This document shows positions 1 to 64,000 of a DNA stretch of 64,000 bases, in pieces (the first letter of the stretch is position 1; each line of letters starts with the position of its first letter). The position numbers and the translations under genes were made by a program. Below the pieces are notes generated by a model. It was given only the letters and a program-made list of their open reading frames with translations. It ran no database searches and was not told the origin of the DNA. The DNA is from Pseudorasbora parva (taxonomy: Eukaryota; Chordata; Actinopteri; Cypriniformes; Gobionidae), in assembly GCF_024679245.1 (NCBI RefSeq), contig NC_090178.1:5674202-5738201 (forward strand). Direction: 5' to 3'.

Positions 1-176
1 GAAGTGTCCATGAGCGAGACACCTAACCCCAGCTGCTCCCGACGAGCTGGATGGTACCTTACATGGCTGACACCGCCGTCGGTGTATGAATGGGTGAATG
101 TGAGGCAAAATGTAAAGCGCTTTGGATGGCCATAGGGTCTGTTAAAAGTGCTATAAGTGCAGTCCATTTACCATTC
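1..176 (+). mobile_element. 3' tail of a teleost SINE/LINE-type retroelement (partial)
   Basis: The text 'ctgctcccgacgagctgg', then 'gtaaagcgctttggatggcc' and 'gtgcagtccatttacc' matches a tail seen across many teleost genomes and shared by SINEs and LINEs. The 5' part lies outside the window. Family name not assigned. Confidence 0.55.
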
Positions 177-1710
177 ATGCATTGATATTACCACCCTTCA
201 TCATGCTGTATTTGCTGAATAAAATCAAATACTTTTGGGGTGCTGATTCCAAAAAGAGTGTCTGTTTTGCTCTAGCATGTCACTTTCTCATAAAACGGTG
301 CATTTCATTGCATTTTGCTTTTGACAAGCATTTGTAACAAAGTTGCATTATCAGCAGAAAAACTAACCTGATACCAGACTCTCGTACATTTCATTTGTAC
401 AGAGAGTCTGGCCACTCTCCATTGACAAGCGTTTATTTCCACGAAGGCGGGCACTCTGTGGAAGTTTAAAACTATTGGATCTGCTCTGAGCCACTCTGGA
501 TCTGCCATAACCAATCGCTAACGTTTGGTCGTGACGTATGTCATGCGCCCTTCGCCTGTTTCACACAAAACCAACAACATAAATGTGCAGGCCACCTCAG
601 TGATAAAACCATAGGATAAAACCTAAAACTTGTGCATTCAGATTGTGCTTATGTTATTCACGGTAGACGGGAGAGTTTTGTGATCGGGAACGCGCCGCTC
701 ACGTGGTCCGAAACATGATTGTAGGCTGTAAATAAAAATGTAATATGCTTAGTATGAAAATAATAAATGCTGCCGTAAATAACGGTCCAATTCAAATGTT
801 TACGTGCTTTTAATTTTATTGTTTGAGCGGTGATGAAATATATTGCTCTTGTAAATACTTGCCAGCATTTTAAAGAAATGCAAGTCTAGAAATGCATCCA
901 AATAACAGAAAGCAACCGTATGGTGCTCTGCAGTGGTCAAAAATGATTATAAACAGTGAATTTTGAAGTGATATATTCTTAAAAAATTCAGACAGCAATT
1001 ACATCAACACATGACCTGGTGTTTGTCAAAAGCAGTAGGTAACTTGGCCGGGGATTTTAACACGGGTGGTGGGAAATGGACGGCAATAAAATAACTGACT
1101 AGCCCCTGTAAATTAAATGATGGCGATACCTTCTAACCCCACATGAAAAAATTACCGTCTGAATAGGGCTTCAGCAAGTGCTTCACCACTAATGGAGCAA
1201 GCTGGAAAATCTAACTTTTCCTGAATTCCCACTGTTAGGGAGGAGGGCCACAACATCATGGCCTCCAACAAACCCCAGCAAAGATTGTTAATGCTCCAGC
1301 TTTAACTTCTGGATACTCGGCTGCGGTGCCACAACGGAATGAATGGTTTCGTTCGCATCTTTCTCCGCCGCCATTATTGAACTACAACTCAAACTGACAC
1401 AAGACATCAACGTCATCGTTCTCAGCCACTCCCTCCATTTGCTGATTGGACCGGTAAAAATGTGTTTGAAGAAAACCTAAGAAAACACAGCAGTCCCAGA
1501 CGTAGTACTGAAGGAAATTGAAAATTGAGCAGAAGTACGTAGGAGGGCAGAGCCAGGCTACAGAAAAACTGCCACAAACACACATCTTCCTCTGAGCCAG
1601 GTTACAACTCTCTGTTCGGTTCTCGGCCAGTGTTCATTATGACATTGGTATGCCTAATCCTGATTTCAAGGTTAGAATTATGGCTACAGATAGAATAAGT
1701 TATTTGACAC
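177..1710. other. Unique intronic sequence, no feature recognised
   Basis: AT-rich sequence with scattered stop codons in every frame. There is no recognisable protein similarity, tandem array or inverted-repeat pair. Confidence 0.4.
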
Positions 1711-1714
1711 TTAA

Positions 1715-2334
1715 AGGGGTCATGAACTGAGAAATCCAATTTTCTTTTGATCTATAAGAGATCATATCCTGTAAGTTTCAGAACTAAACACTTTGATGTT
1801 AGTCCAAACAGCTTTTATTTAAAAGGCTTTGCAAACAGACTTTTACGATATGGACTCGTAACCATGTTAAAGGAGGGGTTCTGTGTTTTTTTTTTCTAGG
1901 CTTAGTTGTGTTTTATGGGGCGCAGTATAACATGTCTTAATACTTCTTTTTTTTTTTACTCTGTATTTTTATTTTATTTTCCCTTAATTCCACACCGCTG
2001 TCTCCACTGTCCTTTAAACCAAATGTAGTTTCCTGTATTTTTATTGGCTGAAGTGCCAAGCACAGTTTGCCGGAAACGCCACGCCCCTTCCCATTACGGG
2101 CAGAAGTCACATCTGCGGAGACTAGCGAGGGTTTATGATGTCACCAAACCAGGAAGAAGCTTATTGTAGTCCAAACCAGACGTTTTTGTAGGCAATAAAC
2201 TGCCATAACTTTAAAAGACAATATCTCCGTTTGCAGTGAACTTTCAGCGCTGTAACTTTGCAGATACTGTTTATGCTCAAGCAGCAACATTACACACTAA
2301 CTAAAGTTAAAAAAGGGAAATCGCAAACACCCCT
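1715..2334. mobile_element. Non-autonomous DNA transposon flanked by TTAA
   Basis: The left end reads aggggtcatgaactg right after TTAA (1711-1714). The right end reads aaacacccct right before TTAA (2335-2338). Termini therefore share AGGGGT in inverted orientation and a TTAA target duplication, as in Kolobok or piggyBac-type elements. No coding capacity. A partial left end of the same family ('aaaggggtcatgaactg') recurs near 21741. Confidence 0.6.
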
Positions 2335-2547
2335 TTAATTCTAAAGCCTGATCTGAGACCAGTGATTTCTGATATGTAATGATTCATGTACAGTCAGATG
2401 TTCTTTGTCTGTGCATCAGCAAATTAAACCAGTGACTAAACGCTCAACTTCACAGTGTTTCTCTTTGTATGATGAAAATAATCTGTTTAACTGTGACTCA
2501 CGCCAAAACTCCCGTAATAATCAACGAATCTCTTATTTACATTGTGT

Positions 2548-3423
2548 TAGTGTTGTCACGATACCAAAATTATGACTTTGATACGATACCAGACTAAAAT
2601 ACCTCGATACCGATACTAAATTGATACCACGGTAAAAAACTAAACAAAAAATAGATAATATGACAACAGAACTTATTCATTGTTTTATTTTATTTATTTT
2701 TTATAAAAATTCCCTTGGCCAGCATGTTCCTGCCCTGGTTTTTGACCATTCCCTTCTCTTATTGCCATAACTACATGCCAGTGTGAGCACCCTTACAGAG
2801 ATCACATTATCAGTCATGTTATCATTCACTAACCTTTCACTTCACAACAGGTTGGGATGACCAAAATCTTATTTCATGATACGAGTAATTACATTTTTTT
2901 AAGTGTAATTTTATAATAATATAAAATAAAGATCTAGTGACCTCAACTGTACACGTTCACTAAAGACAGATCCGACTGTGTTTACCTGAGTACCCAGCAG
3001 ACCGCATTTTCTGCATTTTTACACATTTTTCACCATTCAACCCCAAGCAATAATCCGCGAAAGAACTGAATGGCGATCGCATGTTGTCTGAAAGGCGTGT
3101 GCACGCTCTTCAGGTCAGAGTCCGGCATGGACTCCGAGTTTTTCTTCTCATGTGTGCATATTTATGGTACTTTATTTGTCATGCGCTGCTCGTATATATT
3201 TAACTCTTCTACTTCCAGTGTTTAGTGAACGGTTGATGCAGAGCTCACTCACACACACGCCCTGACACCTGCTGTCACACATCCACGCAAAATGCAAAGA
3301 AATACAGCTCATATTAGTGCTGTCCTCCTTAAAGTACCGGCACTAATAAAAGTCCATATCGTGCCGTTTGTAATAGCAGGTTTTCGCAATACTTTTCTAG
3401 TACCGGTATATCGTGCACCACTA
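2548..3423. mobile_element. Non-autonomous hAT element with perfect 8-bp target duplication
   Basis: The ends are TAGTGTTGTCACGATA on the left and, read inverted on the right, TAGTGGTGCACGATA. They are flanked by identical octamers CATTGTGT at 2540-2547 and 3424-3431. An 8-bp duplication with TAGTG-type ends is characteristic of the hAT superfamily. The interior (about 2938-3220) has a diverged relative at 61679-61960. No transposase frame is present. Confidence 0.82.
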
Positions 3424-3431
3424 CATTGTGT

Positions 3432-4930
3432 ATGACAATTTTTGATGTAAAAATCATACTGTTAGGAAACATAAAACTTGCTTTTGTTGATAAGTGTATC
3501 ATAGCTGATGCGTATTTCTGTCTTGACAACTCTCTCTGAGATATTGGCAGGGTAATGGATATGGAAATGCTAATGCATTTGGTCTTGGCGGAATAGATCT
3601 GCTACGGCTGAAGAGCAAGTACTGAGATTTGCTACTGCTAATAGATACACAGACATTCCTGTGAGCATGCAAGTTTCATGATAGAACTTGGTATGCAATT
3701 TAAAACATCTTCAAAATCGAATATGATAACTTTTTAGCAAATCAGATTTTATTTTGCTGCGTAATCGCTCATATTGTTCATGCTCTGATGTATTATGCAC
3801 TGCAAATGCAAATATGTTTCTCTCCATGATCTTAATTGTTAACAGACAGAGAGCATGTTGCAGGCTATATCTTATTAGAATGAATCTTATTTTTACTTCC
3901 AGCACATCCCAACTGATCTCTGGCCAGTTGCACAGCCCACTGATAATAACATTACGGATCCCGGCAGTCGGACACCAACTGCAACCAACACAACAGCGAT
4001 CCGACGAGCTCCGGCGAGAGACGCTGTATGTGTAAAAACGCCCCATCAATCTAATCAAGCTCCTTGGATGGAGAAAGTCCACTCCTATAATTGGTCCTCT
4101 TTGATGATCAGGGAGGGCTAATTACAGCTAATCACGGGCATCTTTAATCACAGCCTAGTTTGTGCAACTCTTTATTACTCATTTAAGCATGTTTTGTTGG
4201 GGAGAGTTGGTGTGACCACATGCTAAGTGATGACAGGAACAGCAGAGCTAACACATCCGTCAACGTTTGCCAACACCTGCTTGACATTTTCAAATGAATC
4301 AAGATGTACTTAACTATCTCCAGCCAACACATTAATAAAAATAGCGAGTGAAACTATGCATTTTTCTACAATAAATGTTTCAGACAGGCAGGATCTCATC
4401 CTTTGCATGTGAGTGACAGCTGCATGTAAAATGACACCTCATTTATATCATTCAAAGGTTAGATTTGTTAATGTTTTTGAAGCCTTTTATGCTTGCTAAG
4501 TGTGCGTTTATTTGATATAGAGAAAAATAAATTGTGAAATATTACTAAAATTTAAATTGCTTTTTTTATATGTTATTAATTTGATCATTACTCCAGTCTT
4601 CACTGTCACATAATCATTCAGAAATCATACTAATAATCTGATTTGAAGCTCAAAAAAATTCTGATTATCTGTTTTGAAAACAGCATTTATTTGAATTAGA
4701 AATCTTTTGTATTATAAAATATTAAAATATAATAAACATTATGAAATCACTATACAGTCACTTTAGATCAATGGAATGTGTCCATACTGAATAAAAGTAT
4801 CCATTGCTGAAATAAACCTATACTAACCCCAAACTTTTGAACGATACAAAGTAAACGATACATACATACATTAGACGTATTACTGTCAAAGTAATTATAT
4901 ACTGAAAAAAAACAATTGTATATATATATA
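3432..4930. other. Unique intronic sequence
   Basis: AT-rich intron. Short opposing open frames at 3711-4082 have no recognisable similarity and overlap each other on both strands, which argues against coding. A (TA)n run lies at 4917-4934. Confidence 0.4.
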
Positions 4931-4935
4931 TATAC

Positions 4936-5475
4936 AGGCTACTGTCGTCTTTTGTTTCGTGGTCCAGTTCTGACACTCACGTGCCACTGTTGCCGCTTTC
5001 GGCGGGGTCAGGGGTCAGCATGGGCACCCTGACTGGTCTGCAGCTATGTAGCCCCATACGCAACAAACTGAGATGCTCTGTGTATTCTGACACCTTTCTA
5101 TCAGAACCAGCATTAACTTCTTGAGCAATTTGAGCTCCAGTAGCTCGTCTGTTTGATCGGACCACACAGGCTAGCCTTCGCTCCCCACGTGCATCAATGA
5201 GCCTTGGCCGCCCGTAACCCTTTTGATAGAGACTGACCACTGCAGACCGGGAACAGCCCACAAGAGCTGCAGTTTTGGAGATGCTCTGACCCAGTCGTCT
5301 GACCCACACTTGCTCAAATCCTTAAGATTACCTATTTTTCCTCCTTCTAACACATTAGCTTTGAGGGCAAAATGTTCACTTGCTGCCTAATATATCCCAC
5401 CCACTAATAGCCGTGATGAAGAGATCATCAGTGTTAATCAATGACTTCACCTGTCAGTGGTCATAATGTTATACC
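4936..5475 (-). mobile_element. Truncated Tc1-like transposon
   Basis: The 5' half of a Tc1 family element. It contains the transposase fragment at 4945-5309 and extends through the untranslated leader to 'cagtggtcataatgttata', the usual terminal text of this family, just before a TG microsatellite. The other half is deleted. Confidence 0.75.
4945..5309 (-). pseudogene. Tc1-like transposase, N-terminal fragment
   Basis: Read on the minus strand, the frame contains LGQSISKTAALVGCSRSAVV (helix-turn-helix of a common teleost Tc1 family), then GRPRLIDARGERRLA and RRATGAQIAQEVNAGSD, ending near RMGLHSCRPVRVPMLTP. Compared with the family, part of the linker after LYQK is missing. A frameshift around 4990-5000 leads to a stop at 4977. 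Everything after the region corresponding to NWTT, including the whole DDE catalytic domain, is absent at the window-left side. An inactive relic. Confidence 0.85.
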
Positions 5476-5520
<45 letters not shown>

Positions 5521-5533
5521 TGCGTGTGTGTGT
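5476..5533 (+). repeat. (TG)n with an inner (CGTG)n block
   Basis: A run of alternating TG interrupted by about six TGCG units. It directly abuts the end of the truncated Tc1 element. Confidence 0.9.
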
Positions 5534-5544
5534 AAAACTGTTCC

Positions 5545-6445
5545 ACTTATCAGAACAAATTGAAAATATTTGTAAAAAAAATTATTATTATACATGTATT
5601 CATTTTTTAATTCAATTCAAAGTCATGAATTAAAAAAGGAACCAATGCTTACATTTAGAATTTTTGCGTCCAGTTATATTGGACATTTATTTTGTATTTT
5701 TTATGTAAAAAATGTCAGTTTGACAAATAATGAGTAAAATACAAATCGTTTAGGTTGAGCACAGGTATGCTATTCTGAACCCAACTGGGAGTTTCTCTGA
5801 ACACAACAGATCCTCACACTGTGCTCGTGGTTAATCACATTAACACAGGCCCACATCGCCTCAACCAAACCAAACCGGGCGGCGCGTTATCTAAATCTGT
5901 GCCTGTTCAACTCAACGCAGGTTCAGAACAACACAACGGCACTGCGCCTCAAACCTGAACTGCTAGGAGCTTTCAGCATGCCATATTTTTATCCGCAATA
6001 ATTTTATTCATTATCTCTGTGTGCTCCATTTTTGTGCTTCTAACAATAGCATCTCTATAGCATCTCTCCACCAGCCTTCATTGTGCACCGGCTGCCAAAC
6101 GTGCAGAAATGAAAATGCTAATTTGGAGCCATTTGCTTGACAGTGCAGCCATTACCCATGACCACACCGCAGCCCAGAGGTCCGGCGGTTACAATAACGC
6201 AACGCACCTGATTGAAACCACCCTGCTATTATGGAGCACAGAAGTGAAGGGTAATGGACAGGTTAAAGTGAAAGTGTGGCTGATTATGTTCTCTCCGTTT
6301 TGCAGACAAAACCCTGTCGCTGCGGAGAAAAAGACTGAAAGAAAGAACGTATCGCTTTTGATAATAACATTTTCAGTTTAATAGTATAAAGATTACAATT
6401 GACAGAATGGAAAATGATTAAATTTATTTTTTTATTATGAATAAA
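5545..6445. other. Unique intronic sequence
   Basis: No protein similarity, no inverted ends and no tandem structure seen. The short open frame at 6109-6381 shows no recognisable domain. Confidence 0.4.
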
Positions 6446-6449
6446 ACAG

Positions 6450-6812
6450 ATTATTACATTTCACAAGAAAATAGAATTTTATTGAAGTGACTTCACTCTT
6501 TATTTTATAAAAGTGGCAACATAAATATTATTGGAATACATTTTACAAAAACAATGCAATTTAATTTAATTTACTCTTTATTTTATAAACTTTGAAATAT
6601 GAATATTAGAGTACATTTTACAAGAAAATACTATTTGATTTTAATATCATTATTTACTCTTTATTTTTTTATAAACATTGCAACATAAATATTAGAGTAC
6701 ATTTTACAAGAAAATGCTATTGAATTATATTAATTTTATTTAATTTTATTTTCTCTTTATTTTATAAACATTGCAACATAAATATTAAGAGTACATTTTA
6801 CAAGAAAATACT
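6450..6812. repeat. AT-rich tandem repeat, about four units of ~90-110 bp
   Basis: Each unit carries 'ctctttattttataaa', then 'gcaacataaatatta', then 'gtacattttacaagaaaat'. The units differ by small indels. A single extra monomer of the same sequence lies at 8428-8520. Confidence 0.8.
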
Positions 6813-6814
6813 AT

Positions 6815-8215
6815 TTCAGTGTTTCAGTATTTCACATTTAAGGGGGCGTTTACAGAAAACGTTTTAAGCTATTTGGTCCTTCATTTACAGAACAATTTTT
6901 GGGGCCTGAAAATGCAAACTTTTTGCAAGTTTTTGAAAATGAAACCATTATTGTTTCAATGTAAACCACAAAACCCAGAATTTGTGAAAACAGTAATGTT
7001 TTGCAGAGTTGACATCGCCCACTACTGGCCTGGCAGGCTTAATACAGCGTTTGAACGGGGATCCTTTTGACCAGTTTGTCACTTTACTCAAAAAAAAGCT
7101 TTTTTAGGACATTGCTGTCATGTAAACATACCCTAATCCAGTGTGTTACTTGATACTAGCAATATCTGTTGAAAAATATTCCTACACCAATTTGATTTCA
7201 GTATACACTGTGTTTTAAAAATGGAAAGACATCCACATCCACAAACATATTTACCCACAAATACCTACTTAAGCACCATAGCTTGGGATTTGTTTGATTT
7301 CTTTCAGGATAATCCGTTTAAAACCTCTCTTAATTCGTGGTTGTTTAGCGCGCTTTCCTCAAACATGCTCTTTTTATTACCGCTGTGAATTGTGCAGCAG
7401 CTGATTTAAGGCTGTGTGTGTTGGGATTACTTTCATTTGGCTCACAGGGAAGTCTTGTGTTTTTTTGGATACTCCTCTTTTGTCTGACACACGGCTCTGA
7501 AGACAGCATTGATAGATGTCTGCCGGCTTTTTTGCAATGCTTCAGACACAAATTGAGCTGGAAGCCTTCTTCTACTTTGAGATGTAAGTGTGATTTAAGT
7601 GTGCTGTTGATCAGTGCATCAATGAATGGATCGAGGAGGTGATTGCCCTCTACAGTTTTTCTGCTGTAATTCTCTTATCATGTACTCCAGAGATTCTGCT
7701 TCCTGCCTGTAAGTGGCTGCGAGTCAATAAGGACTCTTGTCACCTCAACTCCTTGCAAACTCAAGTGATCATAATGATGCAGACATATTATATCTCCTTA
7801 GGGCCTTTCCCAGCCTTTAACTCCTCTTAATCGTTTCCATCGTCAAATAGCCCACTGCATAAAAAACACAACATTTTTAATGCAGGTCTGGTCTATTTAA
7901 ACATTCATGAGGTGGATGATGTAAACCAGTTAACATTTAGATCATGGTTTAAGCTAGTCCCAGGTTACAATGCATGTTTGAGCTGTTTTAACTCAAGCAT
8001 ATCTATCTCTTAAAATGTGCCGTTGTTCTGTGATAAACGCTTCTTAAATGCCCTAATTGAACAAAAACCCAATCCTGGCTTAATCCAAGCCTTAACTGTG
8101 AAACCAGGCCTAATTTCTTAAAGTTTTGGGGGTTTTTTTATCTCATCTTATTGATAACATGTTTAACACTGAAATAATGATGGGCCAATTGAAAAAATAT
8201 TTTATTTTTATGTAT
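6815..8215. other. Unique intronic sequence
   Basis: Ordinary AT-rich intron. Overlapping short frames on both strands at 7345-7830 lack similarity to anything I recognise. Confidence 0.4.
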
Positions 8216-8216
8216 T

Positions 8217-8253
8217 ATAAAAAAAATAAAAAATAAAAATAAAAATAAAAATA

Positions 8254-8284
<31 letters not shown>
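8217..8284. repeat. A-rich (AAAATA)n and (TA)n simple repeat
   Basis: Reads as aaaataaaaataaaaa units passing into a (TA)n run. Confidence 0.85.
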
Positions 8285-8286
<2 letters not shown>

Positions 8287-8427
8287 TACAGTAATGAGCA
8301 TGAATGAAACTTTATAAGGACTAAATAATGATTATAATTCAATTATAATTAACAAATAAAAATTATGACACTAAGTTAATAGTAATCATGTTGACTTTTT
8401 AAATTTTTAAATTATGTGTTTATTACG

Positions 8428-8520
8428 TACTTTTTATTTAATAAATATTGCAACATAAAGATTAGTGGAGAGCATTTTACAAGAAAATTCTATTTAATTT
8501 CATAAAATTTATTTTACACT
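8428..8520. repeat. Isolated monomer of the 6450-6812 tandem repeat
   Basis: Shares 'ttgcaacataaa', 'cattttacaagaaaat' and the 'ctatttaatttcat' segment with the tandem units 1.6 kb upstream, with substitutions. Confidence 0.65.
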
Positions 8521-8600
8521 GAGAAGCAATCAGTCTTTTGCCAATTACGCCGTGTAAATGGCGAATCCGCCATGGTGCAAGCGTGACTGGCTTTCAAAGG

Positions 8601-8720
8601 GAATGCCATATCACCCTGCAGCCCAAGACTGGTTTCCCACTGAAGCTAAGCAGGGCTGAGCCTGGTCAGTACCTGGATGGGAGACCAAATGGGAAAACTA
8701 GGATGCTGCTGGTAGAGGTG
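8601..8720 (+). pseudogene. 5S rRNA-like head of the SINE
   Basis: About 120 bp aligning with vertebrate 5S rRNA from the 'gccata..caccctg' start to 'gatgctgctgg', with several substitutions. It is the promoter module of the SINE and not a functional 5S gene. Confidence 0.75.
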
Positions 8721-9178
8721 TAAGTGAGGCCAGCAGGGGGTGCTCACCCTGTGGTCTGTGTGGGTCCTAATGGCCCAGTATAGTGATGGGGACACTATAC
8801 TGACAAAGAGGACCGTCCTTCGGATGAGACGTTAAACCGAGGTCCTGACTCTCTGTGGTCATTAAAAATGGAAGTTTATACAGTGTATACCCAGGAGGTC
8901 CTTTGGAAAAAGAGTAGGGGTGTAACCCCGGCATCCTGGACAAATCATGTCATCATGGCCATCTAATAATTCCAATATTTATATATATATATATTGGCTT
9001 CATCACTTGGTCTCCTCTCCACCAATCAGCTGGTGTGTGGTGAGCGTTCTGCCGCAATATGGCTGCCGTCGCATCATCCAGGTGGATACTGCACATTGGT
9101 GGGGTTGAGAATAATTCCCTCTTCTATGTAAAGCACTTTTATTATTCAGAAAAGCGCTTTATAAATGTAGTGAATTAA
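8601..9178 (+). mobile_element. 5S-rRNA-derived SINE (zebrafish SINE3 type)
   Basis: The head (8601-8720) is a diverged 5S rRNA. It keeps 'gaagctaagcaggg' (A-box region) and 'cagtacctggatgggagacc' (C-box region), the internal RNA polymerase III promoter. The body has 'cttcggatgagacgttaaac'. The tail ends with 'tctatgtaaagcac' and 'aaagcgctttataaatgtag', the LINE-like 3' end of this SINE family. The 3' part from 8994 also belongs to the local duplication that recurs at 11550. Confidence 0.85.
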
Positions 9179-9870
9179 TGGGAGACTCTGATTGGTTTAT
9201 TGCACGTTACACCCAAAACACACCCATGGCTCATTAAGAGACCAGGTACAACCTAGTCCTTTTGGACCATGTTGGCCATCCGTTTTTTCCGTCGTTAAAC
9301 CAGCAAAAGTGCCCAGGTATCCAATTCAGACCATGCACTCAGATTGTTGAAATAGGGCTCTGAATGTAATCATTTTGAACGAAGCAAAATTAACGCAAAA
9401 AATTGCAATAGGAAGAACAATCTTGCTGAGGAAATTGCTATTATTCACATGCTCTGCATAAATCAATAGATTCTCAACGCCGGGAAATATCCTCTAAAAG
9501 TGTTTAATAATGCTCTCCCCTCCCGGCCTTGGCCGCAGAGATCTTGGCAGTTTCCCCGCAGCAAGAAAGCGCCGCAGCGTGTTGAATACGAGTCACTGAG
9601 CAGTACGTCCAGAGGTCACGGCTGTACGGGTCCAGAAATCACTCTTTGAGATGTAGAATGTACTATAAAGGGGTCATGCATTTCATTAGTTCTCCAAGGA
9701 CCATATATTGTGCCAAAACATCAGTAATTTCCCTCTTTCTGTCCCTTAGAATTTTACTTTTAAGTTTCATACACTAGAAAATATATTGTATTTAAATTGC
9801 ATATGCAATTTCCATGCATTTGGATCACAGTGTTAACAAACTAACTTAATGTGAGGCATATTTGTCAGAT
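8994..9870. repeat. Local tandem duplication, copy A (877 bp)
   Basis: Nearly identical to 11550-12418. Differences seen include an 8-bp length change just after 'gagcgttct' and a handful of substitutions (about 1%). It starts inside the SINE 3' tail and ends at 'tttgtcagat'. A Tc1-like transposon separates the two copies. Confidence 0.95.
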
Positions 9871-9873
9871 TAA

Positions 9874-11511
9874 CAGTCTTGTTCAAAATAATAGCAGTAC
9901 AATGTGACTAACCAGAATAATCAAGGTTTTTAGTATATTTTTTATTGCTACGTGGCAAACAAGTTACCAGTAGGTTCAGTAGATTGTCAGAAAACAAATG
10001 AGACCCAGCATTCATGATATGCACGCTCTTAAGGCTGTGCAATTGGGCAATTAGTTGAAAGGGGTGTGTTCAAAAAAATAGCAGTGTCTACCTTTGACTG
10101 TACAAACTCAAAACTATTTTGTACAAACATTTTTTTTTTCTGGGATTTAGCAATCCTGTGAATCACTAAACTAATATTTAGTTGTATGACCACAGTTTTT
10201 TAAAACTGCTTGACATCTGTGTGGCATGGAGTCAACCAACTTGTGGCACCTCTCAGCTGTTATTCCACTCCATGATTCTTTAACAACATTCCACAATTCA
10301 TTCACATTTCTTGGTTTTGCTTCAGAAACAGCATTTTTGATATCACCCCACAAGTTCTCAATTGGATTAAGGTCTGGAGATTGGGCTGGCCACTCCATAA
10401 CATTAATTTTGTTGGTTTGGAACCAAGACTTTGCCCGTTAACTAGTGTGTTTTGGGTCATTGTCTTGTTGAAACAACCGTTTCAAGGGCATGTCCTCTTC
10501 AGCATAGGGCAACATGACCTCTTCAAGTATTTTAACATATGCAAACTGATCCATGATCCCTGGTATGTGATAAATAGGCCCAACACCATAGTAGGAGAAA
10601 CATGCCCATATCATGATGCTTGCACCTCCATGCTTCACTGTCTTCACTGTGTACTGTGGCTTGAATTCAGAGTTTGGGGGTCGTCTCACAAACTGCCTGT
10701 GGCCCTTGGACCCAAAAAGAACAATTTTACTCTCATCAGTCCACAAAATGTTCCTCCATTTCTCTTTAGGCCAGTTGATGTGTTCTTTGGCAAATTGTAA
10801 CCTCTTCTGCACATGCCTTTTTTTTAACAGAGGGACTTTGCGGGGGATTCTTGAAAATAGATTAGCTTCACACAGACGTCTTCTAACTGTCACAGTACTT
10901 ACAGGTAACTCCAGACTGTCTTTGATCATCCTGGAGGTGATCATTGGCTGAGCCTTTGCCATTCTGGTTATTCTTCTATCCATTTTGATGGTTGTCTTCC
11001 GTTTTCTTCCACGTCTCTCTGGTTTTGCTCTCCATTTTAAGGCATTGGAGATCATTTTAGCTGAACAGCCTATCATTTTTTGCACCTCTTTATAGGTTTT
11101 CCCCTCTCTAATCAACTTTTTAACTTTTTTAATCAAAGTACGCTGTTCTTCTGAACAATGTCTTGAACGACCCATTTTCCTCAGCTTTCAAATGCATGTT
11201 CAACAAGTGTTGGCTTCATCCTTAAATAGGGGCCACCTGATTCATACCTGTTTCTTCACAAAATTGATGACCTCAGTGATTGAATGCCACACTGCTATTT
11301 TTTTGAACACACCCCTTTCAACTAATTCAACTAATTGCCCAATTGCACAGCCTTAAGAGCGTGCATATCATGAATGCTGGGTCTCATTTGTTTTCTGAGA
11401 ATCTACTGAACCTACTGGTAACTTGTTTGCCACGTAGCAATAAAAAATATACTAAAAACCTTGATTATTCTGGTTAGTCACATTGTACTGCTATTATTTT
11501 GAACAAGACTG
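9874..11511 (-). mobile_element. Tc1/mariner-superfamily transposon, copy 1 (1,638 bp, IR/DR type)
   Basis: Long terminal inverted repeats of roughly 210 bp begin CAGTCTTGTTCAAAATAATA and end with the complement, followed by TA at 11512-11513. Each inverted repeat contains an outer 'gttcaaaataatagcagt' and an inner 'gttcaaaaaaatagcagt' motif, the two-site IR/DR arrangement of fish Tc1 elements. The left TA appears mutated (the flank reads TAA). The transposase gene lies at 10171-11175 on the minus strand. Confidence 0.95.
10171..11175 (-). pseudogene. Tc1-like DD34E transposase with one in-frame nonsense codon
   Basis: The frame begins [17 protein letters not shown]. Features in order are: a helix-turn-helix around [20 protein letters not shown] (residues ~28-47), a basic GRKRKTT hook, a second helix-turn-helix around [10 protein letters not shown], and the catalytic core. 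The core has the first Asp in [19 protein letters not shown], the second Asp in FQQDNDPKH and Glu in DLNPIENLW, 34 residues after the second Asp. A TAA stop at 10438-10440 interrupts the frame right after PKHTS; reading resumes in the same frame to a terminus at KNCGHTTKY. Full length would be 334 codons, normal for Tc1 transposases. The second copy has Lys at the stop position. Confidence 0.95.
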
Positions 11512-11549
11512 TATATATAAAATAATAAAAAAATTATATATATATATTA

Positions 11550-12418
11550 TTGGCTTCATCACTTGGTCTCCTCTCCACCAATCAGCTGGTGTGTGGTGAG
11601 CGTTCTTTGGCTGCCGTCGCCTCATCCAGGTGGATGCTGCACATTGGTGGGGTTGAGAATAATTCCCTCTTCTATGTAAAGCACTTTTATTATTCAGAAA
11701 AGCGCTTTATAAATGTAGTGAATTAATGGGAGACTCTGATTGGTTTATTGCACGTTACACCCAAAACACACCCATGGCTCATTAAGAGACCAGGTACAAC
11801 CTAGTCCTTTTGGACCATGTTGGCCATCCGTTTTTTCCGTCGTTAAACCAGCAAAAGTGCCCAGGTATCCAATTCAGACCATGCACTCAGATTGTTGAAA
11901 TAGGGCTCTGAATGTAATCATTTTGAAAGAAGCAAAATTAACGCAAAAAATTGCAATAGGAAGAACAATCTTGCTGAGGAAATTGCTATTATTCACATGC
12001 TCTGCATAAATCAATAGATTCTCAACGCCGGGAAATATCCTCTAAAAGTGTTTAATAATGCTCTCCCCTCCCGGCCTTGGCCGCAGAGATCTTGGCAGTT
12101 TCCCCGCAGCAAGAAAGCGCCGCAGCGTGTTGAATACGAGTCACTGAGCAGTACGTCCAGAGGTCACGGCTGTACGGGTCCAGAAATCACTCTTTGAGAT
12201 GTAGAATGTACCATAAAGGAGTCATGCATTTCATTAGTTCTCCAAGGACCATATATTGTGCCAAAACATCAATAATTTCCCTCTTTCTGTCCCTTAGAAT
12301 TTTACTTTTAAGTTTCATACACTAGAAAATATATTGTATTTGAATTGCATATGCAGTTTGCATGCATTTGGATCACAGTGTTAACAAACTAACTTAATGT
12401 GAGGCATATTTGTCAGAT
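11550..12418. repeat. Local tandem duplication, copy B (869 bp)
   Basis: Second copy of 8994-9870, same orientation. It carries the same SINE tail, the same 'gtccagaggtcacggctgta' segment and the same end 'tttgtcagat'. Confidence 0.95.
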
Positions 12419-12494
12419 GTATATATGATAAATACATAAACCTGGTTAATGTGTATTTACAACACATGCAGTGTATTACTATTATAGAAATTGT

Positions 12495-12781
12495 GGAAAC
12501 ACTTTACAATAAGGTTTCATTAGTTAACTACATTAATTAATATGAACTAAGAAAGAATAATACTTTTATAAGAATAATACAGCATTTATTCATCTTAAAA
12601 TCACACGTATTTGTTTACATTTTTTATGCACTGTGAGTACCATGAACAAACAATGAACAGTTATACATTTCTTAACTAATGTTAAATAAATACTGTAACA
12701 AATGTATAGCTTATTGTTAGTTAATTTTAGTTAATAAAATAACTTATGTTAACAAATGAGAGCAAATTGTAAAGTGTTACC
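12495..12781. mobile_element. MITE with CACTTTACAATAAGG ends
   Basis: The left end reads 'aaacactttacaataaggtt' and the right end is its complement 'aattgtaaagtgttacc'. The interior is made of 'ttaactaatgtta'-type motifs. This is a widespread fish repeat family. Other copies or ends here are at 15027-15947, 16957-17991, 38843 and 49760. Confidence 0.75.
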
Positions 12782-13018
12782 AAAGTTTTACCAATCTTTT
12801 ATTTTTGTACGACTGAAAAATATTATGTATGTTAAAACGGTGTAATCCAAACGGATGAAATTACAAATTTCAAATACATAAATCTTAAATTTAGGCCTAA
12901 GTATATAGTGCAACGAACAAAAGATCATTTTTTGGCATCCTCATGCATTTGTATGTGTTTGGTCCCCTCTAATTTCAAAGCTTCCCAACACCAGCATTGA
13001 AATGTGATCTTGCTATAG

Positions 13019-13228
<210 letters not shown>

Positions 13229-13936
13229 TAACGTGTTTTATGGAAATAATTGGAATTGGATTTAATGTTTAATCACATGAACTGCAGCCAAGGTCTGTGT
13301 TAAGGAGAAATGATCACCTGTGTAATGGGCCATGTTTGAAACCAAGGGCATAAAAATAAAGGTGGAAAATAAAATAAAGGTGATCCATAGACACTCAGAG
13401 TTGTGAGTCCACCTAATGGACATTGATTTTCAGTCAGGATTAGTCAAAGAAGACAGATGCTATGTGTTTTCTGAGACCATCCATCTGTGTTTATAGATCA
13501 TCTCAGATATAGACACACGTACCACATATACACATCAGATGAGTCAGTTTGATGTTTCATTGAGCATTGAGATGTTTGAGATGGGAGCATATAAAAAGAA
13601 TACATTATAAAATGTGACACTCTCCATCATTTTGAGTCGCTTTGACTCAGAAACCTAATTGTTTCATTCATTAAAATGAAAAAGAAAGCCAGCTTTCTAA
13701 TATTATAGTTATTGTGCTTTATTAATTCAAATACAAATATATTGAAATGGTACAAAATATCCTCTTCTCTAGTTCATTTTTGTAGTTAATCAACTGTGAC
13801 AATCCATGGACTTAACTAGTAGGTAACAGTATTTTCTACTTGTAGTAAAGACGAGGGCTTAATTGAATTGACTTGTTCTGAAACGCTGAGTTTTTAATGG
13901 TTTGCATTTACATTAATTACATTTTTTTACAATTTT

Positions 13937-14131
13937 GGGTTACACTTTCTCACTCTTAATTGCTTATTAGCATGCATATCGCCTGTTTATTAGTACTTAT
14001 AAATCACATATCAATGCCTTATTCTGCATGACCATATTCTACATACCATTTTAAATATTAATAAGCTGTAATTAGGAGTTTAAATTTTTTTCACAAAAAA
14101 GTGAAAATTGGACCCTAAAGTACAGTGTAAC
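13937..14131 (+). mobile_element. MITE of the 'gcatgcatat...attggaccctaaa' family
   Basis: It contains 'ttgcttattagcatgcatat', 'ccttattctgcatgaccat' and 'aattggaccctaaagtac', with ends 'gttacactttct' and 'acagtgtaac'. An inverted relative lies at 20155-20384. No coding capacity. Confidence 0.65.
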
Positions 14132-14139
14132 TGAATTCT

Positions 14140-15020
14140 GTTTTGTAAGCATGACCATATACTTTTCATATTGCGTGACCAGACAGTCTGTATGTAATTT
14201 GATTAGCTATGTTGGCTCATTACAGAATTCATCTCTGAGAGATGTGAACACAAACAGGATTGCTTGTGCTTTACTTCTGCACAAGAGTGTGTATAGGGTT
14301 CTGCTCTGCCTCTGTCTCTCACTGTAGATGGAGTTTGTTGTCCACCATTTCTGATGAATCTATCAGTATAGCTCAGCCGTCTCCAGTGATCTATCCCTGC
14401 ATTCATGCACAGAGGGAATGTGTGTGTTCTGGATGTAGATTTATCTCATCCATCTCCTTCCCTGAGTTTCCGGGGGTTACACCACCTGCAGATAAGGGTG
14501 GGTGATTGGAAAACCCACTTTTGCGAAACGGCCACGGTGGCAAGGCATGTGTAAATCACCCCCGACAGCATGAGGTGGGGAAACATCACAGGCCTTCGCT
14601 GCGGCTAACTGCAGGATTTACAGCTATAGAGCTCGATTTGTTCAAAGGAAGAAGTTCCTCTTTTTGTGATAGTTGATAGAATCACTTTCTCTCTTTTGGC
14701 AAAACATTATAATATGACAATAACTATTATCTCCAATGTTTACTGAAAGCATGGGATCGCTTATATTTTCATTATTATTATCTTATTATAAAAAGTAAGA
14801 CAAAATAAGGTTTAAAATATGCTAAAACGGCAAAAATCAAGATTTAAGCTGAAATGTCTGTAATTTCTGTAATTTCTGTAGACCTAAAAAAGGTCATGTA
14901 AATTAAAACCTTAAATCAGTTGAATTTTTGTAATTTATATATGAATTTTATCAAGCTCTAAAATATTTTATTGGGTTTCTATTTGTGAATAAATTACTAG
15001 TATTAGAAGTTTTATTTTTA
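14140..15020. other. Unique intronic sequence
   Basis: No mobile-element ends, coding similarity or tandem arrays recognised. The overlapping open frames on both strands at 14203-14505 have no known domain. Confidence 0.4.
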
Positions 15021-15026
15021 ATCAAA

Positions 15027-15947
15027 ATAATTTACAATAAGGTCCCATTAGTAAATTGAGTTAAAATGTCATCGACTATGACATTAAGAAGCTCGGGCTT
15101 GTTGTGAAGAGGCACTAGCTTGGCAACCATGACATTAAGAAGCTCAGGCTTGGCGGCCTTGTCATGAAGAAGCTCGGGTTTGGCGGCCATATTGTGAAAA
15201 GGCTCTGGCTTGGCGGCCATGTCATGAAGAAGCTCTGGCTTGGCGGCCATGTGACCATGTCATGAAGAGGCTCTCGCTTGGCGGCCATGTCATGAAGAAG
15301 CTCTGGCTTGGCGGCCATATTGTGAAGAGGCGCTGGCTTGGCGGCCATGTCATGAAGAAGCTCTGGCTTGACGGCCATGTGACCATGTCATGAAGAGGCT
15401 CTGACTTGGCGACCATGACATTAAGAAGCTCAGGCTTAGGGACCATGAACTTAAGAAGCTTGGGCTGGGCGGCCATGTCATGAAGAAGCTCGGGCTTGGC
15501 GGCCATGTCATGAAGAAGCTAGGCTTGGCGGCCATGTTATGAAGAAGCTTGGCCTTGGCGGCCATGTCATGAAGAACCTCAAAACACATGACAAAGGAGC
15601 ACATGGCAGGATCGCATGACTAGAAAAAGGGAATCAGGTGGACACAGGAACCATGACAGTGAACATAACAAAATAAGAACATGAACCAAAACCAAAACTA
15701 TACATTACACATCTTTGTTTGGATTGTGATTTAAAGGTGTGGTTGTCCGTTTAAATTACTAGAGATATTTTATGTTTTGAGGCCATTTTGGCTAAATAAA
15801 CAACAATTAAATTAGCTAAAACGGAGAAAAAAATCGGAAAACATTTAGAAAATCTGACAATTTGGTTGTAAAAAAAAATGGCATTCAGAATCGGCCATGT
15901 AAAATAATGAATCGGTGCCTTGTGGAACCTTATTGTAAAGTGTTTTT
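15027..15947. mobile_element. CACTTTACAATAAGG-family element carrying a minisatellite
   Basis: The left end 'atttacaataaggtcccatt' and the right end 'ggaaccttattgtaaagtgt' are inverted copies of the MITE termini seen at 12495. The interior holds the 30-bp minisatellite at 15078-15580 and unrelated sequence, so the two ends may flank later insertions. Confidence 0.55.
15078..15580. repeat. 30-bp minisatellite, about 16 units
   Basis: The unit is approximately 'gaagaagctctggcttggcg' plus 'gccatgtcat'. A few units carry a short extra 'gtgaccatgtcat' segment. Because 30 is divisible by three, open frames survive; the minus strand reads as a ten-residue MAAKPELLHD-like repeat. There is no start context, splice context or similarity to suggest that it is translated. 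Confidence 0.92.
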
Positions 15948-15949
15948 GA

Positions 15950-16955
15950 AATGTAATATGTGTTGTTTATCAGTTATCTGCCATAACATGAAAAAAATAT
16001 TAGCTTATCAGTATCAGCTAGAATTGTAAAATCATTTCATATCTACTGTTTTTAAAATTTAAAATGTGCCATCAATACATTTTTTTAATGTAATTTTCAA
16101 AGGTAAATTTGCAGCAAACCACACGATATTCCTGCCAGCAAACATTTTCCTGTGATTATTAATATTATGAAATATAATTATTATTGTTAGAATTTTAAAA
16201 TGGCATGTGCTATGAACAACTTTAAGTGAACGTTAGATGACGGCGAACTTTGTGAAATTAAAAATGTACATGTTATTCTGTGCAATGCTCATTTCAAAAT
16301 TCATATAAGGGTTTATATGATGCTAAGAGAGTAAAAATTTGATCAGCGTTCATTACACACTCTGCTGCTCAGTAAAGGTGACCCACATATCTTCATATGT
16401 ACGTATGCTTCATCAAGCGAGACTCATTTGAAGGTTCATATCATATGTATTATGCATCTATATGACTTCAAAAACCAGTGGATTTATGCAAACTACTCAA
16501 AAACGACAGACTGGGCTGTAATTTCCCGCTCTGTGGATTGTTCTAACAAGCCATGACTACAGATGAATCTCTTATTCCAATTACCAACAGAACATCGGTC
16601 AGCTGTATCGCCCTAGTTAGTATGAAACCAAAGGCCTTCATATTACTGCTGTATGTAAAAGCACTTATGTTAATTTACTGTAAAATCCAGCAGATTTTTA
16701 TCCATCAGTCGCTCTGCTTTGATGCACATTTATTGGTAATTGGCCTAGAAGCACAGAGCGGATTGTATTGCTTTTGTTAGCAAGAGGCATAGAACTAATG
16801 ATCTGTGTGTCTTTGCATGTTTTTGTCAGTGCCCAGGTAAAAAATATTATTTTCGTGGTAGGTATGTTTGTCTAAATATTTCTAAACAAGATATCTAATC
16901 CTTAAAACAAGATACATTTCCTGGAAAAGTAATATTGCATTAGATATTTGCGTAA
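15950..16955. other. Unique intronic sequence
   Basis: AT-rich. The open frame at 16553-16780 has no recognisable similarity. Confidence 0.4.
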
Positions 16956-16956
16956 T

Positions 16957-17991
16957 TCTTTACAATAAGGTCTCATTTGTTAATAGCTAACAAGAACTAA
17001 TAATGCGCAATATGTTTCTTTTAACCATTTATTATCTTTATGCGTTTGTTATTGACAGTAAAACTGTAATACTTCTTTTTTTCATGTCAGTTCACAAGCC
17101 AAATGTTGACAAATACAACTTTGAATTTTTTTAATGTATTATTACAGTAAATGTTGAAATGACCATTGACTAAGATTAAATAAAGGCTGTCGTTAATTGA
17201 CTATAGGGGTTGGCAATATCACGATTTTAGATTGTGAATGATTAAAATGTCTCCACAATCTGCCTTTAAAGAGAGAGCGTATTCTATCAGTTGCAGTTCT
17301 GGCGTCGCAGCGGTAGGGTTACGCTCATGTGCATGACCTTGCAGTTCTTGATCTTCATGAAAGTTTATTATTTGCATGCTTTTGAAAGCCTTGCCAGTTA
17401 ACCTTTTTATTTACACGCTGTTCTGACATGCTCTTTTATGAGCGTGCACATAAACGCCTGTCATATGGTTTATGAGTACTGAACTAAGTTCTCTTTTGTG
17501 TCTTATTGTGCTTAAACTGTCAAATACACACAAGGTTTACATAAACACAGTCATTTATATCTTAAGTGAATGTAAATGTGTGTCAGTATGATACGCATGT
17601 GTATCAGAATATTAGATCCGTGCATTAGGTCTTAAAGTGACAGCAGCCTAATAAACATACTGTCGTCTGTCATTAATGTCGACAACATTATTTTGCTGAG
17701 TTGCTAAGAATTTCCTACTAAATCAAGGCGGTATTTGACTCGGTAAGCGTGGTGAGAGTGACATTGGATGGCAACATCCCCAGTGCATTATGGGTATTGA
17801 ACTTGCCTATTTGGCAAAAGGGAAACAACAGCCTTTTCTCCAGTTTTCTCTGGTCAGGTAGCACTGATTTCAAAACATTTGCGCCTTTCTACTGCATAGG
17901 CAGCCAAGTTTTATTGACAGCCCATTTTCCCCGCAGTGAAGTACCCCTTTAACTAATGTTAACTAATGAAACGTTATTGTAAAGTGTTACC
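16957..17991. mobile_element. CACTTTACAATAAGG-family MITE split by an insertion
   Basis: The left part (16957-17202) begins 'tctttacaataaggtctcat'. The right part (17951-17991) ends 'attgtaaagtgttacc'. The intervening 17203-17950 is unrelated to the family and starts 'aggggttggcaatatcacg', ending 'gtacccctt'. It looks like a second element inserted in the first. Confidence 0.6.
17203..17950. mobile_element. Putative DNA transposon inserted in the MITE at 16957-17991
   Basis: The ends read AGGGGTTGGC on the left and, inverted on the right, AGGGGTAC. The left interior 'caatatcacgattttagatt' resembles hAT-type termini. No clear target duplication, so the boundaries are approximate. Confidence 0.45.
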
Positions 17992-17999
17992 CACTGACT

Positions 18000-18640
18000 G
18001 TCCCAAGAGTAAGCAGGTAAGCACCATCCCTTTCTATTCTATTTATTTGACGGATTTGATTGCTAAAGCCTGTCCACTATGCACCTGCAATATCTTGAAA
18101 TATTCTGAATATTACCATTAAGGCAGTTATGTCAAAAGCCTACAGCCTATTTCTCTGAGGAACAGCCCGTCTTTGAATTGCCGCAAGAGCAAATCACTGC
18201 TGACAGAAGGGTATTAGCTTGCAGCTCTTTGTCATTCCTTCACCTCTGTCAGCCCGCAGGATTCGTCTTTACATAAATGTTTTATCACTCGAGCTACAGC
18301 GATCGTATCAAACCTTTCAGGACGTAAGAATGACCTGAATAAACACATTGCACAAAGACTTTTTGGATCATTTTCCTGCTGTGAATCATGTGCTGCATTA
18401 TTGATACAGTCATTAAGTTAGCACATACAGTACATATTCAATTTAGCATTGTCTATCTTCCTCGCTGTTTTATTTACAGAGCAACAGACATGCTGTGTCG
18501 ACCTGCATTTATTTCCAACCTCCTGCCAATAAAATCGAGGAATCCTCCCAGTCAGAATGCGCTTAAATAGACCCTCAGTTCACTGACAGCCTCTGGCAGG
18601 AGAAAGTGGACCGTTTCTGGTCTAGAGAACTAGAGTAAAG
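18000..18640. other. Unique intronic sequence
   Basis: No repeat ends, coding similarity or tandem structure seen. Confidence 0.35.
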
Positions 18641-18898
18641 AGGAAATATTGGGTCCATCCACTCCTGCGATTGCGTAGAGGAAGGAGAGTTCCACTTCCT
18701 TATCAAAGAGCTGCGGGATTATCCAGACCGATTCAAAGTTTACTTTAGAATGTCAGGGGCTCAGTTTGATGCTTTGCTAGCGATACTGGAGCCACATATT
18801 AAAAAGAAGACCACCAATTTCCATGAATCAATTGATCCTGAACAGAGACTGGCAGTACGTGACTTCAATGGATCCGCACGTGCGCTCACACATTACTA
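18641..18898 (+). pseudogene. PIF/Harbinger nuclease (HARBI1-like) fragment, frameshifted
   Basis: Frame one (18641-18676) reads KYWVHPLLRLR. After a frameshift, 18681-18857 reads GEFHFLIKELRDYPDRFKVY, then FRMSGAQFDALLAILEPHI, then TTNFHESIDPEQRLAV. This is the N-terminal signature of Harbinger DDE nucleases (WVHP..., GEF, YFRMS..QFD.LL, I.PE.RLA). The sequence then diverges and stops at 18896-18898, where the family would continue with LRFLATG. The catalytic triad is absent. An inactive remnant with no visible terminal repeats. Confidence 0.88.
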
Positions 18899-19149
18899 GA
18901 GTGTGTCAGTGCATACGGAATGCAAAAGATGCAGAATATCGAACCTGCTCTGAATTGTTTTGGTGATGTGCGATCATTTTGCATGCAAATTTTGGACTCA
19001 GTGTGCAGAGGCCTTAGCTCGGCATTTAAAAAAATTATTCTATGATTGCTTTAAATAGGCTGTAGCATCAAATATGAAGTACAATGCTGTTTTGCATTCT
19101 AAAAACAGTGAATCTAATAACCATACAGGGAAAATTTCAGTTCAGTTAA

Positions 19150-19560
19150 AGGGTTAGTTCACCCAAAAATGAAATGTATATCATTAATGACTCACCCTAA
19201 TGTCGTTCCACACCCGTAAGACCTCCTTTCATCTTCAGAACACAGTTTAAGATATTTTAGATTTAGTCCCAGAGCATATGCAGTCTATGCACACTTCACT
19301 GTCCAGGTCCAGAAAGGGAATAAAAACATCATCAAAGTAGTCCATATGAGACATCAGTGGGTTAATTAGAATCTCTTGAAGCATCGGAAATACATTTTGG
19401 TCCGAAAATAACAAAAACTACAACTTTATTCAGCATTGTCTTCTCTTCCACGTTTGTTCATCAAATAAAGATTCGATGCGAATCATGAATCAATCCGCTG
19501 ATTCATAACCGTTTGAATCTGCAAAGTTACAACGCTTAAAGTTCAGTGCAAAGGGATATG
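19150..19560 (+). mobile_element. MITE of the 'gggttagttcacccaaaaatg' family, copy 1
   Basis: The head 'gttagttcacccaaaaatga' with 'ctcaccctaatgtcgttcca' is one of the most common cyprinid interspersed repeats. The distal part (about 19305-19500) is repeated at 43156-43450: 'gtccagaaagggaataaaaa' and 'aatctcttgaagcatcg'. Confidence 0.75.
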
Positions 19561-19574
19561 TTTTATTTTACAGA

Positions 19575-19915
19575 AGTCGCTTTTTAAAGAATTAGTTCAC
19601 TTTAAAATGAAAATTTCCTGATAATTTACTCATCCCCATCTTATCCAAGATGTGTCTTTTTTCTTCAGTCGAAAAGAAATTAAGTTTTCCAGGATTTTTC
19701 TCTATACAAGCTATTTCAATGGCAACCAACTTGTTGAAGGTCCAAATTAATGCAGTTTCAAGGGGCTTTTTTAAGGGCTTCAGAGGCTCTGCACGATCCC
19801 AGCTGAGAAATACGATGTTATCTAGCAAAACGATTGGTCCTTTGTACAAAAATGTGCACACTTTTTAACCACAATGGCTTGACTTCAGTGTTATGATTCT
19901 TCACAGAATATGACG
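19575..19915 (+). mobile_element. Cyprinid interspersed repeat ('agttcactttaaaatgaaa' family)
   Basis: It contains 'tgataatttactcatcccca', 'cttcagtcgaaaagaaatta', 'tccaggatttttctctata', 'gcacgatcccagctgagaaa' and 'ttttaaccacaatggc'. These are recognisable blocks of an abundant carp/zebrafish repeat. The open frames on both strands here are within the repeat and are not genes. Confidence 0.7.
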
Positions 19916-20154
19916 TCATCACACCAGAAAGGTCATAAGCTTTTTTTTTTTTTACAAATATTTTCACAACATTGCATTTTTGATCCAGTTAGGCTACATC
20001 ACAGTACAACATTTGTAAAACATTCTACAAACCAAGAATTTCTTGGTTTATGTATATAGATTATTAAAAAGCATTATCGATATCAACTTGGAATTTTGAT
20101 TAAAGTTACATATTAGTCACACATACATCTTAAAAACAAAACTAGGTCACATTT

Positions 20155-20384
20155 AGTTTAGAGTCGATGACATTTGCCTCAACAAACACCTATTTACTGA
20201 TTATTAATGGTTAGTAAAGTAGTTGTTAAGTTTAGGCACTGGATTTAAGGGATGTAGAATAAGGTAATGCAGAATAAGACAATTATATAGCCTTTATAAT
20301 ACTTATGAACAGCCAATATCCGAGTAATATGCATGCTAGTTAACAGTGAGAATTGGACCCTAAACTAATGTGTTACCTAAAACT
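20155..20384 (-). mobile_element. MITE related to 13937-14131
   Basis: Shares 'atgcatgctagttaacagtg', 'aattggaccctaaac', 'gtagaataaggtaatgcag' and 'acttatgaacagcc'-type blocks with the same cyprinid MITE family. Segments occur in mixed orientation, so the copy is rearranged. Confidence 0.6.
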
Positions 20385-21740
20385 AAAGTAGCCATAATGT
20401 TTGTGGAACATTTTGTTTTGGTTTTAAATCAGGGCAGAGTTCTAAATTTTCTTTATGAAAAAAAAATATATATAATTTTTTATTTGGTCTTTTGTTTGAT
20501 TTTAGGGTGAAGTATACCTGAACATGTTCTTGACAGTTTTTATGAGATTCACCCTTGATGTACGCAAGATGAAACAAACATTTACATTTGCATTTTTTGG
20601 TGAACTGTCCCTTTTTAGTACAAATTGGCTTGCCGTGCTGGATTATAATCAGGGCGAATGAGTGATGTTATCCTCTTCTTCCATCCGCAAAAAAGCATCG
20701 GAAGGATGCAAATTTCAGGCATATAAAGAGCCGAAAGCTTTCCAGATCGGGCCCATCTCTCGTCATAAGACTTTCGATCGCTTCTGCAGAAAACGCTGTT
20801 TATGGGCTAAAGGCCATTGCTTTAAACAATGAGAGCGCTATTGATCCCAGAAGGCCGCACCCACAATCAATGCTTTCCCAGAAAGTTGAGCCTTCTGCAG
20901 AACCGAGTTTGAAGTTGATTTGTGGGTCCAGGCCGAAGGCGAGTCTCTCGGTCACCATCGGCCGTAAAATTCATGACAGCCGCAGTACCGGGGTTATGAG
21001 CTGTGCTCTGAACGTTTGTCCTCTCCTGAACATCCAGTCAGTTTTGAGTCTCAATTCAGGCTCTGTCCCAATTCACGTACTGACCGTAATATACAGAATG
21101 CAGTTATTACTAGGCTACTATTCAGGAAAAAGTATTCTGCAGCAACCCATACAGAATGCCATGTTTATTAGTCGAAAATTTGGATGTGCCTGTCTTTTTT
21201 TATTTTGAATTTAGATATTGTAAGACAATGGATCATCTGTCTAGAATGCCAGAATATCATTGAATATAAATAACACAGCAGCTGCTACACTTGATTTGGG
21301 TTTTTTCCCCCAATGAAAACAAAGCAGGTGTCTGGGCAACAGATGCCCAAATGTTGTTTGTTCACATCTAGTCCTTACTGCTTGTTATACAGAGATAAAA
21401 GCGTGGGATGAGAGGAAGAGGGTAAATTATTTTTGATCATATCTTCAGGGGCTACAGCTGCATTTGTCATGCAGAGAGAGCGACGAGCATTCGGCGAGTG
21501 TTGACCATGCGTTTCTTTATTTGAAACTTTGAACCTACTACTCATTTTCACTTAGTCATCATCTTAATCGCCAAACATCTTTAATGGTGTTAGAAACATC
21601 TTAATTTACATTTTAAGAGGTCATACATTTTTGGACAGAACACAGGAATAGCAATAAAGCCTAATGTGATTATTAAACTTTAAAAGGCTATGCTTTTATT
21701 AAATAAATATGAGTGCTGGGCCACCCCGTCACCCCATTTT
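20385..21740. other. Unique intronic sequence
   Basis: No coding similarity. The open frame at 20870-21208 is a mixed-composition frame with no domain. Confidence 0.4.
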
Positions 21741-21795
21741 AAAGGGGTCATGAACTGCAATATTTTATAGGTTTTTATATGTTTTCGGGTGCACT

Positions 21796-22820
21796 TAAAG
21801 GTGGGATAAGTGTAATTTCAAAACCGTTTTAGAAAAAGGACTCAGGCCAAGAGGAATAACAAACTTGTAGCCAATCAGCAGTAAGGGGCGTATCTACTAT
21901 TGATGGTGAGAAGAGCTCTCGCTCTCGCTCTGTGCACGTCATTATTCAACACACACGAGTCACACATGACGGACATTAGCCGAGAACTAGTCTAATATAT
22001 GCTGCTTGACTATGCTCATGTGTCATGTTCGCTTGTTAGTCCATTTGCGAACGTATTGTGTCTCACTTCAGCGATGATAATGGCTCGTTCATTTCCACAC
22101 CGTATGGAGCATCTAAATCTCCTCACTGTGTGCTTCAAGCATCAGCTCACACAATGTCTCCGACAAGTAAGATACTATACTCCTAATATATGTTTGCTTA
22201 CTCTTTTCATGATCTATATAACCCTTATCCAGTCATAATTGTAATATGTCGTTAGTTGGACTGTCGGCTCGTGCTATAGAGTTGTTCATGAGAACAGTTT
22301 GTGATTTTGTGATCGCTATGACTCTAATCTTGTCATAATTGTAATGTGTCGTTAGCTGGACTGTGTGCTTGTGTACTATCGAGTTGTTCACAAGAACGGT
22401 TTGTGTGTGTCTTTGTGATTGCTGTAACTCTAATCTTGTCTTAATTGTAATATGTCGTTAGCTGGACTGTGTGCTCATGTACTATTGAGTTGTTCATGAG
22501 AACAGTTTGATTGCTGTAACTCTAATCTTGTCATAATTGTAATATGTCGTTAGCTGGACTGTCGGCTCGTGTACTATCGAGTTGTTCACAAGAACGGTTT
22601 GTGTTTTTGTGATAGAAGGGATGACTTTTTCATTGAATATTCGACCTGGATTAGATACAGAGATTCTGCCATAGCCGTTGATGCCTCTGCTCTGGGTTTA
22701 CGTATGTGTGGGGCGGCGCTATCAAAATAGGGGCGAGACCCTTTTGGGGGTAGGGGCGTGTTTGTTTTGGTGATTTGAAATATCAACAACGGTTACCAGA
22801 TAGCACTTACTCCACCTTTA
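21796..22820. mobile_element. Putative non-autonomous DNA transposon with TTAAAGGTGG ends
   Basis: The left end 'ttaaaggtgggataagtg' and the right end 'cacttactccacctttac' are inverted copies (TAAAGGTGG, then a GTAAGTG-like block). A truncated 'aaaggggtcatgaactg' element abuts on the left. The interior holds a four-unit tandem repeat. Confidence 0.6.
22220..22614. repeat. Tandem repeat, four units of roughly 90-115 bp
   Basis: Each unit has 'cataattgtaatatgtcgtt', 'gctggactgt', 'gagttgttcatgagaac' or 'gagttgttcacaagaac', and 'gattgctgtaactctaatc'. Units differ in length because the 'tttgtgtgtg' spacer varies. Confidence 0.9.
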
Positions 22821-22893
22821 CTCCACCGTTTTTTACATTAAAAAAAAATCCAAATTTAGAAATTATTTTAGCCATCTCATTTGAACGCTCTGT

Positions 22894-23155
22894 CTGCTGT
22901 GAAACTTCAGTGTAAACGCCCACTGCTGTGATTGGCTGCTGTGAGACTCCAGTGTAAACGCCCACTGCTGTGATTGGCTACTGTGAGACGTGAGTGTAAA
23001 CGCCCACTGCCGTCATTGGCTGCTGTGAGACTCCAGTGTAAACGGCCACTGCCGTGATTGGCTGCTGTGAGACTTCAGTGTAAACGCCCACTGCCGTGAT
23101 TGGCTACTGTGAGACGTGAGTGTAAATGCCCACTGCCGTCATTGGCTGCTGTGAG
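22894..23155. repeat. 42-bp minisatellite, about six units with ATTGG in each
   Basis: The unit runs 'ctgctgtgagactccagtgt' plus 'aaacgcccactgctgtgatt' plus 'gg'. Variants (actcc, gtgag, cttc) recur in a regular order, giving a hint of a three-unit higher-order repeat. Each unit contains ATTGG, an inverted CCAAT box; any regulatory role is speculation. Confidence 0.92.
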
Positions 23156-23454
23156 TTTTGGGGCGAGTCCAGAACTCAGTCACTGATAAACTATATAATT
23201 GAATCACAGTTTAAATAACAGATTATTTTCATCCTACTGAGAGGAACTGTGACGTTGAGCATTTAGTCACTGTTTTAAAACAAAAAGTAGGCCAAAAGTT
23301 TTTAATGCACTCCTACATTTTTTAAGTAAGTGTCAAGCCCTGGTAAAGGATATGACCGGCTGAGATTTATATAGGTGAGAAACAATCCAGCGGAAACCTC
23401 CCGCGATCTCTTTTGAAACGAATTCGGAAGTAATGTAAACTGCAATTCATCGAC

Positions 23455-23905
23455 TGGCCACTAGGGACCGGCTCCAGAAGGAGCAGAATCTCATTGAGCC
23501 CCATGTTAAAATGCCAAACATTACAGCAGAAAAAAACATGTTTACAGCCTGGTACAAATTGTGGTTTTGGCCTATACGGCTCATTTTGACCTTCATAATA
23601 AATGTGAGGGGCTTTTTTTACTCATTCGTTTATGTTGTATAAAGCCTTAAAGTTCTGCATAATTAAGGGCGTGGTTACTTTGAGTGACAGGTGGATAGCC
23701 ATTTATCTGCTGTCTATAGTCATTACGTCACGTAAGCTCCGCCCACATCCCGCCTTTTTGCCCATTTTTCTGTTATCCGGGAGTGACACGCGATGACTCG
23801 CTCGCAAGATGGCGACGCCCAGCTCGACTGTACTTCAAGCTTCAGAACGGCTTATCGGAATCCTATGGGTGACGTCACGGACACTGCTTTTTTACAGCCT
23901 ATGGA
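23455..23905. mobile_element. Cyprinid interspersed repeat ('ggccactagggaccggctcc')
   Basis: Contains 'gagccccatgttaaaatgcc', 'gtttacagcctggtacaaat', 'gtcacgtaagctccgcccac' and ends 'ttacagcctatgg'. I recognise these blocks as a repeated cyprinid DNA element; superfamily not assigned. Confidence 0.55.
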
Positions 23906-24910
23906 AAAAACACTTGCATATCTCGGTTAATGTTGTAAACTTTGTGTCCTATTTCTCCTGATTAATGTATGCGTGTCCCTCAGGGATCCTCCTTAAACTA
24001 CAGCAGAAATTTCTCTCTCTCGTTTACATTTAAGAAGGTAATTAATGTGTGTGTGTGTGTTTTCCTACATGAAGCTGCAATAACTATTAATTAAGCACAT
24101 AAAAGCAGCGCGTTAATTGCGCGAGAGGCTACAAGGCTAGGATGCCGCCATCTATTATATGTTAAATTATGAATAATGTCGTACATTTGCATCCGCAGTA
24201 TTACACTTAATTACTTGCATCTTGCTTTTTCACACTAAAGTGAGGCATGTCTGTTTGTGCATGCATTCAAGTCCTATAACAACCATTTAACTGGCCAGAT
24301 CAAATTGAGTTGTGTAACGTCATTAGCTAATGGTTTGCCCTTTTAGTGGCCAGTGAGGATATTTAGAAATGCTCCCAGTCGGTTTGATCTTCCGGTGGGA
24401 TAGATGGGCTGCTGCAGGATCTGTGCTGTAAATAGCTGTGGATGACTGTAATGTATGGTTATGACTTTGGCATGGCCCGTGTTTTATGGTTGCGGTGGGT
24501 ATTGGGGATTTGCGGTGAGGACATTCCTCGGGCTGTATGGAGGTTTAACACTCTCTGATCGACAGGTCTGAACTAATAGGCGGCATCTGTGCCGGGAAAA
24601 TTAAAGCTACCCTGGTGATCTGTGTGTGCAACCTACAGTTCAAATGGGCTAATGTCTCATGAGATCAACAAAAGTCAGAAGGCAGGGAGAAATTAGAAGT
24701 AAATAGAAAGAGAAAAAGATTTATGTATCCTGGTTAATATGGTGGTTCTTAAGACTAAAGCTAATACTTAAGTGAATTTATGGGATGCTAGCATTGTTAT
24801 TTAATATTTTAATGTAGCTTTAATTTTTTTTTTCAGTTTTCATTTTAATTGTATTTTAATTTTAGTCATTTTATGTCGTTTTTCCATTTTCATTCAGTTT
24901 TTTTATATAT
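23906..24910. other. Unique intronic sequence
   Basis: Contains TAATTA-like clusters around 24085-24215 and otherwise nothing recognisable. It could hold a conserved non-coding element, but that cannot be judged from a single sequence. Confidence 0.35.
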
Positions 24911-25048
24911 ATTTCTATTAGGGGTGACACCGAAGATTTGATGCATTGATATGCGGAGCCAGATTCGACCAATGATCTCTCAGTCGAATCTTCTTGGGTG
25001 TTATGAAACGAGGATCATTCCATTTTGGCAATATGGCGGTGCTCAATA

Positions 25049-25166
25049 TTTTAAAGATGTGTCGCAGCGCTGAGCTTCGCGTCCGGTGTGCGACCCATTT
25101 AAGGGTGCTGAGCTTAGGGGGTCACACGCCGGACGCAAAACTCAGCGCCGCGACACATCTTTAAAA
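25049..25166. repeat. Palindromic hairpin inside the hAT element
   Basis: The left arm 'ttttaaagatgtgtcgc' with 'gcgctgag' and the right arm 'ctcagcgc' with 'gcgacacatctttaaaa' are inverted copies. They enclose two further opposed blocks, 'gcgtccggtgtgcgac' and 'gtcacacgccggacgc'. The 118-bp stretch could form one long stem. Confidence 0.88.
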
Positions 25167-26620
25167 TTCGAACAGATTGTTTTCAATGAGTGTACGCTCA
25201 CCGGCGGCAGAATTCGGCGCCTGTCCGCGATGACTTGTTGAAGTTGTTTAAAATCCTGCCGCGCCACAGAGCGCCATTTTAAGGTTTTAAATAAAATGTA
25301 TATTATATTTCCCTCAAATGTGATTTCACCCTGTGCTACAAGATACACTCATCATGCAGCTCTTCTGTCAGAAGTCGATTCAAAATTGAGCTTGCGTGTA
25401 TATAATGTGCGTGTCCGGTGTGAGAGACCTGAGACGTGGTGCTGAGCTTCGGGTCCGGTGTACGAACGCCTTTAGGCACAAACGGCTTAAGAACGTGCAT
25501 GTAAACACACTCAAAGTGTTCTTTTCCTCTCTAGGCAGGTGTTTTTTTTAGGTTCATCTATCAAAATGTTCATATACAGTCTTGTTCAAAATAATAGCAG
25601 TACAATGTGACTAACCAGAATAATCAAGGTTTTTAGTATATTTTTTTTTGCTACGTGGCAAACAAGTTACCAGTAGGTTCAGTAGATTCTCAGAAAACAA
25701 ATGAGACCCAGCATTCATGATATGCACGCTCTTAAGGCTGTGCAATTGGGAAATTAGTTGAATTAGTTGAAAGGGGTGTGTTCAAAAAAATAGCAGTGTG
25801 GCATTCAATCACTGAGGTCATCAATTTTGTGAAGAAACAGGTGTGAATCAGGTGGCCCCTATTTAAGGATGAAGCCAACACTTGTTGAACATGCATTTGA
25901 AAGCTGAGGAAAATGGGTCGTTCAAGACATTGTTCAGAAGAACAGCGTACTTTGATTAAAAAGTTGATTAGAGAGGGGAAAACCTATAAAGAGGTGCAAA
26001 AAATGATAGGCTGTTCAGCTAAAATGATCTCCAATGCCTTAAAAAGGAGAGCAAAACCAGAGAGACGTGGAAGAAAACAGAAGACAACCATCAAAATGGA
26101 TAGAAGAATAACCAGAATGGCAAAGGCTCAGCCAATGATCACCTCCAGGACAGTCTGGAGTTACCTGTAAGTACTGTGACAGTTAGAAGACGTCTGTGTG
26201 AAGCTAATCTATTTTCAAGAATCCCCCGCAAAGTCCCTCTGTTAAAAAAAAGGCATGTGCAGAAGAGGTTACAATTTGCCAAAGAACACATCAACTAGCC
26301 TAAAGAGAAATGGAGGAACATTTTGTGGACTGATGAGAGTAAAATTGTTCTTTTTGGGTCCAAGGGCCACAGGCAGTTTGTGAGACGACCCCCAAACTCT
26401 GAATTCAAGCCACAGTACACAGTGAAGACAGTGAAGCATGGAGGTGCAAGCATCATGATATGGGCATGTTTCTCCTACTATGGTGTTGGACCTATTTATC
26501 GCATACCAGGGATCATGGATCAGTTTGCATATGTTAAAATAATTGAAGAGGTCATGTTGCCCTATGCTGAAGAGGACATGCCCTTGAAACGGTTGTTTCA
26601 ACACGACAATGACCCAAAAC

Positions 26621-26847
26621 GTCCCCGGTTACGAATGTAACCTTGGTTCCCTGAGAACAGGGAACGAGACGCTGCGTCAGCTGACGCTATGGGGAACGCC
26701 TCCAGCGTGACCGGTGTCTGAGCTACTATCAAACCACAGCAATCCTATTGACCGGCGACAGCCTATGATGTCATCAAGGTGCGACCAGGAAGTATATAAG
26801 GGCGCCTTGCAAACATGACACCAGCTTCTTCGTCTGAAGGGACTGTT
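26621..26847 (-). repeat. DIRS-like inverted terminal repeat, 3' end of the element
   Basis: The outer 50 bp (26621-26670) is specific to this end. It contains a 'ggttac...gtaacc' hairpin and a 'ttccctgagaacagggaa' imperfect palindrome. Then 155 bp is identical in inverse to the other end, and about 22 bp more is similar. It includes 'tatataag' at about 26793. Confidence 0.9.
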
Positions 26848-26876
26848 CGCAGGCAGGCCCCGAGGCATGGCAAAAG

Positions 26877-26987
26877 TGACGCAGCGTCTCGTTCCCTGTT
26901 CTCAGGGAACCAAGGTTACATTCGTAACCGGGGACGTTCCCTTTCGAAAGGGAACTCGAGCTGCGTCAGCTGACGCTATGGGGAACG
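26877..26987 (-). repeat. DIRS internal complementary region
   Basis: 26877-26935 is the reverse complement of the window-left terminus (26621-26679), apart from one end base. 26936-26987 is the reverse complement of the window-right terminus (31578-31629). The two halves meet at GGGGAC|GTTCCC, which is the junction a circularised element would have. In DIRS elements this region is thought to template circle completion during replication. Confidence 0.88.
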
Positions 26988-29900
26988 ATATACCCACGCC
27001 GCCATGCCGAGGGGAGTGCATGCCTACTGGCAGTGACAACTGTCAGGACAAGCAAATTCAACTGAAATGCCTGAACCACTCCCCCTCTGGTCACATTAGG
27101 CTGTCAGTGACAGCATTCCCTACGGTCATAGCCCAAGCTGTGGCCTTGGGGCACCTTCATGTACCCTACCCCGGCCGCTCAAAGGCCTGGAACCAACCTG
27201 TTCGACAGAAGGGGTTCCTTTAAGGGAATGTGGCTAGGGGACCCGAGGGCGCCCCAGCCAGTCACTATTCGGGAAGAACTTCACCGAATGCCACCAGGGA
27301 GGCTTGACCTGGCGTTACTATGCGGGACGCTTCCGTCTGCCAGCCCAGTCTGTTAACAACAGAGCCTCTGGAAACTCGCCTCTGGAGAGGCATCAAGCTG
27401 AGGGACTGCGAACTGGCAGTGTCCGCCTCAGGCCGGAACTCAGAGACGGGCTATCCTGGAGAACAGCGCTCAGCGTAGTGCTTTCCCACCCTTGCTAGCG
27501 AGGGGAGTCAGCTGCTCGATCCTAGGATCTACCGAGCACATACATTACAGGGGTGCTCAGGAGGCCTGAGAAGGCCTACAGGCTGATCTCACAGGGAGGC
27601 CCCGAGGGGCCTACGACCAACTGACCAGGCCCAGGCGGCCGTAAGCTCACAGACAACCCTCATAAGAGGGGAGCTCTTAAGCCTGCCTGGTAGGTACCAT
27701 GCTGTAGGCAACCTATGCAGGTCCCTGTCCTGTAGGGACCGCATAGCAGCAGTGTAAACTCGTCGTGCTAGAGTATGCACCCGCCATCAGGTGCCGAAGC
27801 CTGATGGCAGGAACCACTAGCTGTCAGCTTGAGCCAGTTATGTGTCTCCGTCCAAGGAACTCATTCCCCCTGGGAGGCCCCGCAGGGCCTACTACTTGCC
27901 AGGCTACTCGTAGCCGGCACTGAGACCAGGGAACGACCTCAGGGAGGCCTGGTGAGGCCTGCTACCTGATAGCAGATCATGCTAGCCGCCCTGGCTAGCA
28001 ACCATGCTCACTGTCATAGGAACCGGGAACCGGGGCTCATCCTCCGGGAGGCCTAGCGAGGCCTAATCCCTGTCACCCAGTGGCCGAGGCCCTGGACCAC
28101 CCCCTCAGGGGAAGCCAGATGAGGCCTGCTGCAACCCAGCAGGCCCTCCGGGAGGCCTGGTGAGGCCTGCTACCTGCCATCTGGTGACTGGAGCCCAGGA
28201 ACTGTTATCCAGTGCTAGTTCCCTGGAGTACCCCCTCAGGGGAAGCCAGATGAGGCCTGCTGCATCCCAGCAGGCCCTCAGGGAGGCCCTGCGAGGCCTA
28301 CTACCTATCATCCAGTGACTGAAGCCCAGGAACGACCCCTTGGGGGAAGCCAGACGAGGCTTACTGCTACCACAGCAGGCCCTCAGGGAGGCCTGGTGAG
28401 GCCTACTACCTGCCGTCTAACACCTGAAGCACGGTAATACCCCCTCAAGGGAAGCCCGGCAAGGCCTGCTGCACCCCAGCAGGCCCTCAGGGAGGCCTAG
28501 GGAGGCCTACTAACTGGGCTTGTAGCCATGCCAGCGACGAATGCTCGCTGGCAGGTCGGATGAATGCTGGCCGCTCCAAGTCGGGCTGACAGTGGCTGTC
28601 TGCTTGGCTGACGAAGACCTAGACATCCAGTTACCACCTGGGGGAATCACCCCAGGGAGGCCATGATGGTCCTGCTTGTCGACGAGGTACTGCTGAAGCC
28701 GACATCGTCGGGGATATTCCTCCCAGGCGCACATTGGCCCGATGTCGCGACTCACCCGCAAGGAGGCCTGCTGAGGCCTCCTGCTCAGAGTCCACTGCCA
28801 GGACTGCCCAAGCTGGCTGCTCACAGCCAGCTGGTAGCCCATGCCCCTCCCGGGGCTGGCTTCATCCCGGAGGCTCACGGGGTCCTGCATGCGATGACGC
28901 AGTCCCATCCGGCAGTGCCTACAGACATAGCCTAAACACATTGCCAAAAGCAGTGTACTCAGCAGAAAGTACCTAGACCCTCAAAGCGAGGGGAGTACAA
29001 CTTACGTCACCTGCGTCAGGGCGGCCGCTCTTCCTTCATGCAGCGGCCTACCGTTCACGCTAGGGCGTCAGCCATTGCAATGCTTCGGCTTCCAGGGGAG
29101 CATCCGACCGAACCATTACGAAGCACGCAGGTTGCGAGTGCAGCTCAACCCGAGCCCTAAAAGGTGGAGCAGAAGACACAGAGCAGAGGGCAAAAAATAT
29201 TTACAAATATGCTACCCACCGGCCCAACATCCTCCAGGATGGGGCCAGGGGCCGCCAGAAGGTGGCAGCCACAACAAGCTCTGGAAAGCGGGGTTTTCGC
29301 AAAACTAGCCCACCTGGGTACAAGCGTGGGACGCCAAACCCCGCCCCACGACCACTGGCTAAGTCGCTGTTCATTCTGCTTCACACCAACCTGCATTACT
29401 AAAAAACCCCAAAACGCAGAGAAGGGGGCGGGCCTTGGCCGGACGACTCTAATGTAAGAGGAGGCTGACTAGGGATGCGAAAGAAAATGCCCTGCAATAT
29501 TCAAACCGAGGGCCTCGGGCGATAATTACTTTCCTTCTTTGGAAAGAAATGCTCCCCATCCCGCAAAAGCCTAGGCCAACCGATGCAGTGGCCCGGAGAG
29601 GGCCAGCCTACATAAGAGTATTATACGTGGCTCGGGGGAGCGAAAAAACCTCAATAATACTCCGTCCAAGCCCTGCGAGGCTAGACATAAATCTGTAGTT
29701 CGTGCGTAAGCCTAAACTCACCCTCCCGTCTATGAATTTCCACGAGGGGCAACGTTGACCGCTTTACCCTGGGGTGGCTAAGAGCTTCCTGTTTGACTAG
29801 GAGAGCACACTCGCCTAAAACAACAGCACATTCCTACAAGAATGAGCGGTTGCCTCAAAACTGCTTCATCACACAGAGAGAAGGCAAAAAAAAAAACTGT

Positions 29901-31450
29901 TCGCACAGCTGTACATACAATGGCGGCTATTCTCTCCTAGCAAAGCTAGCTCTAGACATACCACATAACGGCATCTAAAAAATCGTTCTAGCCACCGGAC
30001 AGGGGAACTACAGGGCCCTATGGTGTCCTCCATCGATACCGTGATCCCCAAACCCTTGGCGGGGAGCATGAAGTCTCACACAACATAAATAATAAATGTT
30101 TCCCTCACAAGGGGGACTTACCAGCTCGCCTCCTGCGCGACGATATCCACACATAAGTTTTACTCACAGTATGCATGTTTAGGAGCGCAACCGCCTGAGG
30201 GTGCGCTTCTCACAGCCCAGCCAGGCGGGGTCTAGAGTATCATCGTCACGGCCCCCCTCAGGGCCGGATGTAAGAAGCGCCTGGGGAAAAAATGAAGAAG
30301 AGCAGTAAATGAGATGTAATTCTTAACTCACCCACCTAAGGGAGGGATATTTCATTCACGCCAACAGCGTTGTGATACTATTCCTCTTATGTGGGAGTCC
30401 GCCTCTTTGCGCCCCGCCCTTAACCGCGGGGAGCATGAGAGGCGATGTTGGCACTCAGGCCCCGTCACTGGTCCGTATACCGTGACGCCTCCCGCCTGCC
30501 TGGGACCCGGATCTCAGCGGTGTGCGGGTCCTCGGACACCACCACCCGCGCTTCTGTGACACTGGCCCTCAGGCCCTGCTATCGCTGATATGGCGCACAG
30601 CTGCGCCGCGGGTCAGGGTATTTTCCCTGATTGAGATCCCTCAGCAGGTCTTCCCAGTACACTTGCAACACCGACACGGCGTAAAAGTAGCACCAGGCTG
30701 ACCCGCTGCCGTGTATGCCCCGCCATCTAAACCCCCTGAAACATAGTTGAAAGAAGCTCAGATGGCAGGGTTGGAGCTAGAACACATACCCATATCCACC
30801 CATCCTCCAAACATCAGCATTTAACACCCGCTGATGTCCGTGAATACACTGAATATGGGTTCTTCCATACCCTCACGATCTCAGTCAGGAGATCAGGAAG
30901 GAATGGAAAAGCTCAACTGAGCCGACGGTTTTATGGCCGGGGAGAAATCGATCGTTCCGTTTAAACGAGCGATCTCTCCTTTAATGCGCCCACATGACGG
31001 CCGCAGCCTGCATGCAGCGCGCTCATAACAGCCATCGGCTCAGCATACACAGTCAGGATGGCTGAGAAATTAATTTCCCTTCTCACCAGCCATCCCTACG
31101 AGCATTCGTGATTAGTCTCGTCAGTCGCTAGATCGCCGGAGGGAAACATCCCCTCGCGGCGATCGGCGACCCCATCCGAGGGACTGTGACGTGCATCCGC
31201 GCTCAGCCTCAGCGTGAGCGGGGATCACATCACTAATCTCAGATGCAAAAACGCTCTTCCCTCAGGAAGAGCGCTAGACGAGAACGGAGCGATTTCGGAT
31301 TGAAAACTTCGCTCACATTACACACAATCGAACAAATGACTCCACAAGAGCTTGACTGTGCATGCTCTTAATACCAGGCAGAAAATAAATGAATCTGGAT
31401 TACCTTTGACTTGAAGCATTCAGACAAAAACAGTCCCTGAAGACGAAGAT
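26988..31450 (-). other. Interior of the DIRS-like element
   Basis: GC-rich compared with the surrounding intron. The longest open frame (28510-28947, minus strand, 145 codons) begins with a CRHC-containing stretch but shows no domain I can name. No reverse transcriptase YxDD context and no tyrosine recombinase motif are visible on either strand. The stretch may be a decayed coding region or a replacement by tandem repeats. Confidence 0.5.
27550..28510. repeat. GC-rich tandem array inside the DIRS-like element, ~105-bp units
   Basis: Units are clearest from 28087. Each has 'ctcaggggaagccagatgag', 'gcctgctgca', 'cccagcaggccctcagggag' and 'gcctactacctg'. Half-units built on 'ggaggcctggtgaggcct' extend upstream to about 27550. 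The open frames crossing the array on both strands are composition artefacts. Confidence 0.85.
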
Positions 31451-31629
31451 GCTGGTGTCATGTTTGCAAGGCGCCCTTATATACTTCCTGGTCGCACCTT
31501 GATGACATCATAGGCTGTCGCCGGTCAATAGGATTGCTGTGGTTTGATAGTAGCTCAGACACCGGTCACGCTGGAGGCGTTCCCCATAGCGTCAGCTGAC
31601 GCAGCTCGAGTTCCCTTTCGAAAGGGAAC
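31451..31629 (-). repeat. DIRS-like inverted terminal repeat, 5' end of the element
   Basis: The outermost 20 bp, gttccctttcgaaagggaac, is a perfect palindrome. Inside it lies the 155-bp block shared with the other end. Confidence 0.9.
31479..31487 (-). promoter_or_regulatory. TATA box in the DIRS 5' terminal repeat
   Basis: On the minus strand the text is 'agtatataagggcg', followed about 30 bp later by 'catgacaccagc', a typical distance to a transcription start. The copy in the opposite repeat faces the other way. Function is inferred. Confidence 0.5.
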
Positions 31630-32826
31630 ACACTAGTAAACGCGCAAAGTCTTGGTTCCAAACCAACAAAATTAATGTTATGGAGTGGCCAGCCCAATCT
31701 CCAGACCTTAATCCAATTGAGAACTTGTGGGGTGATATCAAAAATGCTGTTTCTGAAGCAAAACCAAGAAATGTGAATGAATTGTGGAATGTTGTTAAAG
31801 AATCATGGAGTGGAATAACAGCTGAGAGGTGCCACAAGTTGGTTGACTCCATGCCACACAGATGTCAAGCAGTTTTAAAAAACTGTGGTCATACAACTAA
31901 ATATTAGTTTAGTGATTCACAGGATTGCTAAATCCCAGAAAAAAAAAATGTTTGTACAAAATAGTTTTGAGTTTGTACAGTCAAAGGTAGACACTGCTAT
32001 TTTTTTGAACACACCCCTTTCAACTAATTGCCCAATTGCACAGCCTTAAGAGCGTGCATATCATGAATGCTGGGTCTCATTTGTTTTCTGAGAATCTACT
32101 GAACCTACTGGTAACTTGTTTGCCACGTAGCAATAAAAAATATACTAAAAACCTTTATTATTCTGGTTAGTCACATTGTACTGCTATTATTTTGAACAAG
32201 ACTGTATATTTGTACATTTGTGTGATGTTCTGTATTTCGATCGCGCCTTTAACATGTTATGAGAAAACGTTTTACGAATCTTTATCCTCCACATTACCTA
32301 TTTATATAAACCTAAATAAGAAAGCCATTGTTGCTGTGTGCAGTATGTAAGGGAAAATAAAAATAGTTTTACCCTTCTGCTGACTAGTGTCATGCTCCTC
32401 CCAACCCATTCTTACACACACACAGATGATTCGACTATCGGTCAACTATAGCAAGATTCGACATTTCTGATTCGAATGTGTAAATCCTTATTCAGGGACA
32501 CCCCTAATTTCCATTTAGCTTATATTTCCTTTTATTTTAAGTTTAGAAAAACTTAGTTTAGTTCTAACTTATATATATATAAGCCCTATAAGCCCTATAA
32601 TGTATCTTGCAGGGTTGCAGTGGCCAATGTTTGTGCATGTCTATGAAGTCCACAAGACCCTAGAGCAGGGGTCTCAAACTCCCGGCCCGCGGGCCACTTG
32701 TGGCCCACAGGATGATATTTTGTGGCCCCCTACTTGACATCAAAATTTAATGTTGGTGCGTCCTGCGCGTTGCTCTGAAAACTATTTTTGGCGGAGTCGT
32801 TGCGTGTGCCGCGCTTTATGCCTCAC

Positions 32827-32940
<114 letters not shown>

Positions 32941-33116
32941 TTTGAGAGAGTTAGCTCGGCCCTCTCTCATGCGGTACAATTGGTTGACACCGCGTGATTG
33001 ACATGTTCAGACAGTCGAAATGAATGTGTTTTAACGGCGCTCAAATGGCCAATCAAATCAAAGTAGGCGGGATTTACATTCTCTTTTGGCTCGCGCACAT
33101 GCTCCCACAGTTTTCT

Positions 33117-33142
33117 CACACACACACACACACACACACACA
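33117..33142 (+). repeat. (CA)n microsatellite
   Basis: About 12 CA units in the same hAT element, in the opposite dinucleotide phase to the TG tract 180 bp upstream. Confidence 0.9.
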
Positions 33143-33914
33143 GACGAGAGTGTGTCAATCTATCGCGTAATGCCGTTGCAAAGAGAGACTGTTCTTTCCA
33201 GTAAAATCACAAAACTAAATTGCACACACACAAAAGCACACAAAATGCAACGTTTCCATGCTCTTAATATACAATCATTGATGAACATTATAATGAAGAA
33301 AACTATATGAGCGGATTAAAACTGAACATTTGAGACGATTTACTAAAAGTCTACTATTAGACCACTGAGGAATTCAAATATAAGCAGCGGATGTACGTAT
33401 TTATTCACTCATGGGAATAATCTCGGGACTAATAATATTTGACAACAATTAATGCAAATATCGTTCAGAATTTCGTAGAATTTCGTTCACTGATCTGTTT
33501 GACCTGGTTATGGCCTTGCTTTGAAATAGTCTATTATTTTAAATAAAAATAAACACATTTATTATTTCAGTATTACATAATAATTTAATTTCTATTGGCC
33601 ATATTTATTAGTACACAATTACCATCACACACCTGTTTGCTAATAGATAGGTGCGAAGGACGAAGGATAAACAGATCCAAAAATCTAAAATATATTGGCA
33701 ATAAAAATAAACAAACACGAGTAAGCAAGAGAAGCCATGTTCATGTTAAGAAGAAACATTAATGTTGAAGAACTGTTAATAATAAAGATTGAGAATATTT
33801 GATCAGTTGTACTTTTTTTTTTTTTGTGTGGAAAATTTGATGCGGCCCAGCCTGACCCAGAGTCTACCTCCAGCGGCCCCCAGGTAATTTGGGTTTGAGA
33901 CCCCTGCCCTAGAG

Positions 33915-35210
33915 TGTTTGTCATTTTAGGTGTCAGATGGGCTGTTGCACTGAATCTTCACAGATGTCTAGTCTATGCTGCATTGCGTAGCACACTCTGA
34001 TCCCGCTCTTGGGATCTTTGAGTTAGGAACAGAGTCTGTGTCTCTGTGACAGCTAGATGAACTTTAATTCATGTTGGTTTGTGTTGCTGGAGGTAAATAG
34101 GCTTCACATGAATGTAAAGGTTAAATATGTGGAAGGGAACTATGGGTTTAGCAGCAGTCTCATTGGGGCAGTTGCTTTGCTCTTTTAAAGCTGAAAAGGA
34201 AATAAAATCACTCCAAACTGCATCTCGTGTTGTTTTTAAGCTCTTGTCTGACCTCTGTAACTTCACTGTTGGAGGGATTCTCAGGGATCACAGCCAGCTG
34301 TAATTGAAAGAGTGTCGCTCAATGAAATCAACTTCTGCTGCACCAGGGTTTTTTTGTTTTTTTGTAGTTAAAGTGAGCTGGCTTTGAAATGCCGAGTCCC
34401 ACAGGGGAAGGAATACCAGTAGTCTTCCATCATGTTAATCAATGAGCCTCCAACAGCTGTTTTCTCATTTAATATTACACTTTTTACCCTATCTCCTGGG
34501 CAGCAACCAAGAAATGTTAAGCCATGACCGTGCATTTTGTAAGGCTAACCTTTCACTTGCTTTATATTGTGTTTATTCTCTTCATAAAATGATATATTTT
34601 GCTGGCAGAGTTCATGCATTTATTCATGTGCACACAATAAAATGCTTTCCATGATGAAATTAGGAACAGTGATTTACTGACCTTTTTTTAGAGTAAACTG
34701 TTCATAGAAAAGGACTGTGCATTCACATTTGGCCTCATTCATGCAGCATGAGTAGAATAAATGTGTGCATTTGTAACCCAATTCTTACACAGATTGTCAT
34801 ATGCAATGACTTTTTTTACAGACTATGGTGACACATTTCCCTGTTATTAACATTGTAAATCTAGCATGTTTTTATATTTTCATTTAAAAGTTATATTATA
34901 GAAAACAAGCTAAGGCTGCTGTGTGTGTGTTTGCACATTTCTGCAAAACACAAAAAAATTACCAATACATACAAATCACTGCAGTTTCTAACTGAAACGA
35001 ATACTAGAGGCAGTAAAACAGCAAGCTTTTTAAATATTTTGTATACTAAATTATGATTACAGTGGCAGATTATCAATTAATAAATATGTGGTTACTTGTG
35101 AAATATTATATTATGACCTCAAAACACTTTTTACCATAATGCATGATTTGTAAATGATTATATTTTGATGTTTGCATCACATAACCAGCTCCATGTTACA
35201 TGTTTGGTCT
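33915..35210. other. Unique intronic sequence
   Basis: No coding similarity, no repeat ends and no tandem arrays seen. Confidence 0.4.
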
Positions 35211-35216
35211 GTGTCT

Positions 35217-35765
35217 TGCTGCGTTCCAGTTCGTTTTCATCATGCCCTTCACTCGCGAACCTCCCTTTGTCTCGTTCACTCGGATGTGTGTCATTGCTTA
35301 CGTTGCATGAGTGCCCACTACTGGCGGAAACTTTTTCAATGGACTGAACTGGAACGCCCTTAGCCCTTGATCACTTGGAATCCATTATGGAGTTGATTTA
35401 TTATTTATTTTTTTCCTTTACGAAATTGTTTAATGCAGCATTCTATATGTATATGGATGTGTTTGGGTTGTTTTAAATATTTAAAAAAATATCATAGAGT
35501 TGTTTGTGGTGGGGTAAATGAAACATGATATGGGGTGACGTCACAATCGCGTTGCATTGTGGTATTTGAAGCTGCCTGAAGTGTACATATGAAGTAGACT
35601 CGCTCACTCGGTCAAAATCGAGGGAGCAAGGGTCTGTCCATATAAACTTCCCTTGTCCACTTCACGAAGTGGAACGCACTTCAAAATGGTGGCGGGGATT
35701 CACCCAAGGGGAAGTGCTTAGGGAAGTTTGCAAGTGCGTGTCTTAAAGTGGAGTGGAACGCAGCA
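35217..35765. mobile_element. Non-autonomous DNA transposon with TGCTGCGTTCCA ends
   Basis: The left end tgctgcgttccagtt and the right end (inverted tgctgcgttccactcc) are flanked by TCT on both sides (35214-35216 and 35766-35768), a possible 3-bp target duplication. 'ctgaactggaacgc' near 35343 and 'gtggaacgcac' near 35671 echo the ends inside the element. No coding capacity. Confidence 0.65.
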
Positions 35766-35789
35766 TCTGTTGTGTTTTGCCAACGGGGT

Positions 35790-36415
35790 AATCTAGCACT
35801 CGGAAAGCGTTCCACCCATAGGGGCGGCCATTGCTAACCAAGCCATCACCTGCTGTTAGCATCCCATTGACTCCCATTCATTTTTGAGTCACTTTGACAG
35901 TGAATAACTTTACATCTGAGGCATTTAAAGACTCTATTTGTCCATTGTTTATTTCTAAAGAAACACGACAATGCATAAAAGGCTCCATTACCTTGTATCT
36001 TACACTATCGCCCGGTAGAAGCTGTTTTTTGTAAAAATAGGCTAACGATTGCGTCATAACCAACAGGTGAGAAATTACCGTATAGACAGGAGGAGGCGCT
36101 CAGAAGCAATATTTTACTGTCTATGAGGCAGTCGGGGGGACGTGGAGACAAAGTCTGATAAAGTCAAGGGGGAAGAATGGGGAGAAGCCCATAGTGAGCC
36201 AAAAGCAACGGGAGAAAATATTTAAACAACGTGATTCAGATTTCACTTTCCACAACTACTAGAAGACCTACAGCTGTCAGACAGGAGGCTCACGTCACAT
36301 CTACGTCGTCAAGCTCAATCTGAGCCTGCGCAGTTCACTCAGCCATCAGGAAGTGAGTGCCTCTGATTGCCTCTGAAGTCAATGGGATCGCTCTGTCCAT
36401 TTCTTTTACTGTCTA
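35790..36415. mobile_element. Cyprinid interspersed repeat ending 'tttacTGTCTATG'
   Basis: Contains 'cattgactcccattcatttt', 'gagcctgcgcagttcactca' and ends 'tccatttcttttactgtcta'. These blocks are found repeatedly in cyprinid genomes. 'ttttactgtctatg' also occurs internally at about 36112. Superfamily not assigned. Confidence 0.5.
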
Positions 36416-36424
36416 TGTGTTTTC

Positions 36425-36728
36425 CACCTGTACTTCCTTGTTTAGTCACATGTTTCTTTGTTCTTAGTTTTCCCGCCACTGTTCAGTCCCCTCGTTAGTT
36501 TAGTTATGTCAGCTGTGCCTTGTTATCTGTGCAACCTGTCCCCTTCATTAGTCTAGTCATCAGTGTGTGTATTTAAGTTCCTTGTGTTCAGTCCTTCATT
36601 GCCCGGTCTTGATGTTATCCATACGTTGGTATAGTGTGTCAGATGTTTTTTGAAAAGTTAGTATTTTGAATAAAAGCTAATTTGTGTTTGGAAGTCTTGA
36701 ACTCTTCTTCGGTGCTGCATCTACACAT
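36425..36728 (+). mobile_element. Possible LTR fragment
   Basis: A 'tgtatttaagttcc' TATA-like block, then 'gaataaaagc' (polyadenylation-like) and an end 'ggtgctgcatctacacataaca' give the order expected of an LTR. No partner LTR or primer-binding site was found, so this is tentative. Confidence 0.35.
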
Positions 36729-36729
36729 A

Positions 36730-37470
36730 ACACTCCATATGTTTGGCCTTTTTTTTTTGACATACTAAACTAAAGCTCACCCATTGCAGCACTGCACTTG
36801 CGATGCAGAGCTCATGGGTACGAGTTCAGTGAGACACAAGTCACGACAAAAGAGCTCAAGGGCTTGTGGAAGCAAGCCAAAATGGCATGCTTGCTTCAGC
36901 AAATGTGTTTTTATGTTTGCTTTTGGGTTTAGGTAGGTTTAGTGTAGGGGGTACGTTATTTTCAAACGTGATGGATTATCCTTTTAGCACCACTCATCGG
37001 ACATTTCAATTCAGAATTTCTGCGATACGTACAACAACCAGCATAATAAAACGTTGTCGGATTCACATTCATTTGTTTCAGATTTCTTTTTTTTCTCATT
37101 CATTTAGCCTCTGCATCAAATAAATACCTAGGGTTGTGTTTTTTTTCTTCTAAGAGAATCTAGCCATTGTAAGGCTTTTTGTATGCAATAACACTTTCCT
37201 TCTACAAAATACAAAATACCTTTAGTTTTATTTTCTTCCAACTGTCTTTCTTGAGGGCCTGAGTGTGCTTATTACACCACAGCATCTTCTTTAAGTGCAA
37301 AGCAGCAACGTGTATAAAATGCTGAAAAAAAGAGAGTCAATAGGATTTTGTAACTATATTATTTAGCAGAAATGCTGCCACAGCTTTTTTTTTCTAATGA
37401 GCCTGGGTTGGATTTTAATGCAACAGCTGATGAGTGATGGCAAATTTGACATCTTTCTCTCTTCAATAAA
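36730..37470. other. Unique intronic sequence with a short repeat scrap
   Basis: 'gggtttaggtaggtttagtg' at about 36927 is a scrap of the repeat family also seen at 59700. Nothing else recognised. Confidence 0.35.
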
Positions 37471-37472
37471 TC

Positions 37473-37890
37473 AGTCAACTTTATTTATATATCGCTTTTA
37501 TAATGACGATTGTTTCAACAGTGTTAAACAGGACACTATTGCAACAAAATTTGATTTGGCTAGTTTGATTTGGCTAGTTTATAGAATGAAATATGACCTA
37601 ATTAATACATTTAATTTGTATATTTAGTTGAATAATTTGAATCATAATTTTAATGACCCCAACTGAGCAAGCCAAGCCAAAGGCGACAGTGGCGAGGAAC
37701 CAACACTCCACCAGGGCATGATGGAGAGAAATAAACCTTGGGAGAAACCAGACTCAGTCGGGGGGCCAGTTCTCCTCTGGCCTAATATTAAACAGTGTAT
37801 ATTATTATTCTGCCAACCCTGCAAGTCATAAATCATATTAGATCGGAATATTCTAAATTTTGGGTAACACACAAGAGACGGGTTCATTTA
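37473..37890. mobile_element. Teleost interspersed repeat ('ggcgacagtggcgaggaacc')
   Basis: Starts 'tcaactttatttatatatcg', continues 'atgacgattgtttcaacagt', then 'aagccaaaggcgacagtggc', 'aaaccttgggagaaaccaga' and 'ccagttctcctctggcctaa'. This is a common fish repeat related to retroelement tails. The minus-strand open frame across it is not a gene. Confidence 0.6.
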
Positions 37891-39405
37891 GGATGGCGCG
37901 TTGATTACACAAGAGTATGAATACTTGAAAGATCAGAGTTATTTCGCCGGAGACAGGTTTATTGAGGATGACGTGCCGGTGAGGCAAATTCAGAGGAGAC
38001 CAATGTAATCGATCTCTCTTCTGACCAATGTAATCGATCTCTTGTTTTTTTAGAAGTCAGAAATAATATTGTGGAATTTTTTTTTTTTTCTTTTGCTATT
38101 GGGGTAAACTAATTGTTGGATTTTCCGTTTACCACTATATAAGCTTACCCAACTATGACACTTCCGAGAAACCTTTTAAAGGGTATATGAATGTGAAATT
38201 GGTTTTGCGAATGCTTTTGTTAAGCGCTGTACTTTATAAATTCCCATTGACTCCTTGTGCATCTTTAAGGGTCATATGTGTGCTCTGTGGAAGTGCTGTA
38301 ATGACACAAGATGACACTCATTGCTCGGTTTCTCACAAACTCTTCATTGTTATTGGCAGTTTGAGAATGAGTTTCACGGTGGCTAAGCTGAAACCCAGAC
38401 CATTCAGCTCTTCAACAATTATGTTTTCATGGCTAGGTTACTTAGTAGAAGATTCTAATCTTATGTTCTGAAGAAATAATCAGTTTGATTTATAATTGTG
38501 CATGTTCCAGGAAGCTGTACTCCAAAACGTGTCATCCACATATTTGTGCTTCATTTTAGGTCAAGGAGAAACGGCTGAAACGCTGCCGAAAGATTTGTTT
38601 AGTTTGGCAAATGCTGTTGACTGCAGCTCATGATTCTTGTGTTACTATGGCAACCTGGAAATAGGAGGTTGAGATGGGAAAAGAGCCGAACAAAAGGACC
38701 ATGACACATTTGTTGTGATGTCCCTCATGGCTCTGTCTCCAAATCACTCACTACCCATAAGGACTGGGTGGTTTGACGGGGTCTACATTTAGTTTTGTGT
38801 ATCAAATCGGATCTTTTGATTTGCATCAAGCTTCAAAAAATGGAAACACTGTACAATAAGGTCTCATTATTTAATGCATTAATTAAAATGAATTTCTATT
38901 GAGCAATTAATTTGTTACTGTAATTATGAGATAAAACCAAATACCTGTTATTTGTAAAGTAAAAAAGGGTATGCAATATATGCAGCATTTTTGGGTAACA
39001 TTTTCAGGCAAAAATAACCATTGTAATTTGTTGCTGTAAAATTATTTGTAATATAAGACTTCAGTCATGCTGTCTACCCCTACCGTAATGCATCAGAACA
39101 TTTATTTGGCTCGCCGTCCGGTTCATTTTCGCTGTGAGGTGTTATACATTTTAAGAAGGGCAAAGCGAGTTGCCTTCTTTTGGCCCACTGAGTTTTTATA
39201 TTAGAAGGTCTGATAAGTTTTCCAACAGCTCGACAGCAAGTAAACAAGACAGACCTCTGGGGTCAGAGGCCTGAAGAGACGATTAATTAGTGATTTCATA
39301 AAAGCACACAACGCTCAGGAAGACATTTAAGAGCCTGAGCGCTAATGGATGGAAACAAAGCAAGATAATGACATTAAATGTCCTGTTATCCAGTGCAGAA
39401 CTGAA
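37891..39405. other. Mostly unique intronic sequence
   Basis: Near 38843 there is one end of the CACTTTACAATAAGG MITE family ('actgtacaataaggtctcat') without a clear partner. No coding similarity. Confidence 0.4.
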
Positions 39406-39407
39406 CT

Positions 39408-39530
<123 letters not shown>

Positions 39531-40327
39531 AATCTTAACTGTTTGTGTTAAGTTGATGAGGATAGAAGTGAATGCAAACTGAATGAAAAAGTAGAAGATT
39601 CCCCACTAAGCATACTTGTTGTTGTGAGGTTTATGTTCTGTTTTGGCTCCCATTTCCTGTGTTTATGTCCCGTCTTCTTTAGTTGACCTAGACCGTTTCT
39701 CAATATGTGTTATTTTCTGTACTTCTGTTCTTCTGGACTTGATAAACGTCATCAGTCGCTGCCCAATGGGGGCAACAGTATGCTGTGACCAGTCTCAGTT
39801 AGTCTTTTTTTAATAAGAAAAACTAATATAATATTATTAAACATTATTAAAACATATAGTTTTACCTAAAGTACTTGTATAAATAATGTGTTTCTTTTGC
39901 CCCATGTTTACCTCATGCATATAATATAAGATTTTTAAACAAACAAACCACTTTTATGATTTATTTACACAAAATCTGTTGCTCCATCAATGTTCAATAA
40001 AACATTCATATTTTTTTCCAGCAAACATATGGGAGTAGTGAAAAGCACATTGTTCTTAAGGTGTGCCTTTAGGCCATCCTATCCCACAATTACTTTTTTT
40101 CAGGTGAGAATGTAGTTGTTTGAACCTTACATCTGTAGTTTATTTATAAAAGTAGCATCTATTTTTCCGGAGTCGTGAGATCCAGGCCATCACCAGGCTC
40201 TCAGCGCTCATTTACCCCGCCGTGAACAGCCTTAGCTCAGCTTGTCCTGACGTTTGCTGCTGGCTCGGATCTCTCTGTAGTCGCAGCGTTTCTCAGAGTG
40301 TGAGGCGCGCCCCACTGGTGGGGAATA

Positions 40328-41158
40328 GGCCCCGTTCACACTGCAAGTCTTAATGCTCAATTCTGTTTTTTTGCTCAGATCTGATTTTTTGTTTGGCTGT
40401 TCACATTACCTTTTAAAATGTGGCCTAAATCTGATTCCAGTGTGAACTGTTTGAGGTAACCCGCATGTGCAGAAGAACAATATCAATCACATCAGACGCA
40501 GCACGCTGTTGCACTAAAGTTCGGGAGGTTATGGAGGAAGTAAGCATTTTCGCTTTTTTTTAAACATGTTTGTGTAATGGAAGCCATAACATTAATGAGC
40601 AGGTGCTGAAGAGGAGAAGAACGAAAAGAAAGAGAGCAGAATTGGTTATTTTGGCCTTTTATCTCCTTCCTTTGGCACTGAAGCCACGTTTTTTTGTGTC
40701 CCCGTTCTTCCATTTCGCGTGCTTTCAAAAACGGACCGCTTACGGTAGGATCCTTCTAGTTTAGCTTGAATTGATGTATCTCCCCATATACTAATCAGGT
40801 CTAACACCTCACTCTCCCTCCATTGACTCACTCCATCGCTGTTCTCCATATCTAGTCAAGTTTTTAATGTTACTGTCTGTGTCTGTTGTGTCTAGGGCGA
40901 TCTCGCCAGCACATCGTAAAATACGCATCATATCCGCATCAAATCAGCCTTGGCTGTTCACACTGCGGCCGCATTGGAAAAAATCAGATCTGGGTCTGAT
41001 TCAGGACCACATATGTATGTGGTCTAAATCGGATTTGAAAAAAATCTGATCTGGGCTAGATTTGAGTGTTCACACTACCTCTGAAGAAGTCTGACCTGGT
41101 CACTTGACCCCAAAAAAATCAGATTTGGGCCACTTTTGCCTGCAGTGTGAACGGGGCC
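40328..41158 (-). mobile_element. PIF/Harbinger-type element with ATA target duplication (831 bp)
   Basis: The ends GGCCCCGTTCACACTGCA and inverted GGCCCCGTTCACACTGCA are identical over 18 bp and flanked by ATA at 40325-40327 and 41159-41161. Subterminal 'cagatctgatttttt' and 'ggcctaaatctgatt' motifs repeat at both ends. A broken Myb/SANT-type DNA-binding protein lies inside on the minus strand. Short GGCC ends with a 3-bp duplication and this protein fit PIF/Harbinger. The DDE nuclease gene is absent. Confidence 0.82.
40650..40849 (-). pseudogene. Myb/SANT-like (trihelix) Harbinger DNA-binding protein, frameshifted
   Basis: Minus-strand reading starts MENSDGVSQWRESEVLDLIS, then IWGDTSIQAKLEGSYRKRSV. 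After a frameshift it continues AREMEERGHKKTWLQCQRKE in another frame. The W..sEV..LI.IWGD..IQ..LEGSYR...VFE...EMEERG..KTW.QCQ.K pattern is the Myb/SANT-like domain of the accessory protein encoded by Harbinger transposons, which helps bring the nuclease to the ends. Only the N-terminal domain remains, then frames close. The full accessory protein is usually 200-300 residues. Confidence 0.82.
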
Positions 41159-41161
41159 ATA

Positions 41162-41777
41162 GAGACATGACTAGTGGGGCGTGACAAACGGGAGGAAATG
41201 TGTACATTTTTTGTGCCCATCTCTATTAACCTTTTGAGCGGTCCCACGTGGGATTTTTATCTCTATCCCCCTGAGAGTACGGATCCACATATGGGATTTA
41301 TAGTGTTCAGTGGCGTGACATAACTGCCAGATTCAAACGGTGGGACGTGCTTCGGCTGACGCTGAGCCAGATGCATCATGCAGTGTTTTCAACCACATAC
41401 CGTTTATTTTAGGTTTAATTTAATTGGTAACATTCAAATACACAAATAGGCTACTAGTAAAACAATACATTTAGAGTTTGTAGAAAACACACTGGTGTCT
41501 ATGGAAGCAGCAATAACAATCCATTCAAATATAATTGGCCGACTATAAAATATAATTGTTTTATTCATATCAGATACAAATAGTGTAAGTAACTATAAAG
41601 TTTACTCTATTCTTCTCCCAGTTCACTGGTCACTTACTTATTCCAGTAGAAGCTGATGAATATGCGTGTTGTAAATCCGATTGACAGGACTCTGAACTGC
41701 GGTGCATTTGTTCAAACGGTTCAAACGTGGCAGGGCCCATCTCACATTATAGATTAAAATCAAGATCATTTATAAAG
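41162..41777. other. Intronic sequence, no clear feature
   Basis: 'gagcggtcccacgtgggatt' near 41237 resembles scraps of a fish repeat, but no ends or duplications are visible. Confidence 0.35.
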
Positions 41778-42161
41778 TGTGGTGTGGCAGGCAGCGGGGC
41801 GGGGGACCGCGAGAGAAGGCCGGTGATGAGTGGTAATGAGTGCCAGCTACGTGACACACCGGTCTCGTCTCGTCTCGCGGCCAAGTGACGGGAGCATAAA
41901 AGGAGGAGCGAAGGCAGCGGAAGACGAGAGAGGACCGGGCCTGGATTTTATGTTGAGTTTTGTTTAAGTTTTATTATGTTTATGTGGGCAGTCGTTCGTG
42001 AGGGGCTGCCCAAGTTTTATTTTGTGGGTGTTTGCGGGCAGTCGTCCGTGAGGGGCTGCCCGCAGTTTTACTTTCGTTTTGTTTATTTATTTATATATTA
42101 AAGTTTGTTGAACGTTCACCGGTTCCCGCCTCCTTCGTTCCCATCTACGAACATCGTTACA
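41778..42161 (+). repeat. LTR-like repeat, 5' copy
   Basis: A 384-bp TG...CA unit. It contains two consecutive hairpins, gggcag...ctgccc, at 41986-42011 and 42036-42061, spaced exactly 50 bp apart as a small internal direct repeat near the end of the transcribed part. Confidence 0.6.
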
Positions 42162-42162
42162 C

Positions 42163-42180
42163 TGGTGCCAAAACCCGGGG
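42163..42180 (+). promoter_or_regulatory. Primer-binding-site-like sequence
   Basis: TGGTGCC followed by AAAACCCGGGG lies one base after the LTR's CA end. TGG is the complement of the CCA tail of tRNAs. I cannot name the tRNA. Confidence 0.45.
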
Positions 42181-42562
42181 GGAAGGAGGTAGCTGCTGTC
42201 GAGGAGCCCTCGCTGCTTAGGGGGATCGTGGTGCTGAGGAGGTCGGCCAGCGCGGATGAATGAGGACCGCGAGGGCTGCCCGAGGCGATGGTGCTGGAGC
42301 GAGGAAGGTGGGACAGAGACCTCGCTGCTGTGCCCCTGGGTCGAGGTGGGGTGGCTGCCGTCCAAGAGGGAGCGGAGGAGTCGCCGCGCTTGCCGTGAGC
42401 CGGAGCCTGCTGCCGTCCACCAGATAGGGGAGGAGCAGGGAGTGCGGGGCTCGCTGCCGGGTCCCTCAGTAGGAGGAGTCACTGCCGGCCGCCAGGGGGC
42501 GGAGGAGGGGGGGCTGAGAGAGCCAAGGCAACGGAAGACGAGAGAGGACCAGGCCTGGATTT

Positions 42563-42673
42563 TCTCTCGCCTTCTGCTGCCTTGGCCTCTCCTTTTATGC
42601 TCCCGTCACTTGACCGCGAGACGAGACCCGGCCTGCTCTCGCGGTCCCCCGCCCCGCTGCTTGCCACACCACA
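42563..42673 (-). repeat. Inverted partial LTR
   Basis: The complement matches the first part of the LTR at 41778: 'gcagcggggcgggggaccgc', 'tctcgtctcgcgg', 'aagtgacgggagcataaaag' and 'aaggcagc'. It lacks a ~45-bp block present in the 5' copy between 'aggccgg' and 'tctcgtctcg'. It stops after the transcribed-region start. Confidence 0.85.
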
Positions 42674-43139
42674 TTTAGGTTTTTAAATGGCAAATCAAAA
42701 CCACAATTGGATTACTAGATAGTTGATGACATGGTAAGCAAGTTTGTCAATATTTTGAATAAAAAAGAAAAAAACGTAATAAAAGCGATACATCTGTCAT
42801 TCAGCGCTATTTTGGTTGTGGTGAGTCACGTGATTAACATGACGCGTTGCCATGGAAACATTAAGGTGATACGTTCTAAAATAACGTTGCCTTAAAAAAA
42901 CTCACACTGGGAGTCAGTTACAATATTTTGACTGTACACATGAAAGGTTTAGATGTGATGTTAATAAAATAAACGTTAACAGGCAAACTTAAAGCCTAGA
43001 TAATTACCATTTTGTTGGGGCGATTGGGGACAGGTGGGGCTCGGAGCCCTTCCCTCCCTCCAAAGTGGGGAATGGCAGAAAAAGTTTGAGAAACACTGCT
43101 ATAGTGGTTAAACCACTGATAATGACTGAATAATGACTG

Positions 43140-43450
43140 GATTGATCACTGTCAATGTCCAGAAAGGGAATAAAAACATCATCAAAGTAGTCTATATGAG
43201 ACATCAGTGGGTTAATTAGAATCTCTTGAAGCATCGAAAATACATTTTAGTCCAAAAATAACAAAAACTACGACTTTATTCAGCATTGACTTCTCTTTCC
43301 TGTTTGTTTTCAGTCCTCAAATAAAGATTCAAACGGTCATGAATCAGCGGATTGATTCATGATTCGGATCGCCAATGTCACGTGATTTCAGCAGTTTGAC
43401 ACGCGATCCAAATCATGAATCAATCCGCTGATTCACAACCGTTTTTCCCA
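43140..43450 (+). mobile_element. Partial copy 2 of the 19150 MITE family
   Basis: Shares about 200 bp with 19305-19500: 'gtccagaaagggaataaaaa', 'catcagtgggttaattagaa' and 'cgactttattcagcattga'. It then carries a run of 'gattcatgattcggatcg' and inverted 'gatccaaatcatgaatc' motifs forming an imperfect palindrome. Confidence 0.7.
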
Positions 43451-44850
<1,400 letters not shown>

Positions 44851-44856
44851 CAATCT

Positions 44857-45163
44857 CATGGTCATGCGTATAAATAGTACGAGTGTGAAATCTCGTGGAA
44901 TGGAAACGCCAAAATGAGTTTTGGTGTGCAAATGCTAGGCAGTTTTTTGCGTGCATATGAAACGCACTTTATGGCGTGCATATTACACGGTCTTGGGTAG
45001 GTTTAGTGGGGTGGGGGGTTCGTACGTATAATACGCCATAAAGTGCATATCATATGCACACGAAAAAACGCGTACCATATGCACACCAAAACTCATTTTG
45101 GCCTATACATTCCACGAAATTGCACACTCGTACTATTTATATGCATTTTCGTGAGATCCAGCT
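44857..45163. mobile_element. Palindromic (foldback) MITE inserted in the satellite
   Basis: The left arm 'aatctcatggtcatgcgtat', 'aaatagtacgagtgtgaaat', 'ccaaaatgagttttggtgtg' is repeated in inverse in the right arm ('cacaccaaaactcattttgg', 'cactcgtactatttatatgc', 'cgtgagatcc'). The centre includes 'gggtaggtttagtggggtgg'. Arms are about 130 bp each. Confidence 0.88.
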
Positions 45164-45425
45164 CATTTATCATTCTATCATTCAATTGTTCTATCTATCA
45201 TTTTATCATTGAGTCGTTATATTTATCATTCTCGTTCAATCATTCTATCTATCGTTCAGTCTTTCTAGCTATTGTTATGTATCATTCTATCTACCATTCA
45301 ATAATTGTGTCTCATTCTATGTATCGTTCTATCTATCGTTCAATTATTCTATTGTTCTATCTATCATTCCATCTATGGTTCTATCGTTCAGTTGTTTCGC
45401 CCTGTATATCTGTCAGTCAGTCAGA
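45164..45425. repeat. Degenerate TCTA satellite, right part
   Basis: Continues the same 'cattctatctatcgttcaat' phrasing as 44335-44850 after the palindromic insert, ending in 'cagtcagtcagatag'. Confidence 0.88.
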
Positions 45426-45429
45426 TAGG

Positions 45430-46310
45430 GTTTCATTTTCAGGTGTTGTGATTTGATTGTTTGAATCTCTTCCAGAATGGCATCATAAAAGTCTTATTTG
45501 AGCAGCAAAAGGCAATATGATTTCAAAGCTGCTGGATAAAATGACTACAAAGCTCAAGCCAAATTGCTCTCCTTTAGGTCCTCCTGAGAAAACCAAGCAC
45601 TCATTAATCTCCGGCGACACCTCTTCTCTTTGAAAGAACAAACATTATAGTGCTCATGTTAATCAGGTAGTTATCTAATAGATGTACACAAAGGCTGTTC
45701 GGTCTTCCCAGCATGCCCCTCTCTTAATGACACTAAAGAAACGGTTGTGGAGGGTTCAGTAAGCATCTGGGCATGTGATTTGACCGGTACTGTATGAATC
45801 AGTGAATCATTTGGACAAAATGAACTGATTCTTCATAAATGTTCATATATAACTGTGAATGTGAGAGAGCTCAGAGAGCATGTTGCATTTCGCCTCTGTC
45901 CGCTTGACTGTAGTCTGAGTTCATGTCAGCACTGTATTCTGTCACGCTATGCCACTACATGCTGGTAAAATAAGCTTGTTTTAGTTAAGTTAGTCATGTT
46001 ACTACTTTTAGTGTTATTCCCTGAGGCTACTGTCAACAGGGTTGTTTTCCTCCTGCTGTCACTGTATAGAAGTCATGTGATCCGTGTAAGACCCAACTCT
46101 GTGACAGTGGCAGGGGCCGTGTGTGTGTGTTGTCAGCGTTGCTGCCTCACTGAACCGCTAATGTGAGCCGCGTCACACGTGCTGCTGTTCATTCAGAGCG
46201 AAAGGCTCAGGGGATGCATGAGACTCGTGTTTCTTTTCCTATGCACCAGATATCGAAATATATTCAATATCGCAATATGGCTTAGTGCGATTATCAAAGT
46301 CGTGCAGGCT
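45430..46310. other. Unique intronic sequence
   Basis: Near 46248 'gatatcgaaatatattcaat' resembles hAT-type terminal text, but no partner is clear. Nothing coding. Confidence 0.35.
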
Positions 46311-46509
46311 AAAATTGAAAGGGTTAGTTCACCTAAAAATGACTATTCATCCTCGAGCCATCCGAGATGACTTTCCTCTTTCAGCCAAACAGAATCAGAG
46401 TTATATTAAATAATATTCTGGCTCTTCCAAGCTTTATAATGGGAGTGAATGGTACATGAGAATTATGAAACTGAAAAAGCACATCCATCCCTCATTACAG
46501 TAACCAATA

Positions 46510-46755
46510 TATGTGACTCACGACCACAAAACCAGTTATGTGTCGCACGGGCCAACAATACATTGTATGGGTGAAAATTATCCATTTTTCTATGCCAAAA
46601 ATCATTAGGATATTACGTAAAGATCATGAAGATATTTAGGATTTTCTCAATATTTAGATTTTTTTTTTCTGCCACTGATTCCAGATTATAAAGTCGTAAA
46701 ATGATTTTTTTTTTCTTACAAAAACGCACCTCTTCTGTTCAGAAGTCCTTTATTA
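46510..46755. mobile_element. Cyprinid interspersed repeat ('aaaatcattaggatatta')
   Basis: Contains 'gtgactcacgaccacaaaac', 'cattgtatgggtgaaaatta' and 'gccaaaaatcattaggatat', recognisable blocks of a very abundant carp/zebrafish DNA repeat, here truncated. Confidence 0.6.
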
Positions 46756-46785
46756 ACCCTACAGAGCTATATGGATTACTATTAT

Positions 46786-46961
46786 GATGGATGGATGGAT
46801 GGATGGATGGATGGATGGATGGATGGATGGATGGATGGATGGATGGATGGATGGATGGATGGATGGATGGATGGATGGGTGGATGGATGGGTGGATGGAT
46901 GGATGGATGGATGGATGGATGGATGGATGGATGGGTGGATGGATGGGTGGATGGATGGATG
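46786..46961 (+). repeat. (GGAT)n tetranucleotide array, about 175 bp
   Basis: Uniform ggatggat units with a few 'gggt' variants in the second half. The open frames (MDGW... and HPSI...) are translations of the repeat. Confidence 0.97.
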
Positions 46962-47184
46962 CATTTTTTTGGGCTTCAAAATCTAAGGTACCATTCACGC
47001 CCATTATAAACCTGGGAGGAGCAAGATCATTTTTTATATAACTCTGAGGAAAAAAAGTTGTAAGATAAAAGGTCACTGTTACCTCTTATTTAATTTGTTT
47101 CCATGGCGTAAACAAACTTCTATAGAGGCACTGCATGCCCAACAAAATCACCCCAGTCATTCCAGAAATATAGTGAATCAAGTC

Positions 47185-47275
47185 ATCTGTATTTTGTCAC
47201 AGTATATATCGGAGGCAGAATAACTAAATATTGCAATGGCAGTTTTTTCCCAATATCATGCAGCCCTACTATGCG
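47185..47275. mobile_element. Right end of a hAT-like element
   Basis: Ends 'cccaatatcatgcagcccta', which inverted reads TAGGGCTGCATGATATTGGG, typical hAT terminal text. The other end could not be assigned. Confidence 0.45.
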
Positions 47276-49755
47276 TTCATGTTGCATAACAAAAGGAGTC
47301 AATCTCACGCCTGTTACACTTTTAGACCCAAAGCGAGCCTGATCACCTAAACTGTCAGGAGACTCTAAAGTGGCATCTGCATCTGCTTGAGCGTACAGTT
47401 TGATCGATGGCCGTTTAATTGCCCTTCCTAACAAACTCTATTGAATTCAGCTCTTGTTTTTTGTCGGAATGTGAAATGATCTGCACGGAGTCTCTCTGTG
47501 GGCTAATTAATGATGTGCAAACAGCCCAAACGGAGCCCGTTCTTCCGCCGTACCGACTGCGTTTGTCAGCACCTCAGCGAGAGAAGCGCACCACGGGAGC
47601 CGGATCTGTCAGAGCGATCCAGTGCGACGGACAGCTGCCACATTGATGATCTCCTACTGTGTAGTTTGCTCGGGTCAATCGGTTCAGCCTACATTTCCAC
47701 ACAATTTTAAACAGAACACAAGATGCAGCAAAATAGCCGGGTAAGCCATCGATCTGTGTCCGTCAGTGTGTTGTTGAGCAGTGGATGCAGGGAATAAGAA
47801 ATATGAAAGGGCTGCCGGTGATTGACGCAGCAATCACAGTGTGTTCAGCATCAAAATACAGCGTCCAATCAGAGTGTAGCGTGGAGAGCAGCGTCTCTCC
47901 AGGGGAGACTATCAAAAGCATTATTCAGCATCACCTGCCAGCTAGTGCGGAGAGGCCTTTGTTTGAGAAAACTGTGCTGGACTGAATTCAGAAGAACGAT
48001 GAATAAGTCACCAACCCCTCGCTCGCCTGAACCCTGCTGTGTTCTCGCTTAGGTTGAGAACAGTGCTGGAGAAATAAATCATGTACTTCATCTGTATTTT
48101 TATTTCCTTATCCAGTAAGAACATAGGCACTCGCTATAACTTATATTTAAAAAGAAAACAGACTATACAAATACGCACCCACCCACATATGAGCATGCTG
48201 GCTCTTGGAACAAATTGCTTGTAGAGTTGATTGTTTGTTAATTAAAACCAGAAAAAATGCAACAAGATCCTGTAGAAACTAGTCCCAAGTAATCGTTTAT
48301 CTAAACTAGACATTTCTGTCATTATTTAGAAAAGAATTGCTTGTCTTTCAAAAGAAACTGTACTGAATGTCCTGGTGCTTGCATTAGTGGATAAAGATTC
48401 TCTTTTAAGCCTCAAAAACAAGCCAAATATATCATAAAAGTAGTAGCCCGCCATGTTTGTAGTTCTTATCAAGCATATTTGTAGTTCTGAATTGAACTGT
48501 TAAAAACTCTTCTCTAGCACAGAGTTGGGAATAGAAAGGAAAGAAGCGTGAGAAGGGTAAATGATGACAGAAATGTTCTTCTTTTTTTTCTCTTTTGAAT
48601 AAATGATTCCTTTAATGTCTTATGCAAGCTTGCTTTTTAAGTAAAATGATGTTGTATTGAGGATGTTCGGATATTTAAACTGGAAAACTTTATAGTTTAA
48701 CAAAACCATTGCTGAAAGTAAATTTGGAAAAGCAAAAGTACAACAGCCGTGGTCCGATCGATTAATTTTAGCGTTGAACTTTTCCAAAGGCCTCGTGGTC
48801 CTCTAGCTTAACTCTATCGTGCAGACGTCGGGCTCTCAGTCTTTATCCCCAGGAGTTTTCATCCCACTTCAGCACTTCGCAGCCGCTCTCTGAGCCGCTC
48901 TCTGTACTACAGCGCTGTTCGATTTCCGTGCCGTCTGTCTGAGCGTGTCCATATCCTGCTCTTTTGAATTGATTCTGTCATATGGATTAGAGTCGTGAAT
49001 CATTAGCACCGACTTCTCCGCAGACGCTGGTTTGTGCTGTGAAGTATAAAAAGACGATATTACTGCCAAGAGCCCTGGGCTTTTTCTAACAGTGAGAGAG
49101 TATGAAGGTGCAAATAAGCCCTGCCGGGCCTGGCGAGCGCAGAGAAGAGGTCGTGCTTCGCATCGCAGGGGAGACAACAGACTGTGGAGCGACTGACTGA
49201 GCATCGCGCTCCAAGATTATTATGTGATCTGACCCGAAGAGGAACCACGCTGCAAATGCCACATTTAAAATGGCCAAGCGAGAGAAAACTCCACAGACGG
49301 CGGATCTCACAGTTGGTAATGGCCGGCTAAGCTGGAAGTTGCAACGCTGTTGCATTGTTTTTAAGCACAAATCTTTTTGGCGATAGATTGAGTTCGTCCT
49401 CTTCTTGGCCTTGCACTGGATGAAGGCGTCGGCCTCTCAGTCACCAGTCACTTCTGCTGGTGACAGATGTTCGCCTATGGATTTGAACCCACGTTACAAT
49501 GGCACATGGGTACACGTGTTAACGGTTTGTCACCCCAGGCGCTTTCGCCCCGTGTCCATCTGTGCCTTTCCGCACGAGTCGCAGAGAGTGTGAAGGGGTT
49601 GAAAAAGGGCCGGCAGAAATGTGTCAAGCGGGAGAGATTCTGTTGTGTTCTTCATAAACAGAAGAAATGCATATGCCATAATTTCCTGAACATTTAAGGT
49701 GCATTTTGCTGATTGCGATGCACAGGATTATTTACATTTATTTTGTAATGTGTGC
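47276..49755. other. Unique intronic sequence
   Basis: About 2.5 kb without repeat ends or tandem arrays. Several overlapping open frames on both strands (47419-48052, 48869-49697) have no recognisable domains and no splice-site framing. Relatively GC-rich and repeat-free, so a candidate region for conserved non-coding elements. Confidence 0.4.
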
Positions 49756-49759
49756 TTTT

Positions 49760-50015
49760 TTGGTAACGCTTTAGAACAAGGTTCCATTTGTTAACATTAG
49801 TTAACTGCATAAGTTAACATTAGCTATCAATGAAAAATACTTCTAACGCATTTATTAATTAACATTTACTTATTCATTATTCAAATCAAATGTTGTATCT
49901 TTTTAAATCATTTAATGGAGCTGAGCTAACATGAACTAACAGTGAATAGTAGTATAACCTGATATATGTATTGCTCACTGTCACTGTTAGTTAATGCATT
50001 AAATAATGGGATCTG
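49760..50015. mobile_element. Partial CACTTTACAATAAGG-family MITE
   Basis: Begins 'ggtaacgctttagaacaagg', followed by 'ttaacattagttaactgcat' and 'tgttagttaatgcattaaat' blocks of the family seen at 12495. The right terminal repeat is missing. Confidence 0.6.
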
Positions 50016-50200
50016 ATGTGAGAACGGCTGTTGACCAATCACAACAGACCGGGCCATCTGACCAATCAGAGCAGAGTAGTCTCTCAGAAAGGAGGGGTTT
50101 AGAGAGACTGAATCTTCGGTGAACCGTTTTCAGACTCTTTGAAAAATGAGGTGATGTGCAATATACTGTATATTATGAGAAAATGTGTTTTTTGACATGT

Positions 50201-50426
50201 CAGAAAAAAGGTACATTGCTGTCACTGGGGCGGTACCCTAAGGTACAAAACCAAAAAGGTACTACTATGTACATTTAAGGTACTAATATGCACTCTTAAA
50301 GTACTGATATGTTCCTTTTAAGGTATTAATATGTACCATTTAGGGGTGAGTAAGGTACAAAGATGTACCTTTTAACTTTTGTACCTTAGGGTACCGCCCC
50401 AGTGACAGCAGTGTACCTTTTTTCTG
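50201..50426. mobile_element. Short MITE with ~50-bp near-perfect inverted repeats (226 bp)
   Basis: The left end 'cagaaaaaaggtacattgct' plus 'gtcactggggcggtacccta' is mirrored by the right end 'tagggtaccgccccagtgac' plus 'gtgtaccttttttctg'. The interior is a chain of 'aaggtactaatatg' motifs about 25-30 bp apart. Confidence 0.88.
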
Positions 50427-50429
50427 AGA

Positions 50430-52585
50430 GTGTGGATGCATGTCTATTGTAGGAGACCTTCAAAATAGTTTATTAAAATAGTTTTATTCTTTTTAAAAAG
50501 CACTCTGAATGATCACTGTGTGTAAAATCAGCTACATAAATAAACTTGCATTGCCAATAGATAAATGTGAGCCTCGGGCTAACGGTGGGAGAACTGTTTT
50601 ACTTTATTTACACAGCAGGGCGACACTTGGATCAAATCCATTACATTTCCATATATCGTGGTATAAAATTACTCATACTGTGATTTTGGTCTTACCGCCC
50701 ACCTTAGTTGAGAATTGTTGTCATGTCTTTAAAAGGAGCCGACAGGCTTCCAGCCATGTGTTCATGTTTCTCCCCAACTCACAGTCTTTCTCCCACGTAG
50801 CACATGGGATTGACATTCGCTGAATGTTGTGCAATACTCCATTTTTGGAGTTTTTTTATTTTCTTTAGAAGGTCATGAAATGGGATTTGTGAAATGGCAT
50901 CAAACTGTGTCATCCATTCATCTCTGATAGTGGAAGTCTTCTTGAGGGTCACATAATTGAGTTGGGAGGGTTTTCCCTGTCAGTCGAGCGGTAGAAACGT
51001 GAGGGCGGCAGCGCTGGAACGTGTGTTTATCGGAGGTGCACAGCAGACGCTTTAGCTAAACCGACTGTCCTCTCTTTTGGCAGGAAATTCTCGGGAAATA
51101 GATTACAGTCACTCCAAAACCTACTTTGACAGTTTTCATACAAGGATGCAAAGGGTCGCACACAAAAACACCGTCTTTGAATTCTTGAAATGAAAAAACA
51201 GACGGTGTGCTTAGCTTTTTACGCTTGCATATATTTTTATCTAATAACATAAAGTTCTTAGTCTGTTTTGATTTTACATCTTCATATCTCCATACAACCA
51301 CATGTCCTTCGTCCCTTCCTTGTTTATTATTGTTCATATGTTTAATGGAAATTATAGTTATATAATAAAAATGTTCACATTCAATTCAATGTTGGTTTTT
51401 ACAATGCATATTGTTGCAGTTTTACAAATAACAATCTCACAAGCCACTTGCAGTTGAAAAATGTATAAATCACACACACGACTGACAAAAGGCATTAATG
51501 TTCGATACAGGGCACACAAAATATAAACCAGAAATGTTTTCAGACAAACATTTTATTTGCCAAAAATGGCAGATTACAGGAACATAACACCTCTTGCTTA
51601 ACATTAAGTCAGTTTTGTTTATATATCCCAATATCATTAATCACAAAACAATTAACATCCATACATTTGGTTGAGCACTTGAAATACTGCCTCGTTTTCC
51701 TATAAATCATTAGAAAGGACTAGTTTTATTATGAAATATTACATTATTATGAGAAAAATCTGTGATGGTATTTTTTGTTGTTGTCAGGAAATCTTATGCA
51801 TCCACAGAGAGAAAAATTTTCCTTCTCTACACGGGAGAAATACATATTGATTTGTATGTTTCTTTGATACTCGTAGCCATAGGGTGCCCTTGTGCAGAAG
51901 TGAGAGTAATAAAAGTCAAAGAACATAAAATGTGTTTTGGGCATAACGTGCAATAAACCAATCAGAGTCTCATCTCCCATTCCTTTTGAAAGCCAGTTGC
52001 GCTCGCACCATGTTGAACTCGCTACTTACATGACCGAATTTGTGAGCAGAAATACTGAATCCTTCTCCAAAAAGAAGAGGAATCCTTTTATTTTAATATT
52101 AATATTTAATATAATAAACGTGTGTGTGCTGCTGCGCGTCCCTCTGTGTGTAATAAGCAGAATGTTTGCATGTTGTGTGCACCCGCATATAAGTGCACAT
52201 TACTAATACGCCTTTTAAATAACACAAAAATACTGCGCTATTGACTGTAGAACAGGGCTTTTTTTTTGTTGATAGTACAGTCATTTTCATTTCCTTAAGA
52301 TAGCAACACGCCAACAATGCGCCTGAACACATCTAGTTTTCAGACCAGCACACACATAGGTGAACATATGCGCCAGTGCATTTGCTATTTAAACAACATG
52401 AAGCTGGATGTGAAAATGAGAACTGTGTCTGGCTTAAACTAGCAAAACACACTTGCGTCACACCTGGCGTCACATTGTGCCGGGGGTATGATAAGGGCAT
52501 GAGTTGTATTGGTAGATGTATTCATTGCATTGTTTTTGTTTTTTTCTCATACCATTTACATGTCACATTCTACCAATCCTGGATA
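50430..52585. other. Unique intronic sequence
   Basis: No coding similarity or mobile-element ends recognised. Confidence 0.4.
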
Positions 52586-52587
52586 TA

Positions 52588-52812
52588 TACTGTAAAAAAA
52601 AAAATGTCCGTAAAAATAGGGCACAATGTACTGTATATATATAAAGGAATTTTCTGTATTGTTTTTTATACAGGTGTTGTACCTGTATTTTGAATTACAC
52701 ATTGCATTAATTTGTGTTTTAAGGGTTAACGGAGATTTCCATAAAATTACTAGATAATGTACTGGCAGAAAATTACCGGTACATTTCCTGTGTTTATTTT
52801 TTTTATAGTGCA
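52588..52812. mobile_element. Probable MITE with ACTGTAAAAA ends
   Basis: The left 'tactgtaaaaaaaaaaatg' and the right 'attttttttatagtgca' are roughly inverted. Interior 'ccgtaaaaatagggcac' and 'ggcagaaaattaccggtac' blocks match a common fish repeat made of 'attactgtaaaat' motifs. Confidence 0.5.
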
Positions 52813-52814
52813 TG

Positions 52815-53531
52815 CCTGCACAATGAGTTGAAATTAAATGGCACGCGATTTGGCAAAGGCTGCCGTTTTTTTATGCGCAGCTTATTAATGAAGCGCGGCT
52901 CTGTGATCTTTAATCATATCACTGTAGCTGAATAAACAGAAGAGGGAAACGCTTTGATTAAACATGATTAATAAACAATATGTTTTATCTGAGTTCTTCA
53001 TGCCTTCTCTGGTATTTTCATGATAGTAAAGTATATTTATACTTCAATGCTATCGACGTGGCCTTTATCACTGTGTAGAATACTATGAAATAATATACTG
53101 TGTGCTTCTATTCTGTGTAAGAGGCCACATATTCTCACAGAAAAATGCTTAACTGTCGTTATGAAGTGAGTTTGGAGTAAAAATGTTATTAAATGTTGTC
53201 TTTTGTTGGATGAGAGGATCAGTATATTTCTCTCATATTTGAAATAAAATATATTTCTCTCATATTTGAAAAGATGTTTGACGCATGTTGCTTTTTCAAA
53301 TCCACCTTCATAAGCGACTCAAACAGCCCTTCATAATCGCAATAGGCCAAAGTTATTTCAGGTTAATTGCGATTAATCGTGAGGCCCCCATATACTATAC
53401 GTATATCATACTGTTCTGTTAGTTATTTCCTCTCAGAGAGTGATGTTCCTGCAGACATCATTAGAATGAGGAGATGCCTGTCTCTGCTCGTCTCGCTGTA
53501 GACCCGCGGCAAGAGACTGATGAATCTCTGC

Positions 53532-53563
<32 letters not shown>

Positions 53564-53999
53564 TATGTGTGTTTCCTCCCTTCAGTCTCCCCTTGTGTGG
53601 TCTTCATCCTCGAAGGGTTTCTCAGAGACTTTAGAATAGCACGCTGCTCTTACTATAGTATGTTTATTGAACAGTATTTCTTGATGCATAGAATACTGTT
53701 AAAATATGCAATGTATATGTAAGGGATAATGTCCATCCAGCCAATTATCAAATCGTAGAATAAACCCTGACAGGTTGTCTTGCGTAACCTTGAAGGGGTT
53801 TATTCTGCAATAACAACCGGCTGGATAGACTTTATCACGCTTATTACACGGCTACTTACCCCAGAAGTAAATCATTAGACATGAAATATTGATCTGAGTC
53901 CAAATATTTTATTAGGTCTTTAAACGCAAAGCTTCCGTGGAGAAATTAGTTGCTAGCAAGAGGCAAGTTTAAGGATACGGTACATACATACACTTATTA
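52815..53999. other. Unique intronic sequence with one microsatellite
   Basis: (TCTG)n at 53532-53562. Nothing else recognised. Confidence 0.4.
53532..53562 (+). repeat. (TCTG)n microsatellite
   Basis: About eight TCTG units. Confidence 0.9.
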
Positions 54000-54001
54000 C
54001 C

Positions 54002-54494
54002 AGTGTTGGGAAGGTTACAAGTAACCATATTTAAAGTATAATAAGTAATACAATTTCAATGACTTTATTAAAGTAATGTAACTGATTACATTTGATTTCT
54101 TTTTGATTACTTGTATACATTTCTAATGAATGTTTTCAACTGTTGTAAAAAATGTAAACCAGCTAGTAACCTGCAAATTCAAACCATTATACAAATTTTA
54201 AAAATGCCGAATTCAAACGAGAACCAAAAAACCAATCAAAAGCATCAGAATAGCATAACTTTAACAGCCTTTAAATGGCATGACGCATTGTGCACATTAA
54301 AAACAGGCAAAACCACAAATTAATATCTTTTTACATAAAATATTCAGATGTAACCTCCTTTGTTACCATTCACATTTTCATAAGTAACTATTTTAATTAC
54401 ACTTTTTTCTCAGTAAGTGTAATGGATTATGGTTACATTTATTTTGTAATTAAATTACATAATACTATTACATGTATCTTACTACCAAACATTG
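54002..54494. mobile_element. Degenerate hAT-like element with CAGTGTTGGG end
   Basis: The left end 'cagtgttgggaaggttacaa' is a classical hAT terminus. The right end 'ttactaccaaacattg' is a decayed inverse. 'gtaactgattacatttgatt' and 'gtaattaaattacataa' motifs fill the inside. No intact 8-bp duplication. Confidence 0.6.
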
Positions 54495-54689
54495 CTTACA
54501 TGGCATTTAGCCAAAAATAATTATGGTGATAAAAGATATTGATTTGAGATTAGACATTTTGAAATCGTACCTCTTTGTTTTCTTATAATCCATTACAGTA
54601 TAAAAAATTAAAATAAATAATCGCAAAATGACAGCAGCTGCATTTGTGTCACAAACTACTCTGAAACTTTAGGTTGAAGATCCAAACGC

Positions 54690-55660
54690 AGCCCAATTGA
54701 GAGAAATCTATAATCTTAATCCATAAACAGGCAAATAGTCAAAACCACTGGCAAAGAGTCCAATGATATAGACAAGGTACAAGACACAGGCAAACAAGCT
54801 GAAGATTGAAAAAACCATAGACCGTAAAAAAAAAAAATATGGATGACGAGACTTCATCCGTTTCCGCTGAACAGAGTTGAAGCTTTCAGACGGCCTGCAC
54901 GGCGCTGACATCTTGGGGCCGGAGTCTGCGCAGTAGTGAGCAAGTACAGCTGCGATATCAAAAGCCCGCCCATACTCTCACAGATGCAGAATAATGAATT
55001 ATGTTGGTGTGAAATAAACAGTTATGGAAATGTATAAATTAAAGCTAAAACTACAATCTGCTCCCCAAAATCCTGAAAAAGTCTGTTAGTGCCTCAGTGA
55101 CAACTTCACTCAGAGAAGACGTCGAGGATAGCATCAGATAACTAACTAAAACTAAACGTATTTAAAAAGTGAACACTTGAAATGAAATCATTGTGATGAT
55201 AACTGCCCACAATGACATTAACTTTGGAGGAAAAATATTTCTTTGTTATAGATAGATAAATGTTATAGATAAATAGAGGATTGTTTAGTTTGCCTCGCGT
55301 CCATTAGAAAACACGGAGGTGCGGCTATACTGGGACCAGCCACCTGGGGGCGATGGAGGCGCGAAGGCTTCAGTTTCTGAGAGGAGTGCTTCAGGCTTGA
55401 TCAAAACCAAGATGCAGGGAACCAGGATAACGCTCAGAAACGCAGTGTAACCCATACAAGACTTTGCAATGAGTGACTGAATAAACAGGGTTTATATAGG
55501 CAGAGTTAATAAGAGGGAAACAGGTGGCATTGATCAGAACATAATGACTTCGGGCAAAGGTTTATGGGAAATGTGGTTCATGATGGAATTGCAAAGAGAG
55601 CAGTGCCCTCTGGTGGAAATCAAAGGCACTCCAGCTGGTGGATGTGACAGTTTATATGAA
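54690..55660. mobile_element. Composite: cyprinid repeat split by a second element
   Basis: The outer parts (about 54690-54815 and 55400-55660) share the phrases 'aaacaggcaaatagtcaaaa', 'gacacaggcaaacaagctga' and 'cagtgccctctggtgg' with an abundant cyprinid repeat. The insert (about 54818-55395) starts 'catagaccgtaaaaa', contains 'ggagtctgcgcagtagtgag' and ends 'ccagccacctgggggcgatg'. Junctions are approximate. Confidence 0.5.
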
Positions 55661-55679
55661 ACAAAAGAGAGCAAGTTCG

Positions 55680-57500
55680 CGATACCAGATTGCATAAATA
55701 AATAACTGTACGCAAAATAGTTTTATTTACTCACTTAACGCAGAACTTCCATGAGCCGTTTTGTTCTGTTCCGTTCTGAGCCGGCTTCAGTTACCCGGGT
55801 GAGCATGTTTTCAGTTTTTACCAGTTGTTATTATGGGAGAACATACTGCTGGATAGGGCGATTGACCAATCAGAATCAAGTATTCCACAAAGCATTGCAT
55901 TAAAACCAGAGCGCACTACAGAGTCCTGCATCCCATAATGCACCTCACTTGGCTTGATCTTCCATTTCCAGCGTGATGAATAAACCTGAACTGTTTTAAC
56001 ATCTATAATTTCACATCTATTTAATCAGACTGCCAAGAGAGAATCAGGCTAAAATAGGCTCCATTTTCTGCCATTTTCTTTTTTTAGTTATTGTTTTTAT
56101 CTTTCTTTTCTTTTGATTATGTGGTGAAATATGATCTGGACATGGTCTCTGCAGGTTTTGTGAGGTTCACCATGTCTTCTGCTCTGATTTATGGTTACTT
56201 TTTGTGTCAGTCATTAAAATCTCTCATCTAATTCCCCCCCGGAGGAGCATCATTTAGCCTGGCACGTCCTCATAGACACATACGCATCCTCCACAACGCT
56301 AATTAGGTAGGAAGGAAATGTTATGGTCCCGCTGATGCTTTTTCTCTGCATAATACGGTGAGAGATCTTCTGTAATACGATCACAGGAAAAGAGGCATAA
56401 ATAGCAGCGACTCACATATTATGCCGCGTTAATAAACGGAGAATCCGTCTATATCTGACTTTCTGATGCCTCATATGCGGCTGGATGTGAGGGAAAAGGT
56501 TTTTTGGGGCTAATTTTTGTGATTCTTTTCTTGAACTCTGAAATAAAGTTTCTTCTGTAGCATAGCGTAATGAATAATGCACCACTTGTTCAACCCGAAC
56601 GTCACCGAGAACAAAGACTCGAGATTTACAAGCTGGTAAACAGGCGGCAGATAGATCCATGTGGTGTGGTGGCTTTGTTCCGCTGAGACGTGAAACAAGC
56701 GTGCCGCTACATCAAAGCTGTGTCACCTGCGCTATATCTGCTCTCTTCATGATACGCGGGGTTCACCCTTTATTACTGAGAGGATCCTTTACAACGCAAC
56801 CATCTGCAATAATAAACCCATGAGTCCTGAGGAAATCAGAGGGAGCTTGTTAAATTCTTACCTGGATCTAGGGCTGGACAATTATTTTGACAAATATTGC
56901 AATTATTGCAAAAGAGCAAAGAATTATTACTTGTTCTTGGAAAATGCATCTGGAATAAAAATGTATTTTTTCCTAAAGCATAAACAATACATTTCGTTGT
57001 TTCTGACCCATGTACCCTGTGCTTTAAGATTTTCAGATAGGTCTAACATACAGAAATTGAATAAAGTTGTCAAACACTTCAGTCTTCTCTGCATAAATTA
57101 TAAACTAAAAATACATTAATCATTATTAAAGCAACACAAGTTATTCAGTCAAGAACAGTGATTGATTTTTCTCTTTGTCTTTTGTTCTTTGGTTATCGTT
57201 AATGACAGACAGCAGCAGCTAATTAGGCTGCTGTCACTTTAAGACCTGATGCGCATGCCATTTTCTCACAACTCTACATTCATGCAAGACTTCATTTAAC
57301 TCATTTAAGACTGCTTGCGAGGATACTCAACAAAACAGGCATTTTTGCATATTTTTGTCTGTTCTATAGGTGCCTGAAGCGAATTTATGTGTGCACATGG
57401 TGTGTTTGTGTCACACAGATTCACAGAAGCAAGTCAGTAACACACTCTGTTCTCTTTTGTCTTGTCACGCTTGAATGGTTCAAAAGCATTCGCATGAATA
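55680..57500. other. Mostly unique intronic sequence
   Basis: At 56869 'ctagggctggacaattattt' resembles the left terminus of a hAT-type element, but its right end is not identified. No coding similarity on either strand. Confidence 0.4.
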
Positions 57501-57505
57501 AAGCC

Positions 57506-57671
57506 AGGTGCACACTGCGATTTATAATGGTCTTTTTAATGATGTCAGACTGTACGAACATGATCCCCGCTGTAAGCCATGTCCCGCTGTACGATCTAAG
57601 TTGTAATAAATGGCAGACTGTACGATAGTCTAGGCGTTAAAAACGGGCGCAAAATCGCACCGTGTGTACCT
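57506..57671. mobile_element. Small MITE with AGGTGCACAC ends
   Basis: The left 'aggtgcacactgcgattt' and the right 'aaatcgcaccgtgtgtacct' are inverted copies. 'gactgtacga' occurs several times inside. Confidence 0.65.
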
Positions 57672-57956
57672 GACTTAAGAGTGTGATCATGTAATGTAGC
57701 GCTAGCCAAAGGATGACGGGAAAAAATGAATGCTGTGTAAATAGCTTTAAATATTTTTAATGCGTTAAATTGAAAAAGAATAATCGTATGCGGTAATGTG
57801 TTCATTTTGACAGCACTGATCATTTTTTATTTTTTTAAATAAACGTAATTTTAGCTGCATGTCACTATTTATTACTTCAGGAAACATTATAAAATAATTT
57901 TAAAAAAATCCATGCCATAGGACCTTTAATATCAGTTATGTGGTGAATATATCTTA

Positions 57957-58268
57957 ATAATAATAATAATAATTCATTACATTCATATAGCACTTTTCTA
58001 GACACTCAATGCGCTTTACATAGAAGGGGGAATCTCCTCAAACCACCACCAATGTGCAGCATCCACCTGGATGATGTGACGGCAGCCATATTGTGCCAGA
58101 ATGCTCACCACACACCAGCTGATTGGTGGAGAGGAGACCGAGTGTTTAAGCCAATCAGGATAGGGGGAAGATTAGGAGACCATAATGGACAGAGGCCAGT
58201 GGGCAAATTTGGGATTTTTAACGACCACAGAGAGTCAGGACCTCGGTTTAACGTCTTATCCGAAGGAT
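57957..58268 (-). mobile_element. 5S-derived SINE, 3' part, inverted
   Basis: The complement matches the 3' half of the SINE at 8601: tail 'ctatgtaaagcgcattgagt', 'ccaatcagctggtgtgtggt', 'atggctgccgtcacatcatc' and 'ttaaaccgaggtcctgac'. The 5S head is missing. Confidence 0.85.
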
Positions 58269-58269
58269 A

Positions 58270-59250
58270 TTTGATATTTTTACTGGAAAATAAGACACTG
58301 TTCATTAAGGATAGGATTTTTGCAGTATTTAAACACTCTGTTATAATTAATAAACATTTTCAATCTCAGTATTCTGCAGTCAAGTGTATAATGTTGCTAA
58401 ACTGTATTGTTGTATTATTGTCGTGGCAACCGATTTATAGGTAGATAGTTGTTCTGGATTCATAATTTTTGTGTTTTATCATTCTAAAATCCCTTTATTT
58501 CACGTACATTGATTATTGCTGTATTTTGACATGAGTAAAGGCACGTTCACACCAAGGACAGTAAGGATAGCATCTAAAGATATAGTTAAAAAAATATTTC
58601 TAATTGTAAAAGCACTGAAATAGCAGCGTCTGGTGACACACCACCTTCACTTGAACTTCACCAACAATATTTCACTTTTGTTTCCTGTCTCATTCTTTCC
58701 CGTCACCTTTCTCTTGTTTTCCCCACATGTCTTTGTTTAGTAAACCACAGATGTTTTGCCTTAGCAAGCTAAAGAGGCTGATGGGTAATGCACGTCTGAG
58801 GCTTTTGTGCTGTAGTCATCAGAACGGCTCCCTGAGGCTTTACCAGCGCTGTTGTGTCGGGCCACTGCCGCCTGTAATACAGCAGCCATAATTACACATC
58901 AGCACCGCAACTGTCAGCGGTCACAACAAAGCTGAACGCTGGCATTTCCTCCGCTCCTTAGTCTAGTGTCTCTCTCCGTGGAAAAGCAAAGCCATCACCT
59001 CTTTGGAATTCAGCTTGGGTGGATTTTCGGGCCCTTTTTCCAGAAGCAGCGTCTGAGACGGTCTCCGCTGAAGCAGAGCTCCAATTAGAGCCGCCGGAGG
59101 ACACGCACAAGAGCTTCAGCCGGCATGCAGCGACTATTCATGCAACAACTAGAAAATTCTTCACATGTATTTTTGTCAGAAACGTATCTAAACGTCTTTA
59201 AAAACAAGATCAGGTTACAGGAGAATAATTTGTTTTTAGATTATTAGGAT
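58270..59250. other. Unique intronic sequence
   Basis: At about 58543 'ggcacgttcacaccaaggac' is a scrap of a cyprinid MITE end. Nothing else recognised. Confidence 0.4.
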
Positions 59251-59253
59251 ACA

Positions 59254-59681
59254 GTGCCTTGCGAAAATATTCGGCCCCCTTGAACTTTGCGACCTTTTGC
59301 CACATTTCAGGCTTCAAACATAATGATATGAAAATTGAATTTTTTGTGAAGAATCAACAACAAGTGGGACACAATCATGAAGTGGAACGAAATTTATTGG
59401 ATATTTCAAACTTTTTTTAACAAATCAAAAACCGAAAAATTTGGGGTGCAAAATTATTCGGCCCCTTTACTTTCAGTGCAGCAAACTCTCTCCAGAAGTT
59501 CAGTGAGGATCTCTGAATGATCCGATGTTGACCTAAATGACTAATGATGATAAAGAGAATCCACCTGTGTGTAATCAAGTCTCCGTATAAATGCACCTGC
59601 ACTGTGATAGTCTCAGAGGTCCGTATAAAGCGCAGAGAGCATCATGAAGAACAAGGAACACACCAGGCAGGTCCGAGATAC
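59254..59681 (+). mobile_element. Tc1-like element, 5' part only
   Basis: Starts at TA|CAGTGCCTTGCGAAAATATT, a well-known fish Tc1 terminus, and continues through 'aagtgggacacaatcatgaa', 'gtgcaaaattattcggcccc' and 'tctccagaagttcagtgagg'. At 59644 the transposase start is recognisable as MKNKEHTRQVRDT. It then breaks off at 59682 into a TG-rich joint and another repeat. Confidence 0.88.
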
Positions 59682-59682
59682 T
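59644..59682 (+). pseudogene. Tc1-like transposase, first 13 codons
   Basis: Reads MKNKEHTRQVRDT in frame, then TGTGTG repeats. Only the start of the N-terminal DNA-binding domain survives. Confidence 0.75.
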
Positions 59683-59694
59683 GTGTGTGTGTGA

Positions 59695-59820
59695 GAGTGA
59701 GATGGGTAGGTTTAGGGGCAGGGGCAATGTAGGGGGTCGAAATGTGGTTTGTACAGTATAAAAACCATTACGCCTATGGAATGTGCCCATATTTCACAAA
59801 AACAAACATGTGTGTGTGTG
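59695..59820. mobile_element. Cyprinid repeat scrap ('gggtaggtttaggggcaggg')
   Basis: 'gtttgtacagtataaaaacc' and 'attacgcctatggaatgtgc' are hallmark blocks of an abundant cyprinid repeat. TG microsatellite flanks both sides. Confidence 0.6.
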
Positions 59821-60025
59821 ACTGTATGTCATACCCTGTGAAAATCGTACACACATTACGTCACATTACACCCTGGAAAATAAAATAAATGAACTTTATA
59901 CACATTATAACCCTCATCATAAAAGTGAAAATAACTTATTTAAATATTTTGGAGGATTATTAAAAATTGAACAACTAGAATAACAGAGTTGGAAAAGTCA
60001 TCAGTCCCCTGATTTAATACTTTAC

Positions 60026-60758
60026 AGGCAACTTTTGCTTTAATTACAGCCAATAAACTTTTGTCTTTAATAGCTTTGCACACCTATATTGGGCACACCT
60101 AGAATTGCTGGAGTTCAGTCTTTTCTGTCCTTAAGCAATTGCGTTGTTTATCAAAACGAAAATCACATTTTAAAACATTATGGAGGATTAACAAAAGGCA
60201 ACTTTTGCTTTAATTACAGCCGATAATCTTTTGGGATATGTTTTTACTAGCTTTGCACACCTAGATTGGGCACACCTAGATTCTTAGAACTGCTGGAGTT
60301 CAGTCCTTCCTATCCTTAAGCCATTGTGTTGTTCTGTTGGCAATATGTTTAGATCTTCAGCTGTCTAGCAGAGGGACACAGGTTTTCCTCAAAAATTTGA
60401 ATGTACTTGGCAGCATCCATTTCCCTCTCAACCCTGACCAATCACCCAGTCTCTGCTGAAGAGAAACACCCCCACAACATCATGCTGCCACCACCATCCT
60501 TTACAGTAGGTGTGGTGTGTTTTGGTTGGTGTGTGTTTGCTTTTTGCCAAACATAGCGCTTGGTGTTCAGTTCAAAAAGGTCAATTTAGGTCTCATCAGA
60601 CCATAGCACCTTTTTCCAGATGGCATCAGAGTTTTCTAGGTTTGCATAGCGCAAATGAGATTTTTTTGAGGGAAAGGCTTATTTCTTTCGGCACTATATT
60701 TGGTAAAAAGCAAGCAATTTTTGCAAACAAACAATTCCAAACTTTTGACCGGTAGTGT
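60026..60758 (-). mobile_element. Decayed Tc1-like transposon
   Basis: Ends in 'ccaaacttttgaccggtagtg' at 60758 before TA, the common Tc1 terminus. The minus strand of 60430-60610 gives decayed transposase text: SDETxxxLF-like start, MFGKKQ, then [18 protein letters not shown]. Multiple stops and frameshifts. A ~170-bp segment (60026 and 60196) is tandemly duplicated inside. Confidence 0.8.
60440..60610 (-). pseudogene. Tc1-like transposase catalytic-core remnant
   Basis: [14 protein letters not shown] in one minus-strand frame is the strongly conserved core segment between the first and second catalytic Asp of Tc1 transposases. The upstream SDE block is recognisable but in a different frame. 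Confidence 0.75.
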
Positions 60759-60769
60759 ATAAAGTATTT

Positions 60770-61675
60770 AATTTGGTTAGGTTACCTGCTAATGTCCATT
60801 TAATATAATAAAACTGCAGTTGTCTCATGCTTTCATATTTATAATGCAGCTATTGCATAAGCTGATATGCTAAAATCCATGTCTATTAGTCATATATGCA
60901 CAGTATGTTTATGATAAATAAATTCCCTTAATTCCTAATGACTATTGACAATAAAAATTCCTTAGCTTTGGCATCAACGCTGGAGATGCTGAACGTCTCT
61001 GATGATGTTCAGGGCTTGTCCGAGCGTCCGTCAGCAGGTGAAGAACCGCAGCAGATGCTTCATGGGGTTTGGTAAATCTCAAAAATAGAAGCTGACAGTC
61101 TGCCTGATTCTGGGCTTTTTGCAGCCTTGTTAAAAGAGCTGCCGTCTTGAAAGCCTCCGTCAGACGCTGATGTGGGAGAAGGTGGAAGTGAAATGCTCTG
61201 GATGCATCTTGGCTAAAATTTCACTGCTCAGACTGCAGCCAGGCCTTATACGACAGTTTTAGGACAGTTTTTTTCCCATAAAAGTGCTTTGTGTATTTCA
61301 TAGAAGCACAGCAGTAGCATTCTCAATGTCAATGACTGAAATAAAATATTGGGGTTTTCATTATTATATTATAACAAAATTATATATTATTAATATTTAA
61401 CCCCTTACGTTTCAAAGATCATATATACGACCTCAGATTACTATTGTTCAACATTCACTGCTCGTTAAACATCACACTATATTACTTTATCTGGACAAAC
61501 TCAGTATCATCAGAAAGATTAAAGACTCCAGCTCCGATATTTGAACACTGTTTATGATAAAACTGGGTTGCAGTGACATTAATTCTTAATTTAATTTGTT
61601 TAATTTTGTTAATCTAAATTGTTGGATTAACATTAATCACAATTACATTAGGTCAGTCTTAATACCTGCACTGAT
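60770..61675. other. Unique intronic sequence
   Basis: No recognisable repeat or coding similarity. Confidence 0.4.
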
Positions 61676-61678
61676 CTA

Positions 61679-61960
61679 ATGACCTCAACTGTACACGTTC
61701 ACTAAAGACATCTCCGACTGTGTTTACCTGAATACTCACCAGATCGTGCATTTTTACATATTTTTGACCATTCAAACCCAAACAATAATCCGCGAAAGAT
61801 CTGAATTGTGATCGCATGTTGCCTGAAAGTTGCGTTTGTGTGTGTGTGCGCGCGCTTCGGGTCAGACTCAGGCAGCACGAGCACGTCCCGCACCGCGCTT
61901 TTTCTCATGCACGCATATTTCTGTTGCTTTCTTTGTCAAATATATATTTAACTCTTCTCA
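61679..61960. mobile_element. Internal fragment related to the hAT element at 2548-3423
   Basis: Shares 'tgacctcaactgtacacgtt', 'ccgactgtgtttacctga', 'caataatccgcgaaaga', 'gatcgcatgttg' and 'atatatttaactcttct' in the same order and orientation as 2938-3220. The terminal repeats are not present, so it is a fragment or a relative. Confidence 0.78.
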
Positions 61961-62125
61961 AAGTGTGCAGAGCCTCAAAAAAACAGTGTAGAAAAAGGCT
62001 ATTATTTATTAGTTATGATGTTTTTGAATGTAAAAACCACACAAACGTCATTAGTTGACCTCAGACAACAGTATAACATTTTTTTAATAGCCAGTTCATG
62101 ACACCTTGTTTTAACCATGCTTGAA

Positions 62126-62201
62126 TTTATTTATTTATTTATTTGTTTGTTTGTTTGTTTGTTTGTTTGTTTGTTTGTTTGTTTGTTTGTTTGTTTGTTT
62201 T
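62126..62201 (+). repeat. (TTTA)n then (GTTT)n microsatellite
   Basis: Four to five TTTA units followed by about fifteen GTTT units. Confidence 0.95.
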
Positions 62202-62385
62202 TAGGGAACATTCTTATTTAATAACATTTAAATGATTAAAATACTGTTTTTATATAATCTTTATTATATCTTTATTAAATAGTATGTTATTATTCTATGA
62301 AATACCTGATTTAAAATATTAATAAAAATCATGATGGCTATTATTATTATTTAGTTATTACATATATTATTCTGTCATGTCCACT

Positions 62386-62701
62386 GTTGGGGGTAACATT
62401 TTACAAGTAATGCAAGTTTCGTAATCAGATGCTTTTTTCAAGTAACTAGTAAAGAACAAAATATCAGTTATTTTTTCAAATAAGTGTTTCTGTTTTCCCA
62501 TGTATTGACAGTATTCCTCAAAATTAATAAAAGCAAACCCAGAATATTAGCGAACCTGCAATAATGAAATGTTATAACACAACATAAATATACTTTATGT
62601 ATTTAATCTCACTTTATTAACCCGTGTCTTTGCTGCTGACCTGTGATGATCAAATGCAACCTTACTAATAAGCAAAAATGCCTAAACATCACATTTGTGT
62701 G

Positions 62702-62756
<55 letters not shown>

Positions 62757-62800
62757 TCTGCTGAAGCAAGAGTGTTGAACTTTCTTCATCTCCAGACTAT
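62386..62800. mobile_element. hAT-like element end with internal (TTA)n
   Basis: 'cactgttgggggtaacattt' followed by 'acaagtaatgcaagtttcgt' is a common fish hAT terminus. The opposite end may be near 'agagtgttgaact' at 62770, but no duplication confirms it. Confidence 0.55.
62707..62756 (+). repeat. (TTA)n microsatellite
   Basis: About 16 TTA units. The poly-Ile open frame is a translation of it. Confidence 0.95.
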
Positions 62801-64000
62801 TCTTCTGCAGTCCTACTGTTCTGGTGTACATTTGCATTTCCTTTAGCCTCCAGTCTTATTTATTCTTAACAATAGATATGGTCTTTTCTGATTCTGTAAA
62901 AATAACACAAGTCAAAGTTTATAAGAAACATTAATGCATCGTCCATGTCTCAAGACCTCAATTATCTTTTGGATAGACAACCTGAATTGCTTTTAAATGA
63001 ACTCTTGATAAAGTCAGAAAGCAATCGTTTTTGATTACCGACGTTAGCACTCCATAAACAACTCTATTTGATGTGTTTTCCATTCTCTTCTATCCACATC
63101 ATTAACATGCGTCTCAGGTGATTGGATGTCTCCTGAAGCTGCTTCTGTTCTATACGCATTAAATGCACAGTAGCACCCGATCATTCGCCGTGCATTTATT
63201 CACCTGATAAATGTGCGGGTTGCATCTGCCATTCCTCGTGGGAGCTGGTCATTTACTGCTTTATCTTCCACCGCTGTTTGTTTTCTGGAGGTGCATTCTG
63301 TAAATGGTTTGACAGTAAATGGCCTTTAAAAAGCCATTCTAGCTCCTGAGCTGTGCATAAGTATCCTGTAATGAAGTTGAAAACGTCTCCTCTGCCGGTG
63401 CAGATTCTGCTGATGAGGAGCTGCGTTTCTCACAGAGGTCAAATCCGTGACCTTCCTCCGGAGGCGCGTGTTTCCTCAGGTGAAAATTAAATATTAACTC
63501 GAGGTTAGAGTTACTTTGCCCATGTCTGTTTTTCTTTTACGATTGGAGATCTTCACAATGTGCGTGCTAGAGAGAATTGCTTTTATTTCAGGGCTTTTTT
63601 TTTTTTCAAGCTAAAAGTGAAATGTTTATGCCGTCTGCTGCCATCCTGGATCAATACTTCAAATTTCCCATGACAATCAGGACCCTCTTATGTCAGATGC
63701 AATGCAATTACGGGAATAGTTCAGCCCGAATGAGATTTATCACACTGTTGTTTATGCAGCTCTTCCACACAATGGCAGATCTTGTCAACAAGCTCCAAAA
63801 ATGAATAAAATGCAGCCTAAAAGTAGTCCATAATGAATGCCTTATATTCCAAGTCTTCTGAGCTCATGTGGTTCATCTTGTGCGAGGAACAGATTGAGAT
63901 CTAAGATATAAAAACAAAGATTGTTTTTGAATTAGTGTTGAAAAAAGTTCTGTCAGAAGGCTTGTAATGTCCACTTAAAAAATTATTGTCTGATTTTTAA
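62800..64000. other. Unique intronic sequence to the window end
   Basis: No repeat ends. GC-richer text at 63100-63480 lacks any mannosidase similarity in the frames I checked; the open frame at 63577-63804 has no domain. Confidence 0.4.

Follow-up and report, generated by a model that had tools for sequence, protein, structure and literature searches.

A coding-free relative of DIRS1-like retrotransposons in Pseudorasbora parva, probably mobilised in trans

In the 64,000 nucleotides of the Pseudorasbora parva genome analysed here (hereafter the window; assembly GCF_024679245.1, contig NC_090178.1, positions 5,674,202 to 5,738,201, forward strand), an earlier note had recognised a retrotransposon of DIRS architecture in which no coding genes could be seen. 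The locus raises the question whether such an element multiplies with borrowed enzymes, as the note proposed, or whether it is a decayed full-length copy.

Ends, internal complementary region and insertion junction

Positions 26618 to 31629 of the window are occupied by a DIRS1-type element (Table 1), which is read on the minus strand because its internal complementary region (ICR) sits near the window-left end. In line with the architecture claimed before, the element possesses inverted terminal repeats (ITRs) with unlike outer ends, the arms measuring 177 nt and not forming a 155-bp terminal block as described in the earlier note. In addition, an ICR near the 3′-end represents both ends fused over a circular junction of 3 nt, as defined for DIRS1-like elements (PMC3266345). 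The reverse complement of positions 26877-26938 equals the window-left end (26618-26679; 62 nt, 100%) and that of 26936-26987 the window-right end (31578-31629; 52 nt, 100%), the two copies sharing the GTT.

The window also holds a second Tc1 copy (98-99%) that is uninterrupted at the insertion site. On this copy the two flanks of the element overlap by exactly 3 nt, AAC; thus, the element sits between two AACs, and its left boundary moves from the previously given 26621 to 26618 when both are counted. This empty site bears out the AAC/GTT junction proposed earlier. As in DIRS1-like elements, the trinucleotide is the sole sequence shared at insertion, without a longer target duplication. The 20 sibling copies read were chosen for the highest similarity to the end of the window copy and thus do not form a random sample. 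AAC marks the left end of 19 of them, and among the 18 for which a right end was found, 16 carry it there. Moreover, the flanks of the 20 siblings are dissimilar and lack a longer duplication, indicating independent sites.

Outside the genome, the 20-base end motif had no match among viral contigs, and the two bacterial contigs containing it each share just 21 nt with the element, which we attribute to chance.

Table 1. Features of the element and of the corresponding empty site (window positions)
Feature	Position	Strand	Basis
Tc1 copy without insertion (empty site)	10278-10668	-	comparison with element flanks
Whole element including both AAC trinucleotides	26618-31629	-	end structure, empty site, sibling ends
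Right (3′) terminus beyond conserved arm; repeated reversed in ICR	26618-26670	-	remainder after removing the 177-nt arm
Right ITR (conserved part)	26671-26847	-	98% complementary to 31429-31605
ICR, reverse complement of both termini fused; GTT overlap at 26936-26938	26877-26987	-	self-comparison, sibling end/ICR comparison
GC-rich tandem array, periods about 105 and 131	28090-28516		repeat analysis, sibling lengths
Gag remnant, block 2; collinear with block 1, different frame	30609-30707	-	protein alignments, HMM
Gag remnant, block 1	30829-30912	-	protein alignments, HMM
Left ITR (conserved part)	31429-31605	-	pairs with 26671-26847
TATA-like motif in left ITR, putative promoter; mirror copy 26793-26799 (+)	31477-31483	-	by eye
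Left (5′) terminus beyond conserved arm; + strand ends in AAC	31606-31629	-	self-comparison, sibling ends

The interior and its recurrence in sibling copies

Profile HMMs for reverse transcriptase (RT) and tyrosine recombinase (YR) detected neither domain in the element (best E 0.86 and 0.39, respectively), while the same HMMs identified both in a distant coding DIRS, L031, which served as the positive control (E 1e-216 and 6.4e-127). The similarity to RT or YR that would have spoken against a coding-free element was thus looked for and not found, in agreement with the earlier note. For want of the encoded RT-RNase H and YR that characterise DIRS1-like elements, the element is filed only as a non-autonomous relative of this group. 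All ten matches of RT-set proteins lie inside the region of the gag remnant, and the three of YR-set proteins fall there in sense, there in antisense and mostly in an ITR, respectively. The longest stop-to-stop frame comprises 156 aa; when the interior was shuffled 200 times by mononucleotides, the longest frame had a median of 162 aa.

The statement that the element lacks a gag frame holds in so far as there is no working gag; a broken remnant is present within 30609-30912, and the element therefore descends from a coding DIRS. The first similarity to gag was weak, with 28.9 and 26.9 bits as compared to a best score of 26.6 bits in 200 dinucleotide shuffles with the same protein, and shuffles reached 32.3 bits with another query. 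It became convincing only after a tblastn search with 99 gag-type fish proteins, which are classed as Gag because they are located before RT: 78 of 93 matches fell in one place, 14 in the stretch directly after it and one elsewhere. A gag profile HMM gave a modest score for the first frame (E 9.5e-5, 10.5 bits; E-values cover six frames) and 2.6 bits for the second.

The remnant would suit the reading that a full-length coding DIRS has decayed here and has no life of its own. However, 16 of the 20 siblings, located elsewhere, are full length (4959-5143 nt) and carry the same coding-free interior, in the same broken state, between both ends, and they differ by only 0.8% on average (mean pairwise p 0.0082). 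The decay is therefore older than the amplification, and a single decayed copy can be rejected for the window element; the complete loss of detectable RT and YR likewise argues against this reading, which is scarcely tenable. The other siblings comprise two with internal deletions, one without a right end and one with an internal triplication that continues beyond the stretch read. A deletion form, L030, measures 2.4 kb. The alignment shows an additional array segment in two siblings, L015 and L026, whose length is greater by 130-131 nt.

The recurrence suspected in the earlier note stands for the siblings read, and many independent copies with the same interior and both ends, as expected of a non-autonomous DIRS, are also indicated by about 143 mid-interior sites genome-wide. 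Yet these face about 643 elements with the junction (and 652 neighbouring-probe sites), and for 85 of the 100 perfect junction sites on the list, the listed mid-interior sites include none within 6 kb; the family is therefore more mixed than the note supposed. The roughly 640 elements sharing the junction may hold several different interiors.

Sibling variants comprise 232 singletons vs 44 shared changes, a pattern that points to the youth of the copies. This bears on the reading that the element still encodes a small protein or functional RNA under selection. The interior is nearly constant among the young copies, and one frame, 26819-27220, which lies partly in the ITR and ICR, has 7 replacement changes vs 14.5 expected. 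Against this, youth alone accounts for the conservation, six other frames are close to the neutral expectation for replacement, silent and stop changes, and a Pfam scan of ten frames as well as Rfam at the gathering score yielded no match. Taken together, the seven frames tested, of nine with at least 98 aa, suggest no clear constraint, and selection on an encoded product is very unlikely. The longest frame per sibling measures 134-177 aa; frame retention was dropped as evidence, the copies being too young.

The siblings further revealed matched changes in the ends. In the conserved ITRs, 11 position-by-copy cells differ, and four of these changes were matched in both arms, one in each of four different copies, whereas 0.017 were expected by chance and none of 20000 permutations reached four. 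Both ends thus appear to be copied together, although gene conversion between the arms could also produce such changes. The seven other ITR changes affect one arm only, and in the comparison of ends and ICR one position changed jointly (in two copies) vs seven varying on one side only; later mutation explains these one-sided changes.

Coding DIRS families as candidate helpers

Several coding DIRS families in the same genome share the GTT/AAC junction, and their end cores are 79-86% identical to those of the element: L055, the L056 group, L061/L069, and the L027 neighbour with the L070/L071 group. In contrast to the element, all contain RT or YR coding sequence. The closest among those examined, the L027 neighbour and L070, reach 70% along roughly 405 nt that comprise ICR and right ITR. 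Beyond ends and gag blocks, the interior showed no significant alignment to L031, L055 or L069, and the ends read at 20 of 149, 13 of 119 and 2 of 46 YR or RT loci on the lists did not include any coding element with ends identical to those of the element. It is of note that no coding family examined has end cores more than about 86% like those of the element, which nevertheless multiplied recently.

Of 20 YR neighbourhoods (149 listed), 17 were set aside as helpers, their end matches being short and at chance level; L044 and L051 are members of the L031 family, and L045 represents a family whose ends are related. L031/L032 is a coding DIRS whose ends align with the element at the motif level only. 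Its integrase domain scored 25.7 bits, below the Pfam cut-off of 27.1, and a search against solved structures yielded no match.

A Crypton-like DNA transposon has a YR gene without RT and no ITR/ICR system. That such an element, or another YR system, moves the unit as DNA would suit the AAC insertion without longer duplication, which is compatible with any YR, and the genome does contain other YR genes (L033 and L034; frames of 709 and 241 aa). However, the stretches read around both lack inverted ends, and the element, in which no YR was found, has ends matching those of coding DIRS elements as well as ITRs and an ICR. The fused-end ICR and the joint ITR changes are expected if DIRS replication proceeds as modelled, but are not known to serve any function in Cryptons. 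We thus assign little probability to this route.

Taken together, complete DIRS ends, no working genes and near-identical copies at many sites suggest that the element spread most likely via the enzymes of intact DIRS relatives; very probably, it is a non-autonomous DIRS1-like retrotransposon, for which coding DIRS would provide RT, YR and probably also Gag in trans. Transcription would start at the promoter-like ITR, followed by reverse transcription and circularisation via the ICR, and a YR would insert the circle at AAC/GTT, with the same-genome coding families as candidate helpers. Replication of DIRS via the ICR is still mostly a model. The element most likely arose from a coding DIRS in which the RT/YR region was lost and unrelated sequence gained, an exchange that would have preceded the burst of copies. 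A tentative and rather doubtful extension is that a coding-free DIRS lineage parasitises coding DIRS across family borders, with YR and RT accepting foreign cargo in a short end module.

Significance and comparison with known systems

In a young family that has intact ends but no coding sequence, the cis signals are separated from the enzymes. Such a family would show which sequence suffices for transposition, and the changes matched between its ITRs provide natural evidence for a joint rewriting of both ends. The element is a possible donor for a two-part DIRS transposition assay; DIRS surveys based on RT or YR domains would overlook such families.

LARDs, large non-autonomous LTR derivatives, resemble the element in their long coding-free interior between functional ends, but differ in that their LTRs are direct and a DDE integrase is required. 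GaDIRS1, GaDIRS2 and TnDIRS1a, which are DIRS1-like retrotransposons from ray-finned fish (PMC3266345), share the circular junction AAC and likewise start with GTT and end with GTT (GAT in TnDIRS1a). Their conserved ITRs measure 144-148 nt (177 in the element), the right-side sequence outside them, i.e. divergent ITR and extension, 46-48 nt (53), and the ICR parts 36-46 and 56-57 nt (52 and 62); moreover, DIRS1-like elements contain gag, RT-RH-MT and YR regions, whereas the element retains only the gag remnant. For the YR retrotransposon VIPER, a short non-autonomous version named SIRE has been published, which is likewise a YR retrotransposon cut down to its ends that would be mobilised in trans. 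It is a kinetoplastid element of about 0.4 kb (185 + about 30 + 220 bp), in contrast to the 5 kb, the ITR/ICR design and the large interior described here. With this precedent in print, the principle of a gene-less YR retrotransposon is already known.

Architecture and insertion site of the element

The DIRS1-like element contains complementary repeats in three sets (see table). The internal reverse copies of the left and right ends, which constitute the internal complementary region (ICR), share GTT as their overlap. Since the ICR lies on the window-left side, the sense strand of the element is, by DIRS convention, the minus strand. The element interrupts a Tc1 transposase gene. At a second Tc1 copy, in whose frame Pfam detected a Tc3-type transposase domain, the site is uninterrupted, and the flanks of the element, when aligned there, overlap by exactly AAC.

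Coordinates of the element, its repeats and other features in the window
Feature	Positions	Length	Remarks
Element	26618-31629
Conserved arms (inverted terminal repeats, ITRs)	26671-26847 / 31429-31605	177 nt	98% complementary
Internal reverse copy of left end	26877-26938	62 nt	100%
Internal reverse copy of right end	26936-26987	52 nt	100%
Second Tc1 copy	10668-10278		minus strand
Tandem array	15105-15580		period ~30; unit includes CTTGGCGGCCATGTCA
Two adjoining tandem arrays	22232-23155		periods ~92-106 and 42

Dispersal, age and matched end changes of the sibling copies

Using 321 nt from the window-left end of the element as query, we obtained 40 scored places at 99-100% identity among 1648 loose candidates in the 1.23-Gb genome, and the 20 best-scoring places apart from the window were read as siblings. 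Full-length copies were found at 16 of these 20 loci, which were chosen by end similarity and are not representative of the ~640 junction-bearing elements in the genome. Internal deletions were observed in L029 (4.3 kb) and L030 (2.4 kb), L017 ends at element position 4579, and L016 runs beyond the stretch read and contains a 2.5-kb internal segment three times. At the latter locus (C8:12772214-12781414), the three copies of element positions 1056 to ~3576 are arranged head to tail, which may be due to template switching, unequal exchange or an assembly error. Of the 20 siblings, 19 keep the left AAC, L021 having ATC instead; on the right, AAC is kept by 16 of the 18 siblings whose right end was found, and L018 and L022 read AAA. 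Moreover, the sibling flanks are unlike one another, and no target duplication longer than AAC was seen at them.

Among the window copy and the 16 full-length siblings (L016, L017, L029 and L030 being excluded), the mean pairwise difference is 0.0082 (range 0.0014-0.0136); 232 variants are singletons and 44 are shared. The mean distance to the commonest base, 0.0045, corresponds to 0.9-2.2 Myr at assumed substitution rates of 2-5e-9 per site and year.

In addition, the ITRs were compared at 177 paired positions in these 17 copies. Four siblings (L023, L026, L027 and L028) harbor one change each that is present as its exact complement in both arms, and seven further changed cells affect one arm only. 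Under random placement 0.017 matched changes are expected, and none of 20000 permutations reached four. One end/ICR pair reads G/G in the window and L011 versus A/A in 15 copies; at seven further end/ICR positions the variation is confined to one side. The matched ITR changes agree with the prediction that both ends are rewritten jointly at transposition, and may also stem from later gene conversion between the arms.

Coding content of the interior

No frame of the element is longer than in shuffled sequence. A neutrality test covered seven of the nine frames with at least 98 aa; replacement, silent and stop changes in them are near the neutral expectation, as exemplified by the 156-aa frame (13 vs 17.3, 4 vs 7.4 and 1 vs 1.5, respectively). 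The largest departure, 7 replacements vs 14.5 expected, concerns a frame made up in part of ITR and ICR sequence. CpG positions constitute 10.5% of sites and account for 88 of the 275 events. Pfam yielded no match in the 10 frames scanned, of 31 listed for the region at ≥60 aa, and Rfam none at gathering score in the element.

Profiles built from 120 reverse transcriptase (RT) and 120 tyrosine recombinase (YR) proteins gave best E values of 0.86 and 0.39 on the element; for the distant family L031, which served as positive control, they were 1e-216 and 6.4e-127. A tblastn search with 99 gag-type proteins (E 0.01) yielded 93 matches from 79 proteins. Of these matches, 78 begin within the same 100-nt bin in sense orientation, the two following bins hold 4 and 10, and 1 lies elsewhere. 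The gag profile matched two sense frames collinear with gag (E 9.5e-5 and 0.024; control L031, 4e-45). Judged from sequence, this collinear gag remnant together with the lack of RT/YR profile matches argues that the ancestor of the element was a coding DIRS that lost its RT/YR region. For the ~3.6 kb separating the gag remnant from the ICR no source was recognised.

Coding relatives, putative helpers and known elements

A PF00589 search of the genome indicated 149 places. The YR search gave 119 scored places among 13677 loose candidates, falling into two main groups (94-100% and 62-64%). With the RT-bearing protein P0145, a database entry for Siphateles boraxobius, 46 RT places at 74-83% were found, the match being stop-free in 38. 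The named fish sources among the database relatives seen are cypriniform, which makes a cyprinid host probable; one relative filed under Micromonospora is probably a contamination. L055 contains a whole DIRS (1548-7374; ITRs of 159 nt, 99%) with frames of 553 aa (gag by position), 833 aa (RT) and 1098 aa (with YR), and L031 contains a further one. Two more YR gene families are represented by L033, whose 709-aa frame contains SAM-like and integrase domains, and L034, whose frame has 241 aa; inverted ends were not found within the stretch read, and these families are perhaps Crypton- or Ngaro-like.

The element and four coding families can be aligned with one another at the circle junction and its neighbourhood. 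Agreement with the L031 ends is limited to motifs. In the 12 L055- and L056-group loci read, end cores spanning 52-64 nt share 83-86% identity, and L061 matches in two segments (123 nt, 77%; 49 nt, 80%). The closest ends found belong to a coding DIRS beside sibling L027 (70% over 406 nt, E 2e-32) and to L070 (70% over 405 nt), and those of L071 agree at 68% over 409 nt. The neighbour of sibling L027 (L027:5881-9201) has coding sequence for both RT and YR and lies ~0.5 kb from the coding-free copy.

Allowing up to 3 mismatches, 32-nt junction and ICR-adjacent probes detected 643 and 652 sites genome-wide, and a mid-interior probe 143, three of them inside L016; reversed-pattern controls detected none. 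The probes fit all 17 full-length copies at ≤1 mismatch. For 15 of the 100 perfect junction sites listed (C1-C6), the listed mid-interior sites (≤1 mismatch) include one that is no more than 6 kb away and correctly oriented. Thus, most junction-bearing elements have a different or shortened interior, and L030 shows that deletion forms exist. A helper may be found among those devoid of the mid-interior probe.

Taken together, this is a DIRS1-like family that is recent and non-autonomous and whose large interior is devoid of coding genes; its architecture, dispersal, youth and matched end changes are shown by the data. It would be mobilised in trans, the putative helper being a coding DIRS that supplies RT and YR. 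The phrase 'non-autonomous DIRS' was not found in the literature searched (Repbase, outside this search, may hold such entries), nor was 'nonautonomous DIRS' in the small paper subset surveyed for it. The word 'autonomous' does not occur in the available part of PMC3266345, and a coding-free DIRS element is not described in the available passages of this paper or of PMC8498967, PMC9210276, PMC5753468, PMC3783388, PMC4157794, PMC5633606, PMC9341512, PMC5718144, PMC8969392 and PMC7599744; the accessible text of PMC5941688 has no passage matching terms for such elements. Among known elements, SIRE is a truncated, non-autonomous VIPER (PMC6681497).
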